NCBI GenBank assembly: GCA_015067995.1 | Contig: SVLJ01000003.1 | Location: forward strand, 124,001-188,000 | Length of the DNA: 64,000 nt | Direction of reading: 5' to 3' | From: Oscillospiraceae bacterium | GTDB taxonomy: Bacteria; Bacillota; Clostridia; Oscillospirales; Oscillospiraceae | Shown: positions 1-64,000 of the stretch, piece by piece | Numbering within the stretch: the stretch's first letter is position 1 | Layout: each line of letters starts with the position of its first letter | Made by a program: the position numbers and the translations under genes | Notes under the pieces: model-generated | Database searches by the model: none | Seen by the model: the letters and a program-made list of their open reading frames with translations, nothing else | Told to the model about the DNA's origin: nothing

Positions 1-1344
1 TGCAATGTTGTCGATCATGAATCCCGCCATGTTTACAGGATCTTTAGCAGAGGAGTACGGAGGTGCATAGGCCAGGTCCAGATTTTTCAGCTGGGTAGCT
101 TTCAGACCTGCGTGAATGGCAGTAGCCAGCACATCGATCCGCTTGTCCACTCCCTCATAGCCTACGATCTGGGCACCTAACAGGCGGTAGGTCTTCTTTT
201 CAAAGACCACCTTCATGGTCATCAGCTTTCCGCCGGGATAATAACCTGCGTGGCTCATGGGGGACAGGATCACCTTATCCACATCGAGACCGGCCTTTTT
301 CGCGTTGATTTCGTTGATGCCGGTGGTGGCCGCAGTTATATCAAATATCTTGATGACGCTGCTTCCCTGAGAACCCAAATAGCGGCTGTCACCACCGCAG
401 ATATTGTCCGCGATGATGCGCCCCTGCTTGTTGGCGGGGCCTGCCAGAGAGATCAGGGCATCCTCGCCGGTGACATAGTGCTTTACCTGCACCGCATCGC
501 CTGCGGCATAGATATCGGGCACAGAGGTCTCCATCCGGTCGTTGACCACGATGCTGCCTTTGATGCCCAGCTCCAGGCCTGCTTCTTTTGCCAATGCGGT
601 GTCCGGAGTGACGCCGATGGCCAGCACTACCATATCTGCGTGGAGAGGGGCGTTGTCCTTCAACAGTACATCCACACCGCCGCCGTTCTCCTCAAATCCC
701 TCCACAGTATAGCCGAGGGCCAGCTTCACACCGTGTCTACGCACCTCCGCGTGGATAAAGGATGCCATATCCGCATCAAAGGGATTCATCAGCTGCTTCG
801 GGCGCTGGACGATGGTGACTTCCATGCCAAGCTCCCGCAGATTTTCCGCCAGTTCCAGACCGATAAAGCCGCCGCCTGCCAAAACAGCAGACTTTGGATT
901 ATTTTTGTTGATGTACTCTTTGATCCGGAAGGTGTCCTCCACTGTGCGCAGGGTGAACAGCCTGTCCAATCCAACGCCGGGGAGCCGTGGCTGGGTAGGC
1001 TTCGCGCCGGGAGACAGGATCAGTTTGTCGTAGCTCTCCTCAAATTCCTCGCCGGTTTCCAGATTTTTTACGGAAACTGTTTTTCTGTCCGGGTGAATGG
1101 CTGTCACTTCGTGGCGAACCTTCACATTCACGCGGAAACGTGAGAAGAAACTTTCCGGTGTCTGAAGTGTCAGTTCTTCGGAATGGGTAATGACATCGCC
1201 GATGTAGTAAGGCAGACCGCAGTTTGCGTAGGAAACAAAGCCTGAGCGCTCGAACACTACGATCTCCGCCTGCTCATCCAGTCTGCGGATTCTTGCTGCG
1301 GCTGTGGCTCCGCCTGCCACACCTCCTACGATCACAACTTTCAT
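1..1344 (-). CDS. CoA-disulfide reductase family FAD/NAD(P)-dependent oxidoreductase (3' end outside window)
   Basis: Pyridine-nucleotide-disulfide oxidoreductase of the CoA-disulfide reductase/NADH oxidase/polysulfide reductase group. The protein opens with a Rossmann FAD motif (GGVAGGATAAARIRR, residues 7-21) and has the single redox-active cysteine of this group in SYANCGLPYY (Cys42). A second nucleotide-binding GGGFIGLELAE and the FAD-contact stretch IYAAGDAVQV follow. About 448 codons are visible and the frame runs off the left edge, so a C-terminal rhodanese domain, common in this family, cannot be excluded. The ATG at 1344 lies directly beside the stop of the upstream rhodanese gene, so the two are co-transcribed and probably act together on persulfide or CoA-persulfide. 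The exact substrate is an inference. Confidence 0.88.
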   Translation of the reverse strand, partial: MKVVIVGGVAGGATAAARIRRLDEQAEIVVFERSGFVSYANCGLPYYIGDVITHSEELTLQTPESFFSRFRVNVKVRHEVTAIHPDRKTVSVKNLETGEEFEESYDKLILSPGAKPTQPRLPGVGLDRLFTLRTVEDTFRIKEYINKNNPKSAVLAGGGFIGLELAENLRELGMEVTIVQRPKQLMNPFDADMASFIHAEVRRHGVKLALGYTVEGFEENGGGVDVLLKDNAPLHADMVVLAIGVTPDTALAKEAGLELGIKGSIVVNDRMETSVPDIYAAGDAVQVKHYVTGEDALISLAGPANKQGRIIADNICGGDSRYLGSQGSSVIKIFDITAATTGINEINAKKAGLDVDKVILSPMSHAGYYPGGKLMTMKVVFEKKTYRLLGAQIVGYEGVDKRIDVLATAIHAGLKATQLKNLDLAYAPPYSSAKDPVNMAGFMIDNIA

Positions 1345-1665
1345 TCAGACCTCCACGTTCCCCGCATAAGCGGCAATGCCGCCAATATTGTTTACATTGG
1401 TATATCCCATACGCTGCAGCAGACCGGCAGCCTGACGGCTTCGGGCACCGGAGTAGCAATAAACAAATAGTGCCGTATCTTTATTTTCCGCAACAGAAGC
1501 GACCTTGTCAATGGCTTGTAATGGAACGTTTTTGCTGCCGGGGATATGGCCGCCTCTGTATTCTTCCGAGGTACGGACATCCAACAGAACAGCGCCGGGA
1601 GTGGCTGTATATTCCTGTACACCCTGATTGATATCGGCCTGTTTGAAGAAATCAAAGAATCCCAT
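1345..1665 (-). CDS. single-domain rhodanese-like sulfurtransferase
   Basis: A 106-residue single rhodanese domain. It shows the family's LLDVRTSEEYRGGHIPGS segment and the active-site loop CYSGARS, whose first cysteine (Cys70) would carry the persulfide, then the C-terminal GYTNVNNIGG motif. The ATG at 1665 is preferred over the in-frame GTG at 1671 because GGAGGA lies 6 bases upstream of it. No signal peptide is visible, so it is probably cytosolic. Its stop codon abuts the start of the CoA-disulfide-reductase-like gene, which fits a sulfane-sulfur relay. The physiological thiol acceptor is not shown by the sequence. Confidence 0.9.
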   Translation of the reverse strand: MGFFDFFKQADINQGVQEYTATPGAVLLDVRTSEEYRGGHIPGSKNVPLQAIDKVASVAENKDTALFVYCYSGARSRQAAGLLQRMGYTNVNNIGGIAAYAGNVEV

Positions 1666-1754
1666 TGTCACTCCTCCTTGTTTTTTTCTTTATGGCTTTA
1701 CTATAGATGGATGTTGGTTATGTTTCCGTGATGACATCACCTAAACTGTACTCT

Positions 1755-1873
1755 CACTCGCCACCAGATACCGTTTCGCCCGGCCAGTCGAGGATGCCGC
1801 CGAACTCTACGATATTCGTATAGCCCGGTGCCGCCGGTTTTTCGGCGGCCTGCTTACTGCGAAAAACATGAAA
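1755..1873 (-). pseudogene. rhodanese C-terminal remnant
   Basis: Read on the minus strand this stretch encodes the end of a second rhodanese domain (GYTNIVEFGGILDWPGETV, then a stop at 1755-1757). There is no start, no active-site cysteine loop and no N-terminal half. The motif matches the usual rhodanese ending, so this is a truncated gene fragment upstream of the intact rhodanese gene. It may be debris of a duplicated sulfurtransferase or of an excised element. Confidence 0.6.
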
Positions 1874-2089
1874 AAAGGAGCGGGTTGCATTTTAAGTGTA
1901 TATAGTTTATCATGTTTTCATCCGTTTGAAAAGTTGGTTTTGCGCAACGGTTTCCTGCCTCACGTCCCGACCCACAACAGGAAAAAGTGGGGCGGGAAGG
2001 AAAGGGTACGAGAGCAGGTTTGTGCGAAAATTCCCCGGAGGAAAGCCGACAAGAGGGCTGGAAAGCAGTGATTTGAGAGTTTGGGCACT

Positions 2090-2135
2090 CTTCGTAATCC
2101 GTAGATCGCCGGTTCGAATCCGGCCATCAGCTCCA
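2090..2135 (+). pseudogene. tRNA-Thr(CGT)-like 3' half, possible attachment site remnant
   Basis: From the anticodon loop (TTCGTAA) to the CCA end this matches the 3' half of a threonine tRNA. There is a perfect T arm (GCCGGTTCGAATCCGGC) and an acceptor strand CATCAGC followed by TCCA. The 5' half cannot be folded: upstream sequence gives at best a four-pair acceptor stem and no D arm, and the anticodon stem does not pair. A run of identity that starts in the anticodon loop and ends at the tRNA 3' end is the usual footprint of tyrosine integrases. I call it a tRNA fragment, not a working gene. Confidence 0.5.
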
Positions 2136-2137
2136 GC

Positions 2138-2169
2138 CCGCCGTGAACCTGGTTCGCGGCGGTTTTTTT
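2138..2169 (+). terminator. intrinsic terminator behind the tRNA-like sequence
   Basis: Eleven-pair stem CCGCCGTGAAC / GTTCGCGGCGG with a CTG loop, followed directly by seven T. It sits three bases after the CCA of the tRNA-like sequence, as expected for a former tRNA gene terminator. Confidence 0.8.
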
Positions 2170-2196
2170 ACAGAGTTCCCAGCAAGGAGGTTTCCT

Positions 2197-2613
2197 ATGG
2201 CTTTTGAAAAATCCTGCGGCGCGGTGGTGTTCACCCGTGTCGGCGGCGAGCTCCGCTATGTGCTGGCCCAGTCCCTGCGGGGGCATTACGGCTTTCCCAA
2301 GGGCCATGTGGAGCCGGGTGAGACAGAGACGGAGACGGCGCTCCGTGAAATCTATGAGGAAGTACATCTGCGGCCTGTCCTGCTGGACGGCTTTCGGGAG
2401 CTCAGCGAATATACGCTGCCCGGAACGGAGATCCAGAAGCAGGTGGTGATCTTTCTGGGCGAATACCACGACCAGCAGATCCGTCCCCAGAAGGAAGAAT
2501 TGAAGACCGCTTTTCTGGCGTCATATTCGCAGGCGCTGACCCTGCTGCCCTACGAAAATGACCGGCGGATATTAGCCGCGGCCCATGCGTTCCTGACAGC
2601 GCACGGCAATTAA
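2197..2613 (+). CDS. NUDIX hydrolase, Ap4A-hydrolase type
   Basis: A 138-residue NUDIX protein, the usual size of bis(5'-nucleosyl)-tetraphosphatases. The Nudix box runs from Gly36 to Leu58 (GHVEPGE ... LREIYEEVHL) with the metal-binding REIYEE core intact; the usual glycine near its end is His57. The N-terminal KSCGAVVFTR and YGFPKGH are typical of the asymmetric Ap4A hydrolase branch. It probably cleaves dinucleoside polyphosphates in the cytoplasm; RNA 5'-end pyrophosphohydrolase activity is an alternative. The ATG at 2197 is set by an AAGGAGG seven bases upstream. It stands alone between two terminators. Confidence 0.88.
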   Translation: MAFEKSCGAVVFTRVGGELRYVLAQSLRGHYGFPKGHVEPGETETETALREIYEEVHLRPVLLDGFRELSEYTLPGTEIQKQVVIFLGEYHDQQIRPQKEELKTAFLASYSQALTLLPYENDRRILAAAHAFLTAHGN

Positions 2614-2621
2614 AAAACGGA

Positions 2622-2658
2622 AGCCCTCTCGACGCGGAATGCGTCGGGAGGGCTCTTT
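2622..2658 (+). terminator. intrinsic terminator of the NUDIX gene
   Basis: Fourteen-pair stem AGCCCTCTCGACGC / GCGTCGGGAGGGCT with one wobble and loop GGAAT, followed by CTTTTG. Confidence 0.85.
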
Positions 2659-2722
2659 TGTCTTCCGGTGGTTGTATTTCTCGAAAAAGTTCCGGTTTTC
2701 TGCGTTTATACCGGTAAAAATC

Positions 2723-2751
2723 TTGCAATACAGGTTAGAATATGGTAAATT
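2723..2751 (+). promoter_or_regulatory. sigma-A type promoter of prfC
   Basis: TTGCAA (2723-2728) and TAAATT (2746-2751) with a 17-base spacer, 39 bases before the prfC start and behind the upstream terminator. Confidence 0.55.
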
Positions 2752-2790
2752 AATTTAGTTTGATACTAATGCATAGAAGGAGAAAGCATT

Positions 2791-4371
2791 ATGGCTGGCC
2801 TTATGGAAGAAATCAACCGGCGGCGGACATTCGCCATCATTTCCCACCCGGACGCCGGTAAAACCACACTGACGGAAAAGTTCCTGCTGTACGGCGGCGC
2901 CATCGCCCAGGCGGGCGAGGTCAAGGGCAAGCGTGCCCGCGCCGCCACCTCCGACTGGATGGAGATCGAGAAGCAGCGCGGCATTTCCGTCACCTCCTCG
3001 GTGATGCAGTTCCAGCACGACGGCTTCTGCATCAACATTCTGGATACCCCCGGACATCAGGATTTCTCCGAGGATACCTACCGCACCCTCATGGCGGCGG
3101 ACAGCGCCGTCATGGTCATCGATGGCGCCAAGGGCGTGGAGCCCCAGACCCGGAAGCTGTTCCGCGTCTGCGCCATGCGCAACATACCGATCTTCACTTT
3201 CATCAACAAGATGGACCGTGAGACACGTGATCCGCTGGAGCTGTGCGAAGAGGTGGAGCGTGAGCTGGGCATCGACACCTACGCCATGAACTGGCCCATC
3301 GGCTGCGGCAAGGAGTTTCAGGGCGTCTACGATCGTGAGCGGGAGAGTATCCTCTTCTTCGACGCTGAGGGCAAGGGCCGCAAGGCCGTCATGACTGAGG
3401 TGGCGCTGGAAGACCCCGCGCTGGACGATATGATCGGCGAAGCCAAGGCCGCTACCCTCCGGGAGGAGGTGGAACTGCTGGGCGCAGGCCGAGACTTCGA
3501 CATGAAGGCGGTCCGCAGCGGCAAGCTGTCCCCGGTATTCTTCGGTTCGGCACTGACCACCTTCGGCGTGGAGCCCTTCCTGAAGGAGTTCCTGCGGATG
3601 ACCACCGCCCCCCTGCCCCGCACGGCGGATGTGGGCGAGATCGACGTCTTCTCCGATGACTTTTCCGCCTTCGTGTTCAAGATCCAGGCCAACATGAACA
3701 AGGCGCACCGTGACCGTCTGGCCTTCATGCGTATCTGTTCCGGCAAGTTTGACCGTGACAGGGAATATTTCCACATGCAGTCCGGCAAGAAGATGCGCCT
3801 CAGCCAGCCTCAGCAGATGATGGCTGCCGAGCGTGAGATCGTGGACGAGGCCTACGCCGGCGACATCATCGGCGTGTTCGATCCCGGTATCTTCTCCATC
3901 GGCGACACCATCACCGTCCCGGCGAAGAAGTTCAGATATTCCGGTATCCCCACCTTCGAGCCGGAGCATTTCATGCGTGTCAGTCCCAAGGACACCATGA
4001 AGCGCAAGCAGTTCATGAAGGGTACCGAGCAGATCGCTCAGGAGGGTGCTATCCAGATCTTCAAGATCCCCGACGCCGGTCTGGAGGAGGTCATCGTGGG
4101 CGTGGTGGGCACGCTGCAGTTTGATGTGTTTGAGCATCGTATGCGCAACGAGTACGGCGTGGAGATGCGCATGAGCGGTATGCCCTATGACCATCTGCGC
4201 CGCATCAGCGCCTGCCCCGGCGACCCCCGGGAGCTTATGATGTGTACCGGCAGCAAGCTGCTGGAGGACTTCAAGGGCAATTACCTCATCGCGCTGGACG
4301 GCGAGTGGTCCGTGGGCTTCCTGACCAAGCACAACCCCGGTCTGGAGTTCGCCGACTCCCTGTCTGTGTAA
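2791..4371 (+). CDS. prfC: peptide chain release factor 3 (RF3)
   Basis: A translational GTPase of 526 residues, the normal RF3 length. The G1 loop HPDAGKTT is at residues 19-26, DTPGH at 85-89 and NKMD at 139-142. RF3-specific features are the SDWMEIEKQRGISVTSSVMQF switch region and a C-terminus ending in a LEFADSLSV-type segment. RF3 uses GTP to recycle RF1/RF2 from the ribosome after termination. The ATG at 2791 follows GAAGGAG. It is followed after ten bases by a metal-binding lipoprotein gene that may be read through. Confidence 0.96.
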   Translation: MAGLMEEINRRRTFAIISHPDAGKTTLTEKFLLYGGAIAQAGEVKGKRARAATSDWMEIEKQRGISVTSSVMQFQHDGFCINILDTPGHQDFSEDTYRTLMAADSAVMVIDGAKGVEPQTRKLFRVCAMRNIPIFTFINKMDRETRDPLELCEEVERELGIDTYAMNWPIGCGKEFQGVYDRERESILFFDAEGKGRKAVMTEVALEDPALDDMIGEAKAATLREEVELLGAGRDFDMKAVRSGKLSPVFFGSALTTFGVEPFLKEFLRMTTAPLPRTADVGEIDVFSDDFSAFVFKIQANMNKAHRDRLAFMRICSGKFDRDREYFHMQSGKKMRLSQPQQMMAAEREIVDEAYAGDIIGVFDPGIFSIGDTITVPAKKFRYSGIPTFEPEHFMRVSPKDTMKRKQFMKGTEQIAQEGAIQIFKIPDAGLEEVIVGVVGTLQFDVFEHRMRNEYGVEMRMSGMPYDHLRRISACPGDPRELMMCTGSKLLEDFKGNYLIALDGEWSVGFLTKHNPGLEFADSLSV

Positions 4372-4381
4372 GGTGCGCTGC

Positions 4382-5323
4382 ATGAGAAGAACACTGATGT
4401 GCCTTGTGCTGGCGCTGGCACTGGTGCTGCCTCTTGCCGCCTGCGGCGGTGACGGCGGCAGCGATGACGGACGGCTGACGATCATCGCCGCCAACTTTCC
4501 CGGCTACGACCTGACACGCGCCGTCACCGGCGATCTGGCAGAGGTGAAGCTGCTGCTGCCTCCGGGAACGGAAAGCCATTCCTATGAGCCGACGCCCCGC
4601 GACATTCTGATGGTGCAGAACTGCGACCTGTTCGTATATCTGGGGGGCGAGTCCGACGCGTGGGTGGACACCATCCTGAACTCGCTGGACAAGCCGGTGA
4701 GAAAGCTGCGGATGATAGACTGCGTGCCCACTCTGGAGGAGACGCCTCTGGAGGGCATGGAGCACGACCATGACCACGGCCATGGACAGGTGATGGAGGT
4801 GGACGAGCATGTGTGGACGTCCCCTGTCAACGCCGGGAAGATCGCGGAGCAGCTCTGCGCAGAGCTGGGCGCCATGGATGCTGCCAACGCCGCAGCCTAC
4901 ACCGCAAATGCCGATGCGTTCGCTGCGGAGCTGAAGGAGCTGGACGGGGAGATCCGTGCGTATGTGAAGTCCGTCGCCGATCCGGTGATGGTCTTCGGTG
5001 ACCGGTTCCCCCTGCGTTACTTTGCCCATGAATACGGCATCACCTGCTACGCCGCATTCCCCGGCTGCTCCACCCAGACGGAGCCCTCTGCCGCCACCAT
5101 CGCCTATCTCACCGATCTGGTGAAGGAAAAGAGGCTTTCCACCGTCTATTATATTGAGTTTTCCAATCATCTGGTGGCGGACAGCATTGCCGAAGCCACC
5201 GGTGCGAAAACGGCGCTGTTCCACAGCTGCCACAACGTTTCCAAGCAGGAGCTGGATGACGGTGTGACCTATCTCACCCTCATGCGCGGCAATCTGGAGA
5301 CGCTGAAGGAGACCATGAAATGA
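4382..5323 (+). CDS. zinc/manganese ABC transporter substrate-binding lipoprotein (ZnuA/TroA family)
   Basis: A 313-residue extracytoplasmic solute-binding protein of the metal (cluster A-I) family. It starts with a lipoprotein signal (MRRTLMCLVL ... VLPLAAC, lipid-anchored at Cys21). Metal-ligand regions are visible: ESHSYEPTP with a histidine, a His-rich loop EHDHDHGHG around residue 125, DEHVWTSP, and a later FGDRFPLRYF. The His loop favours zinc. ATG 4382 is preferred; a GTG at 4373 in the same frame would add three residues but neither start has a strong ribosome site. No permease or ATPase gene is adjacent, so it is an orphan binding protein here. It ends at a bidirectional terminator. 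Confidence 0.88.
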   Translation: MRRTLMCLVLALALVLPLAACGGDGGSDDGRLTIIAANFPGYDLTRAVTGDLAEVKLLLPPGTESHSYEPTPRDILMVQNCDLFVYLGGESDAWVDTILNSLDKPVRKLRMIDCVPTLEETPLEGMEHDHDHGHGQVMEVDEHVWTSPVNAGKIAEQLCAELGAMDAANAAAYTANADAFAAELKELDGEIRAYVKSVADPVMVFGDRFPLRYFAHEYGITCYAAFPGCSTQTEPSAATIAYLTDLVKEKRLSTVYYIEFSNHLVADSIAEATGAKTALFHSCHNVSKQELDDGVTYLTLMRGNLETLKETMK

Positions 5324-5328
5324 ACCAG

Positions 5329-5355
5329 GAGGTGTGCCATCGGCACACCTCTTTT
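5329..5355. terminator. terminator between convergent genes
   Basis: Ten-pair stem GAGGTGTGCC / GGCACACCTC with a three-base loop and TTTT on the plus side. It separates the metal-binding lipoprotein from the convergent OB-fold gene. Confidence 0.75.
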
Positions 5356-5360
5356 GGCGT

Positions 5361-5963
5361 TCATTCGGCCTCCTCCAGAAACTGCATCACCGACACCTCG
5401 TAGGCGGTGCGCTCACAGGCACCCTCTTCGGTGACCTTGGTGTAGAGCCGACTCTGGATGCGTCCTTCCAGCTCCACCGGCGCGCTTACCGGCAGCGCGG
5501 CGGCGTCCATGGCCAGCCTCCCCCACACGATCACCGGCAGATAGTCCGTCCTGCCGTAGCGCCGGGGCACCGCCAGCATCAGATCGCAGATACTGCGGCC
5601 CAGCGGCGTCCGGCGCAGGATGGGTGGTTTACATAATCTTCCGGAGAGGCGGATGCGGTTGCAGGGCTCACCTTGACAGGGCAGCAGCGTCTGCACATGG
5701 ATGCTGAGCACCAGACGCCGCCCTTGCTGGCTGCGGTTGTTGAAGGAGCGCAGCTGCCCCTGCAGGCGCAGAGCCTGCCCCGGGATCACCTGCGCGGTCA
5801 TATGCTCCGGGATCAGCACCGGCAGCGTGTCCTGCTGGCCGGAGAGCCGGGGGATCTCCATGAAGAAGCGGTAAAAGCGGGTATTGTGGTTTTCGTGGGA
5901 GAAGGCGGGAGTGTCCAGTACCAGACCTTCCAGCTCCACCTCGTTGCGGCTGATGTCGCTCAT
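5361..5963 (-). CDS. SSB-like protein with two OB folds
   Basis: A 200-residue protein that looks like two consecutive OB-fold units. The first (about residues 8-95) has VELEGLVLDTPAF ... RFYRFFMEIPRLSG. The second (about 100-198) has the more recognisable SSB pattern LSGRLCKPPILRRTPLGRSI ... DYLPVIVWGRLA and then a VELEGRIQSR strand. It lacks the acidic DDDIPF-type tail of canonical SSB. Single-stranded DNA binding is inferred from fold only; it resembles the accessory 'single-stranded DNA-binding protein' annotations common in Oscillospiraceae. It is monocistronic, and the start follows a GGTGCG-like site. Confidence 0.65.
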   Translation of the reverse strand: MSDISRNEVELEGLVLDTPAFSHENHNTRFYRFFMEIPRLSGQQDTLPVLIPEHMTAQVIPGQALRLQGQLRSFNNRSQQGRRLVLSIHVQTLLPCQGEPCNRIRLSGRLCKPPILRRTPLGRSICDLMLAVPRRYGRTDYLPVIVWGRLAMDAAALPVSAPVELEGRIQSRLYTKVTEEGACERTAYEVSVMQFLEEAE

Positions 5964-6106
5964 AGCTGCGCACCTCGTTTGTCGGCAGATGGCCGGTTTG
6001 TTTGTGACAGTCTATGAACGGCCCGTCCCGTTGAGAACTCTTTTCAAACGAATAATTTCGGAGTATACTATACAGAAGAAAATGAGTACCGGAAAAGGAG
6101 GAGCCT

Positions 6107-7402
6107 ATGGCAAACATTCTGGACTATCTGGACTGGCGGGGCGACCTGACGCTGCGGCAGGACCCCTTCAACGAGGTGGACAATCTTCTGCTGTCGGAGC
6201 TGTCCTTTGTGGATTTCCGTGGCATCGTGCCGGAATTCACCGGCGTCAGCGTGCCGCTGCGGGAGGCGGCGGATGCGTATTTCGCCCGCTATCCGCAGGG
6301 TGAGAAGATCGATATGGGCGTGCTGGTGCCGGAGGCCATTCCGGAGATGCTGCGGAAGATGGCGGATACTCCGCGCTTTGCGGACATGCGCCTTGGCTGC
6401 TGCGTGGATCATCTGGATGTGGAGCGGGGCGAACAGTTTGCGGCGCTGGCGGTGGAGCTGGGGGACGGCTCGGTGTATCTTGCCTTCCGGGGTACAGACG
6501 ATACGCTGGCAGGCTGGAAGGAGGACTTTCTGCTGGCCTGCATGCCGGAGGTGCCCGCCCAGAAGAAGGCACTGGAATATGTGCGGCTGGCGGCGGGGAT
6601 GTATCCCCGGCGGAAGCTGCGGCTGGGCGGACACTCCAAGGGCGGCAATCTGGCGGTGTACGGCGGCGTGTTCTGCCCACCGTCTGTTCAGCGGCGCATC
6701 GTGCAGGTGTACTGCAACGACGGCCCCGGATTCCACGAGTCGCTGCTGGCGCTGCCGGAGTACCGGCGGCTGGAGGAGCGCATCGTATCCATCGTGCCCC
6801 GGTGCTCCATTGTGGGTATGCTGCTGGAGCATGGGGATGACTATACCGTAGTACCCAGTGACCAGCTGGGCTTTTTCCAGCACGACGGGTTTTCATGGCA
6901 GGTGCTGGGAAACCGCTTTGTAAAGGTGCCGGAGGTCTGCAGCGAACTGCCGATCATTGAGCGTGAGCTGCAGCAGTGGCTGCAGGAGCGGCCTGTGGAG
7001 CAGCGGCGTCAGTTTGTGGAGGCGCTGTTTGATGTGCTGGGCGCTTCCGGCGCTGTGACCCTGTCTGACCTTCGGGACGGCAACCTGAAGGACACCGTCA
7101 CCATGCTGCGTGCTGTTCAGGCGCTGGATAAGGAAACCCGGGAGGGGGTTGCCTCCTTTGTGAGCCTGATGTTCCGCGGCAACCTGCGTCTGATGGCGGA
7201 CGAGATCCGGGAGGAGACGGAGAAAAAGGCGGATCAGCTGAAGGAAAACCTCCGGCAGGCGCTGGAGGAGACCGGCAGAAAAACCGGGGAAAAGACGGAG
7301 CAGCTGAAGGAGAGCCTCCGTCAGGCGTGGGAGGAAACGGAGAAGAAAACGGAAGAAACCGTCCGCAGGATCGGTTTGAAAAAAGACAAAAAGGACAACT
7401 GA
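6107..7402 (+). CDS. DUF2974 (Mbeg1-like) alpha/beta hydrolase with amphipathic C-terminal tail
   Basis: A 431-residue protein of the lipase-related DUF2974 family. The opening NILDYLDWRGDLTL and PFNEVDNLLLSELSFVDF are typical of the family. The nucleophile elbow is LGGHSKGGN near residues 174-181, with Ser in GHSKG, and CNDGPGFHE follows where the family has its second conserved block. After about residue 360 the protein becomes a charged helical tail with near-repeats (EETEKKADQLKENLRQALEE, KTEQLKESLRQAWEE), which looks like an amphipathic or coiled-coil segment. There is no signal peptide. The start has GGAGGAG seven bases upstream. Lipid or ester substrate is unknown. Confidence 0.75.
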   Translation: MANILDYLDWRGDLTLRQDPFNEVDNLLLSELSFVDFRGIVPEFTGVSVPLREAADAYFARYPQGEKIDMGVLVPEAIPEMLRKMADTPRFADMRLGCCVDHLDVERGEQFAALAVELGDGSVYLAFRGTDDTLAGWKEDFLLACMPEVPAQKKALEYVRLAAGMYPRRKLRLGGHSKGGNLAVYGGVFCPPSVQRRIVQVYCNDGPGFHESLLALPEYRRLEERIVSIVPRCSIVGMLLEHGDDYTVVPSDQLGFFQHDGFSWQVLGNRFVKVPEVCSELPIIERELQQWLQERPVEQRRQFVEALFDVLGASGAVTLSDLRDGNLKDTVTMLRAVQALDKETREGVASFVSLMFRGNLRLMADEIREETEKKADQLKENLRQALEETGRKTGEKTEQLKESLRQAWEETEKKTEETVRRIGLKKDKKDN

Positions 7403-7423
7403 CCTGCCTGCGGGCGGAGAAAA

Positions 7424-7453
7424 GGAGACGTTGCAAAATGCAACGCCTCCTTT
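7424..7453 (+). terminator. terminator between convergent genes
   Basis: GGAG-CGTTGCA / TGCAACG-CTCC stem with one internal mismatch and loop AAA, then TTT. It separates the DUF2974 gene from the convergent acetyltransferase. Confidence 0.65.
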
Positions 7454-7456
7454 CGT

Positions 7457-7918
7457 TTATCGGTGGATGTACATGCGGGAGGGGCGGTCTTCACCGTCGC
7501 CCTGTGCCATGCAGAAAAATTCCCAGCCGTACCGCTCGTAAAAACCGGTGTGGTCGGTGAACAGGTAGACGGGGGAGATACCTTTTGCGCGGAGTTCCTC
7601 CACCGCCATGTTCAGCAGCCGTCCTGCAATGCCCTGACGGCGGTACGCCTCCTCGGTGAACACGGCGCAGACGTTGGGGGTCAGATCCTTCCGGTCGTGG
7701 AAGTCGTTTTCAATGACACCCAGACCGCCGATGATCTGTTCTCCGTCCAGACAGAGATACCAACCGTATTCTGTCTCCCGGCTGCAATAGGCGCTCATGC
7801 AGGCAAGGTATGCCGTCTTGGGCACCCGCCATTTGCTGCTGAACCAGTCCGCGGCGGCATCCATGCGCTCCGGCTGCTCTCTCAAAGTGATGTATCGGTA
7901 AGGAGTCATGGCATTCAT
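7457..7918 (-). CDS. GNAT family N-acetyltransferase
   Basis: A 153-residue GNAT domain protein. The acetyl-CoA pyrophosphate-binding loop is RRQGIAGRLL (about residues 94-103). It is preceded by the beta-4 strand LTPNVCAVFTEEAY and followed by PVYLFTDHTGFYERYGWEF, the usual C-terminal GNAT ending with the conserved Tyr. Substrate is not evident. The start at 7918 is supported by GAGAGGATG upstream on the minus strand. It lies 63 bases downstream of trpB2 with a long inverted repeat in between, so it may be partly co-transcribed. Confidence 0.85.
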   Translation of the reverse strand: MNAMTPYRYITLREQPERMDAAADWFSSKWRVPKTAYLACMSAYCSRETEYGWYLCLDGEQIIGGLGVIENDFHDRKDLTPNVCAVFTEEAYRRQGIAGRLLNMAVEELRAKGISPVYLFTDHTGFYERYGWEFFCMAQGDGEDRPSRMYIHR

Positions 7919-7935
7919 CCTCTCTGGTGACAGAT

Positions 7936-7967
7936 ACAGGCACAGCGGTTTTGCCCGCTGTGCCTGT
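7936..7967. repeat. inverted repeat between trpB2 and the acetyltransferase
   Basis: Thirteen-pair hairpin ACAGGCACAGCGG / CCGCTGTGCCTGT with a six-base loop. Neither side has a convincing T run, so it may be a weak terminator or a transcript-processing hairpin. Confidence 0.45.
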
Positions 7968-7981
7968 TGGCGTTTTGCAAA

Positions 7982-9358
7982 TCAGTCGATCTTGGGCAGC
8001 CGTGCGAAGGCTGCTTCCAGCTCCTCGTCGGCGGGGGCGTAGTCCACCATGTCACCGTTGTGGAACTTCTCATAGGCGTACATGTCGAAGTAGCCGGTGC
8101 CGGTGAGACCGAAGAGGATGACCTTCTCCTCGCCGGTTTCCTTGCACTTGAGGGCCTCCTGCATGGCGGCGTAGATGGCGTGGCTGGACTCCGGTGCGGG
8201 GAGCGTGCCCTCGCAGCGGGCGAACATCTCAGCGGCCTCGAAGACGCGGGTCTGTTCCACGGCCATGGCCTCCATGAGACCGTCGTGGTACAGCTGGCTG
8301 AGGACGGGACTCATGCCGTGGAAGCGCAGGCCGCCGGCGTGGGTGGCGGCGGGGATGAAGCTGCTGCCCAGTGTGTACATTTTGGCCAGAGGGCAGATGG
8401 CGCCGGTGTCGCAGTAGTCGTAGGCGAAGCGGCCCCGGGTGAAGCTGGGGCAGGTGACGGGCTCCACGGCGATGAAGCGGTAATCCGCCTCGCCCCGGAG
8501 CTTCTCGCCCATGAAGGGGGCGATGAGGCCGATGAGGTTGCTGCCGCCGCCGGCGCAGCCGATGATGATGTCCGGCTTGATGCCGTACTTATCCATGGCG
8601 GCCTTGGCCTCCAGACCGATGATGGACTGGTGCAGACCCACCTGATTGAGGACGCTGCCCAGCACATAGCGGTATGCAGGATCCTTGGATGCCACTTCCA
8701 CCGCTTCGGAGATGGCGCAGCCCAGAGAGCCGCTGGTGCCGGGGTGCTCGGCAAGGATCTTGCGGCCTACGGCGGTCTCCATGGAGGGGGAGGGTGTGAC
8801 GGATGCGCCGTAGGTGCGCATGACCTCCCGGCGGAAGGGCTTCTGCTCGTAGGAGCACTTTACCATGAACACCTTGCAGTCCAGACCCAGATAGGCGCAG
8901 GCCATGGACAGGGCGGTGCCCCACTGACCGGCACCGGTCTCGGTGGTGACGCCCTTGAGGCCCTGCTTCTTGGCGTAATAGGCCTGTGCAATGGCACTGT
9001 TGAGCTTGTGGCTGCCGGAGGTGTTGTTGCCCTCGAACTTGTAGTAGATCTTGGCGGGAGTGCCCAGCTTCTCCTCCAGACAGTAGGCGCGGGTCAGGGG
9101 AGCGGGGCGATACATCTTGTAGAAATCACGGATCTCCGTGGGGATCAGGATGTCGCGGTCGGTGTCGTTGAGCTCCTGTGCCACCAGCTCATCGCAGAAC
9201 ACCTGCCCCAGCTCCTCGGCGGTCATGGGCTTGCCGGTGGCTGCGTTCAGCAGGGGAGCGGGCTTATTCTTCATGTCCGCACGGACGTTGTACCAATACC
9301 GGGGAAGCTCATCCTCGGAGAGATAGATTTTGTAGGGGATCTCTTTTTCCAGTTTCAT
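7982..9358 (-). CDS. TrpB2-type tryptophan synthase beta chain
   Basis: A PLP enzyme of 458 residues, the length of the TrpB2 subfamily rather than the ~400-residue TrpB1. The N-terminal extension (IPYKIYLSEDELPRYWYNVR) and RPAPLTRAYCLEEKLG are TrpB2-like. The PLP lysine is in NNTSGSHKLNSA, ETGAGQWGTALSMA is the substrate loop, and CAGGGSNLIG binds the PLP phosphate. TrpB2 makes tryptophan from indole and serine without a close TrpA partner. No trpA or other trp gene is nearby. A tryptophan T-box precedes the gene, which supports a tryptophan-related role and suggests expression when charged tRNA-Trp is low. Confidence 0.93.
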   Translation of the reverse strand: MKLEKEIPYKIYLSEDELPRYWYNVRADMKNKPAPLLNAATGKPMTAEELGQVFCDELVAQELNDTDRDILIPTEIRDFYKMYRPAPLTRAYCLEEKLGTPAKIYYKFEGNNTSGSHKLNSAIAQAYYAKKQGLKGVTTETGAGQWGTALSMACAYLGLDCKVFMVKCSYEQKPFRREVMRTYGASVTPSPSMETAVGRKILAEHPGTSGSLGCAISEAVEVASKDPAYRYVLGSVLNQVGLHQSIIGLEAKAAMDKYGIKPDIIIGCAGGGSNLIGLIAPFMGEKLRGEADYRFIAVEPVTCPSFTRGRFAYDYCDTGAICPLAKMYTLGSSFIPAATHAGGLRFHGMSPVLSQLYHDGLMEAMAVEQTRVFEAAEMFARCEGTLPAPESSHAIYAAMQEALKCKETGEEKVILFGLTGTGYFDMYAYEKFHNGDMVDYAPADEELEAAFARLPKID

Positions 9359-9394
9359 AATCGTTGGCTCCTTTCGGTGATATGGGTTCCCGGC

Positions 9395-9695
9395 GTGCGG
9401 AACATCAAAAAAAGACCTCCATCCACGAGAGAACCTGAAAAGTGTTCTCTTGGGACAAAAGTCGAAACTTCTGCGGTGCCACCCAATTTGACGGAAAACC
9501 GTCCACTCGGCGACGTGCCATCACACGTCTTCCCTTGGTAACGGGGGGAAAGTCCGTCGGAACCTACTTGCCCATCGGCGTTCAGCCCGCCCTCAGCAGT
9601 CCATTCGGCAAAGGAACTTCTGCTGCCATCCCACCATCGGCAGCTCTCTGAGAGAACCTCGTTTTGCTTACTCGTCTGCGTCACAGGTTTGTTGA
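9395..9695 (-). promoter_or_regulatory. T-box riboswitch, tryptophan specifier
   Basis: Between trpB2 and the divergent flavoprotein gene the minus strand carries a full T-box leader. The T-box sequence AATTGGGTGGCACCGCAGAAG lies at 9468-9488. Upstream are the Stem I elements, including GACGAGTAAG and CAGAGAGC. The specifier loop reads GAA-TGG-A, with the TGG (Trp) codon complementary to 9601-9603. A hairpin (AGAGAAC / GTTCTCT) and a run of seven T follow before trpB2. Uncharged tRNA-Trp would pair with the specifier and the T-box and stabilise the antiterminator. This accounts for the 465-base gap 9359-9823. Confidence 0.9.
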
Positions 9696-9823
9696 TTTGA
9701 ACTTGCGAAGAGTATACTCCCGTTCGGCGGGAATTGTCAAGAGGGAGTTTTGACGGGCTTGGCAGTTGCGGCGCAGACCGTGATTTGTTAAAATAGATAT
9801 TAACTTGTGAAGGAGGAACAGCG

Positions 9824-10447
9824 ATGAAGGTTCTGATTTTGAACGGCAGTCCCCGTGTGAAGGGCTGCACTGCAAGAGCGCTGCAGGAGGTGGCCGATAC
9901 GCTGCGGCGGGAGGGCATCGATACGGAAACCATTGAGGCAGGCAGTCAGGATATTCGCGGCTGCCTGGCCTGCGGCGCCTGCAAAACCCGCGGCAAATGC
10001 GTGATGGACGATCTTGTCAACGAGCTTGCGCCGAAGCTGGCGGAGGCGGACGGCCTGCTGGTGGGTACGCCGGTGTATTATGCCGGTGCCAACGGCACCA
10101 TCAAGGCGCTGCTGGACAGACTGTTTCACAGCACCGGCTTCGACAAGACCATGAAGGTGGGCGCAGCGGTGGTGTCCTCACGACGGGCGGGCAGCACCTC
10201 TGCCTTTGACGAGATCAACAAGTATTTCACCATCAGCGGTATGCCCATCGTGTCCAGCAATTACTGGAACGAGGTGCATGGCTATACCGCGGCGGATGTG
10301 GAGAAGGATCTGGAAGGTCTGCAGACCATGCGGACGCTGGGCAGAAACATGGCGTTTCTCATCAAGGCCATTCAGCTGGGCCGGGAACAGTATGGCTTGC
10401 CGGAAGCGGAAGCGCGGATATCCACCAGCTTCCCTGACGGCCTGTGA
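9824..10447 (+). CDS. flavodoxin-like NAD(P)H-dependent FMN reductase
   Basis: A 207-residue flavoprotein of the NADPH-dependent FMN reductase/iron-sulfur flavoprotein group. The FMN phosphate loop is LNGSPRVKGCT near the N-terminus, and GTPVYYAGANGTIKALLDRL is the second FMN-binding block. A cysteine cluster CLACGACKTRGKC (about residues 46-58) resembles that of iron-sulfur flavoproteins and may hold a cluster or disulfide. It probably transfers electrons to quinones, nitro compounds or metals; the natural acceptor is unknown. The ATG is preceded by GGAGGAACAGCG. Divergent from the trpB2 leader. Confidence 0.85.
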   Translation: MKVLILNGSPRVKGCTARALQEVADTLRREGIDTETIEAGSQDIRGCLACGACKTRGKCVMDDLVNELAPKLAEADGLLVGTPVYYAGANGTIKALLDRLFHSTGFDKTMKVGAAVVSSRRAGSTSAFDEINKYFTISGMPIVSSNYWNEVHGYTAADVEKDLEGLQTMRTLGRNMAFLIKAIQLGREQYGLPEAEARISTSFPDGL

Positions 10448-10463
10448 TCACCGCATATCATCA

Positions 10464-10500
10464 AACCGGGGCGTGCCATGTTCGGCACGCCCCGGTTAAC
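10464..10500 (+). terminator. terminator between convergent genes
   Basis: Perfect 14-pair stem AACCGGGGCGTGCC / GGCACGCCCCGGTT with a six-base loop. It separates the flavoprotein gene from the convergent HAD hydrolase. Confidence 0.75.
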
Positions 10501-10503
10501 GCA

Positions 10504-11184
10504 TTACAGAATATCCTTGATTTCCTCCAGCCGGTTCACGACCTTCCATGCCCGGATATCCTCCGGCACGGGGCGTCCCTCGTAGTTGAACCAGCAGCAG
10601 GCGATGCCGAAGGCCTCGCAGCCTGTCAGGTCCGCCGTCAGGGAATCGCCGATCATTACCACGTTTTCTTTCGGGGGATTGCCCAGCTTCTCAAAGCACC
10701 AGCGGAAAAAGCCGGGATCGGGCTTGGTGATGCCCGCCTCCTCGGAGACGAACACATGGGTCAGGTAGGGCAGCATTCCTGCCGCCCGAAGCCGCCGCAG
10801 CTGATGCTCATAGGCGGAGTTGCTGGCGGCGCAGAGGGTGTATTTCCCTGCCAGATACCGCAGCATGTCCATAGCACCCTCCACCGGCTCGTGGCTCTCT
10901 CCCAGCAGCTGCTGGAAGCGCTCCTCAAAGGCCTTGCCGTCGCACCGGATACCGGCGGCCTCGAAGATGCGGTCAAAGCGGATATCAAACAGCGCCTTGC
11001 GGCTGGCGATCTCGCCGGCCTCCAGCTGACGCCACAGTCCGTCGTTGACGGTGTGGAAGGTACGGGGGAAATCCTCCGTCCATGTGAGGCCGAAGTCGGC
11101 AAAGCCCTGCCGCAGGGAAGCCAGAGAGCATTTGTGGAAGTCCAGCAGAGTGTTGTCCACATCCAGAAAAACGGTGGTAAACAT
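10504..11184 (-). CDS. HAD family hydrolase, YjjG-type noncanonical pyrimidine nucleotidase
   Basis: A 226-residue HAD phosphatase. Motif I is FLDVDNTLLDF (nucleophile Asp8, acid Asp10), motif II AASNS, motif III lysine in GITKPDPGFF and motif IV VVMIGDSLTADLTG. The N-terminal DNTLLDF with a following helical cap matches the YjjG branch that dephosphorylates noncanonical pyrimidine nucleotides. This specificity is an inference from the branch. It lies 64 bases after obgE behind a hairpin. The start is preceded by AAAGGAGAA on the minus strand. Confidence 0.85.
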   Translation of the reverse strand: MFTTVFLDVDNTLLDFHKCSLASLRQGFADFGLTWTEDFPRTFHTVNDGLWRQLEAGEIASRKALFDIRFDRIFEAAGIRCDGKAFEERFQQLLGESHEPVEGAMDMLRYLAGKYTLCAASNSAYEHQLRRLRAAGMLPYLTHVFVSEEAGITKPDPGFFRWCFEKLGNPPKENVVMIGDSLTADLTGCEAFGIACCWFNYEGRPVPEDIRAWKVVNRLEEIKDIL

Positions 11185-11208
11185 AGCAATTCTCCTTTTT
11201 TGCAGGCA

Positions 11209-11243
11209 CAGCCTGCCGGAAGTCTCGCGGTTCCGGCAGGCTG
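11209..11243 (-). terminator. hairpin downstream of obgE
   Basis: Thirteen-pair stem CAGCCTGCCGGAA / TTCCGGCAGGCTG with a nine-base loop, just after the obgE stop. The minus strand has no T run behind it, so termination may be partial. Confidence 0.5.
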
Positions 11244-11248
11244 CTCAT

Positions 11249-12535
11249 TTATCTCTGATACTCGAACTCGATGTCGTAGATGGAAACGGTGTCGCCGTCC
11301 TCGATGCCCATTTCCTCCAGCAGCTGGAACAGGCCGGAATCCCGCAGGGACTTGTCAAAGAACATGCGGCTCTCGTAGTCCTTGAGGTTGATGCTGTTCA
11401 TCAGGCGCTGCAGCCAGGGGCTATCCACCAGCCAGGTGTGGCCGTCGTCCACCCGCTGAATAGTGGGAGGCACGGAGGAATCAATCTGGGGCGGGCGGCG
11501 CACATACTCCGGCTCGAACACCTTCACGGGGGGCAGGGTGTTCAGCTTGTCGGCGATCTTCCAAACCAGCTCCCGGGTGCCCTGATGGGCGGCGGCGGAG
11601 ATCTCAAACAGGGGATAGCCCAGAGCCTCCACGTGGGCGCGGAGCTTCTCCAGATTCTCCGGGTCGGCCATGATGTCGGTCTTGTTGGCCACCACGATCT
11701 GGGGACGGGAGGCCAGCTCAGGGGAGTACTGCTGCAGCTCGGCGTTGATGGTGTCGAAGTCCGTCACGGGGTCGCGGCCCTCGCTGCCGGACACGTCCAC
11801 CACATGCACCAGCAGGCGGCAGCGGTCAATGTGGCGCAGGAAGTCGTGACCCAGGCCCGCACCCTCGGAAGCGCCCTCGATGATGCCGGGGATGTCAGCC
11901 ATGACGAAGCTGACGCCCTCCTCCACCCACACCACGCCCAGATTGGGGAACAGGGTGGTGAAGTGATAGTTGGCGATCTTGGGCTGTGCCTTGGACACCA
12001 CGCTCAGCAGGGTGGACTTGCCCACATTGGGGAAACCCACCAGACCCACGTCTGCCAGCAGCTTCAGCTCCAGAAAGACGTCCAGACTCTCGCCGGGGAA
12101 GCCGCCCTTGGCGAAACGTGGCACCTGACGGGTGGGGGTGGCGAAATGCTGGTTGCCCCAGCCGCCGCGGCCGCCCTTGCAGAGGACGTAAGGCTCCAGG
12201 TCACTCATGTCCTTGATGATCTCGCCGGACTCGGCGTCACGGACGAGGGTGCCCAGAGGCACGCGGATCACCAGATCCTCGGCGTCCTTGCCGGTTTTGC
12301 GTGCGCCCTGACCGTCGCAGCCGTTGGGAGCGGTGTACTTGCGCTTGTAGCGGAAATCCATCAGGGTGGACATGTGGGTGTCCACCTGCAGGATGATGTT
12401 GCCGCCGCGTCCGCCGTCGCCGCCGTCGGGGCCGCCGGCCGCCACGTATTTTTCACGATGGAAGGAGACCACGCCGTTGCCGCCGTTGCCGGCCCGGACG
12501 TGGATCCGTGCTTTGTCGATAAAACCAGAAGACAT
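11249..12535 (-). CDS. obgE: Obg family GTPase
   Basis: A 428-residue Obg GTPase with all three family domains. The glycine-rich Obg fold occupies residues 1-158 (AGNGGNGVVSFHREKY, GGPDGGDGGRGG). The G domain has GFPNVGKST near 168, DIPGIIEGA near 215 and NKTD near 283. The C-terminal OCT domain is found in many Firmicute ObgE proteins (about 355-428, ending DTVSIYDIEFEYQR). It supports 50S ribosome maturation and stress signalling at the ribosome. It follows rpmA, the conserved rplU-prp-rpmA-obgE order. Confidence 0.97.
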   Translation of the reverse strand: MSSGFIDKARIHVRAGNGGNGVVSFHREKYVAAGGPDGGDGGRGGNIILQVDTHMSTLMDFRYKRKYTAPNGCDGQGARKTGKDAEDLVIRVPLGTLVRDAESGEIIKDMSDLEPYVLCKGGRGGWGNQHFATPTRQVPRFAKGGFPGESLDVFLELKLLADVGLVGFPNVGKSTLLSVVSKAQPKIANYHFTTLFPNLGVVWVEEGVSFVMADIPGIIEGASEGAGLGHDFLRHIDRCRLLVHVVDVSGSEGRDPVTDFDTINAELQQYSPELASRPQIVVANKTDIMADPENLEKLRAHVEALGYPLFEISAAAHQGTRELVWKIADKLNTLPPVKVFEPEYVRRPPQIDSSVPPTIQRVDDGHTWLVDSPWLQRLMNSINLKDYESRMFFDKSLRDSGLFQLLEEMGIEDGDTVSIYDIEFEYQR

Positions 12536-12660
12536 AGTAAATTACCTCCGTTGCGCGATGGCGCAGTCGTGGAATCGGCAAGCTCAGCTTGCCCGCATCA
12601 GACAGGTTTATGCCAATGCACCGGAAGCGATGCAGCCGCATAAGCCGACCTGTAAATCTG

Positions 12661-12694
12661 AAAAAGAGGCCCGGACCATACTGGTCGGGCCTCT
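12661..12694 (-). terminator. intrinsic terminator of the ribosomal-protein operon
   Basis: On the minus strand: AGAGGCCCGACC / GGTCCGGGCCTCT with one bulge, loop AGTAT, followed by TTTTT. It sits right after rpmA, so obgE either has its own promoter in 12536-12660 or depends on readthrough. Confidence 0.8.
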
Positions 12695-12708
12695 GATTCC
12701 AAAAACGA

Positions 12709-12987
12709 TTATTCTGCCACGACGGAGACCTGCTTGCGGTCTTTGCCCATGTGGCTGAAGCGAACGACACCGTCCACGGTAGCGAACAGAGTATCGTCAG
12801 TGCCCTTGCCGACGTTCACACCGGGATGGATGTGAGTGCCGCGCTGACGCACCAGGATGTTGCCAGCCTTAACGAACTGACCATCGGCGCGCTTGGGGCC
12901 CAGGCGCTTGGCGTTGGAATCACGGCCGTTCTTGGTGGAGCCGCCGCCCTTCTTGTGGGCGAAGAACTGTAAACCAATGCGAATCAT
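12709..12987 (-). CDS. rpmA: 50S ribosomal protein L27 (precursor form)
   Basis: A 92-residue L27. It begins [24 protein letters not shown]. The extra nine residues before AHKKGG are the Firmicute-type leader removed by the Prp cysteine protease, with cleavage between Phe9 and Ala10. The rest ([21 protein letters not shown]) is typical L27, whose N-terminus reaches the peptidyl-transferase centre. The prp gene lies immediately upstream in the same operon. Confidence 0.97.
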
Positions 12988-13025
12988 GATGGGACCATCC
13001 TTTCTGTAAGATGATGGGGAAGGGA

Positions 13026-13355
13026 TCAGCCTTCCAGAATTTCGATATTGTCAGGAAATTCGTCGTGAAGCTCGGTGAAGTAGACCATCAGACCCGTCAG
13101 GAGCACCTGACAGACATTCTCGTCGGCCTCGGACAGTCCGCCCGGGAGCCGCAGGGAGATGGTTGCGGTCTTTTCATTGATCTTCACAGACGCCGCCAGA
13201 CCCAGCACATCGTTGACGGTGGACTCCACCAGGCGGATGGCGCTGGTGATGGCCGCACAGACGATGTCTTCGCCTTCTTCGGCGTAGCCGCTGTGGCCTG
13301 CGGAATCAAAGCCGACGATTCGGCCCTCTTCCGTCAGGAACGTGACGGTGGTCAT
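13026..13355 (-). CDS. prp: ribosomal-processing cysteine protease Prp
   Basis: A 109-residue Prp (YsxB) protein. It has the conserved dyad: His21 in [19 protein letters not shown] and Cys33 in the same segment. It removes the N-terminal extension from L27, encoded by the next gene, so enzyme and substrate are co-expressed. It starts two bases after the rplU stop. Length and motif order match the family. Confidence 0.95.
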
Positions 13356-13357
13356 GC

Positions 13358-13669
13358 TCAGACAGAGATCTTGCCGATCGTGACCTTGGTGTAAGGCTGA
13401 CGATGGCCCTGACGCTTGCGGTAGCCGTTCTTGGGGGTGTACTTGAAGATGCGGATCTTCTTGCCTTTGCCGTTCTTCTCAACGGTAGCCTCGACAGAAG
13501 CGCCTTCCACCACGGGGGTGCCGAAGGTAGCCTTGTCGCCGTCCAGGATGGCCAGCACCTTGTCGAAAGTGACCTTGTCACCAGCGTTGACGTCCAGCTT
13601 CTCGATGAACAGGACATCGCCCTCTGCGACCTTGTACTGCTTGCCGCCGGTCTCAATAATTGCGTTCAT
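13358..13669 (-). CDS. rplU: 50S ribosomal protein L21
   Basis: A 103-residue L21 starting [20 protein letters not shown], with [17 protein letters not shown] and the C-terminal [20 protein letters not shown]-type ending of L21. A longer in-frame start upstream (13741) is rejected because AGGAGTGAAAGAA precedes 13669 and the extension is not ribosomal. First gene of the rplU-prp-rpmA operon with a consensus promoter. The 78-base leader (about 13670-13747) could hold an L21 autoregulatory structure, but I could not establish one. Confidence 0.97.
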
Positions 13670-13753
13670 TTCTTTCACTCCTTCACTTACGGGCTCGCTG
13701 TCGGGGGCGGTGTTTGGACACACTTTTACAAACCCATTCAAAGCGGCTCACTT

Positions 13754-13782
13754 AGTATAATGGCTTGTCAGTCATTTGTCAA
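13754..13782 (-). promoter_or_regulatory. consensus sigma-A promoter of rplU
   Basis: On the minus strand TTGACA (complement of 13777-13782), a 17-base spacer, and TATACT (complement of 13754-13759). This is a near-perfect housekeeping promoter about 85 bases before the L21 start. Confidence 0.8.
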
Positions 13783-13830
13783 GGCTGTTTTGACGTTTTT
13801 TCGCCACTTTTTTCAAGAAATTATGGTGAT

Positions 13831-14292
13831 TTATGCGTACTGCAGCTGTTCTGCCGTCCAATCGGCGATAACGCCTGCGTAATAGGCACAGATCCGGCGG
13901 CCTTCCTTCACGCTGAGGTTGGCGAAGTTGCCGCATTCCGCGGCGCTGCTGCCGGGCATGGCACCGTCGTAGGCGGCTGCGGCGGCAAACACACGCTGCA
14001 GCAGGGCGATGGCCTCGCCGTCGGTGAGCTGACGGCTGTCAAAGAGGAAGTAGAAGCCGGTCTGGCAGCCCATGGGGCCGAAGTAGATGACGGCGTCCTT
14101 CTCCGGAGAGTTGCGCAGCAATGTGGCGATGAGATGCTCGGCGGAGTGCATTTCGCTGTTGCTCAGCAGGTCGCCGGTGTTGGGCCGCTTGAAGCGCAGG
14201 TCAAAGGTGGTGACCTCTCCGTCCCGGCGGGACAGGTACAGCCCCGGCAGCAGCTTGTTGTGGTCAACGGTAAAGCTTGCGATCCGTTCCAT
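13831..14292 (-). CDS. luxS: S-ribosylhomocysteine lyase LuxS
   Basis: A 153-residue LuxS. The metal site is complete: His49 and His53 in EMHSAEHLIAT and Cys120 in AECGNFANL. The catalytic cysteine is Cys76 in GPMGCQTGF. LuxS splits S-ribosylhomocysteine into homocysteine and DPD, the precursor of autoinducer-2. The gene starts one base after the end of mtnN, which supplies its substrate, so the two form a detoxification step of the methyl cycle. Whether AI-2 is used as a signal is not shown. Confidence 0.97.
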   Translation of the reverse strand: MERIASFTVDHNKLLPGLYLSRRDGEVTTFDLRFKRPNTGDLLSNSEMHSAEHLIATLLRNSPEKDAVIYFGPMGCQTGFYFLFDSRQLTDGEAIALLQRVFAAAAAYDGAMPGSSAAECGNFANLSVKEGRRICAYYAGVIADWTAEQLQYA

Positions 14293-14293
14293 G

Positions 14294-14980
14294 TTATACC
14301 TCCAGTTCCTGCAGCGCCTTGGCCAGCGGCAGGACGATCTTTCCCATGTTCTCCAGCGCCTCGCCGAAATCGAAGTATTCGTCCGCCTGCTTTGGGGAGA
14401 ACAGACGGTCGGACACGGACTTCACGGCAGCGAAGCGTACGTTGTTCCGCAGGCATACCTGCGCGATGGCACAGCCCTCCATTTCCACCAGCGTGGGGGT
14501 GAAGCGCTCCATGATGGCTTTTGCCCGCTCACCGCCGGTGGCGAACCAGTCGCCGGTGGCCACGCGGCCGATGCCGGCCTCATAGCCCAGCTGGCGGAGG
14601 ATGGCCTGTATCCGCTCCGGCTCCCATGTGGGGAAGTCGATGCGGTTCACGGTGGATACCAGACCCACCGGGTCGCCTACCACGGAGGTGTCCACGTCGT
14701 GCTGGACGAAGTCCCGTGCCACCACCAGTGCGCCGATGGGCAGCTGGACACAGCTGCCGGCCACACCGGCGTTGAGGATCAGGTCGGGCTTGTATTTCAT
14801 GCACAGGATCTGTGCGGCCATGGCGGCGTTAACCTTGCTGACGCCGCCGGCGCAGGCCACGATGCCCGGCGCGGCTTCAAAGAAGGGAACACCGGAGATG
14901 GTGTCGATGGGCTGCAGCTCCCGGGCGCCGGGCAGGGCGTGGAACTCTGCGGGCATGGCAAATTGCAGAGCGATTTTCAT
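14294..14980 (-). CDS. mtnN: 5'-methylthioadenosine/S-adenosylhomocysteine nucleosidase
   Basis: A 228-residue nucleoside phosphorylase-fold enzyme. It has the family's NAGVAGSCVQLPIG loop, the VEMEGCAIAQVC segment with the ribose-binding Met-Glu pair, and AVKSVSDR near the C-terminus with the catalytic Asp. It removes adenine from SAH and MTA. SAH gives S-ribosylhomocysteine for LuxS, encoded one base downstream. The ATG at 14980 (MKIALQFAMPAEFHAL) has GGAGGACA eight bases upstream; a longer frame to 15187 has no support. Confidence 0.94.
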   Translation of the reverse strand: MKIALQFAMPAEFHALPGARELQPIDTISGVPFFEAAPGIVACAGGVSKVNAAMAAQILCMKYKPDLILNAGVAGSCVQLPIGALVVARDFVQHDVDTSVVGDPVGLVSTVNRIDFPTWEPERIQAILRQLGYEAGIGRVATGDWFATGGERAKAIMERFTPTLVEMEGCAIAQVCLRNNVRFAAVKSVSDRLFSPKQADEYFDFGEALENMGKIVLPLAKALQELEV

Positions 14981-15126
14981 AAATATGTCCTCCGTAATGG
15001 GGTGTTCTGTTTCATACATAGAAATATAGCAGAAAAGCGCGGAAGGGGCAAGAGGGAGGAAACTGTTGCCAATGCCACTGACAGAGGGGGATTCTCCTGC
15101 TATTCTGATAAAAAAGGGGGGCTTCC

Positions 15127-15324
15127 ATGACCTTGATGACTTGGATGGGACTGGGACTGTTTCTGGCGCTGGTGATTGCGGGTGCATGGTTCTGGGGAAA
15201 ACTCAGTGACCCCAGAAACGGCGGCACGGTAGGCTGCTGCCACTGCGGACAGTGTCTGGTTTCCGGTGAATGCGTGTTCCGGAAGAAAATGCTGGAAAAG
15301 AACGCCGCGGAAAAATGGAAATGA
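15127..15324 (+). CDS. small cysteine-rich membrane protein (FeoB-associated type)
   Basis: A 65-residue protein with one N-terminal transmembrane helix (about residues 5-24), a short linker, and a cysteine cluster CCHCGQCLVSGEC (residues 37-49), then a basic tail. This architecture resembles FeoB-associated Cys-rich membrane proteins, although no feo gene is within the window. The ribosome site AAAGGGGGG lies eight bases before the ATG. Metal binding or redox function is a guess from the cysteines. It ends at a strong convergent terminator. Confidence 0.55.
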   Translation: MTLMTWMGLGLFLALVIAGAWFWGKLSDPRNGGTVGCCHCGQCLVSGECVFRKKMLEKNAAEKWK

Positions 15325-15333
15325 TGGACGCAA

Positions 15334-15374
15334 AACACCGCCGAAGGACTGCAATGCTCCTTCGGCGGTGTTGG
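15334..15374. terminator. terminator between convergent genes
   Basis: Perfect 15-pair stem AACACCGCCGAAGGA / TCCTTCGGCGGTGTT with a nine-base loop. It separates the small membrane protein gene and the convergent XRE regulator. Confidence 0.7.
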
Positions 15375-15698
15375 CTATACTTTCATTAAAAACAGTTTTA
15401 ATATTTCCTCAGCCAGTGCCAATTCCCGTGGAGTACAGCGGTGGAGAAGCTCTATTACAGCAGAAGAATCACCCGGTTCATATCCATCTCCAAATAAAAT
15501 GTATTCCATAGGCAGATGCATGGAGCGGGAAAGCTTGGCCAATGTGTCCACTGACATTTGTGAGGTGCCTACCTCGAGTTGTCCATAATATCCGGAACCG
15601 ATGTCTGCCAATTCAGACATTTTATCCCGCGTTAGGCCAAGTTCCTGCCGACGCTGCCGTAATCGCTGGCCGATTTCCACAAGTTGCTGCTTCTCCAT
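15375..15698 (-). CDS. XRE family transcriptional regulator
   Basis: A 107-residue HTH protein. The XRE/Cro helix-turn-helix spans about residues 8-62 (IGQRLRQRRQELGLTRDKMSELA ... YYGQLEVGTSQMSVDTLAKL), followed by an acidic/helical C-terminal region that could dimerise. It has lower G+C than its neighbours. It is divergent from a 51-codon AT-rich gene. The 108-base gap between them holds a 7-base perfect inverted repeat that is the likely operator. Confidence 0.85.
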   Translation of the reverse strand: MEKQQLVEIGQRLRQRRQELGLTRDKMSELADIGSGYYGQLEVGTSQMSVDTLAKLSRSMHLPMEYILFGDGYEPGDSSAVIELLHRCTPRELALAEEILKLFLMKV

Positions 15699-15731
15699 TA
15701 CGTTACACCACCTGTTTTTTGTTATTTGCTA

Positions 15732-15760
15732 TTGTAAAGTGTGGAGAAGCGTGTTAAAAT
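15732..15760 (+). promoter_or_regulatory. promoter of the small membrane peptide gene
   Basis: TTGTAA (15732-15737), 17-base spacer and TAAAAT (15755-15760). It is placed so that the inverted repeat at 15769-15789 covers the transcription start. Confidence 0.55.
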
Positions 15761-15768
15761 ATGCTGAA

Positions 15769-15789
15769 AGATAACGTAATTTGTTATCT
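15769..15789. promoter_or_regulatory. probable operator of the XRE regulator
   Basis: Perfect inverted repeat AGATAAC - GTAATTT - GTTATCT in the divergent gap, immediately after the -10 box of the plus-strand promoter. Size and position suit a Cro/XRE dimer. The binding protein is inferred from neighbourhood. Confidence 0.6.
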
Positions 15790-15806
15790 ATAAAGGAGGG
15801 GGGAAT

Positions 15807-15962
15807 ATGATTTCTGCTGTTCTTGCAATTATACTGGTTAATTTTGGACAAAAGCTATTTATGAAAATTCTGGGTGCCGACATGATGTTCTTTAGCTGGA
15901 AGGCTAAAATTACATGGTATATATTTGTTTGGCTCTTTTTGTCGTCCGTACTGGGAATTTAA
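15807..15962 (+). CDS. 51-residue AT-rich hydrophobic peptide
   Basis: An ORF of 51 codons starting MISAVLAIILVNFGQK and ending WYIFVWLFLSSVLGI. It has AAGGAGGGGG six bases before the ATG. Two hydrophobic stretches (about residues 2-20 and 36-51) flank a short basic middle, so it is probably membrane-inserted. Codon use is much more AT-rich than the surrounding genome. With the divergent XRE regulator and operator it looks like a small regulated module (toxin, phage remnant or stress peptide); no family was recognised. Confidence 0.55.
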   Translation: MISAVLAIILVNFGQKLFMKILGADMMFFSWKAKITWYIFVWLFLSSVLGI

Positions 15963-15981
15963 GAGGGATTCACACCGGATG

Positions 15982-16130
15982 CTAAGGGCCTGTTGCAAAA
16001 TAAAAAATTCGAAAATTTTTATCTGCAAAAAGTTGTGGAGAATTGCCTGAATTGGCAATTCTCCACAACTTTTTTAATGCGTAATTTCTGAACAAGGGCT
16101 TAAAAAACGCATTTTGCAACAGGTCCTTAG
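15982..16130. mobile_element. 149-bp nested palindromic element (MITE-like)
   Basis: The ends are imperfect terminal inverted repeats of about 20 bases: CTAAGGGCCTGTTGCAAAAT and, at 16111-16130, its complement with one difference. Inside, about 16050-16095, is a second perfect palindrome, AAAGTTGTGGAGAATTGCC / GGCAATTCTCCACAACTTT, around TGAATT. It is AT-rich, has no ORF, and lies between the 51-codon gene and the MATE stop. The ends resemble insertion-sequence termini (TGTTGCAAA is found in IS6-type ends), so a non-autonomous element is the best reading. Confidence 0.6.
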
Positions 16131-16136
16131 TCTGTA

Positions 16137-17522
16137 TTACGCTTGCTTCCGGGTTTCTCCCGTCAGATTGCGGCACCACTTGCCCTGACGATACCGGACG
16201 AAGCCAATGCACATGCGCACCAGCTGCTCGATCTGGATGAGGGCAAACAGTCCGCCGATGGTTTGAATTCCAAACACAGTCACACCGGCGAAGGCCAGGG
16301 GCACCCCCACCAGCCACAGCAGGCCGCAGTCCAGGAAGAGGAGGAACAGGGAATCGCCGCCTGCCCGGAGGGTGGACATGAAGATCACGTTGAACAGCCG
16401 GAAGGCGATCCGGATGGCGAACAACCGTACCATGGTCACGGAGGCGGCGGTCACAGCCGGATTCGTCAGTCCGAACAGCGATACCAGGGGAGCGGCAAAC
16501 AGGGCGATGAGGGAGGCCATCAGTACCGCCAGCACACACGCCATGGGGAACAGGTACCGCACAGTGCGCCGGGCGCAGTCCAGATCCTTTTTGCCCAGCT
16601 GCTCACCCACCAGCAATCCCACAGCGTTGTTCATGCCCAGAACGGCAATGTGGAAGAAGGTGCCCACCGTGTCGCCGATTTTGTAGACCTCCAGCGCCGA
16701 GCCGCCCAGCAGGCTGTACGCTTTTACATACATGGTGCTGCCGAAGCTGAACAGCGCTTCGTTGGCGATGAGGGGAAGCATGCGCCGGATAATGGGCGGC
16801 AGGAAAGCCGTTCCCCAATCGGTCAGTTCCCGGAAAGACCCCAGAAAGGGCTGCTTCGTCACAGCGGCATAGGCGATATGTGCCGCCGCGCCGCAGCCAT
16901 TGGCGATGACGGTGGCCAGCGCCGCACCGGCCACGCCCATCCGGGGCAGACCCAGATGACCGAAGATCAGCAGGAAATTCAGCACAACATTGATCAGGTT
17001 GATGCCGATGCCGATGTACATGGGTATCTTGGTTTTGTGGATGGCGCGGTACATAAAGGTGTAGGCCATGATGATGCTGCTGAAGAGATAGCTCCAGCAG
17101 ACGATGCCCAGATACGCTCCGGCCGGTCCCATGATGGCGGTGTCGCCGCTGCTGTAAAAGTGCAGAATATGCTGACCGAACAGCTGCGCAGCCAAAAAGA
17201 ACACAAGAAAGTTGATCAGATTCATCAGAAGCTGGAAGCCAAAGCACCTTTTCAGACTCTTCCAGTCGCGGGCACCGTAAAACTGGGCGGAATAGATGTT
17301 GATGCCGGCATTGATGCCGAATGCCGTTCCGCCCAGCAGATTGCTCAGCTGGGAAGCCACGGCCACCGCGCCCACACCGCCCACATGGCTCACCATGATG
17401 GTGTCCACAAAGCCCGCGCCCTGATTCAGAAGCTGCTGGGCGGCCAGCGGCAGTGCGATGCCTGCGACTTTTTGATAGAATTCCCTGGGGGCAAGATAAC
17501 GTTCTTTGAAGGTTGCTGCCAT
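16137..17522 (-). CDS. MATE family efflux transporter
   Basis: A 461-residue membrane protein with about twelve hydrophobic segments in two halves, the MATE pattern. The N-terminal IALPLAAQQLLNQGAGFVDTIMVSHVGG is a typical MATE first helix and loop; NVVLNFLLIFGHLGLPRMGVAGAALATVIA and GLLVGEQLGKKDLDCARR are family blocks. It probably exports cationic or toxic organic compounds using a Na+ or H+ gradient; the substrate is unknown. It is monocistronic. Its 3' end touches the MITE-like element, which may supply part of the terminator. Confidence 0.9.
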   Translation of the reverse strand: MAATFKERYLAPREFYQKVAGIALPLAAQQLLNQGAGFVDTIMVSHVGGVGAVAVASQLSNLLGGTAFGINAGINIYSAQFYGARDWKSLKRCFGFQLLMNLINFLVFFLAAQLFGQHILHFYSSGDTAIMGPAGAYLGIVCWSYLFSSIIMAYTFMYRAIHKTKIPMYIGIGINLINVVLNFLLIFGHLGLPRMGVAGAALATVIANGCGAAAHIAYAAVTKQPFLGSFRELTDWGTAFLPPIIRRMLPLIANEALFSFGSTMYVKAYSLLGGSALEVYKIGDTVGTFFHIAVLGMNNAVGLLVGEQLGKKDLDCARRTVRYLFPMACVLAVLMASLIALFAAPLVSLFGLTNPAVTAASVTMVRLFAIRIAFRLFNVIFMSTLRAGGDSLFLLFLDCGLLWLVGVPLAFAGVTVFGIQTIGGLFALIQIEQLVRMCIGFVRYRQGKWCRNLTGETRKQA

Positions 17523-17591
17523 AATTGATCACCCGCTGGCATTATACGCTTGTCCGGTGGAAAAGACAAGACAAAGCGGAGAAATGGCAAA

Positions 17592-17622
17592 AAACCGGCA
17601 GAGGGAAGACCTCTGCCGGTTT
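17592..17622 (-). terminator. terminator behind the outermost ackA-tail copy
   Basis: AAACCGGCAGAGG / CCTCTGCCGGTTT stem with a five-base loop and TTTTTT on the minus strand. Its placement relative to the tail copy mirrors that of the two terminators at 17788 and 17985, although the stem sequence differs. Confidence 0.7.
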
Positions 17623-17649
17623 CAGGCTGTGCGGATTTGTTACTCTGTC

Positions 17650-18043
17650 TTACTTCACCAGAGCGGCAGTATCCATAGCGATCATCAGCGTTCCGGGTGG
17701 GCTTGCGCCCACGGAACGCCGCCATTGAAAACACGGCGCTGCCGCGCCGCCCCGGCCTGTGGCCGGGGGAAGAGCCGATGATCGCAAAACCACCCGGAGG
17801 GAATCCCCTCCGGGTGGTTCAGTCTGTGCAATGTTGTCAGCTTGTCTTACTTGACGAGAGCAGCAGTATCCATAGCGATCATCAGCGTTCCGGGTGGGCT
17901 TGCGCCCACGGAACGCCGCCATTGAAAACACGGCGCTGCCGCGCCGCCCCGGCCTGTGGCCGGGGGAAGAGCCGATGATCGCAAAACCACCCGGAGGGAA
18001 TCCCCTCCGGGTGGTTCAGTCTGTGCAATGTTGTCAGCTTGTC
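17650..18043 (-). repeat. two tandem 197-bp copies of the ackA tail with a hairpin-rich insert
   Basis: The last eleven codons of ackA (MIAMDTAALVK-stop) recur at 17650-17685 and 17847-17882, exactly 197 bases apart and 197 bases from the real end. Each copy is preceded on the minus strand by a 107-bp insert (17678-17784 and 17875-17981) bounded by GCGATCATC / GATGATCGC and holding three GC-rich hairpins. Two of the intervals also carry the same terminator (17788-17819, 17985-18016). The 150-odd bases from 17691 and from 17888 are identical. This accounts for the gap 17523-18043. Confidence 0.8.
17985..18016 (-). terminator. intrinsic terminator of ackA
   Basis: Fourteen-pair stem AACCACCCGGAGGG / CCCTCCGGGTGGTT with a four-base loop and TTTT on the minus strand, 28 bases after the ackA stop. 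An identical copy is at 17788-17819. Confidence 0.85.
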
Positions 18044-19246
18044 TTACTTCACCAGAGCAGCAGTATCCATAGCGATCATCAGCTCTTCGTTGGTGGGGAT
18101 CAGCAGAACCTTCACCTTGGAATCGGCTGCGGAGATGACGGTTTCCTTACCGCGGACGTTGTTGGCCTCGGCGTCCATCTTCACGCCCATGAACTCCAGA
18201 TCGGAGGCGATGGCCAGACGCTGAGAAGCGGAGTTCTCGCCCACGCCTGCGGTGAAGATGATGGCGTCCACGCCGCCCATAGCGGCAGCATAGGAGCCGA
18301 TGAGCTTCTTCACGCCGTAGTTGAACATGTCAACTGCCAGACCGGCACGCTCGTTGCCGCCCTTGAAGGCGTTCTCCAGATCGCGGAAGTCGCTGCTGAC
18401 GCCGGACACGCCCTGCACGCCGGACTTCTTGTTCAGGATGGAGACCATCTCCTTGATGTCCATGCCGTACTTGTTCATGACGAACTCCAGGATACCGGCG
18501 TCCAGATCGCCTGCGCGGGTGCCCATGGGCAGACCGGCCAGGGGAGTGAAGCCCATGGAGGTGTCCACAGACTTGCCGCCGTCGATGGCGGTGACGGAGG
18601 AGCCGTTGCCCAGGTGGCAGGAGATCAGCTTCAGATCCTCGATGTTCTTGCCCAGCATGGCGGCAGCGCGGCCGGCCACATACTTGTGGGAGGTGCCGTG
18701 GAAGCCGTAGCGGCGAACCTTGTCGTTCTCATAGTACTCGTAGGGCAGAGCGTACATATAGGCCTTGGCGGGCATGGTCTGATGGAAAGCGGTATCGAAC
18801 ACGGCGACCTGAGGCACGTCCTTGCCCATGACGGCGGTGCAGGCGTTGATGCCGGTGATGTTGGCGGGGTTGTGGAGGGGAGCCAGGGGGATGCAGTCCT
18901 CCAGCGCGGCCATGACCTCGTCGGTGATGAGGACGGACTTGTTGAAGGCCTCGCCGCCGTGGACGACACGGTGACCCACAGCGTCGATCTCAGCCATGGA
19001 AGCCACAACGCCGTTCTCGGGATCGATGAGAGCGTTCATCACGGTCTGGATAGCCTCGGAATGGGTGGGCATGGCCACGTCGATGGCGTCCAGAACCTTC
19101 TTGCCCTCCACCTGGGGCTTATAGGTGAACTTGCCGTCGATGCCGATGCGCTCGCACAGGCCCTTGGCCAGCAGGACGCCGGTGGCGGGATCCAGCAGCT
19201 GATACTTCAGGGAAGAACTGCCTGCGTTGATAACCAGAATGTTCAT
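18044..19246 (-). CDS. ackA: acetate kinase
   Basis: A 400-residue acetate kinase. It starts MNILVINAGSSSLKYQL with the phosphate-binding NAGSSS, then HRVVHGGE, TAFHQTMP, YGFHGTSHKYV and GNGSSVTAIDGGKSVDTSMGFTPL, the classic family blocks in order. It converts acetyl phosphate and ADP to acetate and ATP, the main substrate-level phosphorylation of acetogenic fermentation. No pta gene is in the window. The start is preceded by AGGAGTTAAAAC. Its last codons are duplicated downstream. Confidence 0.98.
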   Translation of the reverse strand: MNILVINAGSSSLKYQLLDPATGVLLAKGLCERIGIDGKFTYKPQVEGKKVLDAIDVAMPTHSEAIQTVMNALIDPENGVVASMAEIDAVGHRVVHGGEAFNKSVLITDEVMAALEDCIPLAPLHNPANITGINACTAVMGKDVPQVAVFDTAFHQTMPAKAYMYALPYEYYENDKVRRYGFHGTSHKYVAGRAAAMLGKNIEDLKLISCHLGNGSSVTAIDGGKSVDTSMGFTPLAGLPMGTRAGDLDAGILEFVMNKYGMDIKEMVSILNKKSGVQGVSGVSSDFRDLENAFKGGNERAGLAVDMFNYGVKKLIGSYAAAMGGVDAIIFTAGVGENSASQRLAIASDLEFMGVKMDAEANNVRGKETVISAADSKVKVLLIPTNEELMIAMDTAALVK

Positions 19247-19439
19247 GTTTTAACTCCTCTTTCCTGGGAAAGCTCTTGCGGCTCACCCGTGATTGATATA
19301 AAATGACAAAAACGAAGTTTGCGCAGTGTTTCACGGCGTGGCATACTGCGCCTTTTCCATTATACCAAAAACTTTGCCAATGACAACCGGAATTTTTACC
19401 AAAATGTCACTTTTTTGTCACGAAATTGGGAGGAATTAC

Positions 19440-20639
19440 ATGGCCGTTGCAGGTATTATAACAGAGTACAATCCCCTGCACCGCGGACACCTGCTGCAGA
19501 TGGAGCGCACAAGGGCGATTCTGGGCGGGGAAACCGCCATCGTCTGCGCCATGAGCGGCAGCTTTGTGCAGCGGGGCGACTTCGCTCTGGTGCGCAAGCA
19601 TGCCCGGGCGGAGGCTGCGGTGCGCAGCGGCGCTGATCTGGTGCTGGAGCTGCCCCTGCCGTGGGCGGTGAGCTCTGCGGAGGGCTTCGCCCGGGGCGGC
19701 GTGGAGGTTCTCTCAGCCACCGGCGTGGTGACCCACCTGTCCTTCGGCAGCGAGTGCGGTGACGCGGCGGCACTGCGGGAGACGGCCGCCCTGCTGGATT
19801 CGGAGGCGTACCGGGCGTCGCTGCGGCGTCGGCTGGATGCGGGCATGTCCTATGCCGCATGCCGTCAGACCGCGGCGGCGGAGCTGCTGGGGACGGAGAA
19901 GGCCGCGCTGCTGGCGGGGCCCAACAACAATCTTGGTGTGGAATACTGCCGTGCGCTGGCGCGGCAGGAAAGTGCGATACAGCCTGTTGCCGTGCTGCGG
20001 CAGGGCGCGGCTCATGACGGCGCTGCGGTGGACGGCATCGCCTCGGCTTCTGCGGTGCGTGCCCTTGTGCGGCAGGGACAGCGGGAGCAGGCGCTGGCGC
20101 TGATGGCTCCTGCCATGGCGGATATCTATCTGCGGGAAGAGGCCGCACTGCGTGCCCCGGTGCTGGCGGAGACCTGTGAGCGTGCCGTGCTGGCCCGGCT
20201 GCGCTCCATGACCGAGGCGGAGTTTTCCGCTCTGGACGAGGGCGGCGAGGGCCTTGCCAACCGGTTCTGTGCTGCGGCGCAGTCGGCGGCCACACTGACG
20301 GAGCTTTTGGATGCGGTGAAGACCAAGCGGTATGCCTATGCCCGTCTGCGGCGGATGGCATTGTGGGCGTATCTGGGCATCACGCCCGGCGAGCGTCCGG
20401 AGCGTGTGCCGTACCTGCGGGTGCTGGCCGCCAACCAGCGGGGACGCGCCCTGTTGGCACAGATGCGGAAAACGGCGTCTTTGCCCATCGTCACCAAGCC
20501 TGCGGAGGTGCGCAGAATGTCGGCGGAGGTGCAGCGTGTGTTTGCATTGGAGGCCCGTGCCACTGATTTGTACACCCTGGCCTATCCGAAGCTGGCGGCT
20601 GCCGGCTCCGAGTGGACGGAAAGTCCTGTGATTTTGTAA
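19440..20639 (+). CDS. tmcAL: tRNA(Met) cytidine acetate ligase TmcAL
   Basis: A 399-residue YlbM/TmcAL protein. The N-terminal nucleotidyltransferase domain has IITEYNPLHRGHLLQM, whose HRGH is the (H)xGH adenylation motif, followed by AMSGSFVQRGDFAL, ELPLPWAVSSAEGFARGGV and GPNNNLGVEYCRAL. It activates acetate with ATP and acetylates C34 of elongator tRNA-Met. The ATG at 19440 follows GGGAGGAATTAC. It is divergent from ackA, which produces acetate; the pairing is suggestive. The C-terminal half is helical. Confidence 0.93.
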   Translation: MAVAGIITEYNPLHRGHLLQMERTRAILGGETAIVCAMSGSFVQRGDFALVRKHARAEAAVRSGADLVLELPLPWAVSSAEGFARGGVEVLSATGVVTHLSFGSECGDAAALRETAALLDSEAYRASLRRRLDAGMSYAACRQTAAAELLGTEKAALLAGPNNNLGVEYCRALARQESAIQPVAVLRQGAAHDGAAVDGIASASAVRALVRQGQREQALALMAPAMADIYLREEAALRAPVLAETCERAVLARLRSMTEAEFSALDEGGEGLANRFCAAAQSAATLTELLDAVKTKRYAYARLRRMALWAYLGITPGERPERVPYLRVLAANQRGRALLAQMRKTASLPIVTKPAEVRRMSAEVQRVFALEARATDLYTLAYPKLAAAGSEWTESPVIL

Positions 20640-20682
20640 CCGCCTTCCGGGCGGAAAGTCTTTGATGAAAGGAGAGCTGCGG

Positions 20683-21672
20683 ATGAAACGCACCTTTGTG
20701 TGGCTGCTGACCATTGTGCTGCTGTTGAGCGCCTGTGTGCCCAGTGATGTTCCGAAAACCCACCCGGATCTGCCGGCGGCGACCCCTCCGGCAGCGGAGC
20801 CTCCCGCATCTCCCGTGCCTCCCATGAAAAAGGAGGAACCCAGTCAGGAATCCATGAGCGCGCCGCCGGTACACGCGCAGCCTCCTGAGGAGCTGATGCC
20901 TCCGGCAGAGCCTTTGCCGGAGCAGATCACCTATTCCGTGGAGCGTGATGTCCGTGAGGAGAAGATCGTGACGGGGGAGGGCGTGAAGCTGGCTTCGGTG
21001 CGCTATCAGCTGCCGCTGCTGCGGGCTGTGGGAGAAGACGGCGTGCCCATCACCGAGGGAACTACGCCTGAGCGCAGCCGCGCACTGGAGGTCTCGGCGG
21101 CCTTCAACGAGAAGTTTGACCCGTGGCGTCAGGAGGACGACACCCTGCGCCGGACGGTGATCGAGGATTACGGCTACCGGCCGGACATGTTCACCATGGG
21201 TATGTACTATGTGGACGAACTGGACTTCTCCGTCTGGCGGACGGAAAAACTCATCAGCATCCGGGCGGACAGCTACAGCTACTACGGCGGCGCGCATCCC
21301 AACACCATGCTGCTGGGCTGGAACTTCGATCTGGAGTCCGGAGCGTATGTCAACCCCCTGTCCATCGGACATGATGAGCAGGAGTTCCGCGCCCTGGTGG
21401 CGGCAGAGCTGGTGATCCAGGCAGACGAGCGGGCGGCCGCGCTGCAGCAGGAGCCTACCGCCATGTACTGGGAGGATTACCGCAATGTTCTGGGCAATTG
21501 GAGCGAATATCCTGTCTTTTTTGATACGGCGGGAATGACGGTGCGGTTCTCTCCCTATGAGCTGGGCAGCTATGCCGCAGGAGCCCATGAGTTCACCTTC
21601 AGCTACGCGTTTTTAGAGCCGTATTTAAGTGACTACGGCCGTGACCTGCTGGGACTGAAACCGGCGGCATGA
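20683..21672 (+). CDS. lipoprotein with DUF3298/DUF4163-type (RsiV-like) domain
   Basis: A 329-residue secreted lipoprotein. The signal peptide MKRTFVWLLTIVLLLSAC has its lipobox cysteine at residue 18. A proline-rich spacer of about 65 residues follows. The folded domain has YSYYGGAHPNTMLLGWNFDLESG and ends with YELGSYAAGAHEFTFSYAFLEPYL, the pattern of the DUF3298 family, which also forms the lysozyme-binding part of anti-sigma RsiV. It sits one gene from a GH25 lysozyme, which is of interest in that light. There is no cytoplasmic anti-sigma domain, so any inhibitory role is speculative. AAAGGAGAG precedes the ATG. Confidence 0.75.
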   Translation: MKRTFVWLLTIVLLLSACVPSDVPKTHPDLPAATPPAAEPPASPVPPMKKEEPSQESMSAPPVHAQPPEELMPPAEPLPEQITYSVERDVREEKIVTGEGVKLASVRYQLPLLRAVGEDGVPITEGTTPERSRALEVSAAFNEKFDPWRQEDDTLRRTVIEDYGYRPDMFTMGMYYVDELDFSVWRTEKLISIRADSYSYYGGAHPNTMLLGWNFDLESGAYVNPLSIGHDEQEFRALVAAELVIQADERAAALQQEPTAMYWEDYRNVLGNWSEYPVFFDTAGMTVRFSPYELGSYAAGAHEFTFSYAFLEPYLSDYGRDLLGLKPAA

Positions 21673-21690
21673 CCGAAAAACCATCGCCAG

Positions 21691-21723
21691 ATGCCCCGGA
21701 TCCATTCGATCCGGGGCATTTTC
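21691..21723 (+). terminator. intrinsic terminator of the lipoprotein gene
   Basis: Twelve-pair stem ATGCCCCGGATC / GATCCGGGGCAT with loop CATTC and TTTT. Confidence 0.85.
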
Positions 21724-21832
21724 CGTGGGACGGCGATGAGGAAAATTGTTGTAAAACAGAAACGATTTATGGTAAGCTTTAAATGAAGCAAAGCCTTGCT
21801 TTTGCTGACAGAAACAGAGGTAGGTGTGTAAT

Positions 21833-22060
21833 ATGGTACAGAAAAAGCTGTGTTGGATTCTGATGCTCCGGTATGCCGAAAACCTGCCTGCCTCGCTGAC
21901 CTCGGTGGGAGAATGTACATTCGAGGGCTGCGGCCGTCTGACCACTGTTCACTATGCCGGAACGGAGGCAGACTGGCAGAAGATCCAGGTGGATTCCCGC
22001 TATAACGCCAACGGCGTCCTGCTGGAGGCTACCATCAAGTACGAAAGCCAGCTTCCCTGA
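21833..22060 (+). pseudogene. internally deleted leucine-rich-repeat (BspA-like) protein remnant
   Basis: A 75-codon frame that joins a start region (MVQKKLCWILML) directly to the end of a BspA-type LRR_5 protein: LPASLTSVGECTFEGCGRLTTVHYAGTEADW. This last part is the usual final repeat plus cap of these surface proteins. The signal peptide, most repeats and the middle are missing, so I read it as a large internal deletion. Confidence 0.6.
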
Positions 22061-22093
22061 CGGTTATGGACATTGATCCATACGGCATGATCC

Positions 22094-22126
22094 ATCCCCC
22101 CGGCCCTGCAGGGCCGGGGGGATTTT
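22094..22126 (+). terminator. intrinsic terminator behind the LRR remnant
   Basis: Thirteen-pair stem ATCCCCCCGGCCC / GGGCCGGGGGGAT with loop TGCA, followed by TTTT. Confidence 0.85.
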
Positions 22127-22228
22127 GCGTCGAGGAGCAGAAATCTTTCCGTGCACCTTGCGCGGCAGTCCGGCTGCTGTTACAATAGAACCACGAAAGC
22201 TGTCGACATCTGTCGGAAAGGAGCGCCT

Positions 22229-23290
22229 ATGAATGAGACTGTAACCCCCGTGGCCGAGAAAACCGAGGCTCCGGTTTCTCCGCCCGTCCTTGTGCCTCCC
22301 GCACCGGCACCCCGGCCAATCCCTGCGCCGACGCCGCCGGTGAGATCGCCCTCCGGACGCTCCGGCGTGGCTGTGGCGTCGCTGCTGGTATCCATTGCGT
22401 CGCTGCTGGTGTCTGCCGGTATTCTGGCGCTGCTGCTGGCAGACCGCTTTGATGTGGATATCCTGCCGCAGCCGGACGATCCTGCTGTGTCATCCGAGCC
22501 TGCCGCGCCGGAGGAGCCGGAACCGCCCGCCCAGCCGGAGGAGCCGGACGTTGTGGTGTTCCGTGAGCAGCAGATCCCCGTTGAGCAGGTGGCGCTGAAC
22601 GAATACGATCCCGCCGGCTTCCTCACCCGTGACAGCGGCCACATTACATATGCCGCAGGCGGCGTGGAGGCCATCCCCGGTCTCGATGTGTCGGAGTTTC
22701 AGGGTGAGGTCAACTGGCAGCAGGTGAAGGACTCCGGCATGGAGTTTGTCATGCTCCGGGTGGGCTTCCGCGGCTACGGACAAGCCGGCAAGCTGGTGGC
22801 GGACAAAAATTTCGAAAAGAACATCACCGGCGCGCTGGACGCGGGACTGAAGGTGGGCGTCTATTTCTTCTCTCAGGCCATCAACATGGAGGAGGCGAAG
22901 GAAGAGGCGCGGTTTGTGCTGGACGCCATCGACGGCTATCGGCTGGACTACCCGGTGGTCTTTGACTGGGAGCGCATCACCAACGGCGACAATGCCCGTA
23001 CCGACGGTCTGTCCGGCAAGGCGGTGACGCTGTGCGCCAAGGCCTTCTGCGATACCGTTGCCGCCGCAGGCTACCAGCCCGCCGTCTATTTCAACCAGAC
23101 TCTGGGCTATCTGAGTCTGGAGCTGGAGACGCTGCAGCAGTATCCCTTCTGGCTGGCGGCCTATACCTCCAAACCCGGCTTCTACTACCATTTCGACATG
23201 TGGCAGTACACCGCCAAGGGGCGTGTTCCCGGTGTTCAGGGGGATGTGGATCTGAATCTGAGCTTCCGGGACTTTGCCGCCGAAAGCTGA
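22229..23290 (+). CDS. membrane-anchored GH25 lysozyme
   Basis: A 353-residue protein with a proline-rich cytoplasmic N-terminus (residues 1-50), one transmembrane helix at about 52-74, a Pro/Glu-rich spacer, and a GH25 catalytic domain from about 145. The catalytic signature is present: GLDVSEFQGEVNW with the first Asp, and PVVFDWERI with the DxE pair. VYFNQTLGYLS and FDMWQYTAKGRVPGVQGDVDLN are the usual last blocks. It cleaves the peptidoglycan glycan strand between MurNAc and GlcNAc outside the cell. Start at 22229 has GAAAGGAGCG upstream. The type II anchor suggests cell-wall remodelling rather than phage lysis. Confidence 0.92.
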   Translation: MNETVTPVAEKTEAPVSPPVLVPPAPAPRPIPAPTPPVRSPSGRSGVAVASLLVSIASLLVSAGILALLLADRFDVDILPQPDDPAVSSEPAAPEEPEPPAQPEEPDVVVFREQQIPVEQVALNEYDPAGFLTRDSGHITYAAGGVEAIPGLDVSEFQGEVNWQQVKDSGMEFVMLRVGFRGYGQAGKLVADKNFEKNITGALDAGLKVGVYFFSQAINMEEAKEEARFVLDAIDGYRLDYPVVFDWERITNGDNARTDGLSGKAVTLCAKAFCDTVAAAGYQPAVYFNQTLGYLSLELETLQQYPFWLAAYTSKPGFYYHFDMWQYTAKGRVPGVQGDVDLNLSFRDFAAES

Positions 23291-23337
23291 CATAGCCGAT
23301 CATTCTATTTTGTGAAATTTGTGAAATGGGGGAGACC

Positions 23338-24696
23338 GTGAAAAAACCTGTTTTGCAATCGGCGCGTGATCTGACAACGGGCGCGCTGGCACCGCAGATC
23401 ATCCGCTTCAGCCTGCCGCTGATTTTTTCCAACCTGCTGCAGGTGCTGTTCAATATGGCGGACGTGGCCGTGGTGGGCCGGTTTGCCGGTTCTCTGGCGC
23501 TGGGCGCCGTAGGCTCCACCACTACGCTGGTGACCCTGTTCACCGGCCTGCTCATCGGCATGGCCGATGGCGTCAATGTGCTGACGGCCACCTTCTTCGG
23601 AGCAAAGGACAAGCGTGCGCTGGATGAGACCATCCACTCGGCGGCCGTTATTCATCTGATCATCGGCACGCTGGTGCTGCTGGCCGGCAGCGGTCTGGCC
23701 AGACCCATCCTGACGCTGATGAATACCAAGCCGGAGCTCATGGAAAGCGCGGTGCTGTATCTGCGGATCTACTTTCTGGGCATGCCGGCGGCAGCGCTGT
23801 TCAATTTGGGCAACGCCGTGTTCAGCGCCGTGGGCAATACACGCCTGCCGCTGATGTATCTGAGTCTTGCAGGCGTGGTCAACGTGCTGCTGAATCTGTT
23901 TTTTGTCATCGTATGCCGTATTGATGTGGCAGGCGTGGCGCTGGCCAGCACCATCAGTCAGTATCTCTCTGCGGGGCTGGTGATCCGGGCGCTGCTGCGC
24001 AGCGGAGAAGACTACGGCCTGCATCTTAACCGGCTGCGGCTGACCCGGAGCAGATGCCGTGCTATCCTGAGCCTCGGAGTACCGGCAGGACTGCAGAATG
24101 CGATCTTCACCGTGGCCAATCTGTTTGTTCAGGTAGGCGTCAATACCTTTGACGCGGTGATGGTGGCAGGCAATTCCGCCGCATCCAACGCCGACTCGAT
24201 GGTGTATACCACCATGGCGGCGTTTTACACCGCCTGCGGCAGCTTCATTGGCCAGAATTACGGCGCCGGAAGGAAAGACCGGGTGCGCCATACCTTTTTC
24301 CTGTGCATGGGCTTTGCGGTTGGCGCTGCTGTTATCATGGGTGCGGGACTGCTGACCATGGGCCGCCCGTTCCTGTCGCTGTTTTCCGCGGATGCTGCCG
24401 TGGTGGAGGCCGGTATGCTGCGCCTGCAGGTCATGTGCCTGTCCTATTGCCTGTCTCCGTTCATGGACTGTCCCATCGCCGCTTCCCGCGGACTGGGGAA
24501 AAGCCTTGGTTCCACCATCATTGTCATCACCGGCTCCTGTGTATTCCGCGTCCTGTGGATCTACACGGTGTTTGCGTGGGTGGGAACCGCGCCGTCTCTG
24601 TACCTCCTGTATCCGTGTTCCTGGTGTATCACCGCTGTGGCGGAGCTGCTGTATTTCCGCCGGGTGTACCGGGAGGCTTCCGCCCACATGGCGTGA
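23338..24696 (+). CDS. MATE family efflux transporter (second)
   Basis: A 452-residue MATE protein with about twelve transmembrane helices. It opens with LTTGALAPQIIRFSLPLIFSNLLQVLFNMADVAVVGRFAG, the common MATE N-terminus of Clostridia, and has TTTLVTLFTGLLIGMADGVNVLTA and FIGQNYGAGRKDRVRH. The GTG at 23338 is preferred because GGGGGAG lies before it; an ATG four codons upstream (23326) has no ribosome site. It is only distantly similar to the MATE protein at 16137. The substrate is unknown. Confidence 0.9.
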   Translation: MKKPVLQSARDLTTGALAPQIIRFSLPLIFSNLLQVLFNMADVAVVGRFAGSLALGAVGSTTTLVTLFTGLLIGMADGVNVLTATFFGAKDKRALDETIHSAAVIHLIIGTLVLLAGSGLARPILTLMNTKPELMESAVLYLRIYFLGMPAAALFNLGNAVFSAVGNTRLPLMYLSLAGVVNVLLNLFFVIVCRIDVAGVALASTISQYLSAGLVIRALLRSGEDYGLHLNRLRLTRSRCRAILSLGVPAGLQNAIFTVANLFVQVGVNTFDAVMVAGNSAASNADSMVYTTMAAFYTACGSFIGQNYGAGRKDRVRHTFFLCMGFAVGAAVIMGAGLLTMGRPFLSLFSADAAVVEAGMLRLQVMCLSYCLSPFMDCPIAASRGLGKSLGSTIIVITGSCVFRVLWIYTVFAWVGTAPSLYLLYPCSWCITAVAELLYFRRVYREASAHMA

Positions 24697-24733
24697 AGGG
24701 AAACAGACGAAACAATCAAAGGAGCGATGTGTT

Positions 24734-25353
24734 TTGAGAGAGAAGAACATCCGGGGACGGATGGTATTTTCCGGTATATGCTGTATTTTGCTGTGTGTTG
24801 GCCTGATGACCGCTTGCGGAGATACCCCGGCGGGAGAAGCGGCCGTAGGGTCTGTGCCCGCATCCTCTGCTGTACCGGAGGAGCCTGCGCCCACGCCGCA
24901 ACCTGAGCCCGCACCGGAGCCTGTGCCCGAGCCGAAGCCGAAGCCGGAGCCGAAACCGGAGGTCCCGGCAGACGCACAGGGGCATGGAAAACTGTCCAGC
25001 GGTCAGTATTGGATTCTGGACAAGGACGGTGTTCTCACCATTACCGGCAAGGGACGCCTGAATCCCACCAACGACCCATGGATTCATTACAATGTGAAGG
25101 CCGTCGTCATTGGCGAAGGCATTACCTCTGTTGCGGAGGGGCATTCAAACGGTATAACAGCTATGTAAACTGCGTTTCCCTGACACTTCCCTCTACCGTC
25201 ACCAAGCTGGAGGACTATGCGTTTGGCGATCTGACTGCCATGACGGAGCTGAACCTTTCCGAGGGGCTCAAAACGATCGGAGACTTTGCCTTCTCCGGCT
25301 GCACGAGTCTGACTCCTTATCCCACGCAGATCGCCCTCCACACCGGAGCATGA
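24734..25353 (+). pseudogene. frameshifted LRR_5 (BspA-like) lipoprotein
   Basis: The frame starts at a TTG with AAAGGAG upstream and encodes a lipoprotein signal (VGLMTACG lipobox), a Pro/Glu/Lys-rich spacer and KLSSGQYWILDKDGVLTITGKG, the usual entry to BspA-type repeats. It stops at 25168 after GEGITSVAEG. One base appears to be missing in the run GAGGGG near 25140. In the next frame the protein continues through two LRR_5 repeats (TLPSTVTKLEDYAFGDL, LPEGLKTIG-like) to a stop at 25353. Even so repaired it would be short (about 206 residues), so the 3' end is probably truncated too. Confidence 0.7.
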
Positions 25354-25366
25354 TCCATGGAATACG

Positions 25367-25407
25367 AAAGAGGTCGGGATGAACCAAGGTTCATCCCGGC
25401 CTCTTTT
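25367..25407. terminator. bidirectional terminator
   Basis: AAAGAGG-CGGGATGAACC / GGTTCATCCCG-CCTCTTT, eighteen pairs with one mismatch and a two-base loop, T run on both strands. It serves the LRR pseudogene and the convergent M20 gene. Confidence 0.85.
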
Positions 25408-25425
25408 GACGATGCAGTGTCCGGT

Positions 25426-26619
25426 TTATTCCTGCCAGGTCAGGGCAAAGGCGGCAAACAGCGCCGCACTGAGGGGCAGGGTGGACTCATCAATGTCGAA
25501 TTTCGGGTGGTGATGGGGATAGCAGGGACCGTGGGCAGGCCGTGAGCAGACGTAGAAATGCATGGCCGGGACAAGATCGGCGTAGCGGGCGAAATCCTCG
25601 CCGCCGGGTGCCACCGGGTCATAGAGGCGAATGCGCTCCGCCGGAACCAACTGTGCGGCGGTGGCGGCGAACTTGTCGTGCATGGTGCGGTCGATCTCTG
25701 TGGCCATCAGGTCGATGGTGGTTTCGAAATCCACGCTGCCCCGCAGCATGGCGGCGGTGGACTGACAGATTTCCCGTACCCGCTGCGCGTACCGGCGGTG
25801 CTGCTCCCGGCGGAAGCCCCGGACAGTGCCTTCAATGGTGCAGGTGTCGGAGATGATGTTGTTGCGCTGGCCGCCGTGAATGGTGCTGACGGAGAGGATG
25901 GCGTTGTCGTTGGGGTCACGCTCCCGGTTCATGATCTCCTGCAGATTCATCACGGCGGAGCAGGCCATAAACACCGCGTCCACGCCCAGCTGCGGCGTGC
26001 AGACATGGGCGCTTTTCCCCCGGAAGACGGCGCGGAAGGAGAAAATGTTGGCGGAGTCCGGCTGGTGGGTGAACACCACATCGCCGGTTTGGTACTGCTC
26101 GCCCATGATGTTGCCGGTGTGGAAGCCGATGATGGCGTCCACACGGGGATTCTCCATGACGCCGTCGGCCAGCATGGCTCTGGCACCGCCGTCACCCTCC
26201 TCAAAGGGCTGGAAGAGTACCTTCACGCTGCCGGTAAGCTGTTCCCGCATGTCCCACAGCAGCTTGGCGGCGCCCAGACCCGCCGCCGTGTGGGCGTCGT
26301 GTCCGCAGGCGTGCATGCTGCCGTTGGTGGCGGCAAAGGGCAGACCGGTTTCCTCCCGGATGGGCAGGGCGTCGCAGTCCACCCGGATGGCAAGGCACTT
26401 GCCGGGCTTTGCGCCGTAAATGGTGGCGGTGACGCCGTGTCCTCCCACACCGGAACGGATGTCGGGTATGCCGAAGGAGGCAAGGGTGTCGCAGATGTAT
26501 TGCTCCGTCAGGGGCGTGTCCATCCGCAGCTCCGGATTTTGATGAATGTGCCGCCGCCATGCGGTGAGGGAATCGGCCAGATCGTTGGCGCGGGTGAGAA
26601 TTTCCTGATAAAGAGACAT
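25426..26619 (-). CDS. M20D family amidohydrolase (hippurate/N-acyl-amino-acid hydrolase type)
   Basis: A 397-residue zinc peptidase of the M20D branch. HIHQNPELRMDT is the branch N-terminal block, and MHACGHDAHTA carries two metal ligands. FQPFEEGDGGARAML contains the acidic ligand region, GFHTGNIMG the next His, and VAPGGEDFARY the C-terminal active-site part. It probably removes acyl groups from amino acids in the cytoplasm; the acyl group is not predictable. It follows the LysR gene at an 18-base distance, so the two are co-transcribed. Confidence 0.9.
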   Translation of the reverse strand: MSLYQEILTRANDLADSLTAWRRHIHQNPELRMDTPLTEQYICDTLASFGIPDIRSGVGGHGVTATIYGAKPGKCLAIRVDCDALPIREETGLPFAATNGSMHACGHDAHTAAGLGAAKLLWDMREQLTGSVKVLFQPFEEGDGGARAMLADGVMENPRVDAIIGFHTGNIMGEQYQTGDVVFTHQPDSANIFSFRAVFRGKSAHVCTPQLGVDAVFMACSAVMNLQEIMNRERDPNDNAILSVSTIHGGQRNNIISDTCTIEGTVRGFRREQHRRYAQRVREICQSTAAMLRGSVDFETTIDLMATEIDRTMHDKFAATAAQLVPAERIRLYDPVAPGGEDFARYADLVPAMHFYVCSRPAHGPCYPHHHPKFDIDESTLPLSAALFAAFALTWQE

Positions 26620-26637
26620 GGTATCGGCCTCCTGCAG

Positions 26638-27579
26638 TCAGTTTGGGGGTGTGCCCAGCAGCGCGGGCGCGGAGGGATGCAGCCGGATCAGCGGCGAGAG
26701 GGCGGTGAGATGCTCCAGCAGCCGCTGCTGGAAGACGCTGCGGACGGCGGCTGCCGGGCCGCTGCGCAGAGTGCGTCCGGTGAGATAGTAGCATGTCCGG
26801 TCAGGGGGGCAGTGGGTGAGGGTGTGCAGCGCCACCGGATGCCCGGCCCGCAGCAGCGCGTCCGCTACCGAGGCGGGACAGAGCGCCCAGCTGCGGGGAT
26901 CGTCCATAAAGAGGGCCAGCAGAGCCGCGTTGTCCACCTGCACATAGGGCTTTGTCGACGGATTCCACCAGGAGTCGTGCCACAACTGCAGATCCTGACT
27001 CCATGCCAGAAACCGCTCGTGGCGCGGATCCAGCTCCGCAGGTGTGATGGGGCGGCTGGGCCAGTCACCGTTTTTGGAGCAGAGCAGCACCATCTTTTCG
27101 GAAAACAGCGGTTTGCACACCACGTTGACTGACCGCGACAGGTGGAATACGAAGCCTGCGTCCGCCTCCATGCTGTCGATGAGGGAGAAGATCTCCGGTG
27201 ATTGCTGGGTACGGATGCGCAGTGCCAGACCGTCCTCCTCCGCTAACTGCCGCAGCAGCGGCTGCAGAAGATACAGATTCAGACTGTCGGGACTGGCGAT
27301 GGTAAAGGGAACGGAAAAGGACTGGGCGGCAAAACCGGAGGTCTCTGCATTCAGAGCCGCCCAGCGCTCTGCCAGCGGGATGAATTTCACACCCTCCGGC
27401 GTCAGCTCGATGCTGCGCACGCCCTTGCGGCGGTGGATCAGGGTGATACCAAGGTCTTCCTCCAGCTGCCGCAGCCGTGCGCTGACGGTGGGCTGTGAGA
27501 TGTACAGCTCCTGCGCGGCAAGGAAAATGCTCTGGTTTCGCACAACGCTGAGAAATGTCTCCACATTGACGATATTCAC
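26638..27579 (-). CDS. LysR family transcriptional regulator
   Basis: A 313-residue LTTR. The N-terminal winged helix-turn-helix is VETFLSVVRNQSIFLAAQELYISQPTVSARLRQLEEDLG (residues 5-43), followed by RRKGVRSIELTPEGVKF and a two-lobe sensor domain. The GTG at 27579 is chosen because GGAGGTGGAA precedes it; an upstream ATG lacks support. It is divergent from the aminotransferase-RraA-M20 genes and upstream of the M20D gene, so it probably controls one or both sides. The ligand is unknown. Confidence 0.9.
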   Translation of the reverse strand: MNIVNVETFLSVVRNQSIFLAAQELYISQPTVSARLRQLEEDLGITLIHRRKGVRSIELTPEGVKFIPLAERWAALNAETSGFAAQSFSVPFTIASPDSLNLYLLQPLLRQLAEEDGLALRIRTQQSPEIFSLIDSMEADAGFVFHLSRSVNVVCKPLFSEKMVLLCSKNGDWPSRPITPAELDPRHERFLAWSQDLQLWHDSWWNPSTKPYVQVDNAALLALFMDDPRSWALCPASVADALLRAGHPVALHTLTHCPPDRTCYYLTGRTLRSGPAAAVRSVFQQRLLEHLTALSPLIRLHPSAPALLGTPPN

Positions 27580-27748
27580 CGCCGTTCCACCTCCTTTTTC
27601 CAGTGATAAAGATATTATAACACCTGATAATACGCATGCCAACAGGATGAGTTATTTGTTTTTCTGATATTTAACATCGAAAACCTTGGCTTGCTGCCGG
27701 CGGGAGCGGGGAGTACAATGGGAGAAAAATCATACGGAGGTGACACGT

Positions 27749-28912
27749 ATGTCATTGACATTTAACAGCCGGGTGTGTAATCTGGAAGCATCAGCATCCA
27801 TTGCATTGATGGAGAAGGCACGGCAGCTGAAAGCACAGGGAGTGGACGTGATCTCTCTGGCCACCGGTGAGCCGGATTTTGATACACCGGAATGCGCCGC
27901 CGAGGCGGGCATTGCGGGCATTCGGGATGGAAAAACGCATTATGTAAACGGACGCGGCATTCCTGCTCTGCGGGAGCGGCTTTCCCGCAAGCTTCAAGAG
28001 GAGAATGGACTTGCGTACACACCGGAGGAAATTCTGGTGACGCCCGGTGCGAAATATGCAATTTTCGCAACGTTATTTACACTTTTGTCGCCCGGTGATG
28101 AGGTCATCATCCTGAATCCCTGCTGGGTCAGCTACGGCGCAATGACAGAGCTGGCAGGCGGTGTTCCGATTTATGTAAACCTATCCGAGGAGGATGGCTA
28201 CGCCATCACACAGGAGAAGCTGGAACCCTACATCACGGAGAAGACGAAGCTGCTGCTGCTCAACACCCCCAACAATCCCACCGGCCGCGCCCTGACACAG
28301 CAGGAGGCGGAGATGCTGCGGACGCTGGCGCTGGAGCATGATTTTTACATCCTGTCCGACGAGATCTACGAGAAGGTTCTCTTTGACGGACGGCGGCACA
28401 TCAGCATTGGCGCGCTGCCGGACATGTATGACCGTGTCATCACTGTCAACGGCCTGTCCAAGTGCGCCGCCATGACCGGCTGGCGTGTGGGTTATCTGGC
28501 GGCGGCACGCCCCATCGTGGACATGATCTACATGTTCTATCAGCATACCCTCACCTGCATCGGTGAGTTCGCCCAGCTGGCGGCACTGGAGGCGCTGGAG
28601 CATCCGGAGGAATTTGACCGGATGACGGAGAGCTACCGCATCCGGCGTGACCTGTGGCAGCAGCGGATGAGCCGCATTCCGGCGGTGCGCTGCCTGCGCG
28701 CGGAGGGCACCTTCTACGGTTGGATGCGCATTGATAAGGACGGCATGAGTTCCGGTGATATCGCTGCGTATCTGCTGGAGCGGGCACAGGTGGTGCTGGT
28801 GCCGGGCAATGCCTACGGCGAAAAGGAACAGCCCTATGTACGTGTATCGCTGGCCACCGCCGCGGAGGATCTCGTCCGTGCGGCAGATCGGCTGGAAGCG
28901 GTACTGCGGTGA
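27749..28912 (+). CDS. class I/II pyridoxal phosphate aminotransferase (aspartate aminotransferase-like)
   Basis: A 387-residue fold-type I aminotransferase. SLATGEPDFDTPE and the THYVNGRGIPALRE block are typical of subgroup I-gamma. NTPNNPTGRAL, SDEIYEKV and the PLP lysine in SKCAAMTGWRVGYLA follow in order. The ATG at 27749 has GGAGGTGACACGT upstream. It transfers amino groups between amino acids and 2-oxo acids; the preferred substrate is not evident. Its stop overlaps the next gene's upstream region, and an M20 peptidase follows, which suggests use of amino acids liberated from peptides. Confidence 0.92.
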   Translation: MSLTFNSRVCNLEASASIALMEKARQLKAQGVDVISLATGEPDFDTPECAAEAGIAGIRDGKTHYVNGRGIPALRERLSRKLQEENGLAYTPEEILVTPGAKYAIFATLFTLLSPGDEVIILNPCWVSYGAMTELAGGVPIYVNLSEEDGYAITQEKLEPYITEKTKLLLLNTPNNPTGRALTQQEAEMLRTLALEHDFYILSDEIYEKVLFDGRRHISIGALPDMYDRVITVNGLSKCAAMTGWRVGYLAAARPIVDMIYMFYQHTLTCIGEFAQLAALEALEHPEEFDRMTESYRIRRDLWQQRMSRIPAVRCLRAEGTFYGWMRIDKDGMSSGDIAAYLLERAQVVLVPGNAYGEKEQPYVRVSLATAAEDLVRAADRLEAVLR

Positions 28913-28926
28913 AAGGAGTACAGACC

Positions 28927-29544
28927 GTGAACTATCAGAGATTTCTGGAAGCGCCCACCGGCAACATCTGCGATGCCAACGGCGGACGAGGCGTTATGGA
29001 TGCGGGCATCCACCCGCTGGACAGACACATGCAGCTGGCGGGCCGTGCCCTGACGGTGGCCTGTGCCGCCGGTGACAACCTTACCATCCACAAGGCGGTG
29101 ATGCTGGCGCAGCCGGGTGATGTGCTGGTGATCAACTGCGGCGGCTATCTCAATGCCGGTGTCTTCGGCGAGATGCTGGCGCTGTCCTGCATGGCCAAGG
29201 GTATTGCCGGCGTGGTCATCGACGGCAGCTGCCGGGATGTCAACGACCTCGTTGAACTGGGTTTTCCCACCTTCGTCCGGGGCGTCAATCCCCGTGGCAC
29301 CATCAAGGATACCTGCGGCGCGGTGGGCGGCGAGGTGCTGTGCGGCGGCGTCACCGTCCGGGCAGGCGACATCGTGGTGGGTGACTGCGACGGTGTGGTG
29401 GTGATCCCCCGGGAGGAAGCGGATGTGATTCTGGACAAGGCACTGGCCAAGAAGCAGCGTGAGGACGAGATGCGTCCGCTGCTGCGTGCCGGCGGCACCA
29501 CGGCGGAGCTGCTGGGACTGATGGATAAACTGGGACTTTCATAA
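28927..29544 (+). CDS. RraA-like protein (HMG/CHA aldolase or oxaloacetate decarboxylase family)
   Basis: A 205-residue RraA-fold protein. It has TGNICDANGGRGVMDAGI, the AGRALTVACAAGDN substrate loop, VLVINCGGYLNAGVFGEMLA and GVVIDGSCRDVNDL; the latter contains the Arg-Asp pair that binds metal and substrate in class II HMG aldolases. Family members cleave 4-hydroxy-4-methyl-2-oxoglutarate or decarboxylate oxaloacetate. The GTG at 28927 with AAAGGAG is preferred over the GTG at 28909 that overlaps the aminotransferase. In this operon it may process a 2-oxo acid made by the aminotransferase. Confidence 0.82.
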   Translation: MNYQRFLEAPTGNICDANGGRGVMDAGIHPLDRHMQLAGRALTVACAAGDNLTIHKAVMLAQPGDVLVINCGGYLNAGVFGEMLALSCMAKGIAGVVIDGSCRDVNDLVELGFPTFVRGVNPRGTIKDTCGAVGGEVLCGGVTVRAGDIVVGDCDGVVVIPREEADVILDKALAKKQREDEMRPLLRAGGTTAELLGLMDKLGLS

Positions 29545-29560
29545 TCAGGAGGAATATAGA

Positions 29561-30694
29561 ATGGAACTGGAACGGAAGGAATTTCTGGACAAACTGGCTG
29601 AGATCGTGAATATCGACAGCGGCAGCCGCAGTCCTGCGGGCATCACCGCCGTGGCGGATGTCATTGCAGGCTGGTTTACAGATCTTGGCTGGCAGGTGAC
29701 ACGCCATAACGTGGGCGACGAGACCGGCCCTCTGCTGCAGATTACCAACAAGGGCACGGACAAGTACGATGTTGCGCTGCTGGGACACATGGATACCGTC
29801 TTCAACGACGGCACCGTGGCGGAGCGTCCCTTCCGTGTGGAGGGCGACACGGCCTACGGCCCCGGTGTGGCGGATATGAAGAACGGCCTTGTGGCCATGT
29901 ATTTTGCCGCCCGTGAACTGTCCAAAGATCCGGAGAACAGTCCTGCGGTGTGCATGCTCTTCAACCCGGACGAGGAGATCGGCGCCCGCTATTCCAAGCA
30001 CAAGATGATCGAGATCGTGGCCAATAGCCCCTTGCTCTACGTGCTGGAGGGCTCCGGTACCCACGGCAGCACCCACTGCCACGCCCGGAAGAGCATCACC
30101 GGCTTCAACGCCATTTTCCACGGCCAGTCCGCCCACGCCGGCAACATGCTGGACCGTTCCGGCGCTTCCGCCATTCTGGAGGCTGCCCGCTGGACGGAGA
30201 CCATCTGCGGCTGGGTGGATCGTGAGAAGCAGATCACAGCCAACGTGGGCATCATTCAGGGCGGCCTCGCCGCCAACGTGGTGCCGGACTATGCCCGAAT
30301 CCGTGCCGAGTTCCGCACGGTGACCATGGAGGATCAGCAGCGTCTTATGGAAAAGGTGGAGCACATGGCCGCCAATCCCATGACCCCCGGTGTCACCGTG
30401 GAGCTGGAGGATGTGGGCGGCAGACCGCCCCTGAATCCCAGCGATGCCACTCTGGCAGAGATTGAGCGCGCCACCAGAGTGGCCGCCTCTGTGGGTCAGG
30501 AGTTCAGGGTAAAGGCCCGCGGCGGTGTGTCCGATGCCAACACCATCTGCGCCGCACTGCCCCACATTGCCTGTCTGGACGGCATGGGCCCCGCCGGCAG
30601 CAACGCCCATTCTCCCGAGGAGTATCTGGAGATCAACAGCTGTCTGCCCTGTGTGGAGCTGCTGGTGGCTCTGCTGCTGGATCTGAAAAAGTAA
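29561..30694 (+). CDS. M20 family metallopeptidase (CPG2/ArgE type)
   Basis: A 377-residue M20 peptidase. LLGHMDTVFNDG holds the first metal His and catalytic Asp, GPGVADMKNG the bridging Asp, FNPDEEIGARYSKHKM the catalytic Glu pair, and the dimerisation lid has GQSAHAGNMLDRS. The last His region is AGSNAHSPEEYL. It resembles glutamate carboxypeptidase. AGGAGGAA precedes the ATG. It is the third gene of the plus-strand set that starts with the aminotransferase, and is likely cytosolic. Confidence 0.92.
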   Translation: MELERKEFLDKLAEIVNIDSGSRSPAGITAVADVIAGWFTDLGWQVTRHNVGDETGPLLQITNKGTDKYDVALLGHMDTVFNDGTVAERPFRVEGDTAYGPGVADMKNGLVAMYFAARELSKDPENSPAVCMLFNPDEEIGARYSKHKMIEIVANSPLLYVLEGSGTHGSTHCHARKSITGFNAIFHGQSAHAGNMLDRSGASAILEAARWTETICGWVDREKQITANVGIIQGGLAANVVPDYARIRAEFRTVTMEDQQRLMEKVEHMAANPMTPGVTVELEDVGGRPPLNPSDATLAEIERATRVAASVGQEFRVKARGGVSDANTICAALPHIACLDGMGPAGSNAHSPEEYLEINSCLPCVELLVALLLDLKK

Positions 30695-30709
30695 GCGGAA
30701 AACGACATG

Positions 30710-30743
30710 AAAATCCCCTGCCGTGATGGCAGGGGATTTTCCT
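30710..30743. terminator. bidirectional terminator
   Basis: Perfect 13-pair stem AAAATCCCCTGCC / GGCAGGGGATTTT with loop GTGAT. It ends the M20 operon on the plus strand and the giant-protein operon on the minus strand. Confidence 0.88.
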
Positions 30744-31805
30744 TTACAAATCACACAGCTGGCGGCGCAGCTGGGTGGAAAAGTCTGTGAGCCTGGTCTC
30801 AATATCCGGCAGGGACAGCGCCTCACCGGCGGTATTGGCTGTCTCCATAAGGCAGGCGCCGGCGGGGAGATAGAAGCCCTTGTTCATGCACATGGCGCTG
30901 ACCACCTGAGAAGCCACGATGTCGCCGCCGGAGTAGCCGGACACCACGATGGCATACACCGCCTTGTCGGTGAAGGGGGTGGTGCGGTACAGGGCGGTGA
31001 GGCGGTTGATGGCCGCCGTCAGATTGGCAGAGAGGGCGTCGTTGTAGTTTGGGCACAGCAGCACCACCGCGTCGGCGTCCCGGACGGCGGGGTATACCTC
31101 CCGCACCATAACGCCGCCGTAGAAGCACTCGCCCTTTTCACCGAAGTGGAGGCACATGGTGTAGGGACACCCGGCGCAGTCCTCCATGGTGCCGTTGCGC
31201 AGACCGATCTCCGTAATGTCGCAGCAGTCCTCCAGCTGGGGGCGGACATGCATCCACAGCGCCATGGTGTTGGAGGTGCGGTGGCTGGAGGCGTGGAGCA
31301 CCGTCACTCTGGGGCGGCGGTGCTTCGGCGGTGCAAAGTCCCCGATGCGGCGCACCAGATCGGCGGCAGCCCGACGGTAGGCATCCTCCAGTCCGCAGCC
31401 GGCGTTTTTGGCCTGTACGGTGAAGTTCCGCAGGTCGCTTGTACCCTCCACCAGAGGTCTGCCAATGAGTGTACAGTCGGATTGGTTTACAGCCAGTGCC
31501 AGCTCCCGGGCGGTGGATTTGGTGTAGAGATCGCCGCCGTCCACCAGAATACCGGCGGCGCTGCCGGTGAGCAGGTTCTTCTCCCGGCGCAGCTGACCCA
31601 GCAGACGGTACAGCCCTTCGTTCTGTCCCGCGTCGTCCAGCGACACGGCGAAGAGAATGCGGCGGTTATGGAGGGGAGCGGAAATTTCCTTCAGCAGCTC
31701 GGCCTCTGTGCCGGCCAGGGCAGACTCCAGGATTCCGGAAAAACGGGGGGAGAGCCGGTGGCCGGGGCAGATCACAGTCAGTGGAGTATGGGACATAGAG
31801 ATCAC
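30744..31805 (-). CDS. flavodoxin-like NAD(P)H-dependent oxidoreductase (354-codon, two-part)
   Basis: A 353-residue protein. The first ~165 residues (MISMSHTPLTVICPGHRLSPRFSG ...) have no flavin motif I recognise, although ICPGHRLSPRFSGIL resembles a decayed phosphate loop. The second part is a flavodoxin/FMN-reductase domain: VTVLHASSHRTSNTMALWMHV is the FMN phosphate loop, DCAGCPYTMCLHFGEKGEC a cysteine segment like that of iron-sulfur flavoproteins, and VVLLCPNYNDALSANLTAAINRL the second flavin block. It is the last gene of the giant-protein operon. An electron-transfer role for that operon is an inference. Confidence 0.7.
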   Translation of the reverse strand: MISMSHTPLTVICPGHRLSPRFSGILESALAGTEAELLKEISAPLHNRRILFAVSLDDAGQNEGLYRLLGQLRREKNLLTGSAAGILVDGGDLYTKSTARELALAVNQSDCTLIGRPLVEGTSDLRNFTVQAKNAGCGLEDAYRRAAADLVRRIGDFAPPKHRRPRVTVLHASSHRTSNTMALWMHVRPQLEDCCDITEIGLRNGTMEDCAGCPYTMCLHFGEKGECFYGGVMVREVYPAVRDADAVVLLCPNYNDALSANLTAAINRLTALYRTTPFTDKAVYAIVVSGYSGGDIVASQVVSAMCMNKGFYLPAGACLMETANTAGEALSLPDIETRLTDFSTQLRRQLCDL

Positions 31806-31849
31806 TCCTTGTCAGCGGGATTATCGGGTGGAGAGCGTCGTGGGATTGT

Positions 31850-33088
31850 TCAGATGATGGCGGCGAGATTGCGCTCCGTCTCCTGCAGGCGGCGGAACAG
31901 AGCGTCCGGCAGCGCCAGCGCCTCTGTCTCCAGACCCTGCCGGGTGTAGCGGTTGCGGCAGCCGAACCACACGCTGCCAAGGCACACGCTGCCGCAGTGC
32001 CACTGCCCCCGCAGCAGCAGCAGGATCTGCATGGCGCCGGAGGAGAGGGCGGGGGCAATGTAGGGCTTGAAGCCGATTTCCCGGATGCGGAGGTTGGCCT
32101 CCACCACTTCCTGCGTCAGCGCTCTGGAGAGCTCATCGTCATAGTGTTCGATGGAGTTGGCGATGACCAGATCGGCGCCGTGGGGGCCGAAGCTGCGTCC
32201 CTCCGTCAGGAAGGCGGCATAGGCGGGATTGGTCTTGGCCAGAGCGGCGGCGCGGGCGTTCATGACGCCCAGCCCCAGACCCTGCACCTGCTCGGCAAGG
32301 AGTCCCCTGCCGTCGAAGCTTCCGTTCTCGTCGGTGTTGGAGGCCAGCCATGCGGCCTTGCACAGTGGGTCAACGGGGTCGCTCATCACCAGAAACAGAC
32401 CGGAGAAATTCGCTCTCCGTGCCATCCGGGCGTAGTGTGCCACGATCTCGCGGTTGGCGTCAAACTGCGCCATGCGCACATCCTTTACGGCGCTGCCCAC
32501 GGCGGGGATGGAGCGGGTGGCGGCAAAGAGAAACACATCGCAGTCAAAGAGATGCTCCATATCCACAGGTACCACGTCCGGCAGAGCATCATACTCCCAC
32601 GGCAGGCTTACCTGACTCATCTCGGCGGTGTACCGCGCCACGGTGGCGGGGTTCAGGTCGCAGATGCCGATGGTGTGGAGGCAGTCGCCTCCCAGCAGCT
32701 TCAGACCCGTCAGCACCGTGCCGCCCACGTCGCCCACTGCCAGCAGGTGCAGACGGCGGCGTGCGGCTTTTTTGTCGGTGAAGGTCAGCGCCTCCTGCCA
32801 GCGGGGATCGCCGCCGTTGACGGCGGTGACCCGTCCCTCCGCCACGGCGGCTGCCAGCTTTGCCGGAACGTCGGCGGCAGGCAGACGGGCGGGGTCGAGA
32901 TAGGCAGCGCTTTCCGGGGCAGTCACCTGCGCCGGATGGGAGGGACGAAAGGCAATGCGGCCTGCGCTCTCCCGGATATGATGCCAGATCAGCTCGCCTG
33001 CCCAGTTTTCCGCGGCGGCGGGCAGAGGCAGACCGGCAGTCTGAGAGACCAGATGGCGGTGGCCCATAGAATAATGGTAGAAATCCAT
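31850..33088 (-). CDS. LDH/MDH-like Rossmann dehydrogenase homologue
   Basis: A 412-residue protein with an N-terminal region of about 110 residues (MDFYHYSMGHRHLVSQ ...) that I do not recognise. From about 115 it follows lactate/malate dehydrogenases: LLAVGDVGGTVLTGLKLLGG is the dinucleotide loop, GICDLN the ribose-binding Asp, DVFLFAATRSIPAVGS the next strand, FDANREIVAHYARMA the family helix, and LFLVMSDPVDPLCKAAW matches the VxSNPVD block with Ser-Asp for Ser-Asn. GRSFGPHG is where the catalytic His-Gly would be. It starts 13 bases after the giant gene, so the two are translationally coupled. Substrate unknown. Confidence 0.65.
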   Translation of the reverse strand: MDFYHYSMGHRHLVSQTAGLPLPAAAENWAGELIWHHIRESAGRIAFRPSHPAQVTAPESAAYLDPARLPAADVPAKLAAAVAEGRVTAVNGGDPRWQEALTFTDKKAARRRLHLLAVGDVGGTVLTGLKLLGGDCLHTIGICDLNPATVARYTAEMSQVSLPWEYDALPDVVPVDMEHLFDCDVFLFAATRSIPAVGSAVKDVRMAQFDANREIVAHYARMARRANFSGLFLVMSDPVDPLCKAAWLASNTDENGSFDGRGLLAEQVQGLGLGVMNARAAALAKTNPAYAAFLTEGRSFGPHGADLVIANSIEHYDDELSRALTQEVVEANLRIREIGFKPYIAPALSSGAMQILLLLRGQWHCGSVCLGSVWFGCRNRYTRQGLETEALALPDALFRRLQETERNLAAII

Positions 33089-33101
33089 AGGGAACAGCTC
33101 C

Positions 33102-36100
33102 TTATTCCAGAGAGTCCCGCATGCGCTGCAGCAGCCGAAGGTCTTCCTCCAGACAGGCGGAGGCCGCCAGATTGGGGTCGTAGCGCAGGCAGGCGCCCTT
33201 GTCGGGGGACAGGGGCAGGATCACCGCCTCGCTGAGGCGGGAGAGGGTCAGATTCCGGGCATAGCGGCTGCGGTAGGAGGTCTCCAGCGCCAGCAGGATA
33301 TCCCGGGAGTTCTCAATGCAGGTGCGGGAGAACCGTGAAACGGCGCTCTGTCCGCACTCGCGGAAGAACTTGGGGTAGGCGTAGGGCATGATGAGGTTGA
33401 TGGCCGGGGTCAGGCCGGGGACGGAGGGGACGGCATCGGCCACCGTGTCGCCGCCGATGAAGGGGTACATGGTGGATTCCACGAACCAGCAGCGCAGGTT
33501 GGGGATGAAGTACACGCAGTCGGCCTTGATGCCCCGCTCCTCCATCAGATCCTTGCCGCGTCCGCTCATGAGGCCCACCAGCACCCGATCCACGGGAACA
33601 TTGTACTTGCGCAGCAGCGGTTCCAGAACCTGCACGCGGGCGCCGGAGTGGAGCAGGTCGTCCACCAGGATCACCTCACGGCGGAAGGACAGGATGGTGC
33701 GGATCTGGGATTCCAGCGGTGCGTAACCGGGGAACTCCAGGATGGTGGAGCTCAGCAGGTCAGGGGTGAAGACCTTGTCGGTGTGGATGGTCTTGGTGAC
33801 GGTGTTGGGAATGGCGTTGCCCCGGAGGATCTTGCCGAAGGGGGCGCACATTTTCTTGCCCAGCACACGGGGATAGGTGGGTTCGGCAGGCACGCCGTTG
33901 ATCTCCACGATGCGCCGCACCAGCCGGTGATAGATCAACTCTGCGTTGAGGGACAGCACCGTAGTGCCGGGGTACAGCGCCGCCACAGACTGCTGGAACC
34001 GGGTGTGTGCCCTGCGCACCGCCTCCAGCACCAGCGGGTCGGAGGAGAAGGGCGCTTTCAGGGTAGTGGCCAGATTCTGGATCAGCGCCACGGGAGAACG
34101 CATGTCCGTCAGCATCAGGGGATGGCCGGGAACGGAATCCGGGGTATGCAGGAAGCCGGAGCGCAGCATCAGGGCGGTGGTCTTCTCGCTCTGTGCCTCT
34201 CCGGGAGCAAACACGGCGTAGCTGCAGTCGTCCCCCAGGGCACGGAACAGTGCTTCCGTCAGCAGCATCTGACTGATGTCGATGTTGCTGGCGGCGGTGG
34301 TGTTGGCGGTAGCGGATACGGTGTGCAGGCCGGTGATAAGACAGATGCGGCCTGCGGAATGGTCGCGGATATAGTCGGCGGCGTCGGCGTCGCCCAGCGC
34401 GTCGTAAAGACCGGTGGAGGTGACGGTGCGCATGGTCAGCACACCCTGTGTGAATACCGGGCCGTCAATGTCCTTGAGCACCACCATGGTGTCCCGGGGG
34501 TCCAACCGGAAGGCTCTGCCGGTGGCGGCGGCGATGGCGGCGGCCGCCTCCTGTCGTGCCGCCGTATCGTCAGGCGTCAGGCAGGAGAAGTCCAGATCGC
34601 CGGTGCGCAGCAGCCGCTTGTACTGTGGCTCGCGGAGATAGAGGCTGTTGCGGTAGATATAGTCCTGCACCGTGGGGTCGATGAGGTTGGAGATATCACG
34701 CCCCAGGTCGATGTTCTCGCGGATGCGGGTGGAGCTGATATCCTCCAGATGGGTAGCCAGCTGCAGCTGCAGCACGTTGCCCTGAATGCAGCTCAGATCC
34801 ACACTGGCGTCCGCGGCGTTGATGCTGGCGCGGCGGAACACGATGTGGTTGAGAGAGTGTACCGAGCCGGGAGACGGCTCTGCCTTGTAGGAGGAGGCAT
34901 TGGCTACCACGTCGCTGCCCACGCACAGGTACAGCTCCCGCTCGGCGAAGATATCCCGCAGAACGTTCAGATCGTCTGGGTTGGCCAGATTCACCGGAAT
35001 ATCATGGGGGAAGACGTACACATCGTACTCATCGGCCACGGACATGCTCACCAGCTGGCGGCGGATGAGACTGGGCTGTGCCTTTTTGGACCAGGAGAAC
35101 TCATCGATGGCCAGGTATACCTCGAAACCAAGGTCGCGGATGGCCTGTACGATGCCCTTATGGGACAGGGAGAAGGGGTCAAAGGTGCCGGGGAAAAATG
35201 CGGCCTTCTCCGGAATGGTAAAGTGGAAGGGACCGTCCTCAATGTCGTGGAGGACGATGAACCGGTACAGATGGCTCAGGGCGGAGGCGGTATAGAAGAA
35301 GGTGAGATCCTGCTCCCGGCTGCTGCGCAGCAGACACATGATCTTCTTGGCACAGAGGGTAAACAGGGCGGTCTTGTCCTGATAGCTGAGGATGGGAGAG
35401 GCGAACAGACCTTCGCCCACGATCCGCAGTGCGCTCTGCTGCACGGGACCCCGGGGCGCAGCCAGACCCTTCATCAGCAGGCCCGCCAGACGGCGGCGCC
35501 GCTGCTCCAGCACATTGGTGTCTTCTCCGAAGCGGGCGGCGTATTCCGCGTAGGATTCCAGCATGGAGCCCACGGCGTCCAGAGCGCCGCTGACCACGTT
35601 GGAGCTGGAGGAGGAGAGAAGACTCTCCATCTGGTCGATGACCTCGTCCAGCTCACGGGGCGTCAGCCACAGGGCGAAGCGCCCCAGATATTCGGGGATA
35701 TATTTGGACAGATCCGACTGGCCGGTTTCCAACGCCTTGGAAAGCTCCACGGCGATCTCGTTGCGGCGGTCGGGGGTCATGGAGGGTGCCAGCTTCAGCA
35801 GAGACTTACCGGCCATGCGGCGCACCACCACGTGCTCGCTGACCTTGATGAGGTTGGAGAAGTGAGTGGCAATGTGCAGCACGTTCTGATCGCCGCCGGT
35901 TCCCACCTGGTGGAGCAGATACTCCACGCCCAGTGCCTTCAGAATCCACGGCGTGGCGGTTTTCAGGTTGTCCAGAAAAACGGTGCTGACGGCGGCGGGA
36001 TCTGCCAGCCGCTTTGCAAGAGCCGTGGCGTCCAGCGCCAGCTCCCGGAACAGGCGCATCTGCAGGAACAGCAGAGGCGTGCTGTTCTCCACATCCGCGG

Positions 36101-37931
36101 CGTGTACGGCGCCCGCCATACGGCTGCGCAGCTCCAGACCCACGCCGGAGGATTTCAGCAGATGGGAGAACAGGTAAAGGGCGGCGGCCTTCTGCGGCAG
36201 ATCACCGATGGCCAGCCAGTGGGCGGCGAAATTGATCAGCAGTCGGCAGGTTTCCGGCGTGCAGTGCTGTATGGGGAGATTCACCACCGTGTCCATCAGG
36301 GCGAAAGCGGCGTCGTCTGCCGCGTCTGGATGCTCGTAATGGCGCAGCAGCTCCTCCAGGAATCTGGGAGCATCGGCCTTGTCGCATTCCCGCAGCACGT
36401 TGTCCACCACCAGCTTGGCGGTGTAGCGGATCTTACTGATCTGCACGGTGGTCAGCCGCCGGTCGGGGCGGATGAGCTTTTGCAGATAGTCCGCCCACAG
36501 GCGGAAGGGGAGATCCAACTCCGGATCGAGGTCGGCGTCGGCTGGCAGCTCCTTCTTGTAGCCGGAATGGAAGCGGGCCAGGATCCGGCCGATGAGGGTG
36601 GCAGCCTGACGGCGGATATCGCCGTCGGGATTCAGCAGCTGCTCATAGAGGAACTCCAGCGTCTGCATCTTCTGGGAGGAGGAGAGGTAGGTGAAGTATT
36701 CCTCAAACACGGAGATGTACGCCCGGAGCCGCCCCCACTCCTTTTCGCTGTGTGCGGCCTCCAGCACACTGGCAAACAGCTGGTCGTGGCTCAAACGGTG
36801 CATCAGGCGGATGTTGTGCTCTACGGCGCTGCGGCGCAGGGCTTCCACCAGCTGCAGGGGATTCATCAGGGCAGGGTCGGTGTGGGGAGCCGGAGTGCAT
36901 TCGCCGTCCAGCGCCACGTCCGTGCCCAGGAACTGCAGATATTTTTCAAAGTCCAGCAGCTTGGCATAGACGAAGCGGTAGCGCCGGGTCTTGGCGGCGT
37001 CCACATTGTCCAGCTTGCTGAGGATCACGTCAAAGGCGTCGGTGAGGGAGTAGATTTTGGCGATTTCTCCGCCGTTTTCGTCCCGCTCCTGCTTCACCCG
37101 GAAGTCGGCGTATACCAGAATCAGAGACTCGGCGGAAAGGTTTTCGATCTCCAGATCCCACACGGAGTGGTTGGCGGCAATGTGGCCGATGGCGTCCAGT
37201 CCCCGCTGGGTAAACCACTGGCTGGTATAGTGATAGTGCAGATACGGCACCCGCTCGCCGGGGCGGCAGCCGAACTTGCCGATGTCGTGGCCTGCGGCGG
37301 CGCCGCTGATGAGGGCCAGATCCACCAGACCGCCCCGGGCGGCGAAGGAACGTGCCACTGTCATGGAGACGTAGTGGACGCCGGCGATGTGATCCAGTGT
37401 GCGGAAGGGAGTTACCTCCCGCCCCAGACGCAGCATCTCGTAGATGTACTCCTGACGGAAGCGGGCCATGAACTGGCGGTACTCCGCCTCCACCATGGAG
37501 CCGGTCAGCTCCTCCTCACTGCAGAAGTCGAAATCCATCAGAGGATCAAAGGGCAGCTGCCGTCGCTCGGCGTCCAGCAGCACCTGCAGCACCTGCAGGA
37601 AGCATATCACGGCGTCCCGCTGTGCTTCGGTGTGGTCTGCATCTGTCCGCGCGAACATTCTGCCGCACACGGTCTGATAGGCGAAAAGCAGCCAGCCCGT
37701 GTCGGGCTCCGGCGCCATGGCGTCCAGCATGGGGCGGCAGACCTCCAGCACCGCGGCGCAGGAGAGCCGCTCCTTCAGGGGCAGCAGGGTGCGCAGGGCG
37801 GTGTTCCAGTCCACCTGCCGCAGCAGGCGGCGCACCTCCGTCTGGCGGATGCCCAGCACCCGCAGGAAGCTTTTTTCAGAAAACGCCTGTGTCAGCTGTG
37901 CGGCTGTTTCCCGGGCGATGTCTCGTTTCAT
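33102..37931 (-). CDS. giant multidomain protein: HD domain, helical repeats, NadD-like nucleotidyltransferase, phosphoribosyltransferase-like domain
   Basis: A 1609-residue soluble protein. After a helical N-terminus, an HD hydrolase domain lies at about 175-330: metal His near 186, His215-Asp216 in GHDIGKFG, then HYHYTSQWF and LVYADFRVK. Residues ~440-900 are leucine-rich helical pairs that look like HEAT repeats. A nucleotidyltransferase domain follows: FFPGTFDPFSLSHKG (about 912-926; final His kept, SLSH in place of HxGH) and ISSTRIRENI (1065-1074), the NadD/NMNAT signature. About 1150-1260 resembles a GNAT-type fold (LTEALFRALGDD, LMLRSGF). The C-terminal domain has the PRPP-loop pattern VILVDDLLHSGAR near 1421. 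HD plus NadD recalls the NadD-YqeK pairing. The ATG at 37931 has GGAGAGGGAGGGC upstream. Function unknown; nucleotide or NAD metabolism is an inference. Confidence 0.8.
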   Translation of the reverse strand: MKRDIARETAAQLTQAFSEKSFLRVLGIRQTEVRRLLRQVDWNTALRTLLPLKERLSCAAVLEVCRPMLDAMAPEPDTGWLLFAYQTVCGRMFARTDADHTEAQRDAVICFLQVLQVLLDAERRQLPFDPLMDFDFCSEEELTGSMVEAEYRQFMARFRQEYIYEMLRLGREVTPFRTLDHIAGVHYVSMTVARSFAARGGLVDLALISGAAAGHDIGKFGCRPGERVPYLHYHYTSQWFTQRGLDAIGHIAANHSVWDLEIENLSAESLILVYADFRVKQERDENGGEIAKIYSLTDAFDVILSKLDNVDAAKTRRYRFVYAKLLDFEKYLQFLGTDVALDGECTPAPHTDPALMNPLQLVEALRRSAVEHNIRLMHRLSHDQLFASVLEAAHSEKEWGRLRAYISVFEEYFTYLSSSQKMQTLEFLYEQLLNPDGDIRRQAATLIGRILARFHSGYKKELPADADLDPELDLPFRLWADYLQKLIRPDRRLTTVQISKIRYTAKLVVDNVLRECDKADAPRFLEELLRHYEHPDAADDAAFALMDTVVNLPIQHCTPETCRLLINFAAHWLAIGDLPQKAAALYLFSHLLKSSGVGLELRSRMAGAVHAADVENSTPLLFLQMRLFRELALDATALAKRLADPAAVSTVFLDNLKTATPWILKALGVEYLLHQVGTGGDQNVLHIATHFSNLIKVSEHVVVRRMAGKSLLKLAPSMTPDRRNEIAVELSKALETGQSDLSKYIPEYLGRFALWLTPRELDEVIDQMESLLSSSSSNVVSGALDAVGSMLESYAEYAARFGEDTNVLEQRRRRLAGLLMKGLAAPRGPVQQSALRIVGEGLFASPILSYQDKTALFTLCAKKIMCLLRSSREQDLTFFYTASALSHLYRFIVLHDIEDGPFHFTIPEKAAFFPGTFDPFSLSHKGIVQAIRDLGFEVYLAIDEFSWSKKAQPSLIRRQLVSMSVADEYDVYVFPHDIPVNLANPDDLNVLRDIFAERELYLCVGSDVVANASSYKAEPSPGSVHSLNHIVFRRASINAADASVDLSCIQGNVLQLQLATHLEDISSTRIRENIDLGRDISNLIDPTVQDYIYRNSLYLREPQYKRLLRTGDLDFSCLTPDDTAARQEAAAAIAAATGRAFRLDPRDTMVVLKDIDGPVFTQGVLTMRTVTSTGLYDALGDADAADYIRDHSAGRICLITGLHTVSATANTTAASNIDISQMLLTEALFRALGDDCSYAVFAPGEAQSEKTTALMLRSGFLHTPDSVPGHPLMLTDMRSPVALIQNLATTLKAPFSSDPLVLEAVRRAHTRFQQSVAALYPGTTVLSLNAELIYHRLVRRIVEINGVPAEPTYPRVLGKKMCAPFGKILRGNAIPNTVTKTIHTDKVFTPDLLSSTILEFPGYAPLESQIRTILSFRREVILVDDLLHSGARVQVLEPLLRKYNVPVDRVLVGLMSGRGKDLMEERGIKADCVYFIPNLRCWFVESTMYPFIGGDTVADAVPSVPGLTPAINLIMPYAYPKFFRECGQSAVSRFSRTCIENSRDILLALETSYRSRYARNLTLSRLSEAVILPLSPDKGACLRYDPNLAASACLEEDLRLLQRMRDSLE

Positions 37932-38090
37932 AGTGCCCTCCCTCTCCGCCTTGGGGCGGGGATTCATTCTTAACATATTATTATACCCCGAACAGAGAAC
38001 GGAAGGAAGAGGGGATTTGTAAAAACAGGGAATTTTTCCCGCTGTCGCTGCAAACCGGGAAAAAACGGTGGGGAAAAAGCGCTTTTCCTC

Positions 38091-38119
38091 TTGCAATTCC
38101 TGACAAACTGTGCTACCAT
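38091..38119 (+). promoter_or_regulatory. sigma-A type promoter of secG
   Basis: TTGCAA (38091-38096), 17-base spacer, TACCAT (38114-38119), about 70 bases before the secG start. Confidence 0.5.
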
Positions 38120-38186
38120 TTACTTCTGTAAAATGAGGGCGTGTGCACAGAAGCTGCACCGTGAAACGATTTGGAGGTTTCCTGAT

Positions 38187-38414
38187 ATGTTTGTTTTTGT
38201 TGCAATCCTGCAGCTGCTGTGCGGCGTGGCTCTGGTGCTGGCCGTTCTGTTCCAGTCCGGCAAGAACTCCGGCCTGTCCAGCGTTATCGGCGGCGGTGAC
38301 TCCTTCCTGGCCAAGAACAAGGCCAAGTCTCTGGACGCCAAGCTGGCTCGTGCCACCAAGTGGGTGGGTGCCGCCTTCATCGTGCTGACTCTGGCACTGG
38401 ACATCCTGCAGTAA
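38187..38414 (+). CDS. secG: preprotein translocase subunit SecG
   Basis: A 75-residue SecG. Two transmembrane helices (about residues 2-20 and 54-73) flank the conserved cytoplasmic loop VLFQSGKNSGLSSVIGGGDSFLAKNKAKSLDAKLARAT. SecG is the small accessory subunit of the SecYEG channel. GGAGG lies nine bases before ATG 38187; the longer frame to 38091 overlaps the promoter and is rejected. It is monocistronic, although secG often precedes rnr in other Firmicutes. Confidence 0.95.
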   Translation: MFVFVAILQLLCGVALVLAVLFQSGKNSGLSSVIGGGDSFLAKNKAKSLDAKLARATKWVGAAFIVLTLALDILQ

Positions 38415-38433
38415 GCATCTGATATAACGGTTC

Positions 38434-38467
38434 AAACCCAGCGGTGATCTGCGTCACCGCTGGGTTT
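38434..38467. terminator. bidirectional terminator
   Basis: Perfect 14-pair stem AAACCCAGCGGTGA / TCACCGCTGGGTTT with a six-base loop, between convergent secG and the deacetylase gene. Confidence 0.85.
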
Positions 38468-38470
38468 CGT

Positions 38471-39217
38471 TTATTCTCCGCTGCCCTCCAGCGCATTTTT
38501 CACTGAGCGGTAGCGTACCCCCGCCTCCGGCGTCACGCCTGCCTTTTCCAGCAGTTCCCGGACGGTGAGGAAGGTGTAGCCCTCCTTCTGCAGCGCGTCC
38601 ACGATCCGCAGCGCCGCGTCCACCGACGGCTCCAGAGAATCGTGGAGGAGAATGATATCCCCCGGCTGCACACGGTCCAGCACGAAGTCCGTTACCTTGT
38701 CGGCATCCCGCAGCCGCCAGTCCTCCGGGTCCACCGACCACTGGATCAGCGGCTGGGAAAAGAGGCTGCGCTGATCGTCCAGGATGAGACCGTAGGGAAC
38801 CCGCACCCAGTAGTCGTCCTCGCCCAGCAGGGTCCGCAGCGCCATGTCCGTTTTCGCCAGCTGTTCCGCGACCACCGCGTTCTCCGCCTCCGCCAGCCGC
38901 ACATGGCTCCAGGTATGGTTGCCCACCTGATGTCCCTCCGACGCCATCCGCTGTACCAGCGCGGCGTTGGCTTCGATCTGTTCGCCGATGAGGAAGAAGG
39001 TGGCCTTTGCGCCCCGCTCCGCCAGCCCGTCCAGCAGACGGTTTGTGCTTTCGGCCCGTGGGCCGTCGTCAAAGGTCAGCGCCACATATTTGTTTTCCGG
39101 AATATATACGGTGCTGTCCACCGCCAGATACGACTCCCGGACCATCATCGCCGACAGTCCCCATGCAATGGCGCAGCATAACGCTGCGCCTCCCAGAATG
39201 CTCCGCCACTTTTTCAC
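38471..39217 (-). CDS. polysaccharide deacetylase (NodB homology, CE4)
   Basis: A 248-residue membrane-anchored or secreted CE4 enzyme. An N-terminal hydrophobic segment (ILGGAALCCAIAWGLSAMM) precedes the NodB domain. VALTFDDGPRAESTN has the catalytic Asp and metal Asp, GHQVGNHTWSHVRL the HxxxH metal pair, VRVPYG is the third motif and DIILLHDS the last. It deacetylates N-acetyl sugars in peptidoglycan or another wall glycan. The GTG at 39217 is chosen because GGGAGGCGC precedes it; an upstream ATG at 39304 lies inside the neighbouring terminator region. Confidence 0.9.
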   Translation of the reverse strand: MKKWRSILGGAALCCAIAWGLSAMMVRESYLAVDSTVYIPENKYVALTFDDGPRAESTNRLLDGLAERGAKATFFLIGEQIEANAALVQRMASEGHQVGNHTWSHVRLAEAENAVVAEQLAKTDMALRTLLGEDDYWVRVPYGLILDDQRSLFSQPLIQWSVDPEDWRLRDADKVTDFVLDRVQPGDIILLHDSLEPSVDAALRIVDALQKEGYTFLTVRELLEKAGVTPEAGVRYRSVKNALEGSGE

Positions 39218-39271
39218 ACTGCGCCTCCCTGTGTTTTTTGTAGTCTTTGCGGCGGCGAATGAACTATGCGC

Positions 39272-39308
39272 AAAAATGCCTGTGCCAAAAATCGGCACAG
39301 GCATTTTT
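39272..39308 (-). terminator. intrinsic terminator of the zinc-ribbon gene
   Basis: AAAAATGCCTGTGCC / GGCACAGGCATTTTT, fifteen pairs with a seven-base loop and T run on the minus strand. Confidence 0.85.
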
Positions 39309-39680
39309 TCAAAGCAGGCTGAAAATGGTGGGAAAGATGATCAGCAGCAGCGCTGCCAGCCAGATCAGCAGGAACACAAAGCTGATGGGATTGGCCTTTT
39401 TCTTGTTGGACACTGTGCTGCGCCGGGAGCTGCCGGCCTCTGCCGTATCCCTGTCCAGTCCCAGCCGTTTTCGGCTGCGCTCCTCAGCATGGTACTCCGC
39501 GTGGACAAAGGAGTTTTCGTGTCCCGCTTCGTTGATGCCGTCGGTGCGGACGATGTCGCCGCTGGCAGAGACGATGTAGCTGCCCTTTCGGGGCTGGTTG
39601 AAGCTGCCGCAGCGGGGACAGAAGCCGTCCTCCGTGTAGTCGTATTTCTTTCTGCATTCGTAACAGGAAATGATCGGCAC
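39309..39680 (-). CDS. zinc-ribbon protein with C-terminal transmembrane helix
   Basis: A 123-residue protein of unknown role. The N-terminus holds a zinc ribbon made by CYECRKKY and GFCPRCGS (two CxxC pairs, residues 5-25). A short beta segment (GSYIVSASGDIVRTDGI) and a charged linker follow, and a single hydrophobic helix (SFVFLLIWLAALLLIIFPTIF) ends the protein, so it is tail-anchored with the ribbon in the cytoplasm. The GTG at 39680 has AAGGAGGGAAC upstream; an ATG further out has none. No family name could be assigned. Confidence 0.65.
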   Translation of the reverse strand: MPIISCYECRKKYDYTEDGFCPRCGSFNQPRKGSYIVSASGDIVRTDGINEAGHENSFVHAEYHAEERSRKRLGLDRDTAEAGSSRRSTVSNKKKANPISFVFLLIWLAALLLIIFPTIFSLL

Positions 39681-39782
39681 GGCGTTCCCTCCTTTGATTC
39701 TTTTCTCCATTGTATCATAGTTTCTGTCCCTCCGCAATGAAAAAACGACCGCCTTCGTATGAAAAGCGGTCGTCCTTTACAA

Positions 39783-40967
39783 TTACTGCAGGGCAGCTTT
39801 GAGGGCCTCAACGCGGTCGGTGGCCTCCCACTTGACGCCCAGATCCTCGCGGCCCATGTGGCCGTAGGCGGCCAGCTGGCGGTAGATGGGGGTACGCAGC
39901 TCCAGATCCCTGATGATGGCGCTGGGACGCAGGTCGAAGACCTTGGCCACGGCGGCTTCCAGCTTGTCATCGCTGACGATGCCGGTGCCGAAGGTGTCCA
40001 CCAGAATGCTGACGGGGCGAGCCACGCCGATGGCGTAGGCCAGCTGCACCTGGCAGCGGGAGGCAAGGCCCGCAGCTACGATGTTCTTGGCCACCCAGCG
40101 TGCGGCGTAGGCTGCGGAGCGGTCCACCTTGGTGGGGTCCTTGCCGGAGAAAGCGCCGCCGCCGTGGGGTGCGCTGCCGCCGTAGGTATCCACGATGATC
40201 TTGCGGCCGGTGAGGCCGGAGTCGCCCTGGGGACCGCCGATGACGAAGCGGCCGGTGGGGTTGACGAAGTAGCGGGTGTTCTCGTCCAGCAGCTGGGCGG
40301 GGATGACGGCGCGGATGACATGCTGGATCATGTCGGCGCGGATGGTCTCCAGAGAGGTCTCGGCGTCGTGCTGGGTGGAGATGACCACGGTGTCCACACG
40401 GACAGGGCGGTTGTTCTCGTCGTACTCCACGGTGACCTGGCTCTTGCCGTCGGGACGCAGATACTTCAGCATGCCGCTCTTGCGCACCTCGGTGAGGCGC
40501 TTGGCCAGCTTCTGTGCCAGAGACAGGGGCAGGGGCATCAGCTCCGGCGTCTCGTCGCAGGCGTAGCCGAACATCATGCCCTGATCGCCTGCGCCGTGGT
40601 TCAGCTCGCTCTCGGTGCCCTCTCGGTTCTCCAGAGACTGGTTGACGCCCATGGCGATGTCGCCGGACTGCTCGTTGATGGAGGTGATGACGCCGCAGGT
40701 CTCACAGTCGAAGCCGTACTTGGCGCGGTCATAGCCGATCTCACGCACCACCTCGCGGGCGATCTTGGGGATGTCCACATAGCAGCTGGTGGTGATCTCG
40801 CCCATCACATGGATGAGGCCGGTGCACACGGTGGTTTCACAGGCCACGCGGCCCATGGGGTCCTGTGCCAGAATGGCGTCCAGCACCGCGTCGGAGATCT
40901 GGTCGCAGATTTTGTCGGGATGACCCTCGGTCACGGATTCCGAGGTGAAGAGATAGTGTCTTGCCAT
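39783..40967 (-). CDS. metK: S-adenosylmethionine synthetase
   Basis: A 394-residue MetK. It begins [27 protein letters not shown], with the ATP-binding GHPDK, then [12 protein letters not shown] (the family hexapeptide region) and the P-loop-like [19 protein letters not shown]. It makes SAM from methionine and ATP. It is controlled by an S-box riboswitch in its 5' leader. Together with mtnN and luxS it forms part of the methyl cycle in this window. The start follows GGAAGAAAGGAATC. Confidence 0.98.
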
Positions 40968-41021
40968 AGTTTTGATTCCTTTCTTCCCGTTTGGGAGTTC
41001 CTTTTTCCCCTTGGGAGCATG

Positions 41022-41164
41022 AAAAAAGCGCGCTTCGACGACGAAGCACGCAAAAAATACATTTCTTTGCTCCTCATCTGTCGCTTTCCGTCGGATTTGG
41101 CACCTTACAATGCAGGTTGCCGTGGTTTCATTGGGCCGTTCCCTCCGCCACTCTTGATAAGGGG
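41022..41164 (-). promoter_or_regulatory. SAM-I (S-box) riboswitch with terminator
   Basis: On the minus strand the leader has the S-box core in order: CTTATCAAGAG (start near 41162), GGCGGAGGGA-CGGCCC, ATGAAACC, CGGCAACC, AAGGTGCCAA-TCC and the closing GATGAG near 41075. A terminator follows: GCGTGCTTCG ... CGAAGCGCGC with TTTTTT at about 41022-41052. SAM binding would favour the terminator and shut off metK. This accounts for most of the gap 40968-41321. Confidence 0.93.
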
Positions 41165-41183
41165 TGTTCAGTTGTGCATTTAT

Positions 41184-41211
41184 ATTATAATGATGCATTG
41201 GCTATTGTCAA
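41184..41211 (-). promoter_or_regulatory. consensus sigma-A promoter of metK
   Basis: Minus strand TTGACA (complement of 41206-41211), 16-base spacer and TATAAT (complement of 41184-41189), just upstream of the S-box aptamer. Confidence 0.85.
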
Positions 41212-41321
41212 TAGAAATTTCGCGGATTTTTGTGCGTTTTTCTTAAAAAACCATGCCGTCTTGCAAATATCGGCGCTGTGCGCTATACTTTTTCCAATCT
41301 TTCAGGGAAGGGGAGACCGGC

Positions 41322-42698
41322 GTGAAAATCGGTATCATCGGACCGACCTTCAGCATCAAACGTCTGCATTCCATGCTGCATCTGGAGGATGCCTTTGTGG
41401 AGTGCGTGGAGTATTCCTGCCGCCTGAGCCGTGTGCCGGAGCTTCTGGAGCGGGTGCAGCCGGAGCTGGACGGCATCATTTTCACCGGAAACCGGTATCT
41501 GGATTTTGCCGGCAAGCACAGTGCTGCCATTGTCCCGTGGATGCAGATCCGCCGCACGGACGCGGCGGTATACCGGGCGCTGCTGCAGGCCAGACTGGCG
41601 GGTCATGATATCCACCGCATCACCTACGATCTTTCCAACAGTGCGGAGGCAATGCAGCTGATCCTCTGCAGAGAGCTGGGGCTGGAGCCGGATCGGATCG
41701 CCCTCTTCCGCTACAACGATACCCCGTCTCATGAGGAATACCTGCGCAACCCGGAGCTGGCGGGACATTATGCCGACGGCGCCTGCGCATATCACAACGA
41801 AAACTTCGGCACCGGCCGCGCCTCCATCTGCCTGACGGATTCTCCCGGTGTGGAGGATGCGATGAAACAGAACGGGTATCCCGCTTTTCTCGTCAGCTTT
41901 ACGGAGGAGGATGTGCTGGCAGCTCTCAACGATATGCGCACCCGCATCCAGATGTACGGACAGCGTCGGGCGGCAGAACACCGGGAGGCGGTGCTGGCTC
42001 TGACGGTGCGGATGAAGGAGGAGTACGGGCAGGGCGACCGGGAGTATCGGCAGATCCGCAGCATCAGCAAAATCGAAAGCGCCCTGTTCCGGTTCGTTCA
42101 GGAGATCAGCGGCGCGCTGGAACGGCGCTCCGGTGGTCAGTATATGTTCTTTGCATCCAGAGAGAGTCTGGAGATGAAAACGGGCGGTCTGCTGGAGATG
42201 GACTTTGCGAAAACCGCCCTGTCTGAACCGGATGTGGAGCAGGTGGCGCTGGGCATTGGTTACGGTCTGACCCATATGGAGGCCCGGTCCAATGCACTGC
42301 AAGCCAACCAGAGCGCCCGGCAGCAGACCTACAGCTGCTGGTACGTGAAGGACGGCGGGGAGGTGGCCCGTGGGCCATTTATCCTCCGTCCGCCCCAGAC
42401 GGCAACGGAGTACAGCCGCCAGCTGCTGGAGCGCGTTTCCCGGGATACCGGCGTGGGGCTCACGGTGCTGGATGCGCTGGCGAAGGCCCAGCGGCAGTAC
42501 GGTTTTCAGGAGATCACTCCCGGTGAACTGGCGAAGATGGCGAATATGTCCCTCAACAACATCCATCGCATCCTCGTCCGGCTGGAGGCTGGTGGCTATG
42601 CGGCAGTGGTGGGTCGGCAGTCCCATGCGGATACCGGACGTCCCCGCCGTCTGTTTCGCCTGAACCTCGGTTTTGTGCCGCCGGATGACGCAAAATGA
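41322..42698 (+). CDS. transcriptional regulator with PrpR-N-like sensor, cyclase-like middle and C-terminal winged helix
   Basis: A 458-residue protein. The N-terminal ~190 residues (VKIGIIGPTFSIKRLHSML ... PELDGIIFTGNRYL) resemble the PrpR-N/periplasmic-binding-like sensor of sigma-54 activators. Residues ~230-370 (REYRQIRSISKIESALFRF ... ALGIGYGLTHMEARSNALQA) look like a degenerate nucleotide-cyclase/GTP-cyclohydrolase III-like domain. The last ~85 residues hold a winged HTH (LAKMANMSLNNIHRILVRLEAGGYAAVVGR). There is no AAA+ domain. The GTG at 41322 has AGGGGAG upstream. It precedes the peptide ABC operon and is its likely regulator. Domain assignments are by pattern only. Confidence 0.6.
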   Translation: MKIGIIGPTFSIKRLHSMLHLEDAFVECVEYSCRLSRVPELLERVQPELDGIIFTGNRYLDFAGKHSAAIVPWMQIRRTDAAVYRALLQARLAGHDIHRITYDLSNSAEAMQLILCRELGLEPDRIALFRYNDTPSHEEYLRNPELAGHYADGACAYHNENFGTGRASICLTDSPGVEDAMKQNGYPAFLVSFTEEDVLAALNDMRTRIQMYGQRRAAEHREAVLALTVRMKEEYGQGDREYRQIRSISKIESALFRFVQEISGALERRSGGQYMFFASRESLEMKTGGLLEMDFAKTALSEPDVEQVALGIGYGLTHMEARSNALQANQSARQQTYSCWYVKDGGEVARGPFILRPPQTATEYSRQLLERVSRDTGVGLTVLDALAKAQRQYGFQEITPGELAKMANMSLNNIHRILVRLEAGGYAAVVGRQSHADTGRPRRLFRLNLGFVPPDDAK

Positions 42699-42712
42699 GA
42701 AAATAGACCACG

Positions 42713-42751
42713 AAAAACAGCAGTTTGCACAAAAGTGCGCTGCTGTTTTTT
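42713..42751 (+). terminator. intrinsic terminator of the regulator gene
   Basis: AAAAACAGCAG-GCAC / GTGC-TGCTGTTTTT stem with a small internal loop and AAAA loop, followed by T. It isolates the regulator from the transport operon. Confidence 0.8.
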
Positions 42752-42807
42752 GCATATCGGATAGTTTTGTGCGAGTTTTCTGAATTTTAATGCAGAAGAC
42801 CTTCTGA

Positions 42808-42953
42808 TATGATACATACAGACAGGACAGAAGTCCCTGTGGGGGCGGAAAAGCCGCGGGAGGCGGTTTTCTCTCACAAGGACGGAAGTCCTGCGCCTGC
42901 CGCGAGAACGGCGGGAACTCTCAGAGAGTACATATATGGAAGGAGAATACACT
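42808..42953 (+). promoter_or_regulatory. structured 5' leader of the peptide transport operon
   Basis: After a -10 box TATGAT (42808-42813; the -35 is weak) the ~135-base leader is almost entirely hairpins. They are GAC-AGAA-GTC inside ACAG/CTGT (42822-42840), GCGG-AAAA-GCCGC (42844-42857), AGGAC-GGAA-GTCCT (42879-42892), GCCTGCCG ... CGGCGGG (42895-42914), and ACTCTCAGAGAGT (42917-42929). The two GGAC-RGAA-GTCC hairpins, each followed by a GC hairpin, suggest a tandem motif. I could not match it to a known riboswitch class. Confidence 0.45.
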
Positions 42954-42954
42954 T

Positions 42955-44538
42955 ATGAGAAGAGCACTTGCACTGATCCTTGCCCTGGTCATGACCATGG
43001 CACTGGTGGCCTGCGGCGGCGATAAGCCCACCACCAGCACACCCGGCACCGACAAACCCGCCACCAGCACCCCCGGTACTCAGGATATCGGAGATATTAA
43101 CAAGGACCAGCAGGTCACGGTGGAACCCACCAAGACCTACAAGAAGGAGATCGCGGTGGCCGTGGCCAACCAGATCGCCAAGCTCGATCCTCAGACCGAG
43201 ACCGGCACAAACCATCAGTTTGTCTACAAAATGATGTACAACCAGCTGCTGGACTTTGACTTTGCGAAGAACGAGTTGGTTCCTGAACTGGCGGAATCCT
43301 GGGAGATTGAGAACGCCGGCAGCTACGTCTTCCATCTGCGTAAGGGCGTCAAGTTCTCCAACGGAGAGCCCCTGACCGCCGATGACGTGGTCTACAGCTT
43401 TGAGAGATACTTTGCTGCAAAGAAGCTGAACGACAAGGTCGAGGCCGTCGACGAGGATTCCGTCCGCATCACTCTGGCCAGTCCCAATGCCGACTATCTT
43501 TATACCATTTATGTGAATGACTTCTCCGTCTTCAACCGTGAGGCCTGCGAGAAGGACGCTGAGAACGGTCACTGGATCGGCACCGGCGGCTGGGCAGTCT
43601 CCGACTTCTTTGCCAACGAGTATGTCGCCCTGACCCGCGTTGACGACTCCTGGGTCTGGGCGGAAAAGGGCCTGAACCCCACCGAGAAGGTCACCATCCG
43701 CACCATGAAGGAGGCCTCTGCCCGAACCATCGCTCTGCAGACCGGCGAGATCGCCATTGACCCCTCCTGCTCCGCCACGACCCTGAAGGAGCTGGAAAAG
43801 GACACCAACGTCCGGGGCTATTCCTACAATGCACAGAATCTCTACTACATGGGCCTCAATCTGACGAACGGCAAGCTGAGCGAGGATATCAACCTCCGCA
43901 AGGCTGTGGCTTACGCCCTGAACTATGGCGACATCGTGAAGTTGCAGACCGACGGCCGCGGCCAGCAGGCTGTTTCCATGTGGGGTAAGAACCAGTACGG
44001 TTATACCGAGGATCTCGAGAATATTTACACCTATGATCCCGCCAAGGCTAAGGAGTACATGGCCAAGGCCGGTTACGCCAACGGCGGTCCCGAACTGACC
44101 CTGCTGACCGGCAACATCCCCGCATTTGCGGCACTGGTGCAGGCCAACCTGCAGGCAGTGGGCTTCAAGGTTAACATCAAGCAGCAGGACAGCACCGGTT
44201 TTAATGCGACCATCACCGAACGCTCCTTTGATATGTTCCTGTATTCTATCTCTCTGCGTCCCGACGCCACGCGTCTCCTTAGCTTCTATAAAACCACTGG
44301 CCGTCCGGGCTATGATAATCCCGAGATGCTTGACATCTATGCCAAGATCGCTGCGGAGACCGACGATGCCAAGCGCACCGAACTCTGCAAGCAGGCTCAG
44401 GAGATCAGCAATCGCGATCTGCCCTACATCCCCCTGTACTACATCGTTCAGAATCTGGCTTACAATAAGAATGTTTCCGGCATTCAGTTCTATCCCAACG
44501 GCTTCCATGACTACACCCACATCCGCTGGGAGGAGTAA
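42955..44538 (+). CDS. peptide/dipeptide ABC transporter substrate-binding lipoprotein (SBP_bac_5)
   Basis: A 527-residue family 5 solute-binding lipoprotein. The signal MRRALALILALVMTMALVAC gives lipid attachment at Cys20, followed by a Thr/Pro/Lys spacer. The mature part has AKLDPQTETGTNHQFVYKMMYNQLLDFD, LAESWEIENAGSYVFHLRKGVKFSNGEPLTADDVVYSF and the C-terminal RDLPYIPLYYIVQNLAYNKNVSGIQF, all standard OppA/DppA blocks. It captures peptides outside the membrane for the permease encoded next. GGAAGGAGAA precedes the ATG. A strong hairpin separates it from the permease gene. Confidence 0.95.
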   Translation: MRRALALILALVMTMALVACGGDKPTTSTPGTDKPATSTPGTQDIGDINKDQQVTVEPTKTYKKEIAVAVANQIAKLDPQTETGTNHQFVYKMMYNQLLDFDFAKNELVPELAESWEIENAGSYVFHLRKGVKFSNGEPLTADDVVYSFERYFAAKKLNDKVEAVDEDSVRITLASPNADYLYTIYVNDFSVFNREACEKDAENGHWIGTGGWAVSDFFANEYVALTRVDDSWVWAEKGLNPTEKVTIRTMKEASARTIALQTGEIAIDPSCSATTLKELEKDTNVRGYSYNAQNLYYMGLNLTNGKLSEDINLRKAVAYALNYGDIVKLQTDGRGQQAVSMWGKNQYGYTEDLENIYTYDPAKAKEYMAKAGYANGGPELTLLTGNIPAFAALVQANLQAVGFKVNIKQQDSTGFNATITERSFDMFLYSISLRPDATRLLSFYKTTGRPGYDNPEMLDIYAKIAAETDDAKRTELCKQAQEISNRDLPYIPLYYIVQNLAYNKNVSGIQFYPNGFHDYTHIRWEE

Positions 44539-44571
44539 GGAACTCCGTTCCATCCATCTGTGATCAGTCCG

Positions 44572-44603
44572 CGGCAGGGACGGCGTGCGCGTCGTCCCTG
44601 CCG
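44572..44603 (+). terminator. intercistronic hairpin after the binding-protein gene
   Basis: Fourteen-pair stem CGGCAGGGACG-GCG / CGT-CGTCCCTGCCG with loop TGCG and a trailing A-rich run rather than T. Probably a partial terminator or 3' mRNA stabiliser that lets the binding protein be made in excess. Confidence 0.6.
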
Positions 44604-44661
44604 TGCATAAAAAAGGAAAACAAAATCCTCTTTTTATCTGGAAAGGAGAGAAAATCCTGCT

Positions 44662-46671
44662 GTGATCCGTTACATATGTAAACGATTTATCTTGTTGATC
44701 CCTGTTATTGTGGGTATTTCCTTCATCATTTTCGCGGCGATGAACCTGGCGCAGGGCGACTATGTCGACTCCCTGGATCAGGATGAAATGACCGCGGAGC
44801 AGATAGCTGCCCTCCGTGCGGAGTACGGTCTGGACCAGCCTCTGTTGGTGCGGTATGTGAACTATATGTGGAACATGATCCGCGGCGATCTGGGAACCTC
44901 CTGGGCCACGGGGCAGGACATCATGGATACCTTCATGCAGCGGCTGCCCAACACCATCTATCTGGGCATCGTGGCGTCCCTGATCGGCACCATTGTCTCC
45001 ATCCCGCTGGGCATCTTTGCCGCCCAGCACCGGGGTGGCATCATGGACAACATTGCCAACGTAGTGGCGGTGTTCGGCATCTCCGTGCCCAACTTCTGGT
45101 TTGGCCTGATGCTGATGCTGCTGTTCTCCCTGAAACTGGGCTGGCTTCCCTCAAGCGGCAACGCCACATGGCTGTGCGTGCTGATGCCGGCCATCACCAT
45201 TGGTACGGACAAAATGGCGGATCTGACCCGTACCACTCGCTCCACCATGCTGGACACGCTTACTCAGGACTATCTGCGCACTGCCCGCGCAAAAGGTATG
45301 CCGGAGAAACTGGTGGTGAACAAGCATGCGCTGAAGCCCGCTATGATCCCCATCCTGACCGTCACCATGGGTCAGCTATCCGGAGCAATCGCCGGCGCGG
45401 CTCTGACGGAGTCTGTGTTCTCCTGGCCCGGCGTGGGCATTCTGGTGGTGGACGCGGTGAAAAACCGCGACGTGCCCATGGCCTGCGGTGTGCTCATCAT
45501 CAAGTGTGTCCTTATCGGCGTCATCGAGATGGTGACGGATCTGCTGTATGTGGCGGTGGATCCCCGTCTGCGCACCCATTTCGCTGCAGAGGCAGGCAAG
45601 CGCCAGCCCCTGTGGAAGGAAATTGTTGGAGATATTCGTCAGGCTGTTCGCTCGGTTGTCACCATTCCGCAGCGTGTTCGCCGTGCTCTGGATGAGAACA
45701 AAGCCAACCGCGCGCTGGCTCTCCGGGAAAAGGAAGAACGGAAGGCCCGGGCTGAGGCGGCCAAAGCCGCACGAGCAGCCCGAGGCAAGGAAAAGCGGGT
45801 GCTGGTGTCCAAGCAGTACTCCAAGCGCAGTCAGTTGGGCGAGTTCTGGTATCGCTATCGCCAGAACAAGGGTGCTGTTGTAGCCCTTGTGATTTTGCTG
45901 CTGCTGGCACTGAACTGCATTTTTGCCGATGTGATCTTCGATTATGAAACACAGGTCACCGGCTATAACCTGTTTGAAATCTATCAGAAGCCCAACGCAA
46001 AGCACTGGTTCGGCACCGATGAACTGGGACGTGACTTGTTTGCCCGCGTCATGTACGGCGCTCGTTACTCTCTGTCCATAGGCCTTGCGACTGTGGCTCT
46101 GGCCATGGTGGTGGGTCTGCCCGTAGGTGCCATGTGTGGTTACTTCGGCGGAAAGATCGACCTGTACGTTTCCCGTATTCTGGATATCATCGGCTCTATT
46201 CCCGGCCTGCTGATGGGCATCCTTGTTGTGTCCGCGTTGGGACAGAGTACATCCAGTCTGATCATTGCCATGGCAGTTTCACGTGTGGTGGGTGTGTCTC
46301 GCGGTGCCCGCGCGGCAGTCCTGACGGCCAAGAATAATGAGTATGTGGAGGCCGCCAAGGCCATCGGTATGCCCACGGCCAGCATCATTGCCCGCCATGT
46401 GGTGCCCAACTGCCTGAGTCCCATCATTGTCCGCACCACCCTGCAGGTGGCGGGCGCCATCGTGTCCGCATCCTCCCTGAGTTATCTGGGGCTGGGCGTA
46501 CCCATTCCCTCTCCCGAATGGGGCGCGCTGCTGGCAGCCGGCCGCAGTGTCATCCGTGAGTATCCCCATCTGACCACCTTCCCGGGTCTGGCCATCATGA
46601 TCACCGTGCTTGCCTTCAATATGATGGGTGACGGTCTCCGTGATGCCCTGGATCCCAAGCTGAAGAAGTAA
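44662..46671 (+). CDS. fused DppB-DppC peptide ABC permease
   Basis: One 669-residue polypeptide carries both permease subunits. Residues 1-~310 are DppB-like: [47 protein letters not shown], and the EAA loop [30 protein letters not shown] ~90-residue basic/Ala-rich linker ([27 protein letters not shown]-like, to ~390) leads into a DppC-like half: [57 protein letters not shown], and EAA loop [28 protein letters not shown]. Normally these are separate genes. The start is a GTG with AAAGGAGAG upstream. Two ATPase genes follow, completing the importer. Confidence 0.92.
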
Positions 46672-46684
46672 GGAGGAGCAGCAT

Positions 46685-47695
46685 ATGGAAAAGAAGAATG
46701 TTGTCCTCGACATCAAGAATCTGACTGTCCACTTTGTAGTGGATGGTGATACGGTGGAAGCCGTCAACGACGTCAGCCTCACCGTCCATGAGGGTGAGAC
46801 TCTGGGCCTCGTGGGCGAGACAGGTGCAGGCAAGACCACCACGGCTCTGGCGGCGCTCCGGCTGGTGCCCAATCCTCCTGGAATTATCAAGAGCGGCGAG
46901 ATCACCGTCTGTGGTCATGACATCATGAAGGCTAAGGACAAAGAACTGGAAAAGATCCGCGGCGAGGAGATCTCCATGATCTTCCAGGACCCCATGACCT
47001 CCCTGAACCCGGTCTTCACTGTGGGTGAGCAGATCGCCGAGTCCATCGCCCTCCATCAGGGCGTCTCCAAGTCCGAGGCCGCCGAAAAGGCCGGTGATAT
47101 GCTGGAAGTGGTGGGTATTCCCCGTACCCGTGCTACCGAGTATCCCCATCAGTTCTCCGGCGGCATGAAGCAGCGCGTGGTCATCGCCATCGCACTGGCC
47201 TGTAACCCCAAGATGCTGATTGCTGACGAACCCACCACGGCTCTGGATGTCACCATTCAGGCGCAGGTGCTGGATCTGATGAAGGAACTGAAGCAGAAGT
47301 ACGGTACCGGCACCATCATGATCACCCACGATCTGGGCATCGTGGCGGAGATCTGCGACAACGTGGCGGTTATGTACGCAGGAAGCATCGTGGAGCAGGG
47401 TACGCTGGATGAGGTGTTCAACAACACGAAACATCCCTACACCGAGGGCCTGTTCAACTCCCTGCCCAACATCGGCGACTATGACCAGAAGCTCAAGCCC
47501 ATCCCCGGCCTGATGCCCGATCCCTCCCATCTGCCGGCAGGCTGTGCCTTTGCAGAGCGCTGCCAGTACGCCACGGAGGCGTGCAAGGAGAAGCGGCCTG
47601 AGAAGCGGCACTTCAGCGATACCCATATCGTGGCCTGCACGGCTTACGATGACCCGAACTTCCATATCGAAAGGAAGGTGGAAGACGATGAGTGA
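46685..47695 (+). CDS. peptide ABC transporter ATP-binding protein (DppD-like)
   Basis: A 336-residue ABC ATPase. Walker A is GETGAGKTT (about residues 43-51), the Q-loop [10 protein letters not shown], the signature [13 protein letters not shown], Walker [13 protein letters not shown] and the switch His in [10 protein letters not shown]. The C-terminal oligopeptide-specific extension with [19 protein letters not shown] is present and may hold an iron-sulfur cluster through its cysteines, as proposed for this family. AAGGAGGAG precedes the ATG. It works as a heterodimer with the DppF-like protein from the next, overlapping gene. Confidence 0.96.
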
Positions 47696-48644
47696 TGTGA
47701 TCCTTGAAGTCAAAAACCTGAAGAAATACTTCAATACCCCCCGCGGTATGCTGCACGCGGTGGATGACGTGAGCTTCACCATCGAGCGTGGCAAGACGCT
47801 GGGCGTTGTCGGCGAGTCCGGCTGCGGCAAGTCCACCACCGGCCGCTCCATCCTGCGTCTGGTGAATCCAACCGCAGGTGAGGTGCTCTTTGAAGGTCAG
47901 GATATTACCAAGCTGACGGAGCGCGAAATGCGTTCCAAGCGCAAGGAGATGCAGATCATCTTTCAGGATCCCTTCTCCTCTCTGGATCCCCGTAATACGG
48001 TGCTGCAGGCTATCTCTGAACCTCTGAAGTTCAACAAGATCATGACCGACCGCTATGATCTGGAGGAGCGGACTCTGCAGCTGATGCGCACTGTCGGTCT
48101 TGCCGAGCGTCTCATCAATGCATATCCCCACGAATTGGATGGCGGCCGCCGCCAGCGCATTGGCATCGCCCGCGCTCTGTCTGTGAACCCCAAATTCATC
48201 GTATGCGACGAACCGGTCTCTGCACTGGACGTTTCCATTCAGGCGCAGATCCTGAACCTGCTGGAGGAATTGCAGGACGAGCTGGGACTGACCTACATGT
48301 TCATCACCCACGATCTTGCCGTCGTCAACCACTTTGCCGATGACATCGCCGTGATGTATCTGGGCCAGTTGGTGGAGAAGGCTTCGTCAAGAGAACTGTT
48401 TAACAATACGCTGCATCCCTACTCCAAGGCACTGCTCAGCGCCATCCCCATGCCCAGCACTCGGAAGAAGAGAGAACGCATTATCCTGAAGGGTGAGATC
48501 AGTTCTCCCATCGAACCCAAGGACGAGTGTCGTTTTGCCAAGCGCTGCCCCTATGCTACGGAGGAATGCTGGGCCAAGTGCCCCAGCCTGCGGGAAGTGG
48601 CGCCCGGTCACTTTGTGGCCTGTCACAACTACGATAGGCTCTGA
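47688..48644 (+). CDS. peptide ABC transporter ATP-binding protein (DppF-like)
   Basis: A 318-residue ABC ATPase. Walker A is GESGCGKST, the Q-loop [10 protein letters not shown], Walker [13 protein letters not shown], switch His in FITHDLAVV. The signature reads [15 protein letters not shown], with Asp in place of the usual Ser of LSGGQ, so this half-site may be catalytically weak. The C-terminal extension has the cysteines [18 protein letters not shown]. The ATG at 47688 overlaps the end of the previous gene by eight bases (ATGAGTGA), which indicates translational coupling. Confidence 0.96.
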
Positions 48645-48727
48645 GGTGGGGTGGATTATGCATAGTAATCTGCCGGAAACCTTGCATTCTGTCGTATTCC
48701 GTACCTTTTCCATAGAGGAGGATTGCC

Positions 48728-49897
48728 ATGGTTGAAACCATTTTTGCCTGCGTGGAAGCACAGGCAGAGGAACACAAGCAGCTGCTGCGTGACATCGTCT
48801 GCATGGACAGCTATACGCCGGACAAGGCAGATGTGGATGCCGTGGGACGCTGTCTCCGCGATTTCGCGGAAAAGCACGGCTTCCACGTGCAGTTGCATCC
48901 CTTTGAAAAGGCCGGTGACGGTCTGCTGATCACCTGCAACGAGGACGCACCCTTGCCGCCGGTGGTATTCACCGGACACATGGACACGGTGCATCCCAAG
49001 GGTACCTTCTCCACCATGTGGCGTGAGGAGGGCGGCATCTGGTATGGCCCCGGCATCACGGATATGAAGGGCGGTCTTGTCATCGGCCTGCTGGTGATGT
49101 GTGCTCTGCAGGATGCCGGCTACCGTGACCGTCCCATCAAGTTCATCATGATCGGTGACGAGGAACTCAGCGAGGGTCTCTCCGGCGAGGAGGGCAAGGA
49201 CTTCATCCGGGACAATGCCCGGGGCAGTGCCGCCGCCATCACGCTGGAACCCGGTGACGGCACGAAAATCACCGTGGGACGCAAGGGCTCTATCCGCTAC
49301 AAGGTGTATGTCACCGGCAAAGCCTCCCACGCCGACAGTGCCTACAGCAAGGGCATCAGCGCCATCAAGGAGGCTTCCCACAAGATCCTTGCCATCGAGG
49401 CACCCAGCGATCAGGAGCAGATCACCTATAACTGCGGCATGATCCGTGGCGGCACTTCCCCCAACACCGTGCCGGAGAAGGTGGAGTTCACCCTCTACAA
49501 CCGCTACTGGAAGATGGAGCAGCGGCAGGAGATCAAGAATCACGTGGAGGGCATCATCGCCAAGTCCTTCATCCCCGGAACGCAGTCCAGCTTTGACGTG
49601 GTGGGCGAGCGCTGGCCTATGGAGGCTACGGAGCAGAACTATGCGCTGGCAGAGCACATTGCCGCTGTCAGCCGGAAGTACGGTCTGGGCGAGCGTGAGG
49701 CCGTCCTGACCTCCAGCGGCTCCGATGCCTCCTACACCACCATGGCCGGTGCGCCCAGCGTCTGCACCATGGGGCCGGTGGGCGGCCATATCCACTCCGT
49801 CCGTGAGTTCATGCGTGCGGAATCTCTGGTGAACAGCGCCAAGCTGGTGGCTGCCGTCATCGCCGAGCTGCCTGCGGATTTCGGCGTTGAGAAATAA
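48728..49897 (+). CDS. M20 family metallopeptidase in the peptide transport operon
   Basis: A 389-residue M20 peptidase. FTGHMDTVHPKG has the first His and catalytic Asp, GPGITDMKGG the bridging Asp, GDEELSEGLSGEEGKDF the Glu pair; the lid is GKASHADSAYSKGI and the terminal His is in GGHIHSVREFM. It is close in pattern to YgeY/CPG2-type hydrolases. AGAGGAGG precedes the ATG. Directly behind the peptide importer it probably trims imported peptides or acylated amino acids in the cytoplasm. Confidence 0.92.
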   Translation: MVETIFACVEAQAEEHKQLLRDIVCMDSYTPDKADVDAVGRCLRDFAEKHGFHVQLHPFEKAGDGLLITCNEDAPLPPVVFTGHMDTVHPKGTFSTMWREEGGIWYGPGITDMKGGLVIGLLVMCALQDAGYRDRPIKFIMIGDEELSEGLSGEEGKDFIRDNARGSAAAITLEPGDGTKITVGRKGSIRYKVYVTGKASHADSAYSKGISAIKEASHKILAIEAPSDQEQITYNCGMIRGGTSPNTVPEKVEFTLYNRYWKMEQRQEIKNHVEGIIAKSFIPGTQSSFDVVGERWPMEATEQNYALAEHIAAVSRKYGLGEREAVLTSSGSDASYTTMAGAPSVCTMGPVGGHIHSVREFMRAESLVNSAKLVAAVIAELPADFGVEK

Positions 49898-49908
49898 GGA
49901 GGAGTACC

Positions 49909-50751
49909 GTGAAAGCATACAATAAAAATCCGCTGACCCGCTTTGCGGCTACCATCTGCAAGGCCATGGGCATCGAGGCTCCCGCCTGTGCGGAGCCGCC
50001 TCTGGACTGGGTCTGCGAGACGCTGGAGGATCTCTGCAAGGACGGCTTTGACCGCGTCCTGATCCACAATCCCGACGCGGTGGGCATGTGGCTGTATCAG
50101 GCCTATCCCGATGCCTTTGAGCCGGTGCTGAAGCATACCCAGCTCACCGTTCCCTTCAAAAGTCCCATGCCTTCCGTGACGCCGGTTTGCTTCGGCACCA
50201 TGTATACCGGCGCGGAGCCTGCCGTCCACGGTATTCAGGAATATGCAAAGCCGGTGATTCAGATCGATACCTTCTTTGATGCCGTACTGCGGGCGGGGAA
50301 GAGAGTGGCACTGATCGCGCCGCCCACCTGCAGCCTGTCCAACATCTTTCAGGGCCGCGACATTCACTACTACCACTGTGCCACCGAGGGCGAGGTGGTA
50401 GAAAAAGCCCAGACTCTCATCGCAGAGGATGAGTACGATGTCATCTGCGTCTACACCTATATGTTTGATACCTTTAACCATCGGCATGGCCCGGAGGCCA
50501 GAGACACCCTGAACGCCCTTTATCGACAGGGACAGTTCTTCGACATGCTGGTGTCTGCGGTGAAGCGCAACTGGAAGAACCACAACACGCTGGTGACCTT
50601 CTCTCCCGATCACGGTGTCCACAAGGTGGAGCCCTACGGCTCCGAGCTGAACAGCAAGGGCAAGCCGGTCCGGGGTCACCACGGCAGCGACCGGACGCAG
50701 GATCTGAACATCCTGCACTACATGGGCGTCGTTCGCCGCACGGAACATTGA
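49909..50751 (+). CDS. alkaline-phosphatase-superfamily (phosphodiesterase/nucleotide pyrophosphatase-like) protein
   Basis: A 280-residue protein, short for the superfamily. It has the type I phosphodiesterase pattern TPVCFGTMYTGAEPAVHGIQEY, where the nucleophile Thr and the TG-P-HGI signature are expected, then YTYMFDTFNHRHGPEA (Asp and His metal ligands) and TFSPDHGVH (Asp-His). The classical N-terminal metal Asp is probably in RVLIHNPDAVG, which is atypical, so activity is uncertain. No signal peptide, thus cytosolic. AGGAGGAG is just before the GTG start, 11 bases after the M20 gene. Substrate unknown. Confidence 0.65.
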   Translation: MKAYNKNPLTRFAATICKAMGIEAPACAEPPLDWVCETLEDLCKDGFDRVLIHNPDAVGMWLYQAYPDAFEPVLKHTQLTVPFKSPMPSVTPVCFGTMYTGAEPAVHGIQEYAKPVIQIDTFFDAVLRAGKRVALIAPPTCSLSNIFQGRDIHYYHCATEGEVVEKAQTLIAEDEYDVICVYTYMFDTFNHRHGPEARDTLNALYRQGQFFDMLVSAVKRNWKNHNTLVTFSPDHGVHKVEPYGSELNSKGKPVRGHHGSDRTQDLNILHYMGVVRRTEH

Positions 50752-50773
50752 TACGATTCTTTTCATTTGACGG

Positions 50774-50822
50774 GGCCGCTGCAGGGGGGTAGTATGGGGG
50801 TATGCAGATCCCTGCAGCGGCC
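50774..50822 (+). repeat. long-loop hairpin before the C39-like gene
   Basis: Thirteen-pair stem GGCCGCTGCAGGG / CCCTGCAGCGGCC with a 23-base loop. It lies in the 112-base gap between the phosphodiesterase-like gene and the cysteine peptidase gene and could reduce or regulate readthrough. Confidence 0.5.
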
Positions 50823-50863
50823 GCCTCCCTTTATCATAAAAACACAGAACGAGGAGAATTGCT

Positions 50864-51469
50864 ATGAAATACATCAATCAGCTGGACTATCCTTATTGGC
50901 TGTATGTCACCAGAACGGATATGGACGAGGCCAACCGCATCAAGGGTCAGACCACCACCGTTGCCACCTCCGGCTGCGGACTGTGTTCCGCTGTGATGGT
51001 GGCCGACCGCCTGCTGGTGAAGAGTGATTTTGAACTGAAGGACGCTCTGCAGCTTTCCTATGATGTGAAGGCCAACTACAAGGGCGGCACCAACTCCGAA
51101 CGGTATTTCCCCGCCTATGCGGAGAAGATGGGCTTCCACTACAAAAAGACCAAGGATACGGAGGAACTGCGCCATTGTCTGCGTACCGGCGGCGCTGCCA
51201 TCATTCTGGTCACCGGCGACCGTAAGGACGACGGCTACCACGGCGTGTTCAGCGACTATGCCAGACATTATATCGCCGCCATCGCCGAGGAGCGGGACGG
51301 CCGCATTCTGGTTCTGGACCCTGCTTATGAGGAAGGCGGCTATGAAAAGGGTGACCGCAAGGGCAAGGTGGAGGTCAAGGGCCGTGGCATGGGCATCTGC
51401 GAGATGAAGATTCTGGAAGAGGAGACCGTACCCATTGAAACCCCGTTCCATCTGTTCTGGCGCGGATAA
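50864..51469 (+). CDS. C39-like papain-fold cysteine peptidase
   Basis: A 201-residue protein of the peptidase C39-like family. The nucleophile is in VATSGCGLCSAVMVADRLL (Cys near residue 38), the catalytic His in YARHYIAAIAEE and the Asp in ILVLDPAYEEGGY. There is no leader-peptide exporter domain and no signal peptide, so it would act in the cytoplasm. GAGGAGAATTGCT precedes the ATG. Placement as the last gene of the peptide uptake operon suggests that it processes an imported peptide or amide; this is an inference. Confidence 0.7.
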   Translation: MKYINQLDYPYWLYVTRTDMDEANRIKGQTTTVATSGCGLCSAVMVADRLLVKSDFELKDALQLSYDVKANYKGGTNSERYFPAYAEKMGFHYKKTKDTEELRHCLRTGGAAIILVTGDRKDDGYHGVFSDYARHYIAAIAEERDGRILVLDPAYEEGGYEKGDRKGKVEVKGRGMGICEMKILEEETVPIETPFHLFWRG

Positions 51470-51516
51470 ACCGCTACAATTTAAAAATTATACATGACTT
51501 TTCCATACAGATAGGC

Positions 51517-51550
51517 TATAATCGGACATACGGTCATCCCGTATGTCCGA
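51517..51550 (+). promoter_or_regulatory. -10 box and leader hairpin of the rhomboid-like gene
   Basis: TATAAT at 51517-51522 (weak -35 TGACTT at 51495-51500), followed at once by a twelve-pair hairpin TCGGACATACGG / CCGTATGTCCGA with loop TCATC (51523-51551). The hairpin sits at the very 5' end of the expected mRNA. Confidence 0.5.
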
Positions 51551-51581
51551 ATGCTTTGTTTTCAGGAGGTTTCCTGCGTTG

Positions 51582-52463
51582 AAAAAGCTCTGCAGTGCCA
51601 TCGATCGGTTTGCGTACAAGCATCCCAATTTCGGAATTCCCAATCTGATGAAGTACATCGTCATCGGCAACGCGCTGGTGTATCTTCTCTCGGTGTTTTC
51701 CAGTCCGGCCGCCGTCAGCTTTCTGGCCTTTGACTGGGCGGCTATCTGCCGGGGCGAGGTGTGGCGTCTGGTGACTTTCATCCTTATGCCCGGCTACTAC
51801 TCCCTGTCGGACGGTATCTGGCTGGTGCTGTTTCTGTACTTCTACCACTTTATCGGCTCCATTCTGGAGCGTGAGTGGGGCACCGCCAAATTTACCCTGT
51901 ACTATCTTTCCGGCGTGATCTTCACCGCCCTTGGCGGCGTGCTGGGCTCGCTGCTTTCCGGCTACAGCCTCACCATCGTGGGCGCACAGTATGTGAACCT
52001 GTCCATGTTCTTCGCCTTTGCCGTTCTGTACCCCAATACGCAGGTGCTGTTCATGTTCATCATCCCGGTGAAGATGAAGTGGCTGGCCATTCTGGACGGC
52101 GCGTTCTTCGCCATCGGCATCGTCCAGTCCCTGCTGTGGGGGCATGTGGCCGGTTGGGTGACGCCCCTCATCGCGCTGGCCAACTTCCTTGTGTTCTTCT
52201 GGAACGACCTCACCGGCGCGGTGAACCGTCAGCGCGGCTACGTTCGTCACAAGAACTCTCACCAGACCATCCAGTTCAAGAAGGCTGCCGAGGCGCAGCA
52301 GCGCAAGGCACGGGAGCAGGGCTTCCGCCACCAGTGCAGCGTCTGCGGCCGTACCGACGCCAGCCATCCCGACCTGCAGTTCCGGTACTGCTCCCGCTGC
52401 GCCGGGTATCACTGCTTCTGCGAGGAGCACATTTTCAACCACGTCCATTTCACCGAAGAATAA
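51582..52463 (+). CDS. rhomboid-like membrane protein with C-terminal zinc ribbon
   Basis: About 293 residues with six hydrophobic helices. The pattern GEVWRLVTFILMPGYYS ... LFLYFYHFIGSILEREWGTAKFTLYYLSGV is rhomboid/Derlin-like. Where a rhomboid protease has GASG the protein has VGAQYVNLSMFFAFAVLYP, so the catalytic Ser motif is missing and it is probably a pseudoprotease. After a basic linker, CSVCGRTDASHPDLQFRYCSRCAGYHCFCEEH forms a zinc-binding ribbon. The TTG at 51582 with AGGAGG nine bases upstream is preferred; the ATG at 51543 lies inside the leader hairpin. Function unknown. Confidence 0.7.
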   Translation, partial: KKLCSAIDRFAYKHPNFGIPNLMKYIVIGNALVYLLSVFSSPAAVSFLAFDWAAICRGEVWRLVTFILMPGYYSLSDGIWLVLFLYFYHFIGSILEREWGTAKFTLYYLSGVIFTALGGVLGSLLSGYSLTIVGAQYVNLSMFFAFAVLYPNTQVLFMFIIPVKMKWLAILDGAFFAIGIVQSLLWGHVAGWVTPLIALANFLVFFWNDLTGAVNRQRGYVRHKNSHQTIQFKKAAEAQQRKAREQGFRHQCSVCGRTDASHPDLQFRYCSRCAGYHCFCEEHIFNHVHFTEE

Positions 52464-52508
52464 GACTTGCCCCGGCGCGATGCCGGGGCAAATTTCTGTG
52501 GAAACATG

Positions 52509-52541
52509 CGAACAAATGTTTGCAATTCGAACGAATGTATG
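52509..52541. promoter_or_regulatory. two LexA (SOS) boxes upstream of lexA
   Basis: CGAACAAATGTTTG (52509-52522) and CGAACGAATGTATG (52528-52541) both approximate the Gram-positive SOS consensus CGAAC-N4-GTTCG. They are 19 bases apart and precede lexA, consistent with autoregulation. Confidence 0.8.
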
Positions 52542-52574
52542 ATATGATGAGAAAAATGAAATGAAGAAGGGAAG

Positions 52575-53213
52575 ATGTTCATGCAGCCTTTGTCCAAGAT
52601 GCAGCAGAAGATCTATGATTATATTGTGGAAAGCCTCCGTGACCGCGGCTATCCCCCCTCTGTCCGGGAGATTTGTCAGGCGGTGGAGCTGCGCTCTCCG
52701 TCCACGGTGCATTTCCACCTGAAGAAGCTGGCAGAGGCAGGCTACATCGAGAAGGACGCCGGTAAGGGGCGTGCCATCACCCTGACCCAGAGCGTGCAGC
52801 GTATCGCAGAGCCTGCGCCTGTCCCCGCTGCGGAGGAAGCTCCGGCCGATCGGGTGCCCATCGTGGGCGATGTGGCTGCAGGCAGTCCCATTCTGGCGCA
52901 GGAGTGTATTGAGGACTATCTGGCTTTCGATACCGGCGGCCGCAGCGACGAATATTTTGCTCTCCGTGTCCGGGGCGACTCCATGATCAAGGCAGGTATC
53001 CTCAGCGGTGATCTGGTGGTGGTGCACCGCGCCCAGACTGCCCGGAACGGCGAGATCGTGGTGGCGCTGCTGGAGGACGAGGCCACGGTGAAGCGCTTCC
53101 AGCGTCAGGGCAGCCAGATCTGGCTGCTGCCGGAAAACGATGACTATTCTCCCATTGACGGCACCTATTGCCAGATCCTCGGCAAGGTGGCGGCAGTGGT
53201 GCGCCGCTACTGA
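52575..53213 (+). CDS. lexA: LexA repressor
   Basis: A 212-residue LexA. The winged HTH is at the N-terminus (YPPSVREICQAVELRSPSTVHFHLKKLAEAG, residues 26-56). The autocleavage bond is Ala102-Gly103 in GDVAAGSPILAQE, and the catalytic dyad is Ser136 (RGDSMIKAGI) and Lys173 (EATVKRF). RecA-stimulated cleavage would derepress the SOS genes. Two LexA boxes lie upstream. Start 52575 has GAAGGGAAG before it; an ATG two codons later is possible. Its stop overlaps the next gene's start by one base. Confidence 0.97.
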   Translation: MFMQPLSKMQQKIYDYIVESLRDRGYPPSVREICQAVELRSPSTVHFHLKKLAEAGYIEKDAGKGRAITLTQSVQRIAEPAPVPAAEEAPADRVPIVGDVAAGSPILAQECIEDYLAFDTGGRSDEYFALRVRGDSMIKAGILSGDLVVVHRAQTARNGEIVVALLEDEATVKRFQRQGSQIWLLPENDDYSPIDGTYCQILGKVAAVVRRY

Positions 53214-53536
53214 TGGGCCGCCGGATATGGGCGGCGGCGCTGGCGTGCCTTCTGTGGCTGACGGCCTGTGCGCCCCACTATGACGAAACCAACATCCACC
53301 GCCTCTACGACGCCGACTGGATCGCCGGGAAGACCCGGACGGAGATTCAGAAGAAATATGGCGAATTTGACCGGGAATACACACTGGACACCGGTGAGGA
53401 TGTCGGCGCATATTATGTAAACTATGACAATGGCCCGCTGGATGCCAGCTATATCCACGACACCTACTTTGTATTCTTCGATGACGCGGGAATCGCCCTG
53501 CGATCGGAGTTTCGGGAAACCAGCGTAGGCGGATAA
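53213..53536 (+). CDS. small lipoprotein of unknown function downstream of lexA
   Basis: A 107-residue lipoprotein. The signal MGRRIWAAALACLLWLTAC ends with a lipobox, lipid at Cys19. The mature part (IHRLYDADWIAGKTRTEIQKKYGEFDREY ... YYVNYDNGPLDASYIHDTYFVFFDDAGIA) has the layout of a BamE/SmpA-like small two-layer domain: a short helix with GKTRTEIQKKYGEFD and two strands. The ATG overlaps the lexA stop (TGATG), so it is translated with lexA and probably SOS-responsive. Function unknown. Confidence 0.65.
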   Translation: MGRRIWAAALACLLWLTACAPHYDETNIHRLYDADWIAGKTRTEIQKKYGEFDREYTLDTGEDVGAYYVNYDNGPLDASYIHDTYFVFFDDAGIALRSEFRETSVGG

Positions 53537-53542
53537 GCAGCC

Positions 53543-53581
53543 AAAATCCGCCGGACAGTCTGCACTGTCCGGCGGATTTTC
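53543..53581. terminator. bidirectional terminator
   Basis: Perfect 16-pair stem AAAATCCGCCGGACAG / CTGTCCGGCGGATTTT with a six-base loop, between the lexA pair and the convergent dehydrogenase. Confidence 0.9.
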
Positions 53582-53623
53582 TATGCACAGATGCATAATT
53601 ATGTAAACTTGCCGGAGCGGGGA

Positions 53624-54598
53624 TCAATAGCCGCGCTTGCGGTCCACCAGATGCTTCAGGGGACGGCCTGCGGCGTAGTTTTCCAGATCCTCGCAGAACA
53701 TACCGGCGTTCTTCAGGGCGGTGTGGCGCAGAGTCAGGTTGCCGGCGATGTGGGGCGTGATGATGAGGTTTTTGGTGCCCCACAGGGGATCGTCCTGGGG
53801 GATGGGCTCCTGCACGAACACGTCGATGGCGGCGCCTGCCAGACGACCCTCGTTGAGGGCGTCCCGGACGGCATACTGATCCAGAGAGTTGCCCCGGCCC
53901 ACGTTGACGATGACGGCATTGGCAGGCAGCATGGCGATGCGGCGGGCGTCCATGATGCCCTCGGTCTCGGCGGTGCCGGGGAGGGACATCACCAGAATTT
54001 CCGTCTCGGGAAGGATCTCCTCCAGACGGCTGATGGGCAGCATCTCGTCATAGATGGGGTCGCGGGCCACGCCGCTGCGGCTGACGCCGGTGATGTGGAC
54101 GGCACCCATGGCCTTGGCACGCTTGGAGAAGGTGGTGCCCAGATCGCCTGCGCCCAGTACGGTGATGCGGCTGCCCAGAATGGAGCGGATGGGGAGGCGG
54201 TTGCGCCACTCCCGGCGGCTGACGATCTCTTCATATTCCGGCATCCGGCGCAGCAGCATCAGCAGCACCATGATGGAATGCTCGGCGATGGTATCGCCGT
54301 AGGCACCGGCAGAATTGGTCAGCAGGCAGTCCTCCGGCAGCACGCCTTCCTGACAGAAGGGAGCCACGCCTGCCCAGCAGCAGCACATCCACTTGAGGTT
54401 CCGGGCGCTCCTTGCCAGATCGGTGGAGCGGCCGTACATGACCTCAAACTTGTCCAGATCGGCGGCAGCGTCTGCCTCGTGGGTGTAGAAGTGGGGGACA
54501 AAGCCGCACTTTTCTGCAGTGGCGGTGATTTTTGCGCGGATTTCCTCCTGCACGATGGGAGCGGTTTCGTCCAGCCAGACACAAATGTCTCTGCTCAT
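53624..54598 (-). CDS. D-2-hydroxyacid dehydrogenase family protein
   Basis: A 324-residue NAD-dependent dehydrogenase. The nucleotide loop is VLGAGDLGTTFSKRAKAMG (about residues 147-165). The catalytic Arg is in VNVGRGNSLD, the Glu in FVQEPIPQDDPLW, and the His in ITPHIAGNLT. It reduces 2-oxo acids or oxidises D-2-hydroxy acids; the exact substrate is not evident. The adjacent N-terminal domain has NSAGAYGDTIAEH, where most members have a similar substrate-facing segment. It starts 15 bases after the FAD-protein gene and is co-transcribed with it. Confidence 0.9.
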   Translation of the reverse strand: MSRDICVWLDETAPIVQEEIRAKITATAEKCGFVPHFYTHEADAAADLDKFEVMYGRSTDLARSARNLKWMCCCWAGVAPFCQEGVLPEDCLLTNSAGAYGDTIAEHSIMVLLMLLRRMPEYEEIVSRREWRNRLPIRSILGSRITVLGAGDLGTTFSKRAKAMGAVHITGVSRSGVARDPIYDEMLPISRLEEILPETEILVMSLPGTAETEGIMDARRIAMLPANAVIVNVGRGNSLDQYAVRDALNEGRLAGAAIDVFVQEPIPQDDPLWGTKNLIITPHIAGNLTLRHTALKNAGMFCEDLENYAAGRPLKHLVDRKRGY

Positions 54599-54613
54599 GG
54601 TTCGTAGTCCTCC

Positions 54614-56236
54614 TTATATGGATGTTTCATAGAAATGTAAGATACTTTCCGCACAGCGCATACCGTCGGCGGCGGCGGAGAGGATGCCGCCGGCATAGCC
54701 TGCGCCCTCGCCGCAGGGGAACAGACCCCGCATGGCGGACTGATAGGCGGCGTCACGGGGCAGACGCACCGGGGAGGAGCTGCGGGTCTCCACTGCTGTC
54801 AGCAGTGCGTCGGGATCGGCGTAGCCCAGAAGCTTCTTGCCCAGAATGGGCAGCGCGCCTTCCAGCGTGTCGCAGATGAAGTCCGGCAGACAGTGGCGCA
54901 GATTGGTGTAGGTGACGCCGGGGCGGTAGCTGGGCTTCACCCGTCCGCAGCGGACAGAGGCGCGGTGTGCCAGAAAATCGCCCACCCGCTGACAGGGAGC
55001 GCGATAGCCGGAGCCGCCCAGCGCAAAGGCGGCCTCCTCCAGTCGGCGCTGGAAGGCGATACCGGCCAGCGGGTGCTTGTCGCCGCCGAAATCCACAGGC
55101 GTGACGTTCACCAGCAGCGCGCCGTTGATGTTTTCTTTGTCCCGGGCGAACTCGCTCATGCCGTTGGTGACCAGACGGTTTTTTTCCGAGGCGGCAGCCA
55201 CCACCTGACCGCCGGGACAGACGCAGAAGGAGTAGGCGGCGCGGCCCTCCGGCAGATGACAGGAGAGCTTGTAGCTGGATGCCGGCAGACCGGGATGGCC
55301 TGCGCAGGTACGGTACTGGGCAAAGTCCATATCCGACTGACGGTGCTCGATGCGCACGCCCACGGCAAAGGGCTTGGCCTCCATGGGCACGCCCTGACGG
55401 TACAGCATTTCGAAGGTGTCCCGGGCGGAGTGACCCAGAGCCAGCACCACATGGCGGCAGGGAAGGGAATAGCTGCCCTCCGGCCCATCCACGGTGATGG
55501 AAGTGATTTCTCCGTCTGCGGTACGGATGTCCGACAGGCGGCTTTCAAACCGGATGTCCGCACCCAGCTCCAGCAGTCTTGCCCGCAGGGACTTCAGGGC
55601 GATGTGAAGCCGGTCGGTGCCCACGTGTGGCTTGGCGTCGATGAGGATATCCTCCGGCGCGCCGCAGGACACCAGCTGCTCCAGAATAAAGCGGTGGCGG
55701 GGATCTTTGGTGCCGGTGTTCAGCTTGCCGTCGGAAAACGCACCGGCACCGCCCTCACCGAACTGTACGTTGGAGGTGGGATCCAGCACGCCGGTGGACC
55801 AGAACTTCTCCACATCCGCCTGCCGCTGCTCCACGCAGCGGCCCCGCTCCAGCAGAATGGGCCGGAGACCTGCCATGGCCAGCACCAGCGTACAGAAAAG
55901 ACCGGCGGGGCCTGCGCCCACCACCACCGGCGGCAGCTGAGGCGCGGGACGGAGTGCGGGCGGCACATAGGGCGCAGGGGGTTCATACAGGGAGACCTTG
56001 CCGTTCCGGCAGCGGCGCAGCACGGCAGACTCGCCGCTGACCTCCACTGCCACGGTGTACACCAGCTGAACGCCCTCCCGGGCGTCCACGCTGCGGCGGA
56101 GGATCTGCAGTGTGCGGATGTCCGACTCCCGCACCCGGGCGGCTCTGGCCGCCTCGGCAGTGAGGCGGGAGAGGGGGTCTCCCGGCAGGAGCTTCAGATT
56201 TTCTATCTTCAGCAAAAAAATTCGCATCCTTTTCAT
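54614..56236 (-). CDS. FAD-dependent dehydrogenase (COG2509 type)
   Basis: A 540-residue flavoprotein. After an N-terminal ~95-residue domain (ENLKLLPGDPLSRLTAEAARAARV ... ILRRSVDARE) the FAD motif is VVVGAGPAGLFCTLVLAMAG. The blocks VQFGEGGAGAFSDGKLNTGTKD and PCGEGAGYAGGILSAAADGMRCAE are characteristic of this uncharacterised FAD-dehydrogenase family, widespread in Clostridia. The substrate is unknown. ATG 56236 is taken; an ATG three codons later is equally possible, since neither has a clear ribosome site. First gene of a two-gene unit with the hydroxyacid dehydrogenase. Confidence 0.85.
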   Translation of the reverse strand: MKRMRIFLLKIENLKLLPGDPLSRLTAEAARAARVRESDIRTLQILRRSVDAREGVQLVYTVAVEVSGESAVLRRCRNGKVSLYEPPAPYVPPALRPAPQLPPVVVGAGPAGLFCTLVLAMAGLRPILLERGRCVEQRQADVEKFWSTGVLDPTSNVQFGEGGAGAFSDGKLNTGTKDPRHRFILEQLVSCGAPEDILIDAKPHVGTDRLHIALKSLRARLLELGADIRFESRLSDIRTADGEITSITVDGPEGSYSLPCRHVVLALGHSARDTFEMLYRQGVPMEAKPFAVGVRIEHRQSDMDFAQYRTCAGHPGLPASSYKLSCHLPEGRAAYSFCVCPGGQVVAAASEKNRLVTNGMSEFARDKENINGALLVNVTPVDFGGDKHPLAGIAFQRRLEEAAFALGGSGYRAPCQRVGDFLAHRASVRCGRVKPSYRPGVTYTNLRHCLPDFICDTLEGALPILGKKLLGYADPDALLTAVETRSSSPVRLPRDAAYQSAMRGLFPCGEGAGYAGGILSAAADGMRCAESILHFYETSI

Positions 56237-56362
56237 ATTGATTTAAGATTAGCATACTATACTTCTCTCAAAGGTGCAAGCAGAAGTCCTTCTTGAGGAA
56301 AGATGGATTTTCCGCTATGATAGGTTATACTATAATACATGGAACAGACAGGAGGTATCCGC

Positions 56363-57871
56363 ATGTATAACGACGAGAACAACTATTATCATTACTCATA
56401 TAAGAAGCCTGAGAGCGGCCAGAACGCTTCCGGCCAGCAGCCGGCCCCGGCAGATGAGCAACTGAACCGTTACCGGAATATGTACCAGAACACGGCTCAG
56501 TCCAGCCAGCCCCAGTATTCTGCACCTCAGCCGCAGGGCTACTATCAGAGCAGCCAGCCGCCTCAGCCGCCGGTGCAGCCTCCCAAGGCGAAAAAGAGCC
56601 GCACCGGAGTGAAGATCGTGGCGCTGGCGCTGGTGTGTGCCCTGCTGGGCGGTGCTGCCGGTGCGGGCATCATGGCATCGGTGAAGGGCGGACAGGACAA
56701 GAACACTGCCACCGTGCAGGTCAGCGACCGTCCTGTGGAGGAAGTGGTGCTTCAGCCGGTGGACGGCCAGAAGCTGCTGACCGATGCGGAAAACTATGCC
56801 GCCAACGTCAACCGCGCCGTGTCCATCAACTGTTCCGCCACCACCAACTATTTCGGCCAGACGGTGGAGAATGCATCCTCCGGCTCCGGCTTCATCCTCA
56901 CGGCGGACGGCTATATCGTCACCAACCACCACGTCATCGAGGGTGCCACCACCGTGAAGGTGACGCTGTACAGCGGCGAGACCTATGACGCGACGATCAT
57001 CGGCAGCGATGAGGATTACGACATCGGCGTCATCAAGGTGGACGTGACCAACCTGCTGCCGGTGGTCATCGGCGACTCCGAGAAGCTGAACGTGGGCGAT
57101 CGTGTGCTGGCCATCGGCAACCCTCTGGGCGAGCTGACCTTCTCCCAGACCGGCGGCATGGTGTCCAGCGTGAACCGCGCCATCAATGTGGACGGTACGC
57201 CCTTCAACATGATCCAGACGGACACCTCCATCAACCCCGGCAACTCCGGCGGCCCGCTGTTCAACAGCTACGGCGAGGTGGTGGGCATCGTCACCGCCAA
57301 GTATTCCACCTATTCCAACTCTGTGGTGGAGGGTCTGGGCTTCGCTATCCCCATCAATGACGTCATGGCCATGATCGAGGACATCATGACCAACGGCTAC
57401 GTCACCAACAAGCCCTATCTGGGCGTCAGTGCCGGTACGCTCACCGAGCAGATGGCCGCCCAGTACCGCTACGACATCTCCAACGGCGTGTTTATCTACT
57501 CCGTGGAGGAGGGCGGCGCAGCCGCCAAGGCTGGTCTGCAGATGGGCGACGTCATCCGCAAGGTGGACGACCATATCATCACCTCTCTGGAGGATCTGAC
57601 GGCGGTGAAGAAGAACTATTCCGCCGGCGATACCGTCACCCTGACGGTGTACCGCGGCGGCAACGAGCTGACCATGGAGCTGACATGGGACGTTCAGCCG
57701 GTGGAGGAAGCGCCCGGTCAGGATCAGAGCGGTCAGGGCAATCAGGGCGGGAATTATCCCGGCAACAACCCGGGCAACTATCCCGGCAATTACCCCGGCA
57801 GCATCTTCGACTTCTTCGAGGATTTCTTCAACCAGTACGGCGGCTTCGGCGGCGGTTACTACGGTCGATAA
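56363..57871 (+). CDS. HtrA/DegP-like membrane-anchored serine protease (S1C)
   Basis: A 502-residue protein. A Gln/Pro/Tyr-rich cytoplasmic N-terminus (1-~85) leads to one transmembrane helix (VKIVALALVCALLGGAAGAGIMA). The trypsin-like domain has the triad His in VTNHHVIEGA, Asp in EDYDIGVIKV and Ser in NPGNSGGPLF. A PDZ domain follows (~375-460: GGAAAKAGLQMGDVIRKVDDHIITSLEDL). The tail is Gly/Asn/Pro-rich with repeated NYPGN and ends FFEDFFNQYGGFGGGYYGR. It degrades or refolds damaged envelope proteins. AGGAGGTATCCGC precedes the ATG at 56363. Confidence 0.95.
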   Translation: MYNDENNYYHYSYKKPESGQNASGQQPAPADEQLNRYRNMYQNTAQSSQPQYSAPQPQGYYQSSQPPQPPVQPPKAKKSRTGVKIVALALVCALLGGAAGAGIMASVKGGQDKNTATVQVSDRPVEEVVLQPVDGQKLLTDAENYAANVNRAVSINCSATTNYFGQTVENASSGSGFILTADGYIVTNHHVIEGATTVKVTLYSGETYDATIIGSDEDYDIGVIKVDVTNLLPVVIGDSEKLNVGDRVLAIGNPLGELTFSQTGGMVSSVNRAINVDGTPFNMIQTDTSINPGNSGGPLFNSYGEVVGIVTAKYSTYSNSVVEGLGFAIPINDVMAMIEDIMTNGYVTNKPYLGVSAGTLTEQMAAQYRYDISNGVFIYSVEEGGAAAKAGLQMGDVIRKVDDHIITSLEDLTAVKKNYSAGDTVTLTVYRGGNELTMELTWDVQPVEEAPGQDQSGQGNQGGNYPGNNPGNYPGNYPGSIFDFFEDFFNQYGGFGGGYYGR

Positions 57872-57874
57872 TGC

Positions 57875-57912
57875 AAAGCGGCAGCGTCCGAAAGGACGCT
57901 GCCGCTTTTTAC
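57875..57912. terminator. bidirectional terminator
   Basis: AAAGCGGCAGCGTCC / GGACGCTGCCGCTTT, fifteen pairs with a GAAA loop and T run on both sides. It ends the HtrA gene and the convergent TetR fragment. Confidence 0.9.
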
Positions 57913-58402
57913 GACCATTGTATGCCCTGGTATTCCTCCGAGATGATGGCGAGGATCTCCTCCGGCGATTCCCGGCAGTCGTTCTGCAGCCATTTTTTGA
58001 TGACGGCGTTGAGCCCGTTGCCGAAAAAGGCGATGTGGTATTCGATGTGCCGGTTGTCGAACCGTGCCAGCGCAGCGGATACATCATAACCGACGAAGCG
58101 AAATTTTCCGTCTGTGTTCAGCTTAAAATAGGTCTTGTAAAACAGCGGATTCTCCTGGATGTGCCGGAATAGTCTGAGGAAGTCATGATTGCCGCGTCCC
58201 TGCTCAAGTTCCTCCCGGTACAGGCCCAGCACATCTTCCTCCAGCTGCCGCTGTACGGCGTCCGCCAGATCGTAAATGTCCGCATAGTTGGCGTAGAAGG
58301 TGGTGCGGTTGACCTCTGCCATCTGGCAAAGCTCCGTGACCCGGATCTCGCCAAGCTCCTGCTGCTGCAGCAGCCTGATAAACGCGCTCTGACTCTGGGT
58401 GT
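57909..58402 (-). pseudogene. TetR/AcrR-type regulator lacking its 5' end
   Basis: The readable product is TetR-like: SAFIRLLQQQELGEIRVTELCQMAEVNRTTFYANYADIYDLADAV is a DNA-binding HTH, followed by a C-terminal domain (NPLFYKTYFKLNTDGKFRF) of the TetR C33-like group found next to membrane proteins. The start codon and first helix are missing. Upstream of about 58402 the same open frame continues only as antisense of a membrane-protein end (His/Gln-rich, non-TetR). I read this as a truncated regulator joined to foreign sequence. The frame stays open to 58592, so an expressed fusion cannot be ruled out. Confidence 0.6.
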
Positions 58403-58517
58403 GGGCATGTGCATGGTCATGGTGTGGGAAGGCCTGATGATCTGGGGCATCGTCGTGGGTCTTATTGGCATCGTGCTGCTGCTGTGCCTGATCCCGGTGT
58501 GCGTAGGTCTGAAATAA
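58403..58517 (+). pseudogene. 3' end of a membrane-protein gene
   Basis: The plus strand encodes VWEGLMIWGIVVGLIGIVLLLCLIPVCVGLK and a stop: a single hydrophobic C-terminal helix with no 5' part, since sequence before about 58403 belongs to the TetR fragment on the other strand. A short start (ATG at 58407) is present but has no good ribosome site. It may instead be a tiny single-helix protein. It is immediately followed by another broken membrane-protein frame. Confidence 0.4.
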
Positions 58518-58518
58518 G

Positions 58519-58930
58519 ATGCGGCTGCTTCTGCCGGGGCCGGTGTGGGAGCTGATGCTGGCGGTGTCTTCTGCTGGTGCTGACCGCCGCACTGGGCGTC
58601 ATCAGCATCCACACCATCTGGGGCGGCAATGTCATCCGGTATCCCGACTTTCTGATCTACGCTGCCGCAGCCTTCACCTTTTACAATCTCACCATGGCGG
58701 TGGTGAATGTGATCCGCTGCCGAAAGCTGGCGAATCCGCTCTGGTCTGTTGGAAAGCAGCTGTCGCTGGTGTCGGCACTGGTGTCGCTGTTCTTTCTGGA
58801 GAATTCCATGCTTGCGGTGTTCGGTGACGGCGGCGCGTGGCAGCGGCATCTGGTCATCGCCACTGCCGCGGTGGTATTCTTCATCGCTGCTGGTATGGCG
58901 GTGGGGATGATCCGCACAAGAATTGAATGA
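58519..58930 (+). pseudogene. frameshifted four-helix membrane protein
   Basis: A start at 58519 (MRLLLPGPVWELMLAV) overlaps the previous frame and goes out of frame after about 18 codons. In the next frame, from about 58572, the sequence continues as a sensible membrane protein: LTAALGVISIHTIWGGNVIRYPDFLIYAAAAFTFYNLTMAVVNVIRCRKLANPLWS and two further helices to the stop at 58930. One extra base near 58565-58575 (GGTGTCTTCTG) would explain the break. An alternative is an intact short protein starting at an internal codon near 58577. Confidence 0.5.
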
Positions 58931-58940
58931 GAAAAACGAA

Positions 58941-58978
58941 ACCGGCGCTCTGCAGAAATCTGCAGGGCGCCGGTCCCG
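58941..58978 (-). terminator. intrinsic terminator of the AbgB-like operon
   Basis: ACCGGCGCCCTGCAG / CTGCAGAGCGCCGGT stem with one mismatch and a four-base loop, followed by TTTCGTTTTT on the minus strand. Confidence 0.8.
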
Positions 58979-59000
58979 TTTATAGAGAGGGGAGAAGAAC

Positions 59001-60443
59001 TTAATAGCGGCCAATGGGGGGCTGGACGTATTCCGGCAGGGGGCAGGTGTACTTGCCGCCGTTCTTCCGGAGCAGCTCCGCCTTGGCCTTTTCCATGACG
59101 TCAGGACGCTCCATGGTGCGCAGGGTGGCCAGAGCCATGACCTCTGCGGCCCGCAGCATACCCTTCATGCCGATGTCGGAGCCGGAGAAGGCTGTGTTCT
59201 GCCAGGAGTGACCCACATTGCCGAGGCAGGCGGTGGCCATGTTCAGCATGATGGTGGGGGTGGCGTAGCCCACGTCGCCCACGTCGGTGGAGCCGGAATC
59301 GTACCGGGTCTCCTTGGGGTTGAAGGGATAGATCTTGCTGTGGAGAGGCTTCTTCAGAGCCTCCTCCATTTCGTCCGGCTCCATATACTCGCTGAGATGC
59401 TCGTAGATGCCGGTGAGGGTGGCGCGGTTGTAGGTGCGCAGGAACTCCGCCGCCAGAGCGTATTCTTCCTCCGTCCAGTCGGGAGCGCCGGCCTCGTTCA
59501 TGCACTCCTCCACCACGGCGGCCAGTGCCTTGTTGGGCACATAGTCGGAGAAAGCAAAGGTGATCTCATACTTCATCTTGGTGCCGGTCATGAGCGCGGC
59601 GCCCTTGGCGATGTCCACCACCCGGGTGAACAGATCCTGCACCTGACTGACGCGGGGCGCGCGAACCTCGTACTTGATGACGGAGTGGGACTGCACCACG
59701 TTGGGTGCGGTGCCGCCGGCGTCGGAATAGGCGTAGTGGATGCGGGCAGCGTCGATCATGTGCTCACGGAGATAGTTGACGCCGATGTTCATCAGCTCGC
59801 AGGCGTCCAGAGAGCTGCGTCCCAGATGGGGGCTGCCGCCGGCATGGGCGGAAACGCCGTCGAAGGTGAAGTTGGCGCCCATGATGGCTACGCTGCCGCG
59901 GTCGCCAACCTCGTTGATGGTGGCGGGATGCCAGGTATAGGCGAAGTCCACATTGTCAAAATAACCGGCGCGGGCGATGAACTGCTTGGAGCCTGCGCCC
60001 TCCTCGGCGGGGCAGCCGAAGAAGATGACAGTGCCGTCCAGCTTCTCGCTTTCAAAGTAGTCCTTCAGTGCAACGGCGGCGGAGAAGCAGCCTGCGCCCA
60101 GCAAATTGTGGCCGCAGCCGTGGCCGTCGCCTCCGGCGATCAGGGGATCCTGCTTGGGGCAGCCGGCTTTCTGGCTCAGACCCGGCAGGGCGTCATACTC
60201 AGCCAGCAGACCCACCACGGGCTTGCCGGTGCCGCTTTTGAAGGTGGCGGTAAAGGCGGTGGGGATATCGGCAATGCCTTCCTCAATGGTGAAGCCTTCC
60301 TGCTTCAGCGCGTCCATGAGGGCGGCGGCAGACTTGGTTTCGCAGAAGGGAAGCTCCGCGTATTCCCAGATCTCTCTGGCCAGACGAACGGAGGTTTCTG
60401 CCTTTTCGGCAACAAGCTTTTGAATCTTTTCCAGTTGTGTCAT
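59001..60443 (-). CDS. M20 amidohydrolase, AbgB (p-aminobenzoyl-glutamate hydrolase subunit B) type
   Basis: A 480-residue M20 hydrolase. Features of the AbgB branch are AREIWEYAELPFCETKSAAAL at the start, DGHGCGHNLLGAGCFSAAVAL with metal ligands, FFGCPAEEGAGSKQF with the catalytic Glu pair, YTWHPATINEVGDRGS and the lid FDGVSAHAGGSPHLGRS; STDVGDVGYATPTIMLN is the family C-terminal block. It probably hydrolyses an amide of glutamate or another amino acid. It is the last gene of the amino-acid importer operon, 21 bases after the ATPase gene, so its substrate or product may be what the importer carries. Confidence 0.9.
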   Translation of the reverse strand: MTQLEKIQKLVAEKAETSVRLAREIWEYAELPFCETKSAAALMDALKQEGFTIEEGIADIPTAFTATFKSGTGKPVVGLLAEYDALPGLSQKAGCPKQDPLIAGGDGHGCGHNLLGAGCFSAAVALKDYFESEKLDGTVIFFGCPAEEGAGSKQFIARAGYFDNVDFAYTWHPATINEVGDRGSVAIMGANFTFDGVSAHAGGSPHLGRSSLDACELMNIGVNYLREHMIDAARIHYAYSDAGGTAPNVVQSHSVIKYEVRAPRVSQVQDLFTRVVDIAKGAALMTGTKMKYEITFAFSDYVPNKALAAVVEECMNEAGAPDWTEEEYALAAEFLRTYNRATLTGIYEHLSEYMEPDEMEEALKKPLHSKIYPFNPKETRYDSGSTDVGDVGYATPTIMLNMATACLGNVGHSWQNTAFSGSDIGMKGMLRAAEVMALATLRTMERPDVMEKAKAELLRKNGGKYTCPLPEYVQPPIGRY

Positions 60444-60464
60444 GGGAAATCTCCTTTAACAGTA

Positions 60465-61199
60465 TTACAGTACCATGCTCAGGAATTTGGCGGTGGCAGG
60501 ATGGCGGGGTGAGATGAAGATCTGTTCCGGAGTGCCCTCCTCGGTGATAACACCATTGGCGATGAACAGCACCCGGTTGGAGACCTCCCGGGCGAAGCCC
60601 ATCTCATGGGTGACGATGAGGATGGTCATGCCGCTGCGGGTCAGATCCTCAATGACGCTGAGGACTTCCTTCACCATTTCCGGGTCCAGAGCGGAGGTGG
60701 GCTCGTCAAAGAGCATCACCTCAGGGTGCATGGCCAGCGCACGGACGATGGCAAGGCGCTGCTTTTGTCCGCCGGAGAGCTTCCGGGGATATTCCCTGGC
60801 CTTTTCCTCCAGTCCCACGCGCCGCAGCAGCGTCATGGCTTCCTCTTCGGCTTCGGCTTTGGGGATCTTCTTTTCCAGTGTGGGAGCAAGGGTGATGTTC
60901 TCCAGCACCGTCATGTTGGGGAACACGTTGAAGTTCTGGAACACCATGCCGATCTTCTGACGGTATTCGCAGATGTTGAGCTTTTTGTCGGTAATGTCCT
61001 GTCCCTTGAAATAGACCTTGCCCTCGGTGGGTTCCTCCAGCAGATTCAGGCACCGCAGGAAGGTGGACTTGCCGCCGCCGGAGGGGCCGATGATGGACAC
61101 CACCTCGCCCTGAGTGACGGAGGTGGAGATGCCCTTCAGGACTTCCAGCTTACCGAAATTTTTCTTCAGATTTTCTGTACGCAGGATCACGTCAGTCAC
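60465..61199 (-). CDS. polar amino-acid ABC transporter ATP-binding protein (GlnQ-like)
   Basis: A 244-residue ABC ATPase. Walker A is GPSGGGKST, the Q-loop [12 protein letters not shown], the signature [16 protein letters not shown], Walker [16 protein letters not shown] and the switch His in [12 protein letters not shown], all standard for the HisP/GlnQ family. It energises the importer with the permease gene it overlaps by eight bases. The following AbgB-like gene is in the same transcript. Confidence 0.96.
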
Positions 61200-61878
61200 T
61201 GACCATCAGCCTCCTTTCCAGTATGCGCAGCAGCTTGGACATGATGAAGTTCAGAATGAAATAGATGATGCCGGAGATGGTCAGCGCAGGGATGGCAAGG
61301 AAGGTAGCGGACTGCACGATCTTATAGCTGGTGAGCAGCTCGCTGATGAAAAAGGTGGAGGCCAGGGATGTGCCCTTGATGGTGGAGATAAACTCATTGC
61401 ACAGGGCGGGCAGAATATTCTTCACTGCCTGAGGCAGGATCACATGGGTCATGGTATGTACGTTGGAAAGACCGATACTCTTGGCCGCCTCCCACTGGCC
61501 CTTGTCCACGGCGCCGATGCCGGCGCGGATGATCTCGGCAATGTAGGCGGCGGCGCTGATGATGAAGCCCACCACCACGCAGAAGGTGTCGCTGACTTCA
61601 AAGGGGAGGATCTTGGGCAGACCCAGCCATGCGAAGTAGAGCTGCAGCAGCGTGGGCGTGCCGCGGATGATCTCAATATACATGGTGGAGAACCACTGGA
61701 AAGGCTTGACCTTGCTCATGCGCATCAGGGCGATGACCATGCCCAGCAGAGTACCCAGCAGAATGGTCACGGCGGAGATCCACAGTGTGCCCCAGATGCC
61801 CTCCAGGTACACGGGATAGTACTTGATCAGTACTTTGATGATCTTGGCATCGAGAAATGCATCGATGATACTTGTCAT
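61192..61878 (-). CDS. polar amino-acid ABC transporter permease (GlnP-like)
   Basis: A 228-residue HEQRo-family permease with about five membrane helices. [30 protein letters not shown] is the usual first segment, [16 protein letters not shown] the conserved loop, and the EAA motif is [33 protein letters not shown]. It forms the membrane channel of the importer, probably as a homodimer since no second permease is present. The end overlaps the ATPase gene, indicating coupling. Confidence 0.95.
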
Positions 61879-61924
61879 TGGATGAGACTCCTGTCAACAG
61901 TAATTGTGTCGATAAATCACAGAG

Positions 61925-61950
61925 GATGGGGCGTCCTGCGACGCCCCATC
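61925..61950 (-). terminator. intercistronic hairpin after the binding-protein gene
   Basis: Perfect 11-pair stem GATGGGGCGTC / GACGCCCCATC with loop CTGC (GCAG on the transcript). No T run follows. It probably sets a higher level of binding-protein mRNA relative to permease and ATPase. Confidence 0.6.
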
Positions 61951-61970
61951 ACCATAACGCGTTGTTATTC

Positions 61971-62792
61971 TCAGACGCCCAGCTTTGCGGCGTACTCGGT
62001 GTACTCGTCGAACCAGGCCTGGATCTTGCCTTCCTTGTTCAGCTCTTCGATGATCTTGTTGACCTCGGCGATGAGGGTGTCGGTGCCCTCGGGAGGAGCG
62101 GCGATGACCTCACCGTTCATGTTGGGATCGATGTCGAAACGGAAGGAGGTGGTGGTCAGACCGCCGTTGGCCTCGGCGTAGATGTCGGCGGAGGCGATGG
62201 AGCAGATGCACACGTCAGCCTTGCCCTCGGCAACGGCCAGATAGCCGTCGGTCATGTTGATGACGCGCTTGAACTCCTTGCACTCCTTGACGTCAGAGTT
62301 GTACAGAGCTTCCTGCACGGAGCCGCTCTGGGTGATGACCACGGCGTCCTTCAGGGACTCGATGGAGTTGTACTTGTCCTTGTCTTCGGCACGGCACAGG
62401 AAGCCGTAGCCGGTGTCAGAGGCCAGATACACGTTGGACAGGTTCATGGACTCGGCACGGTCGGGAGAATAGGCGATGGCGGAGATGGCCAGATCGTACT
62501 TGCCGTCAGCGATGGCAGCCAGCAGGGGAGTGAAGTCCAGGGGGACGATCTTCAGCTCAACACCCAGCTTGTCGGCGATGACCTTGGCGATCTCAATGTC
62601 CATGCCAACGAACTGCTCGTCGCCGGTCTTGGAGGGATCGATGAACTCATAGGGAGCGAAATAGGGCTCGGTGGTGATCTCGATGTAGCCGCGCTCCTTG
62701 ATCTCGGCCAGACGATCCTTCTTGCCTGCACCGCAGGAGACGCACAGCATCAGCATCAGAACGGCCAGCATCAGACAAAACAGCTTTTTCAT
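61971..62792 (-). CDS. polar amino-acid ABC transporter substrate-binding lipoprotein (SBP_bac_3)
   Basis: A 273-residue family 3 binding protein. The signal MKKLFCLMLAVLMLMLCVSC gives lipid attachment at Cys20. The mature part has GYIEITTEPYFAPYEFIDPSKTGDEQFVGMDIEIAKVIADKLG, the LLAAIADGKYDLAISAIAYSPDRAESM block with the ligand Arg, and VVITQSGSVQEAL. These bind the alpha-amino and carboxyl groups of an amino acid; the side-chain specificity is not evident. First gene of the importer operon. AGAGGTATTTTGGT precedes the start, and the 273-base divergent gap to the next gene holds the promoters. Confidence 0.95.
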   Translation of the reverse strand: MKKLFCLMLAVLMLMLCVSCGAGKKDRLAEIKERGYIEITTEPYFAPYEFIDPSKTGDEQFVGMDIEIAKVIADKLGVELKIVPLDFTPLLAAIADGKYDLAISAIAYSPDRAESMNLSNVYLASDTGYGFLCRAEDKDKYNSIESLKDAVVITQSGSVQEALYNSDVKECKEFKRVINMTDGYLAVAEGKADVCICSIASADIYAEANGGLTTTSFRFDIDPNMNGEVIAAPPEGTDTLIAEVNKIIEELNKEGKIQAWFDEYTEYAAKLGV

Positions 62793-63065
62793 ACCAAAAT
62801 ACCTCTTTTCAATAGTTTGGGGAAGGGAACTCCTCTCTCATGTGGCCTATCATACCCCTCTCAGCGAAATTTGTCAATACTTTAATTCGGTAATTTGGTA
62901 ATTAAATGAATCGCACAAGGGGGACAGCCTTTTTGTGTGGCAGATTGTGCAAATCGGCAAAGAGAATTTGAAAAAAGGACTTTTCACACTGTTTCGCTGA
63001 TGGTAAAATGATGTCAAACTACATTTAATTATGTCTGAACTGCATAAAATACAGGAGGTGTGGGC

Positions 63066-64000
63066 ATGGCGCACACGAAGGTATTTGAGAAGATTGACGA
63101 GCTGCGGGAGACATATCTGAATGTATGGGAGCAGGCGTGCAGCATCGAGAGCCCCACCGATTATAAAGAGGGCGTGGATGCGGTGGGCCGTTTCTTTGCG
63201 GAAATGGCGGAGAAGCGGGGATGGAAGGTGGAGTACTGCCGTCAGGAGGTTTCCGGCGACGTGGTGTGCATCACCATGAACGCCGATTCCCCGGAAAAGC
63301 CCCTGTGCATCTCCGGTCATATCGACACAGTGCATTCCGTGGGCAGCTTCGGCCCCAAGCCCACCCGGCGGGACAGCGAGAAGATCTACGGCCCCGGCGT
63401 CACCGACTGCAAGGGCGGCGTGGTGGCAGGCTTCTGTGCCATGGACGCGCTGCAGCAGAGCGGCTATGCCGGACGGCCCGTGCAGCTGCTGCTGCAGACG
63501 GACGAGGAGGTCAGCAGCCGTCAAAGTGACAAGGCTACCATCAACTATATCTGCGAGAAGGCCATGGAGGGCATCGCCTTTCTGAATCTGGAGACCCATA
63601 CCCCCGGCTATACCTGCACCAGCCGCAAAGGCGTGGCCACCTATCGCTTCCATGTGACGGGCAAGGAGGGACATACCTCACGCTGCGTCACAGAGGGAGC
63701 CAGCGCCGTCGCCGACATGGCCCACAAGATCGTGGAGCTGGAGAAGCTGAAGGACGATGACGGCATCACCTGCGTCTGCAGCATCATCCACGGCGGCACG
63801 GCCTCCAATACCATTCCCGGTCAGTGCGACATGGTGGCCAATTTCCGTTTTGCCACCGGCGAGCAGTGGAACTGGCTGGAGAACTATCTCCGGGAGCTGA
63901 CAGCCACGGCGCATGTGCCCGGCTGCACGTGTACTTACGAGCTGGAGAGCGTCCGTCCCGCCATGGAGGAGACGGAGCGGAACATGGCGCTGCTGGAGAA
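63066..64000 (+). CDS. M20 family metallopeptidase (3' end outside window)
   Basis: The first 311 codons of an M20 peptidase. ISGHIDTVHSVGSFG has the first metal His and catalytic Asp, GPGVTDCKGGVVAG the bridging Asp (with Cys in place of the usual Met), QTDEEVSSRQSDKA the Glu pair, and the lid is VTGKEGHTSRCVTEGASAV. The frame is still open at the window edge; a full protein would be about 380-400 residues. GGAGGTGTGGGC precedes the ATG. It is divergent from the amino-acid importer operon, which suggests a shared regulon. Confidence 0.9.
   Translation, partial: MAHTKVFEKIDELRETYLNVWEQACSIESPTDYKEGVDAVGRFFAEMAEKRGWKVEYCRQEVSGDVVCITMNADSPEKPLCISGHIDTVHSVGSFGPKPTRRDSEKIYGPGVTDCKGGVVAGFCAMDALQQSGYAGRPVQLLLQTDEEVSSRQSDKATINYICEKAMEGIAFLNLETHTPGYTCTSRKGVATYRFHVTGKEGHTSRCVTEGASAVADMAHKIVELEKLKDDDGITCVCSIIHGGTASNTIPGQCDMVANFRFATGEQWNWLENYLRELTATAHVPGCTCTYELESVRPAMEETERNMALLE

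Follow-up and report, generated by a model that had tools for sequence, protein, structure and literature searches.

A five-domain protein encoded with a divergent dehydrogenase and a cysteine-rich flavoprotein: a possible nucleotide multienzyme linked to glutamate metabolism in anaerobes

What would a bacterium do with a protein that carries, on one chain, an HD-type hydrolase domain, a helical scaffold, a nucleotidyltransferase (NTase), an acyltransferase fold and a phosphoribosyltransferase (PRTase) fold? The question is raised by BIG (name used here), an open frame running from 37931 to 33102 on the minus strand of the window (the whole stretch of 64,000 nucleotides analysed) and comprising 1609 codons plus a stop; its domain order by itself shows no pathway. 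An earlier note had described a single 1609-residue protein joining an HD hydrolase, helical repeats, a NadD-like NTase, an acyltransferase-like part and a PRTase-like end, and this description holds for the frame and for the full list of domains. H215-D216, GTFDPFSLSHKG (residues 915-926), ISSTRIRENI (1065-1074) and VDDLLHSGAR (1423-1432) lie where that note had placed them. Domain order and motif residues are kept across 117 aligned homologues, and AlphaFold models with fold searches support HEAT, NTase, GNAT and PRTase folds, so that the guessed helical repeats are now a HEAT solenoid and the guessed acyltransferase a GNAT fold. BIG and its parts are the following.

33102..37931, minus strand: BIG, five-domain protein of 1609 residues; open frame with full-length homologues across the class and beyond
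36897..37484, minus strand: predicted HD hydrolase domain, residues 150-345; PF01966 in members, six invariant predicted ligands
35226..36785, minus strand: HEAT-repeat solenoid, residues 383-902; AlphaFold model and fold search
34629..35216, minus strand: NadD/NMNAT-type NTase, residues 906-1101; AlphaFold model, fold search and PF01467
34098..34598, minus strand: GNAT (acyltransferase) fold, residues 1112-1278; fold match, sequence poorly conserved
33372..34064, minus strand: type I PRTase fold, about residues 1290-1520; Foldseek match to XPRT, altered phosphate loop VDDLLHxGxR

The frame is no product of chance: of 36 other genomes sampled from the genus, 24 encode a homologue 61-70% identical to BIG (25 of 37 with its own included), 22 of them full-length and two cut by contig ends. 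A scan of 84,980 species, one genome per species, returned 386 relatives, and the best 80 of these are 47-70% identical and come from Oscillibacter, Dysosmobacter, Flavonifractor, Pseudoflavonifractor, Lachnospiraceae, [Clostridium] symbiosum, Fournierella and others. Matches better than 1e-100 were found in 32 of 391 class genomes, own included, and matches at 1e-30 or better in 8 of 398 phylum genomes, among them its own and one already counted; distant members are full length at 33-39% identity. Models of the two halves of BIG each reached a pTM of 0.89. When the whole chain was compared with Pfam, the sole match above cut-off was CTP_transf_like, at residues 912-1073. The 117-row alignment used throughout includes the window protein, and near-identical rows were not thinned. 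Fragments L138-L141 were excluded (the genes of L138 and L140 are present as L169 and L170), and L065, which contains a run of X, was retained here and omitted from the alignment used for R177.

Sequence conservation supports the prediction that residues 150-345 form a YqeK-like dinuclear HD hydrolase. The predicted metal ligands H181, H215, D216, H232, H255 and D276 are each present in 117/117 homologues, which upholds the HD assignment made from His215-Asp216. BIG matches at all six positions the H..HD..H..H..D ligand set that defines the dinuclear YqeK-type HD in PMC8177086. A PF01966 match at E <= 1 was obtained for 32 of 40 members, the strongest having E 9.6e-8; the window protein itself falls under the cut-off (13.9 versus 22 bits, E 0.067). 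PMC8177086 also describes an arginine conserved in HD phosphohydrolases, typically at the third residue ahead of the first ligand histidine. This arginine is not kept in BIG, where the nearest, R177, stands four residues before H181 and is replaced by N, H or T in other members. Nor is the domain of HD-GYP type, which has an HH pair before the last D as well as GYP, for N254-H255 occurs in 117/117 homologues and residues 150-345 of the window protein contain no GYP. The model of the N-terminal half is confident and mostly helical. HD structures were not among the fold matches listed for this half because the HEAT part filled the lists, and their lack there is no evidence against an HD fold. 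Searched against PDB sequences, the HD profile found no more than a weak HD match (1xx7, E 0.0085), and profile comparison with three HD proteins, based on a thin reference alignment, gave a probability of 4%.

For the NTase, a NadD/NMNAT fold agrees with the earlier claim. D918 and H924 are found in 117/117 homologues and S1066, S1067, I1070 and R1071 in 116/117 each; PF01467, the HIGH-superfamily NTase model, scores 27.7 bits against a gathering cut-off of 21, with [HTS]xxH and SSxxIR motifs present. The curated cut-off of TIGR00482 (NadD) is far from reached (43.6 versus 112.45 bits). In place of HxGH, BIG has SLSH, previously taken as a sign of a changed substrate. Across the aligned homologues, residue 921 is always S or T (117/117) and residue 923 is S or G in 116/117, making the site [ST]x[SG]H in general, and a solved phosphopantetheine adenylyltransferase aligned here has TNGH at the same place, so that SLSH alone is no argument for a new substrate.

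The pairing of HD and NTase domains does have the precedent that had been suggested for it. A YqeK HD domain fused to NadD acts as a tested diphosphatase on NaAD and analogues, as reported in PMC9426524, and the genome that encodes BIG also encodes an ordinary NadD-YqeK fusion. With the canonical fusion in its own genome, BIG is probably not the housekeeping NadD-type protein. Both proteins combine a NadD-fold NTase with a dinuclear-type HD and its ligand pattern in one chain; BIG differs in its reverse domain order, in the HEAT solenoid that lies between, in the added GNAT and PRTase parts and in its distance from the NadD cut-off. These relationships bear on the idea that BIG serves pyridine-nucleotide salvage or repair, acting on NMN, NaMN, NAD or damaged NAD(P)H themselves and protecting cells that ferment amino acids heavily by NAD(P)-linked routes. 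The kinship of the NTase to NadD/NMNAT, the tested proofreading pair and the NAD(P)- or flavin-linked families of both partner proteins (below) speak for such a role; the coexisting fusion and the missed NadD cut-off count against it, and nicotinate PRTases are not known to be of type I fold. We regard it as unlikely.

The PRTase-like end likewise proved to have the fold proposed for it. Foldseek placed it closest to XPRT (1y0b, E 1.1e-4, probability 1.00, TM by target 0.47), followed by UPRT and APRT, with E values ranging from 1.1e-4 to 2.4e-3. Sequence similarity is slighter: 23 of 40 members match Pribosyltran at E <= 1, none better than E 0.0012, the window protein scores under the PF00156 gathering cut-off (10.9 versus 26.3 bits, E 0.28), and a PDB sequence search with the PRTase profile gave nothing useful. 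Comparison with four PRTases of its own genome, based on thin reference alignments, aligned nothing beyond the phosphate-loop strand (probability 32%). In 291 genomes no free-standing relative of the domain turned up; every match, contig-cut copies included, lies in a BIG-type frame. N1376, T1377 and Q1409 are kept in 117/117 homologues, K1380, D1424 and R1432 in 116, H1383 in 115, G1430 in 114 and D1425 in 109. BIG shares with XPRT, UPRT and APRT the fold and a PRPP motif that opens with hydrophobic-DD, and differs from them in a phosphate loop of the form xGxR with a conserved R1432, where type I PRTases usually carry T; position 1429 varies among S, P, K, T, H and D. Given this unusual loop, the domain may not use PRPP. 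K1380 and H1383 resemble an OPRT-type loop.

Residues 1112-1278 of BIG have the GNAT fold (PF00583), although the Pfam match is weak (3 of 40 members) and the PDB sequence search with this profile gave nothing useful. A GNAT fold and a cytidylyltransferase-like (HIGH-superfamily NTase) fold are also paired in citrate lyase ligase, CitC. In CitC the two stand in reversed order, and it is not known to have HD, HEAT or PRTase parts. Faint Pfam signals for PRTase and GNAT, together with the altered phosphate loop, could mean that HD and NTase alone are enzymes and that the other two folds are degenerate, serving as ligand sensors or as structure. We consider this quite unlikely, as conservation of K1380, H1383, D1424 and D1425 is at the level expected of catalytic residues.

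BIG is followed in gene order by a divergent LDH/MDH-like dehydrogenase and then by a cysteine-rich flavoprotein. The earlier note overlooked both, as it did the glutamate/ammonium context described below.

31850..33088, minus strand: partner 1, LDH/MDH-like dehydrogenase of 412 aa; starts 13 bases after the end of BIG
30744..31805 (start 31805 or 31775), minus strand: partner 2, FMN-reductase-family protein of 353 aa; PF03358

A dehydrogenase profile built from 37 sequences matches solved LDH/MDH structures (best E 1.6e-8), and R205, M276, R279 and H303 are invariant in these sequences. R205, R279 and H303 align with the substrate arginines and catalytic histidine of LDH, and M276 sits where LDH has its catalytic Asp. 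Partner 1 thus resembles L-lactate/malate dehydrogenases in profile and in the two arginines and histidine, and differs in the Met for Asp and in an N-terminal extra part of about 100 residues; it scores under the cut-offs of Pfam Ldh_1_N (17.4 versus 27 bits) and NCBIfam L-LDH (20.8 versus 303.55 bits). The flavoprotein scores 74.4 bits with PF03358 (cut-off 24), and its cysteines 210, 213, 218 and 227 (CX2CX4CX8C) are invariant in 37 sequences, a pattern resembling that of iron-sulfur flavoproteins. Searching PDB sequences with the flavoprotein profile gave nothing useful.

Co-inheritance of the three genes is marked. Of 27 diverse loci, a set that includes two copies each from G212 and G255, 23 have both partners downstream of BIG and in its orientation; L153 and L177, among the 23, have other genes in between, and the remaining four comprise L155, where the contig ends, the second copies L159 and L178, and L172. 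In gene calls at 74 loci, many of them short, a dehydrogenase-like gene was found in 60 and a flavoprotein-like gene in 51; six of an original 80 loci had been dropped because the marker motif was not found in a long frame. The BIG C-terminal domain occurs in 24 of 291 class genomes, and dehydrogenase matches above 450 bits in exactly those 24 (Fisher p 1e-35, uncorrected for relatedness), two BIG-less genomes having weak matches of 43-45 bits. The flavoprotein was detected at 1e-20 in 23 of the 24 and in no others, the exception being G296, whose contig stops inside the dehydrogenase gene. That these three counts concern the same 291 genomes was judged by equal size and matching handles among the rows listed. 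Among 37 genomes of the genus, the dehydrogenase is present in 23 of 25 with BIG and in none of 12 without it, the exceptions being G002 (56% complete) and G028 (90% complete). In G007 and G013 the dehydrogenase is on a different contig, with BIG tens of kilobases from a contig end, which indicates that the two genes are retained together independently of linkage. Pairwise distances of the three proteins correlate (r 0.81-0.90, 38 loci; 0 of 2000 permutations as high), a correlation also expected from common descent. Extra BIG copies in G212 and G255 have no partners. Apart from nitrogen genes, no other gene in the gene calls recurs beside the module across distant lineages; within lineages neighbours recur.

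Nitrogen genes adjoin the module in only some lineages. Among 31 BIG-positive class genomes, glutamate dehydrogenase (GDH) directly follows the flavoprotein on the same strand in six (G140, where it is cut by the contig end, G167, G189, G212, G333 and G402) and lies about 4.5 kb further on in G276 and G255, the latter having its module divided between two contigs. The eight come from a single family, f45, and in this genome sample related genomes may therefore count one event repeatedly. The GDH that fills this slot in G333 and G402 is of another subfamily, with 33% identity to the reference. GDH is near the module in five of 80 other loci, accompanied in L091, L100, L103 and L108 by a histidine kinase and a response regulator (Pfam names checked in L100, including the YcbB domain of the regulator) and lying on the other strand in L070. 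In L153 and L177, genes for three subunits of glutamate synthase separate BIG from the dehydrogenase, as does an oppositely oriented ammonium transporter (Amt) gene (Pfam names checked in L153). No nitrogen gene adjoins the module in the window, as in most BIG loci. A GDH-type match was found in 59 of 63 genomes, BIG present or absent, the BIG-negative ones hand-picked from the class search rather than random; only the position of GDH is therefore informative, and its presence was discarded as a marker of BIG.

Could BIG then be a nitrogen regulator in the manner of GlnD or GlnE, with the NTase nucleotidylating a protein held by the HEAT scaffold (GDH, for example), the HD domain removing the group, and the GNAT and PRTase folds sensing metabolites? 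GlnD and GlnE too join transfer and removal domains in one chain, and BIG adds to such opposed activities a scaffold of protein-binding type and, at some loci, the neighbours just described. Of 31 BIG-positive genomes, 2 have a P-II match above 60 bits, a line set after scores were known, as against 15 of 32 hand-picked, non-random BIG-negative genomes, and the contrast was weaker at the Pfam cut-off (13/31 versus 21/32). A different nitrogen regulator in BIG genomes is conceivable from this scarcity, which at the same time makes it unlikely that a GlnD-like BIG would usually act on PII. GlnD and GlnE, however, use Pol-beta-type NTases, whereas that of BIG is NadD-type, from a family acting on small phosphate esters; GDH is not the adjoining gene in most loci, the window included; and co-inheritance with two redox enzymes suits metabolism better than regulation. 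On balance we doubt the regulatory role.

A stress or defence effector, as had been proposed, is not supported. Such a protein, acting perhaps against phage, would be related to Ter systems, which likewise combine PRTases with nucleotide chemistry and are said in PMC7824862 to make nucleotide-derived signals, their PRTases being predicted there to make the product. One of the 27 diverse loci, L172, has BIG beside a Ter cluster (C-C_Bond_Lyase, YceG_bac, TerD). TerD-like genes were seen in this locus only, however, and the partners differ; none of the three proteins matched a PADLOC family at E <= 0.01, PHROGs gave no match, and the distance-congruent co-inheritance with two redox enzymes argues against such a role, which we consider very improbable. 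A mobile or defence origin was likewise rejected, viral contigs having given 36 pattern matches, none confirmed, and the phage set none. The single match of BIG in the plasmid collection is a 2.6 Mb Acetoanaerobium replicon.

We favour the reading that BIG is a multienzyme making and turning over an NAD-like dinucleotide or a nucleotidylated metabolite, tied to glutamate/ammonia metabolism, and that BIG, the dehydrogenase and the flavoprotein form one co-inherited enzyme system; to this joint claim we give a probability of roughly 35%. It is preferred because a PRTase fold, a NadD fold and a YqeK-type HD together amount to a tool set for making and proofreading dinucleotides, here accompanied by two redox enzymes. 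From the computed folds, residue conservation, three-gene unit, co-occurrence and neighbours we infer an activity for each domain, an order of steps, substrates and a product. On the HEAT scaffold, the C-terminal PRTase would join a phosphoribosyl group to an acceptor and the NadD-like domain would next put a nucleotidyl group on the 5'-phosphate, yielding the dinucleotide or nucleotidylated metabolite by the same two consecutive reaction types as in the building of NAD. The HD domain may cleave the pyrophosphate of a wrong or unwanted product, as does YqeK fused to NadD, and the GNAT domain may acylate an intermediate or merely bind it. The dehydrogenase, whose site is of a type suited to 2-oxo or 2-hydroxy acids, and the flavoprotein would change the acceptor's redox state or else draw on the product, which would serve glutamate/ammonium metabolism. 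Against the multienzyme reading stand the altered PRTase loop, the poorly conserved GNAT part, the missing HD arginine, the BIG of G028 without a dehydrogenase and the partnerless extra copies, as well as the restriction of GDH adjacency to f45 in the genome sample and the many loci that have no nitrogen gene as neighbour. A narrower version, in which the three genes would make, proofread and use an NAD-like dinucleotide with a non-nicotinamide base for glutamate/ammonium redox in anaerobic Firmicutes, the PRTase and NadD-like steps residing in one protein, strikes us as improbable in that specific form.

Searches of open-access PMC literature listed no paper on the five-domain architecture or the operon, and neither matched a PADLOC or PHROGs model. 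Any novelty would concern the composition of the system, each single fold being known. Co-inheritance, and GDH synteny in some lineages, make the system directly testable, with a defined set of enzymes, predicted catalytic residues and a metabolic neighbourhood. If the multienzyme reading is right, anaerobes including relatives of Oscillibacter and Flavonifractor, Lachnospiraceae, [Clostridium] symbiosum and Acetoanaerobium would run a conserved three-protein nucleotide chemistry unmatched to known systems, which would bring to light either a nucleotide cofactor or signal not seen before or a novel means of controlling glutamate metabolism.

The genome that encodes the 1609-residue multidomain protein (BIG) also carries a canonical fusion of NaMN adenylyltransferase and HD diphosphatase, and the window itself holds a second, TmcAL-like nucleotidyltransferase and several further genes, M20 peptidases among them:

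G000:C6:140668-141681 (own genome), canonical NadD-YqeK fusion (L190), ~409 residues
19440-20639 (window), plus, second HIGH-superfamily nucleotidyltransferase (PF05636 HIGH_NTase1)
25426-26619 (window), minus, further M20 peptidase
27686-30694 (window), plus, consecutive aminotransferase, RraA-like and M20 peptidase genes

The last two entries perhaps constitute a small catabolic cluster for peptides or amino acids.

The three-gene module of BIG, dehydrogenase and flavoprotein is present in Acetoanaerobium noterae on NZ_CP154629.1 (L152), a 2.63-Mb record that is filed as a plasmid but looks like a chromosome. Second BIG copies in two genomes (L159 in G212, L178 in G255) lack the dehydrogenase and flavoprotein as neighbours; in both genomes the two partner genes lie elsewhere. 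Neither partner is beside the BIG homologue of G762 (L172), which adjoins a Ter stress cluster comprising C-C_Bond_Lyase, YceG_bac and TerD by Pfam, and a TelA-like protein, a P-type ATPase and a HAD-like protein assigned by eye. Like BIG, the Ter system is predicted to perform nucleotide chemistry.
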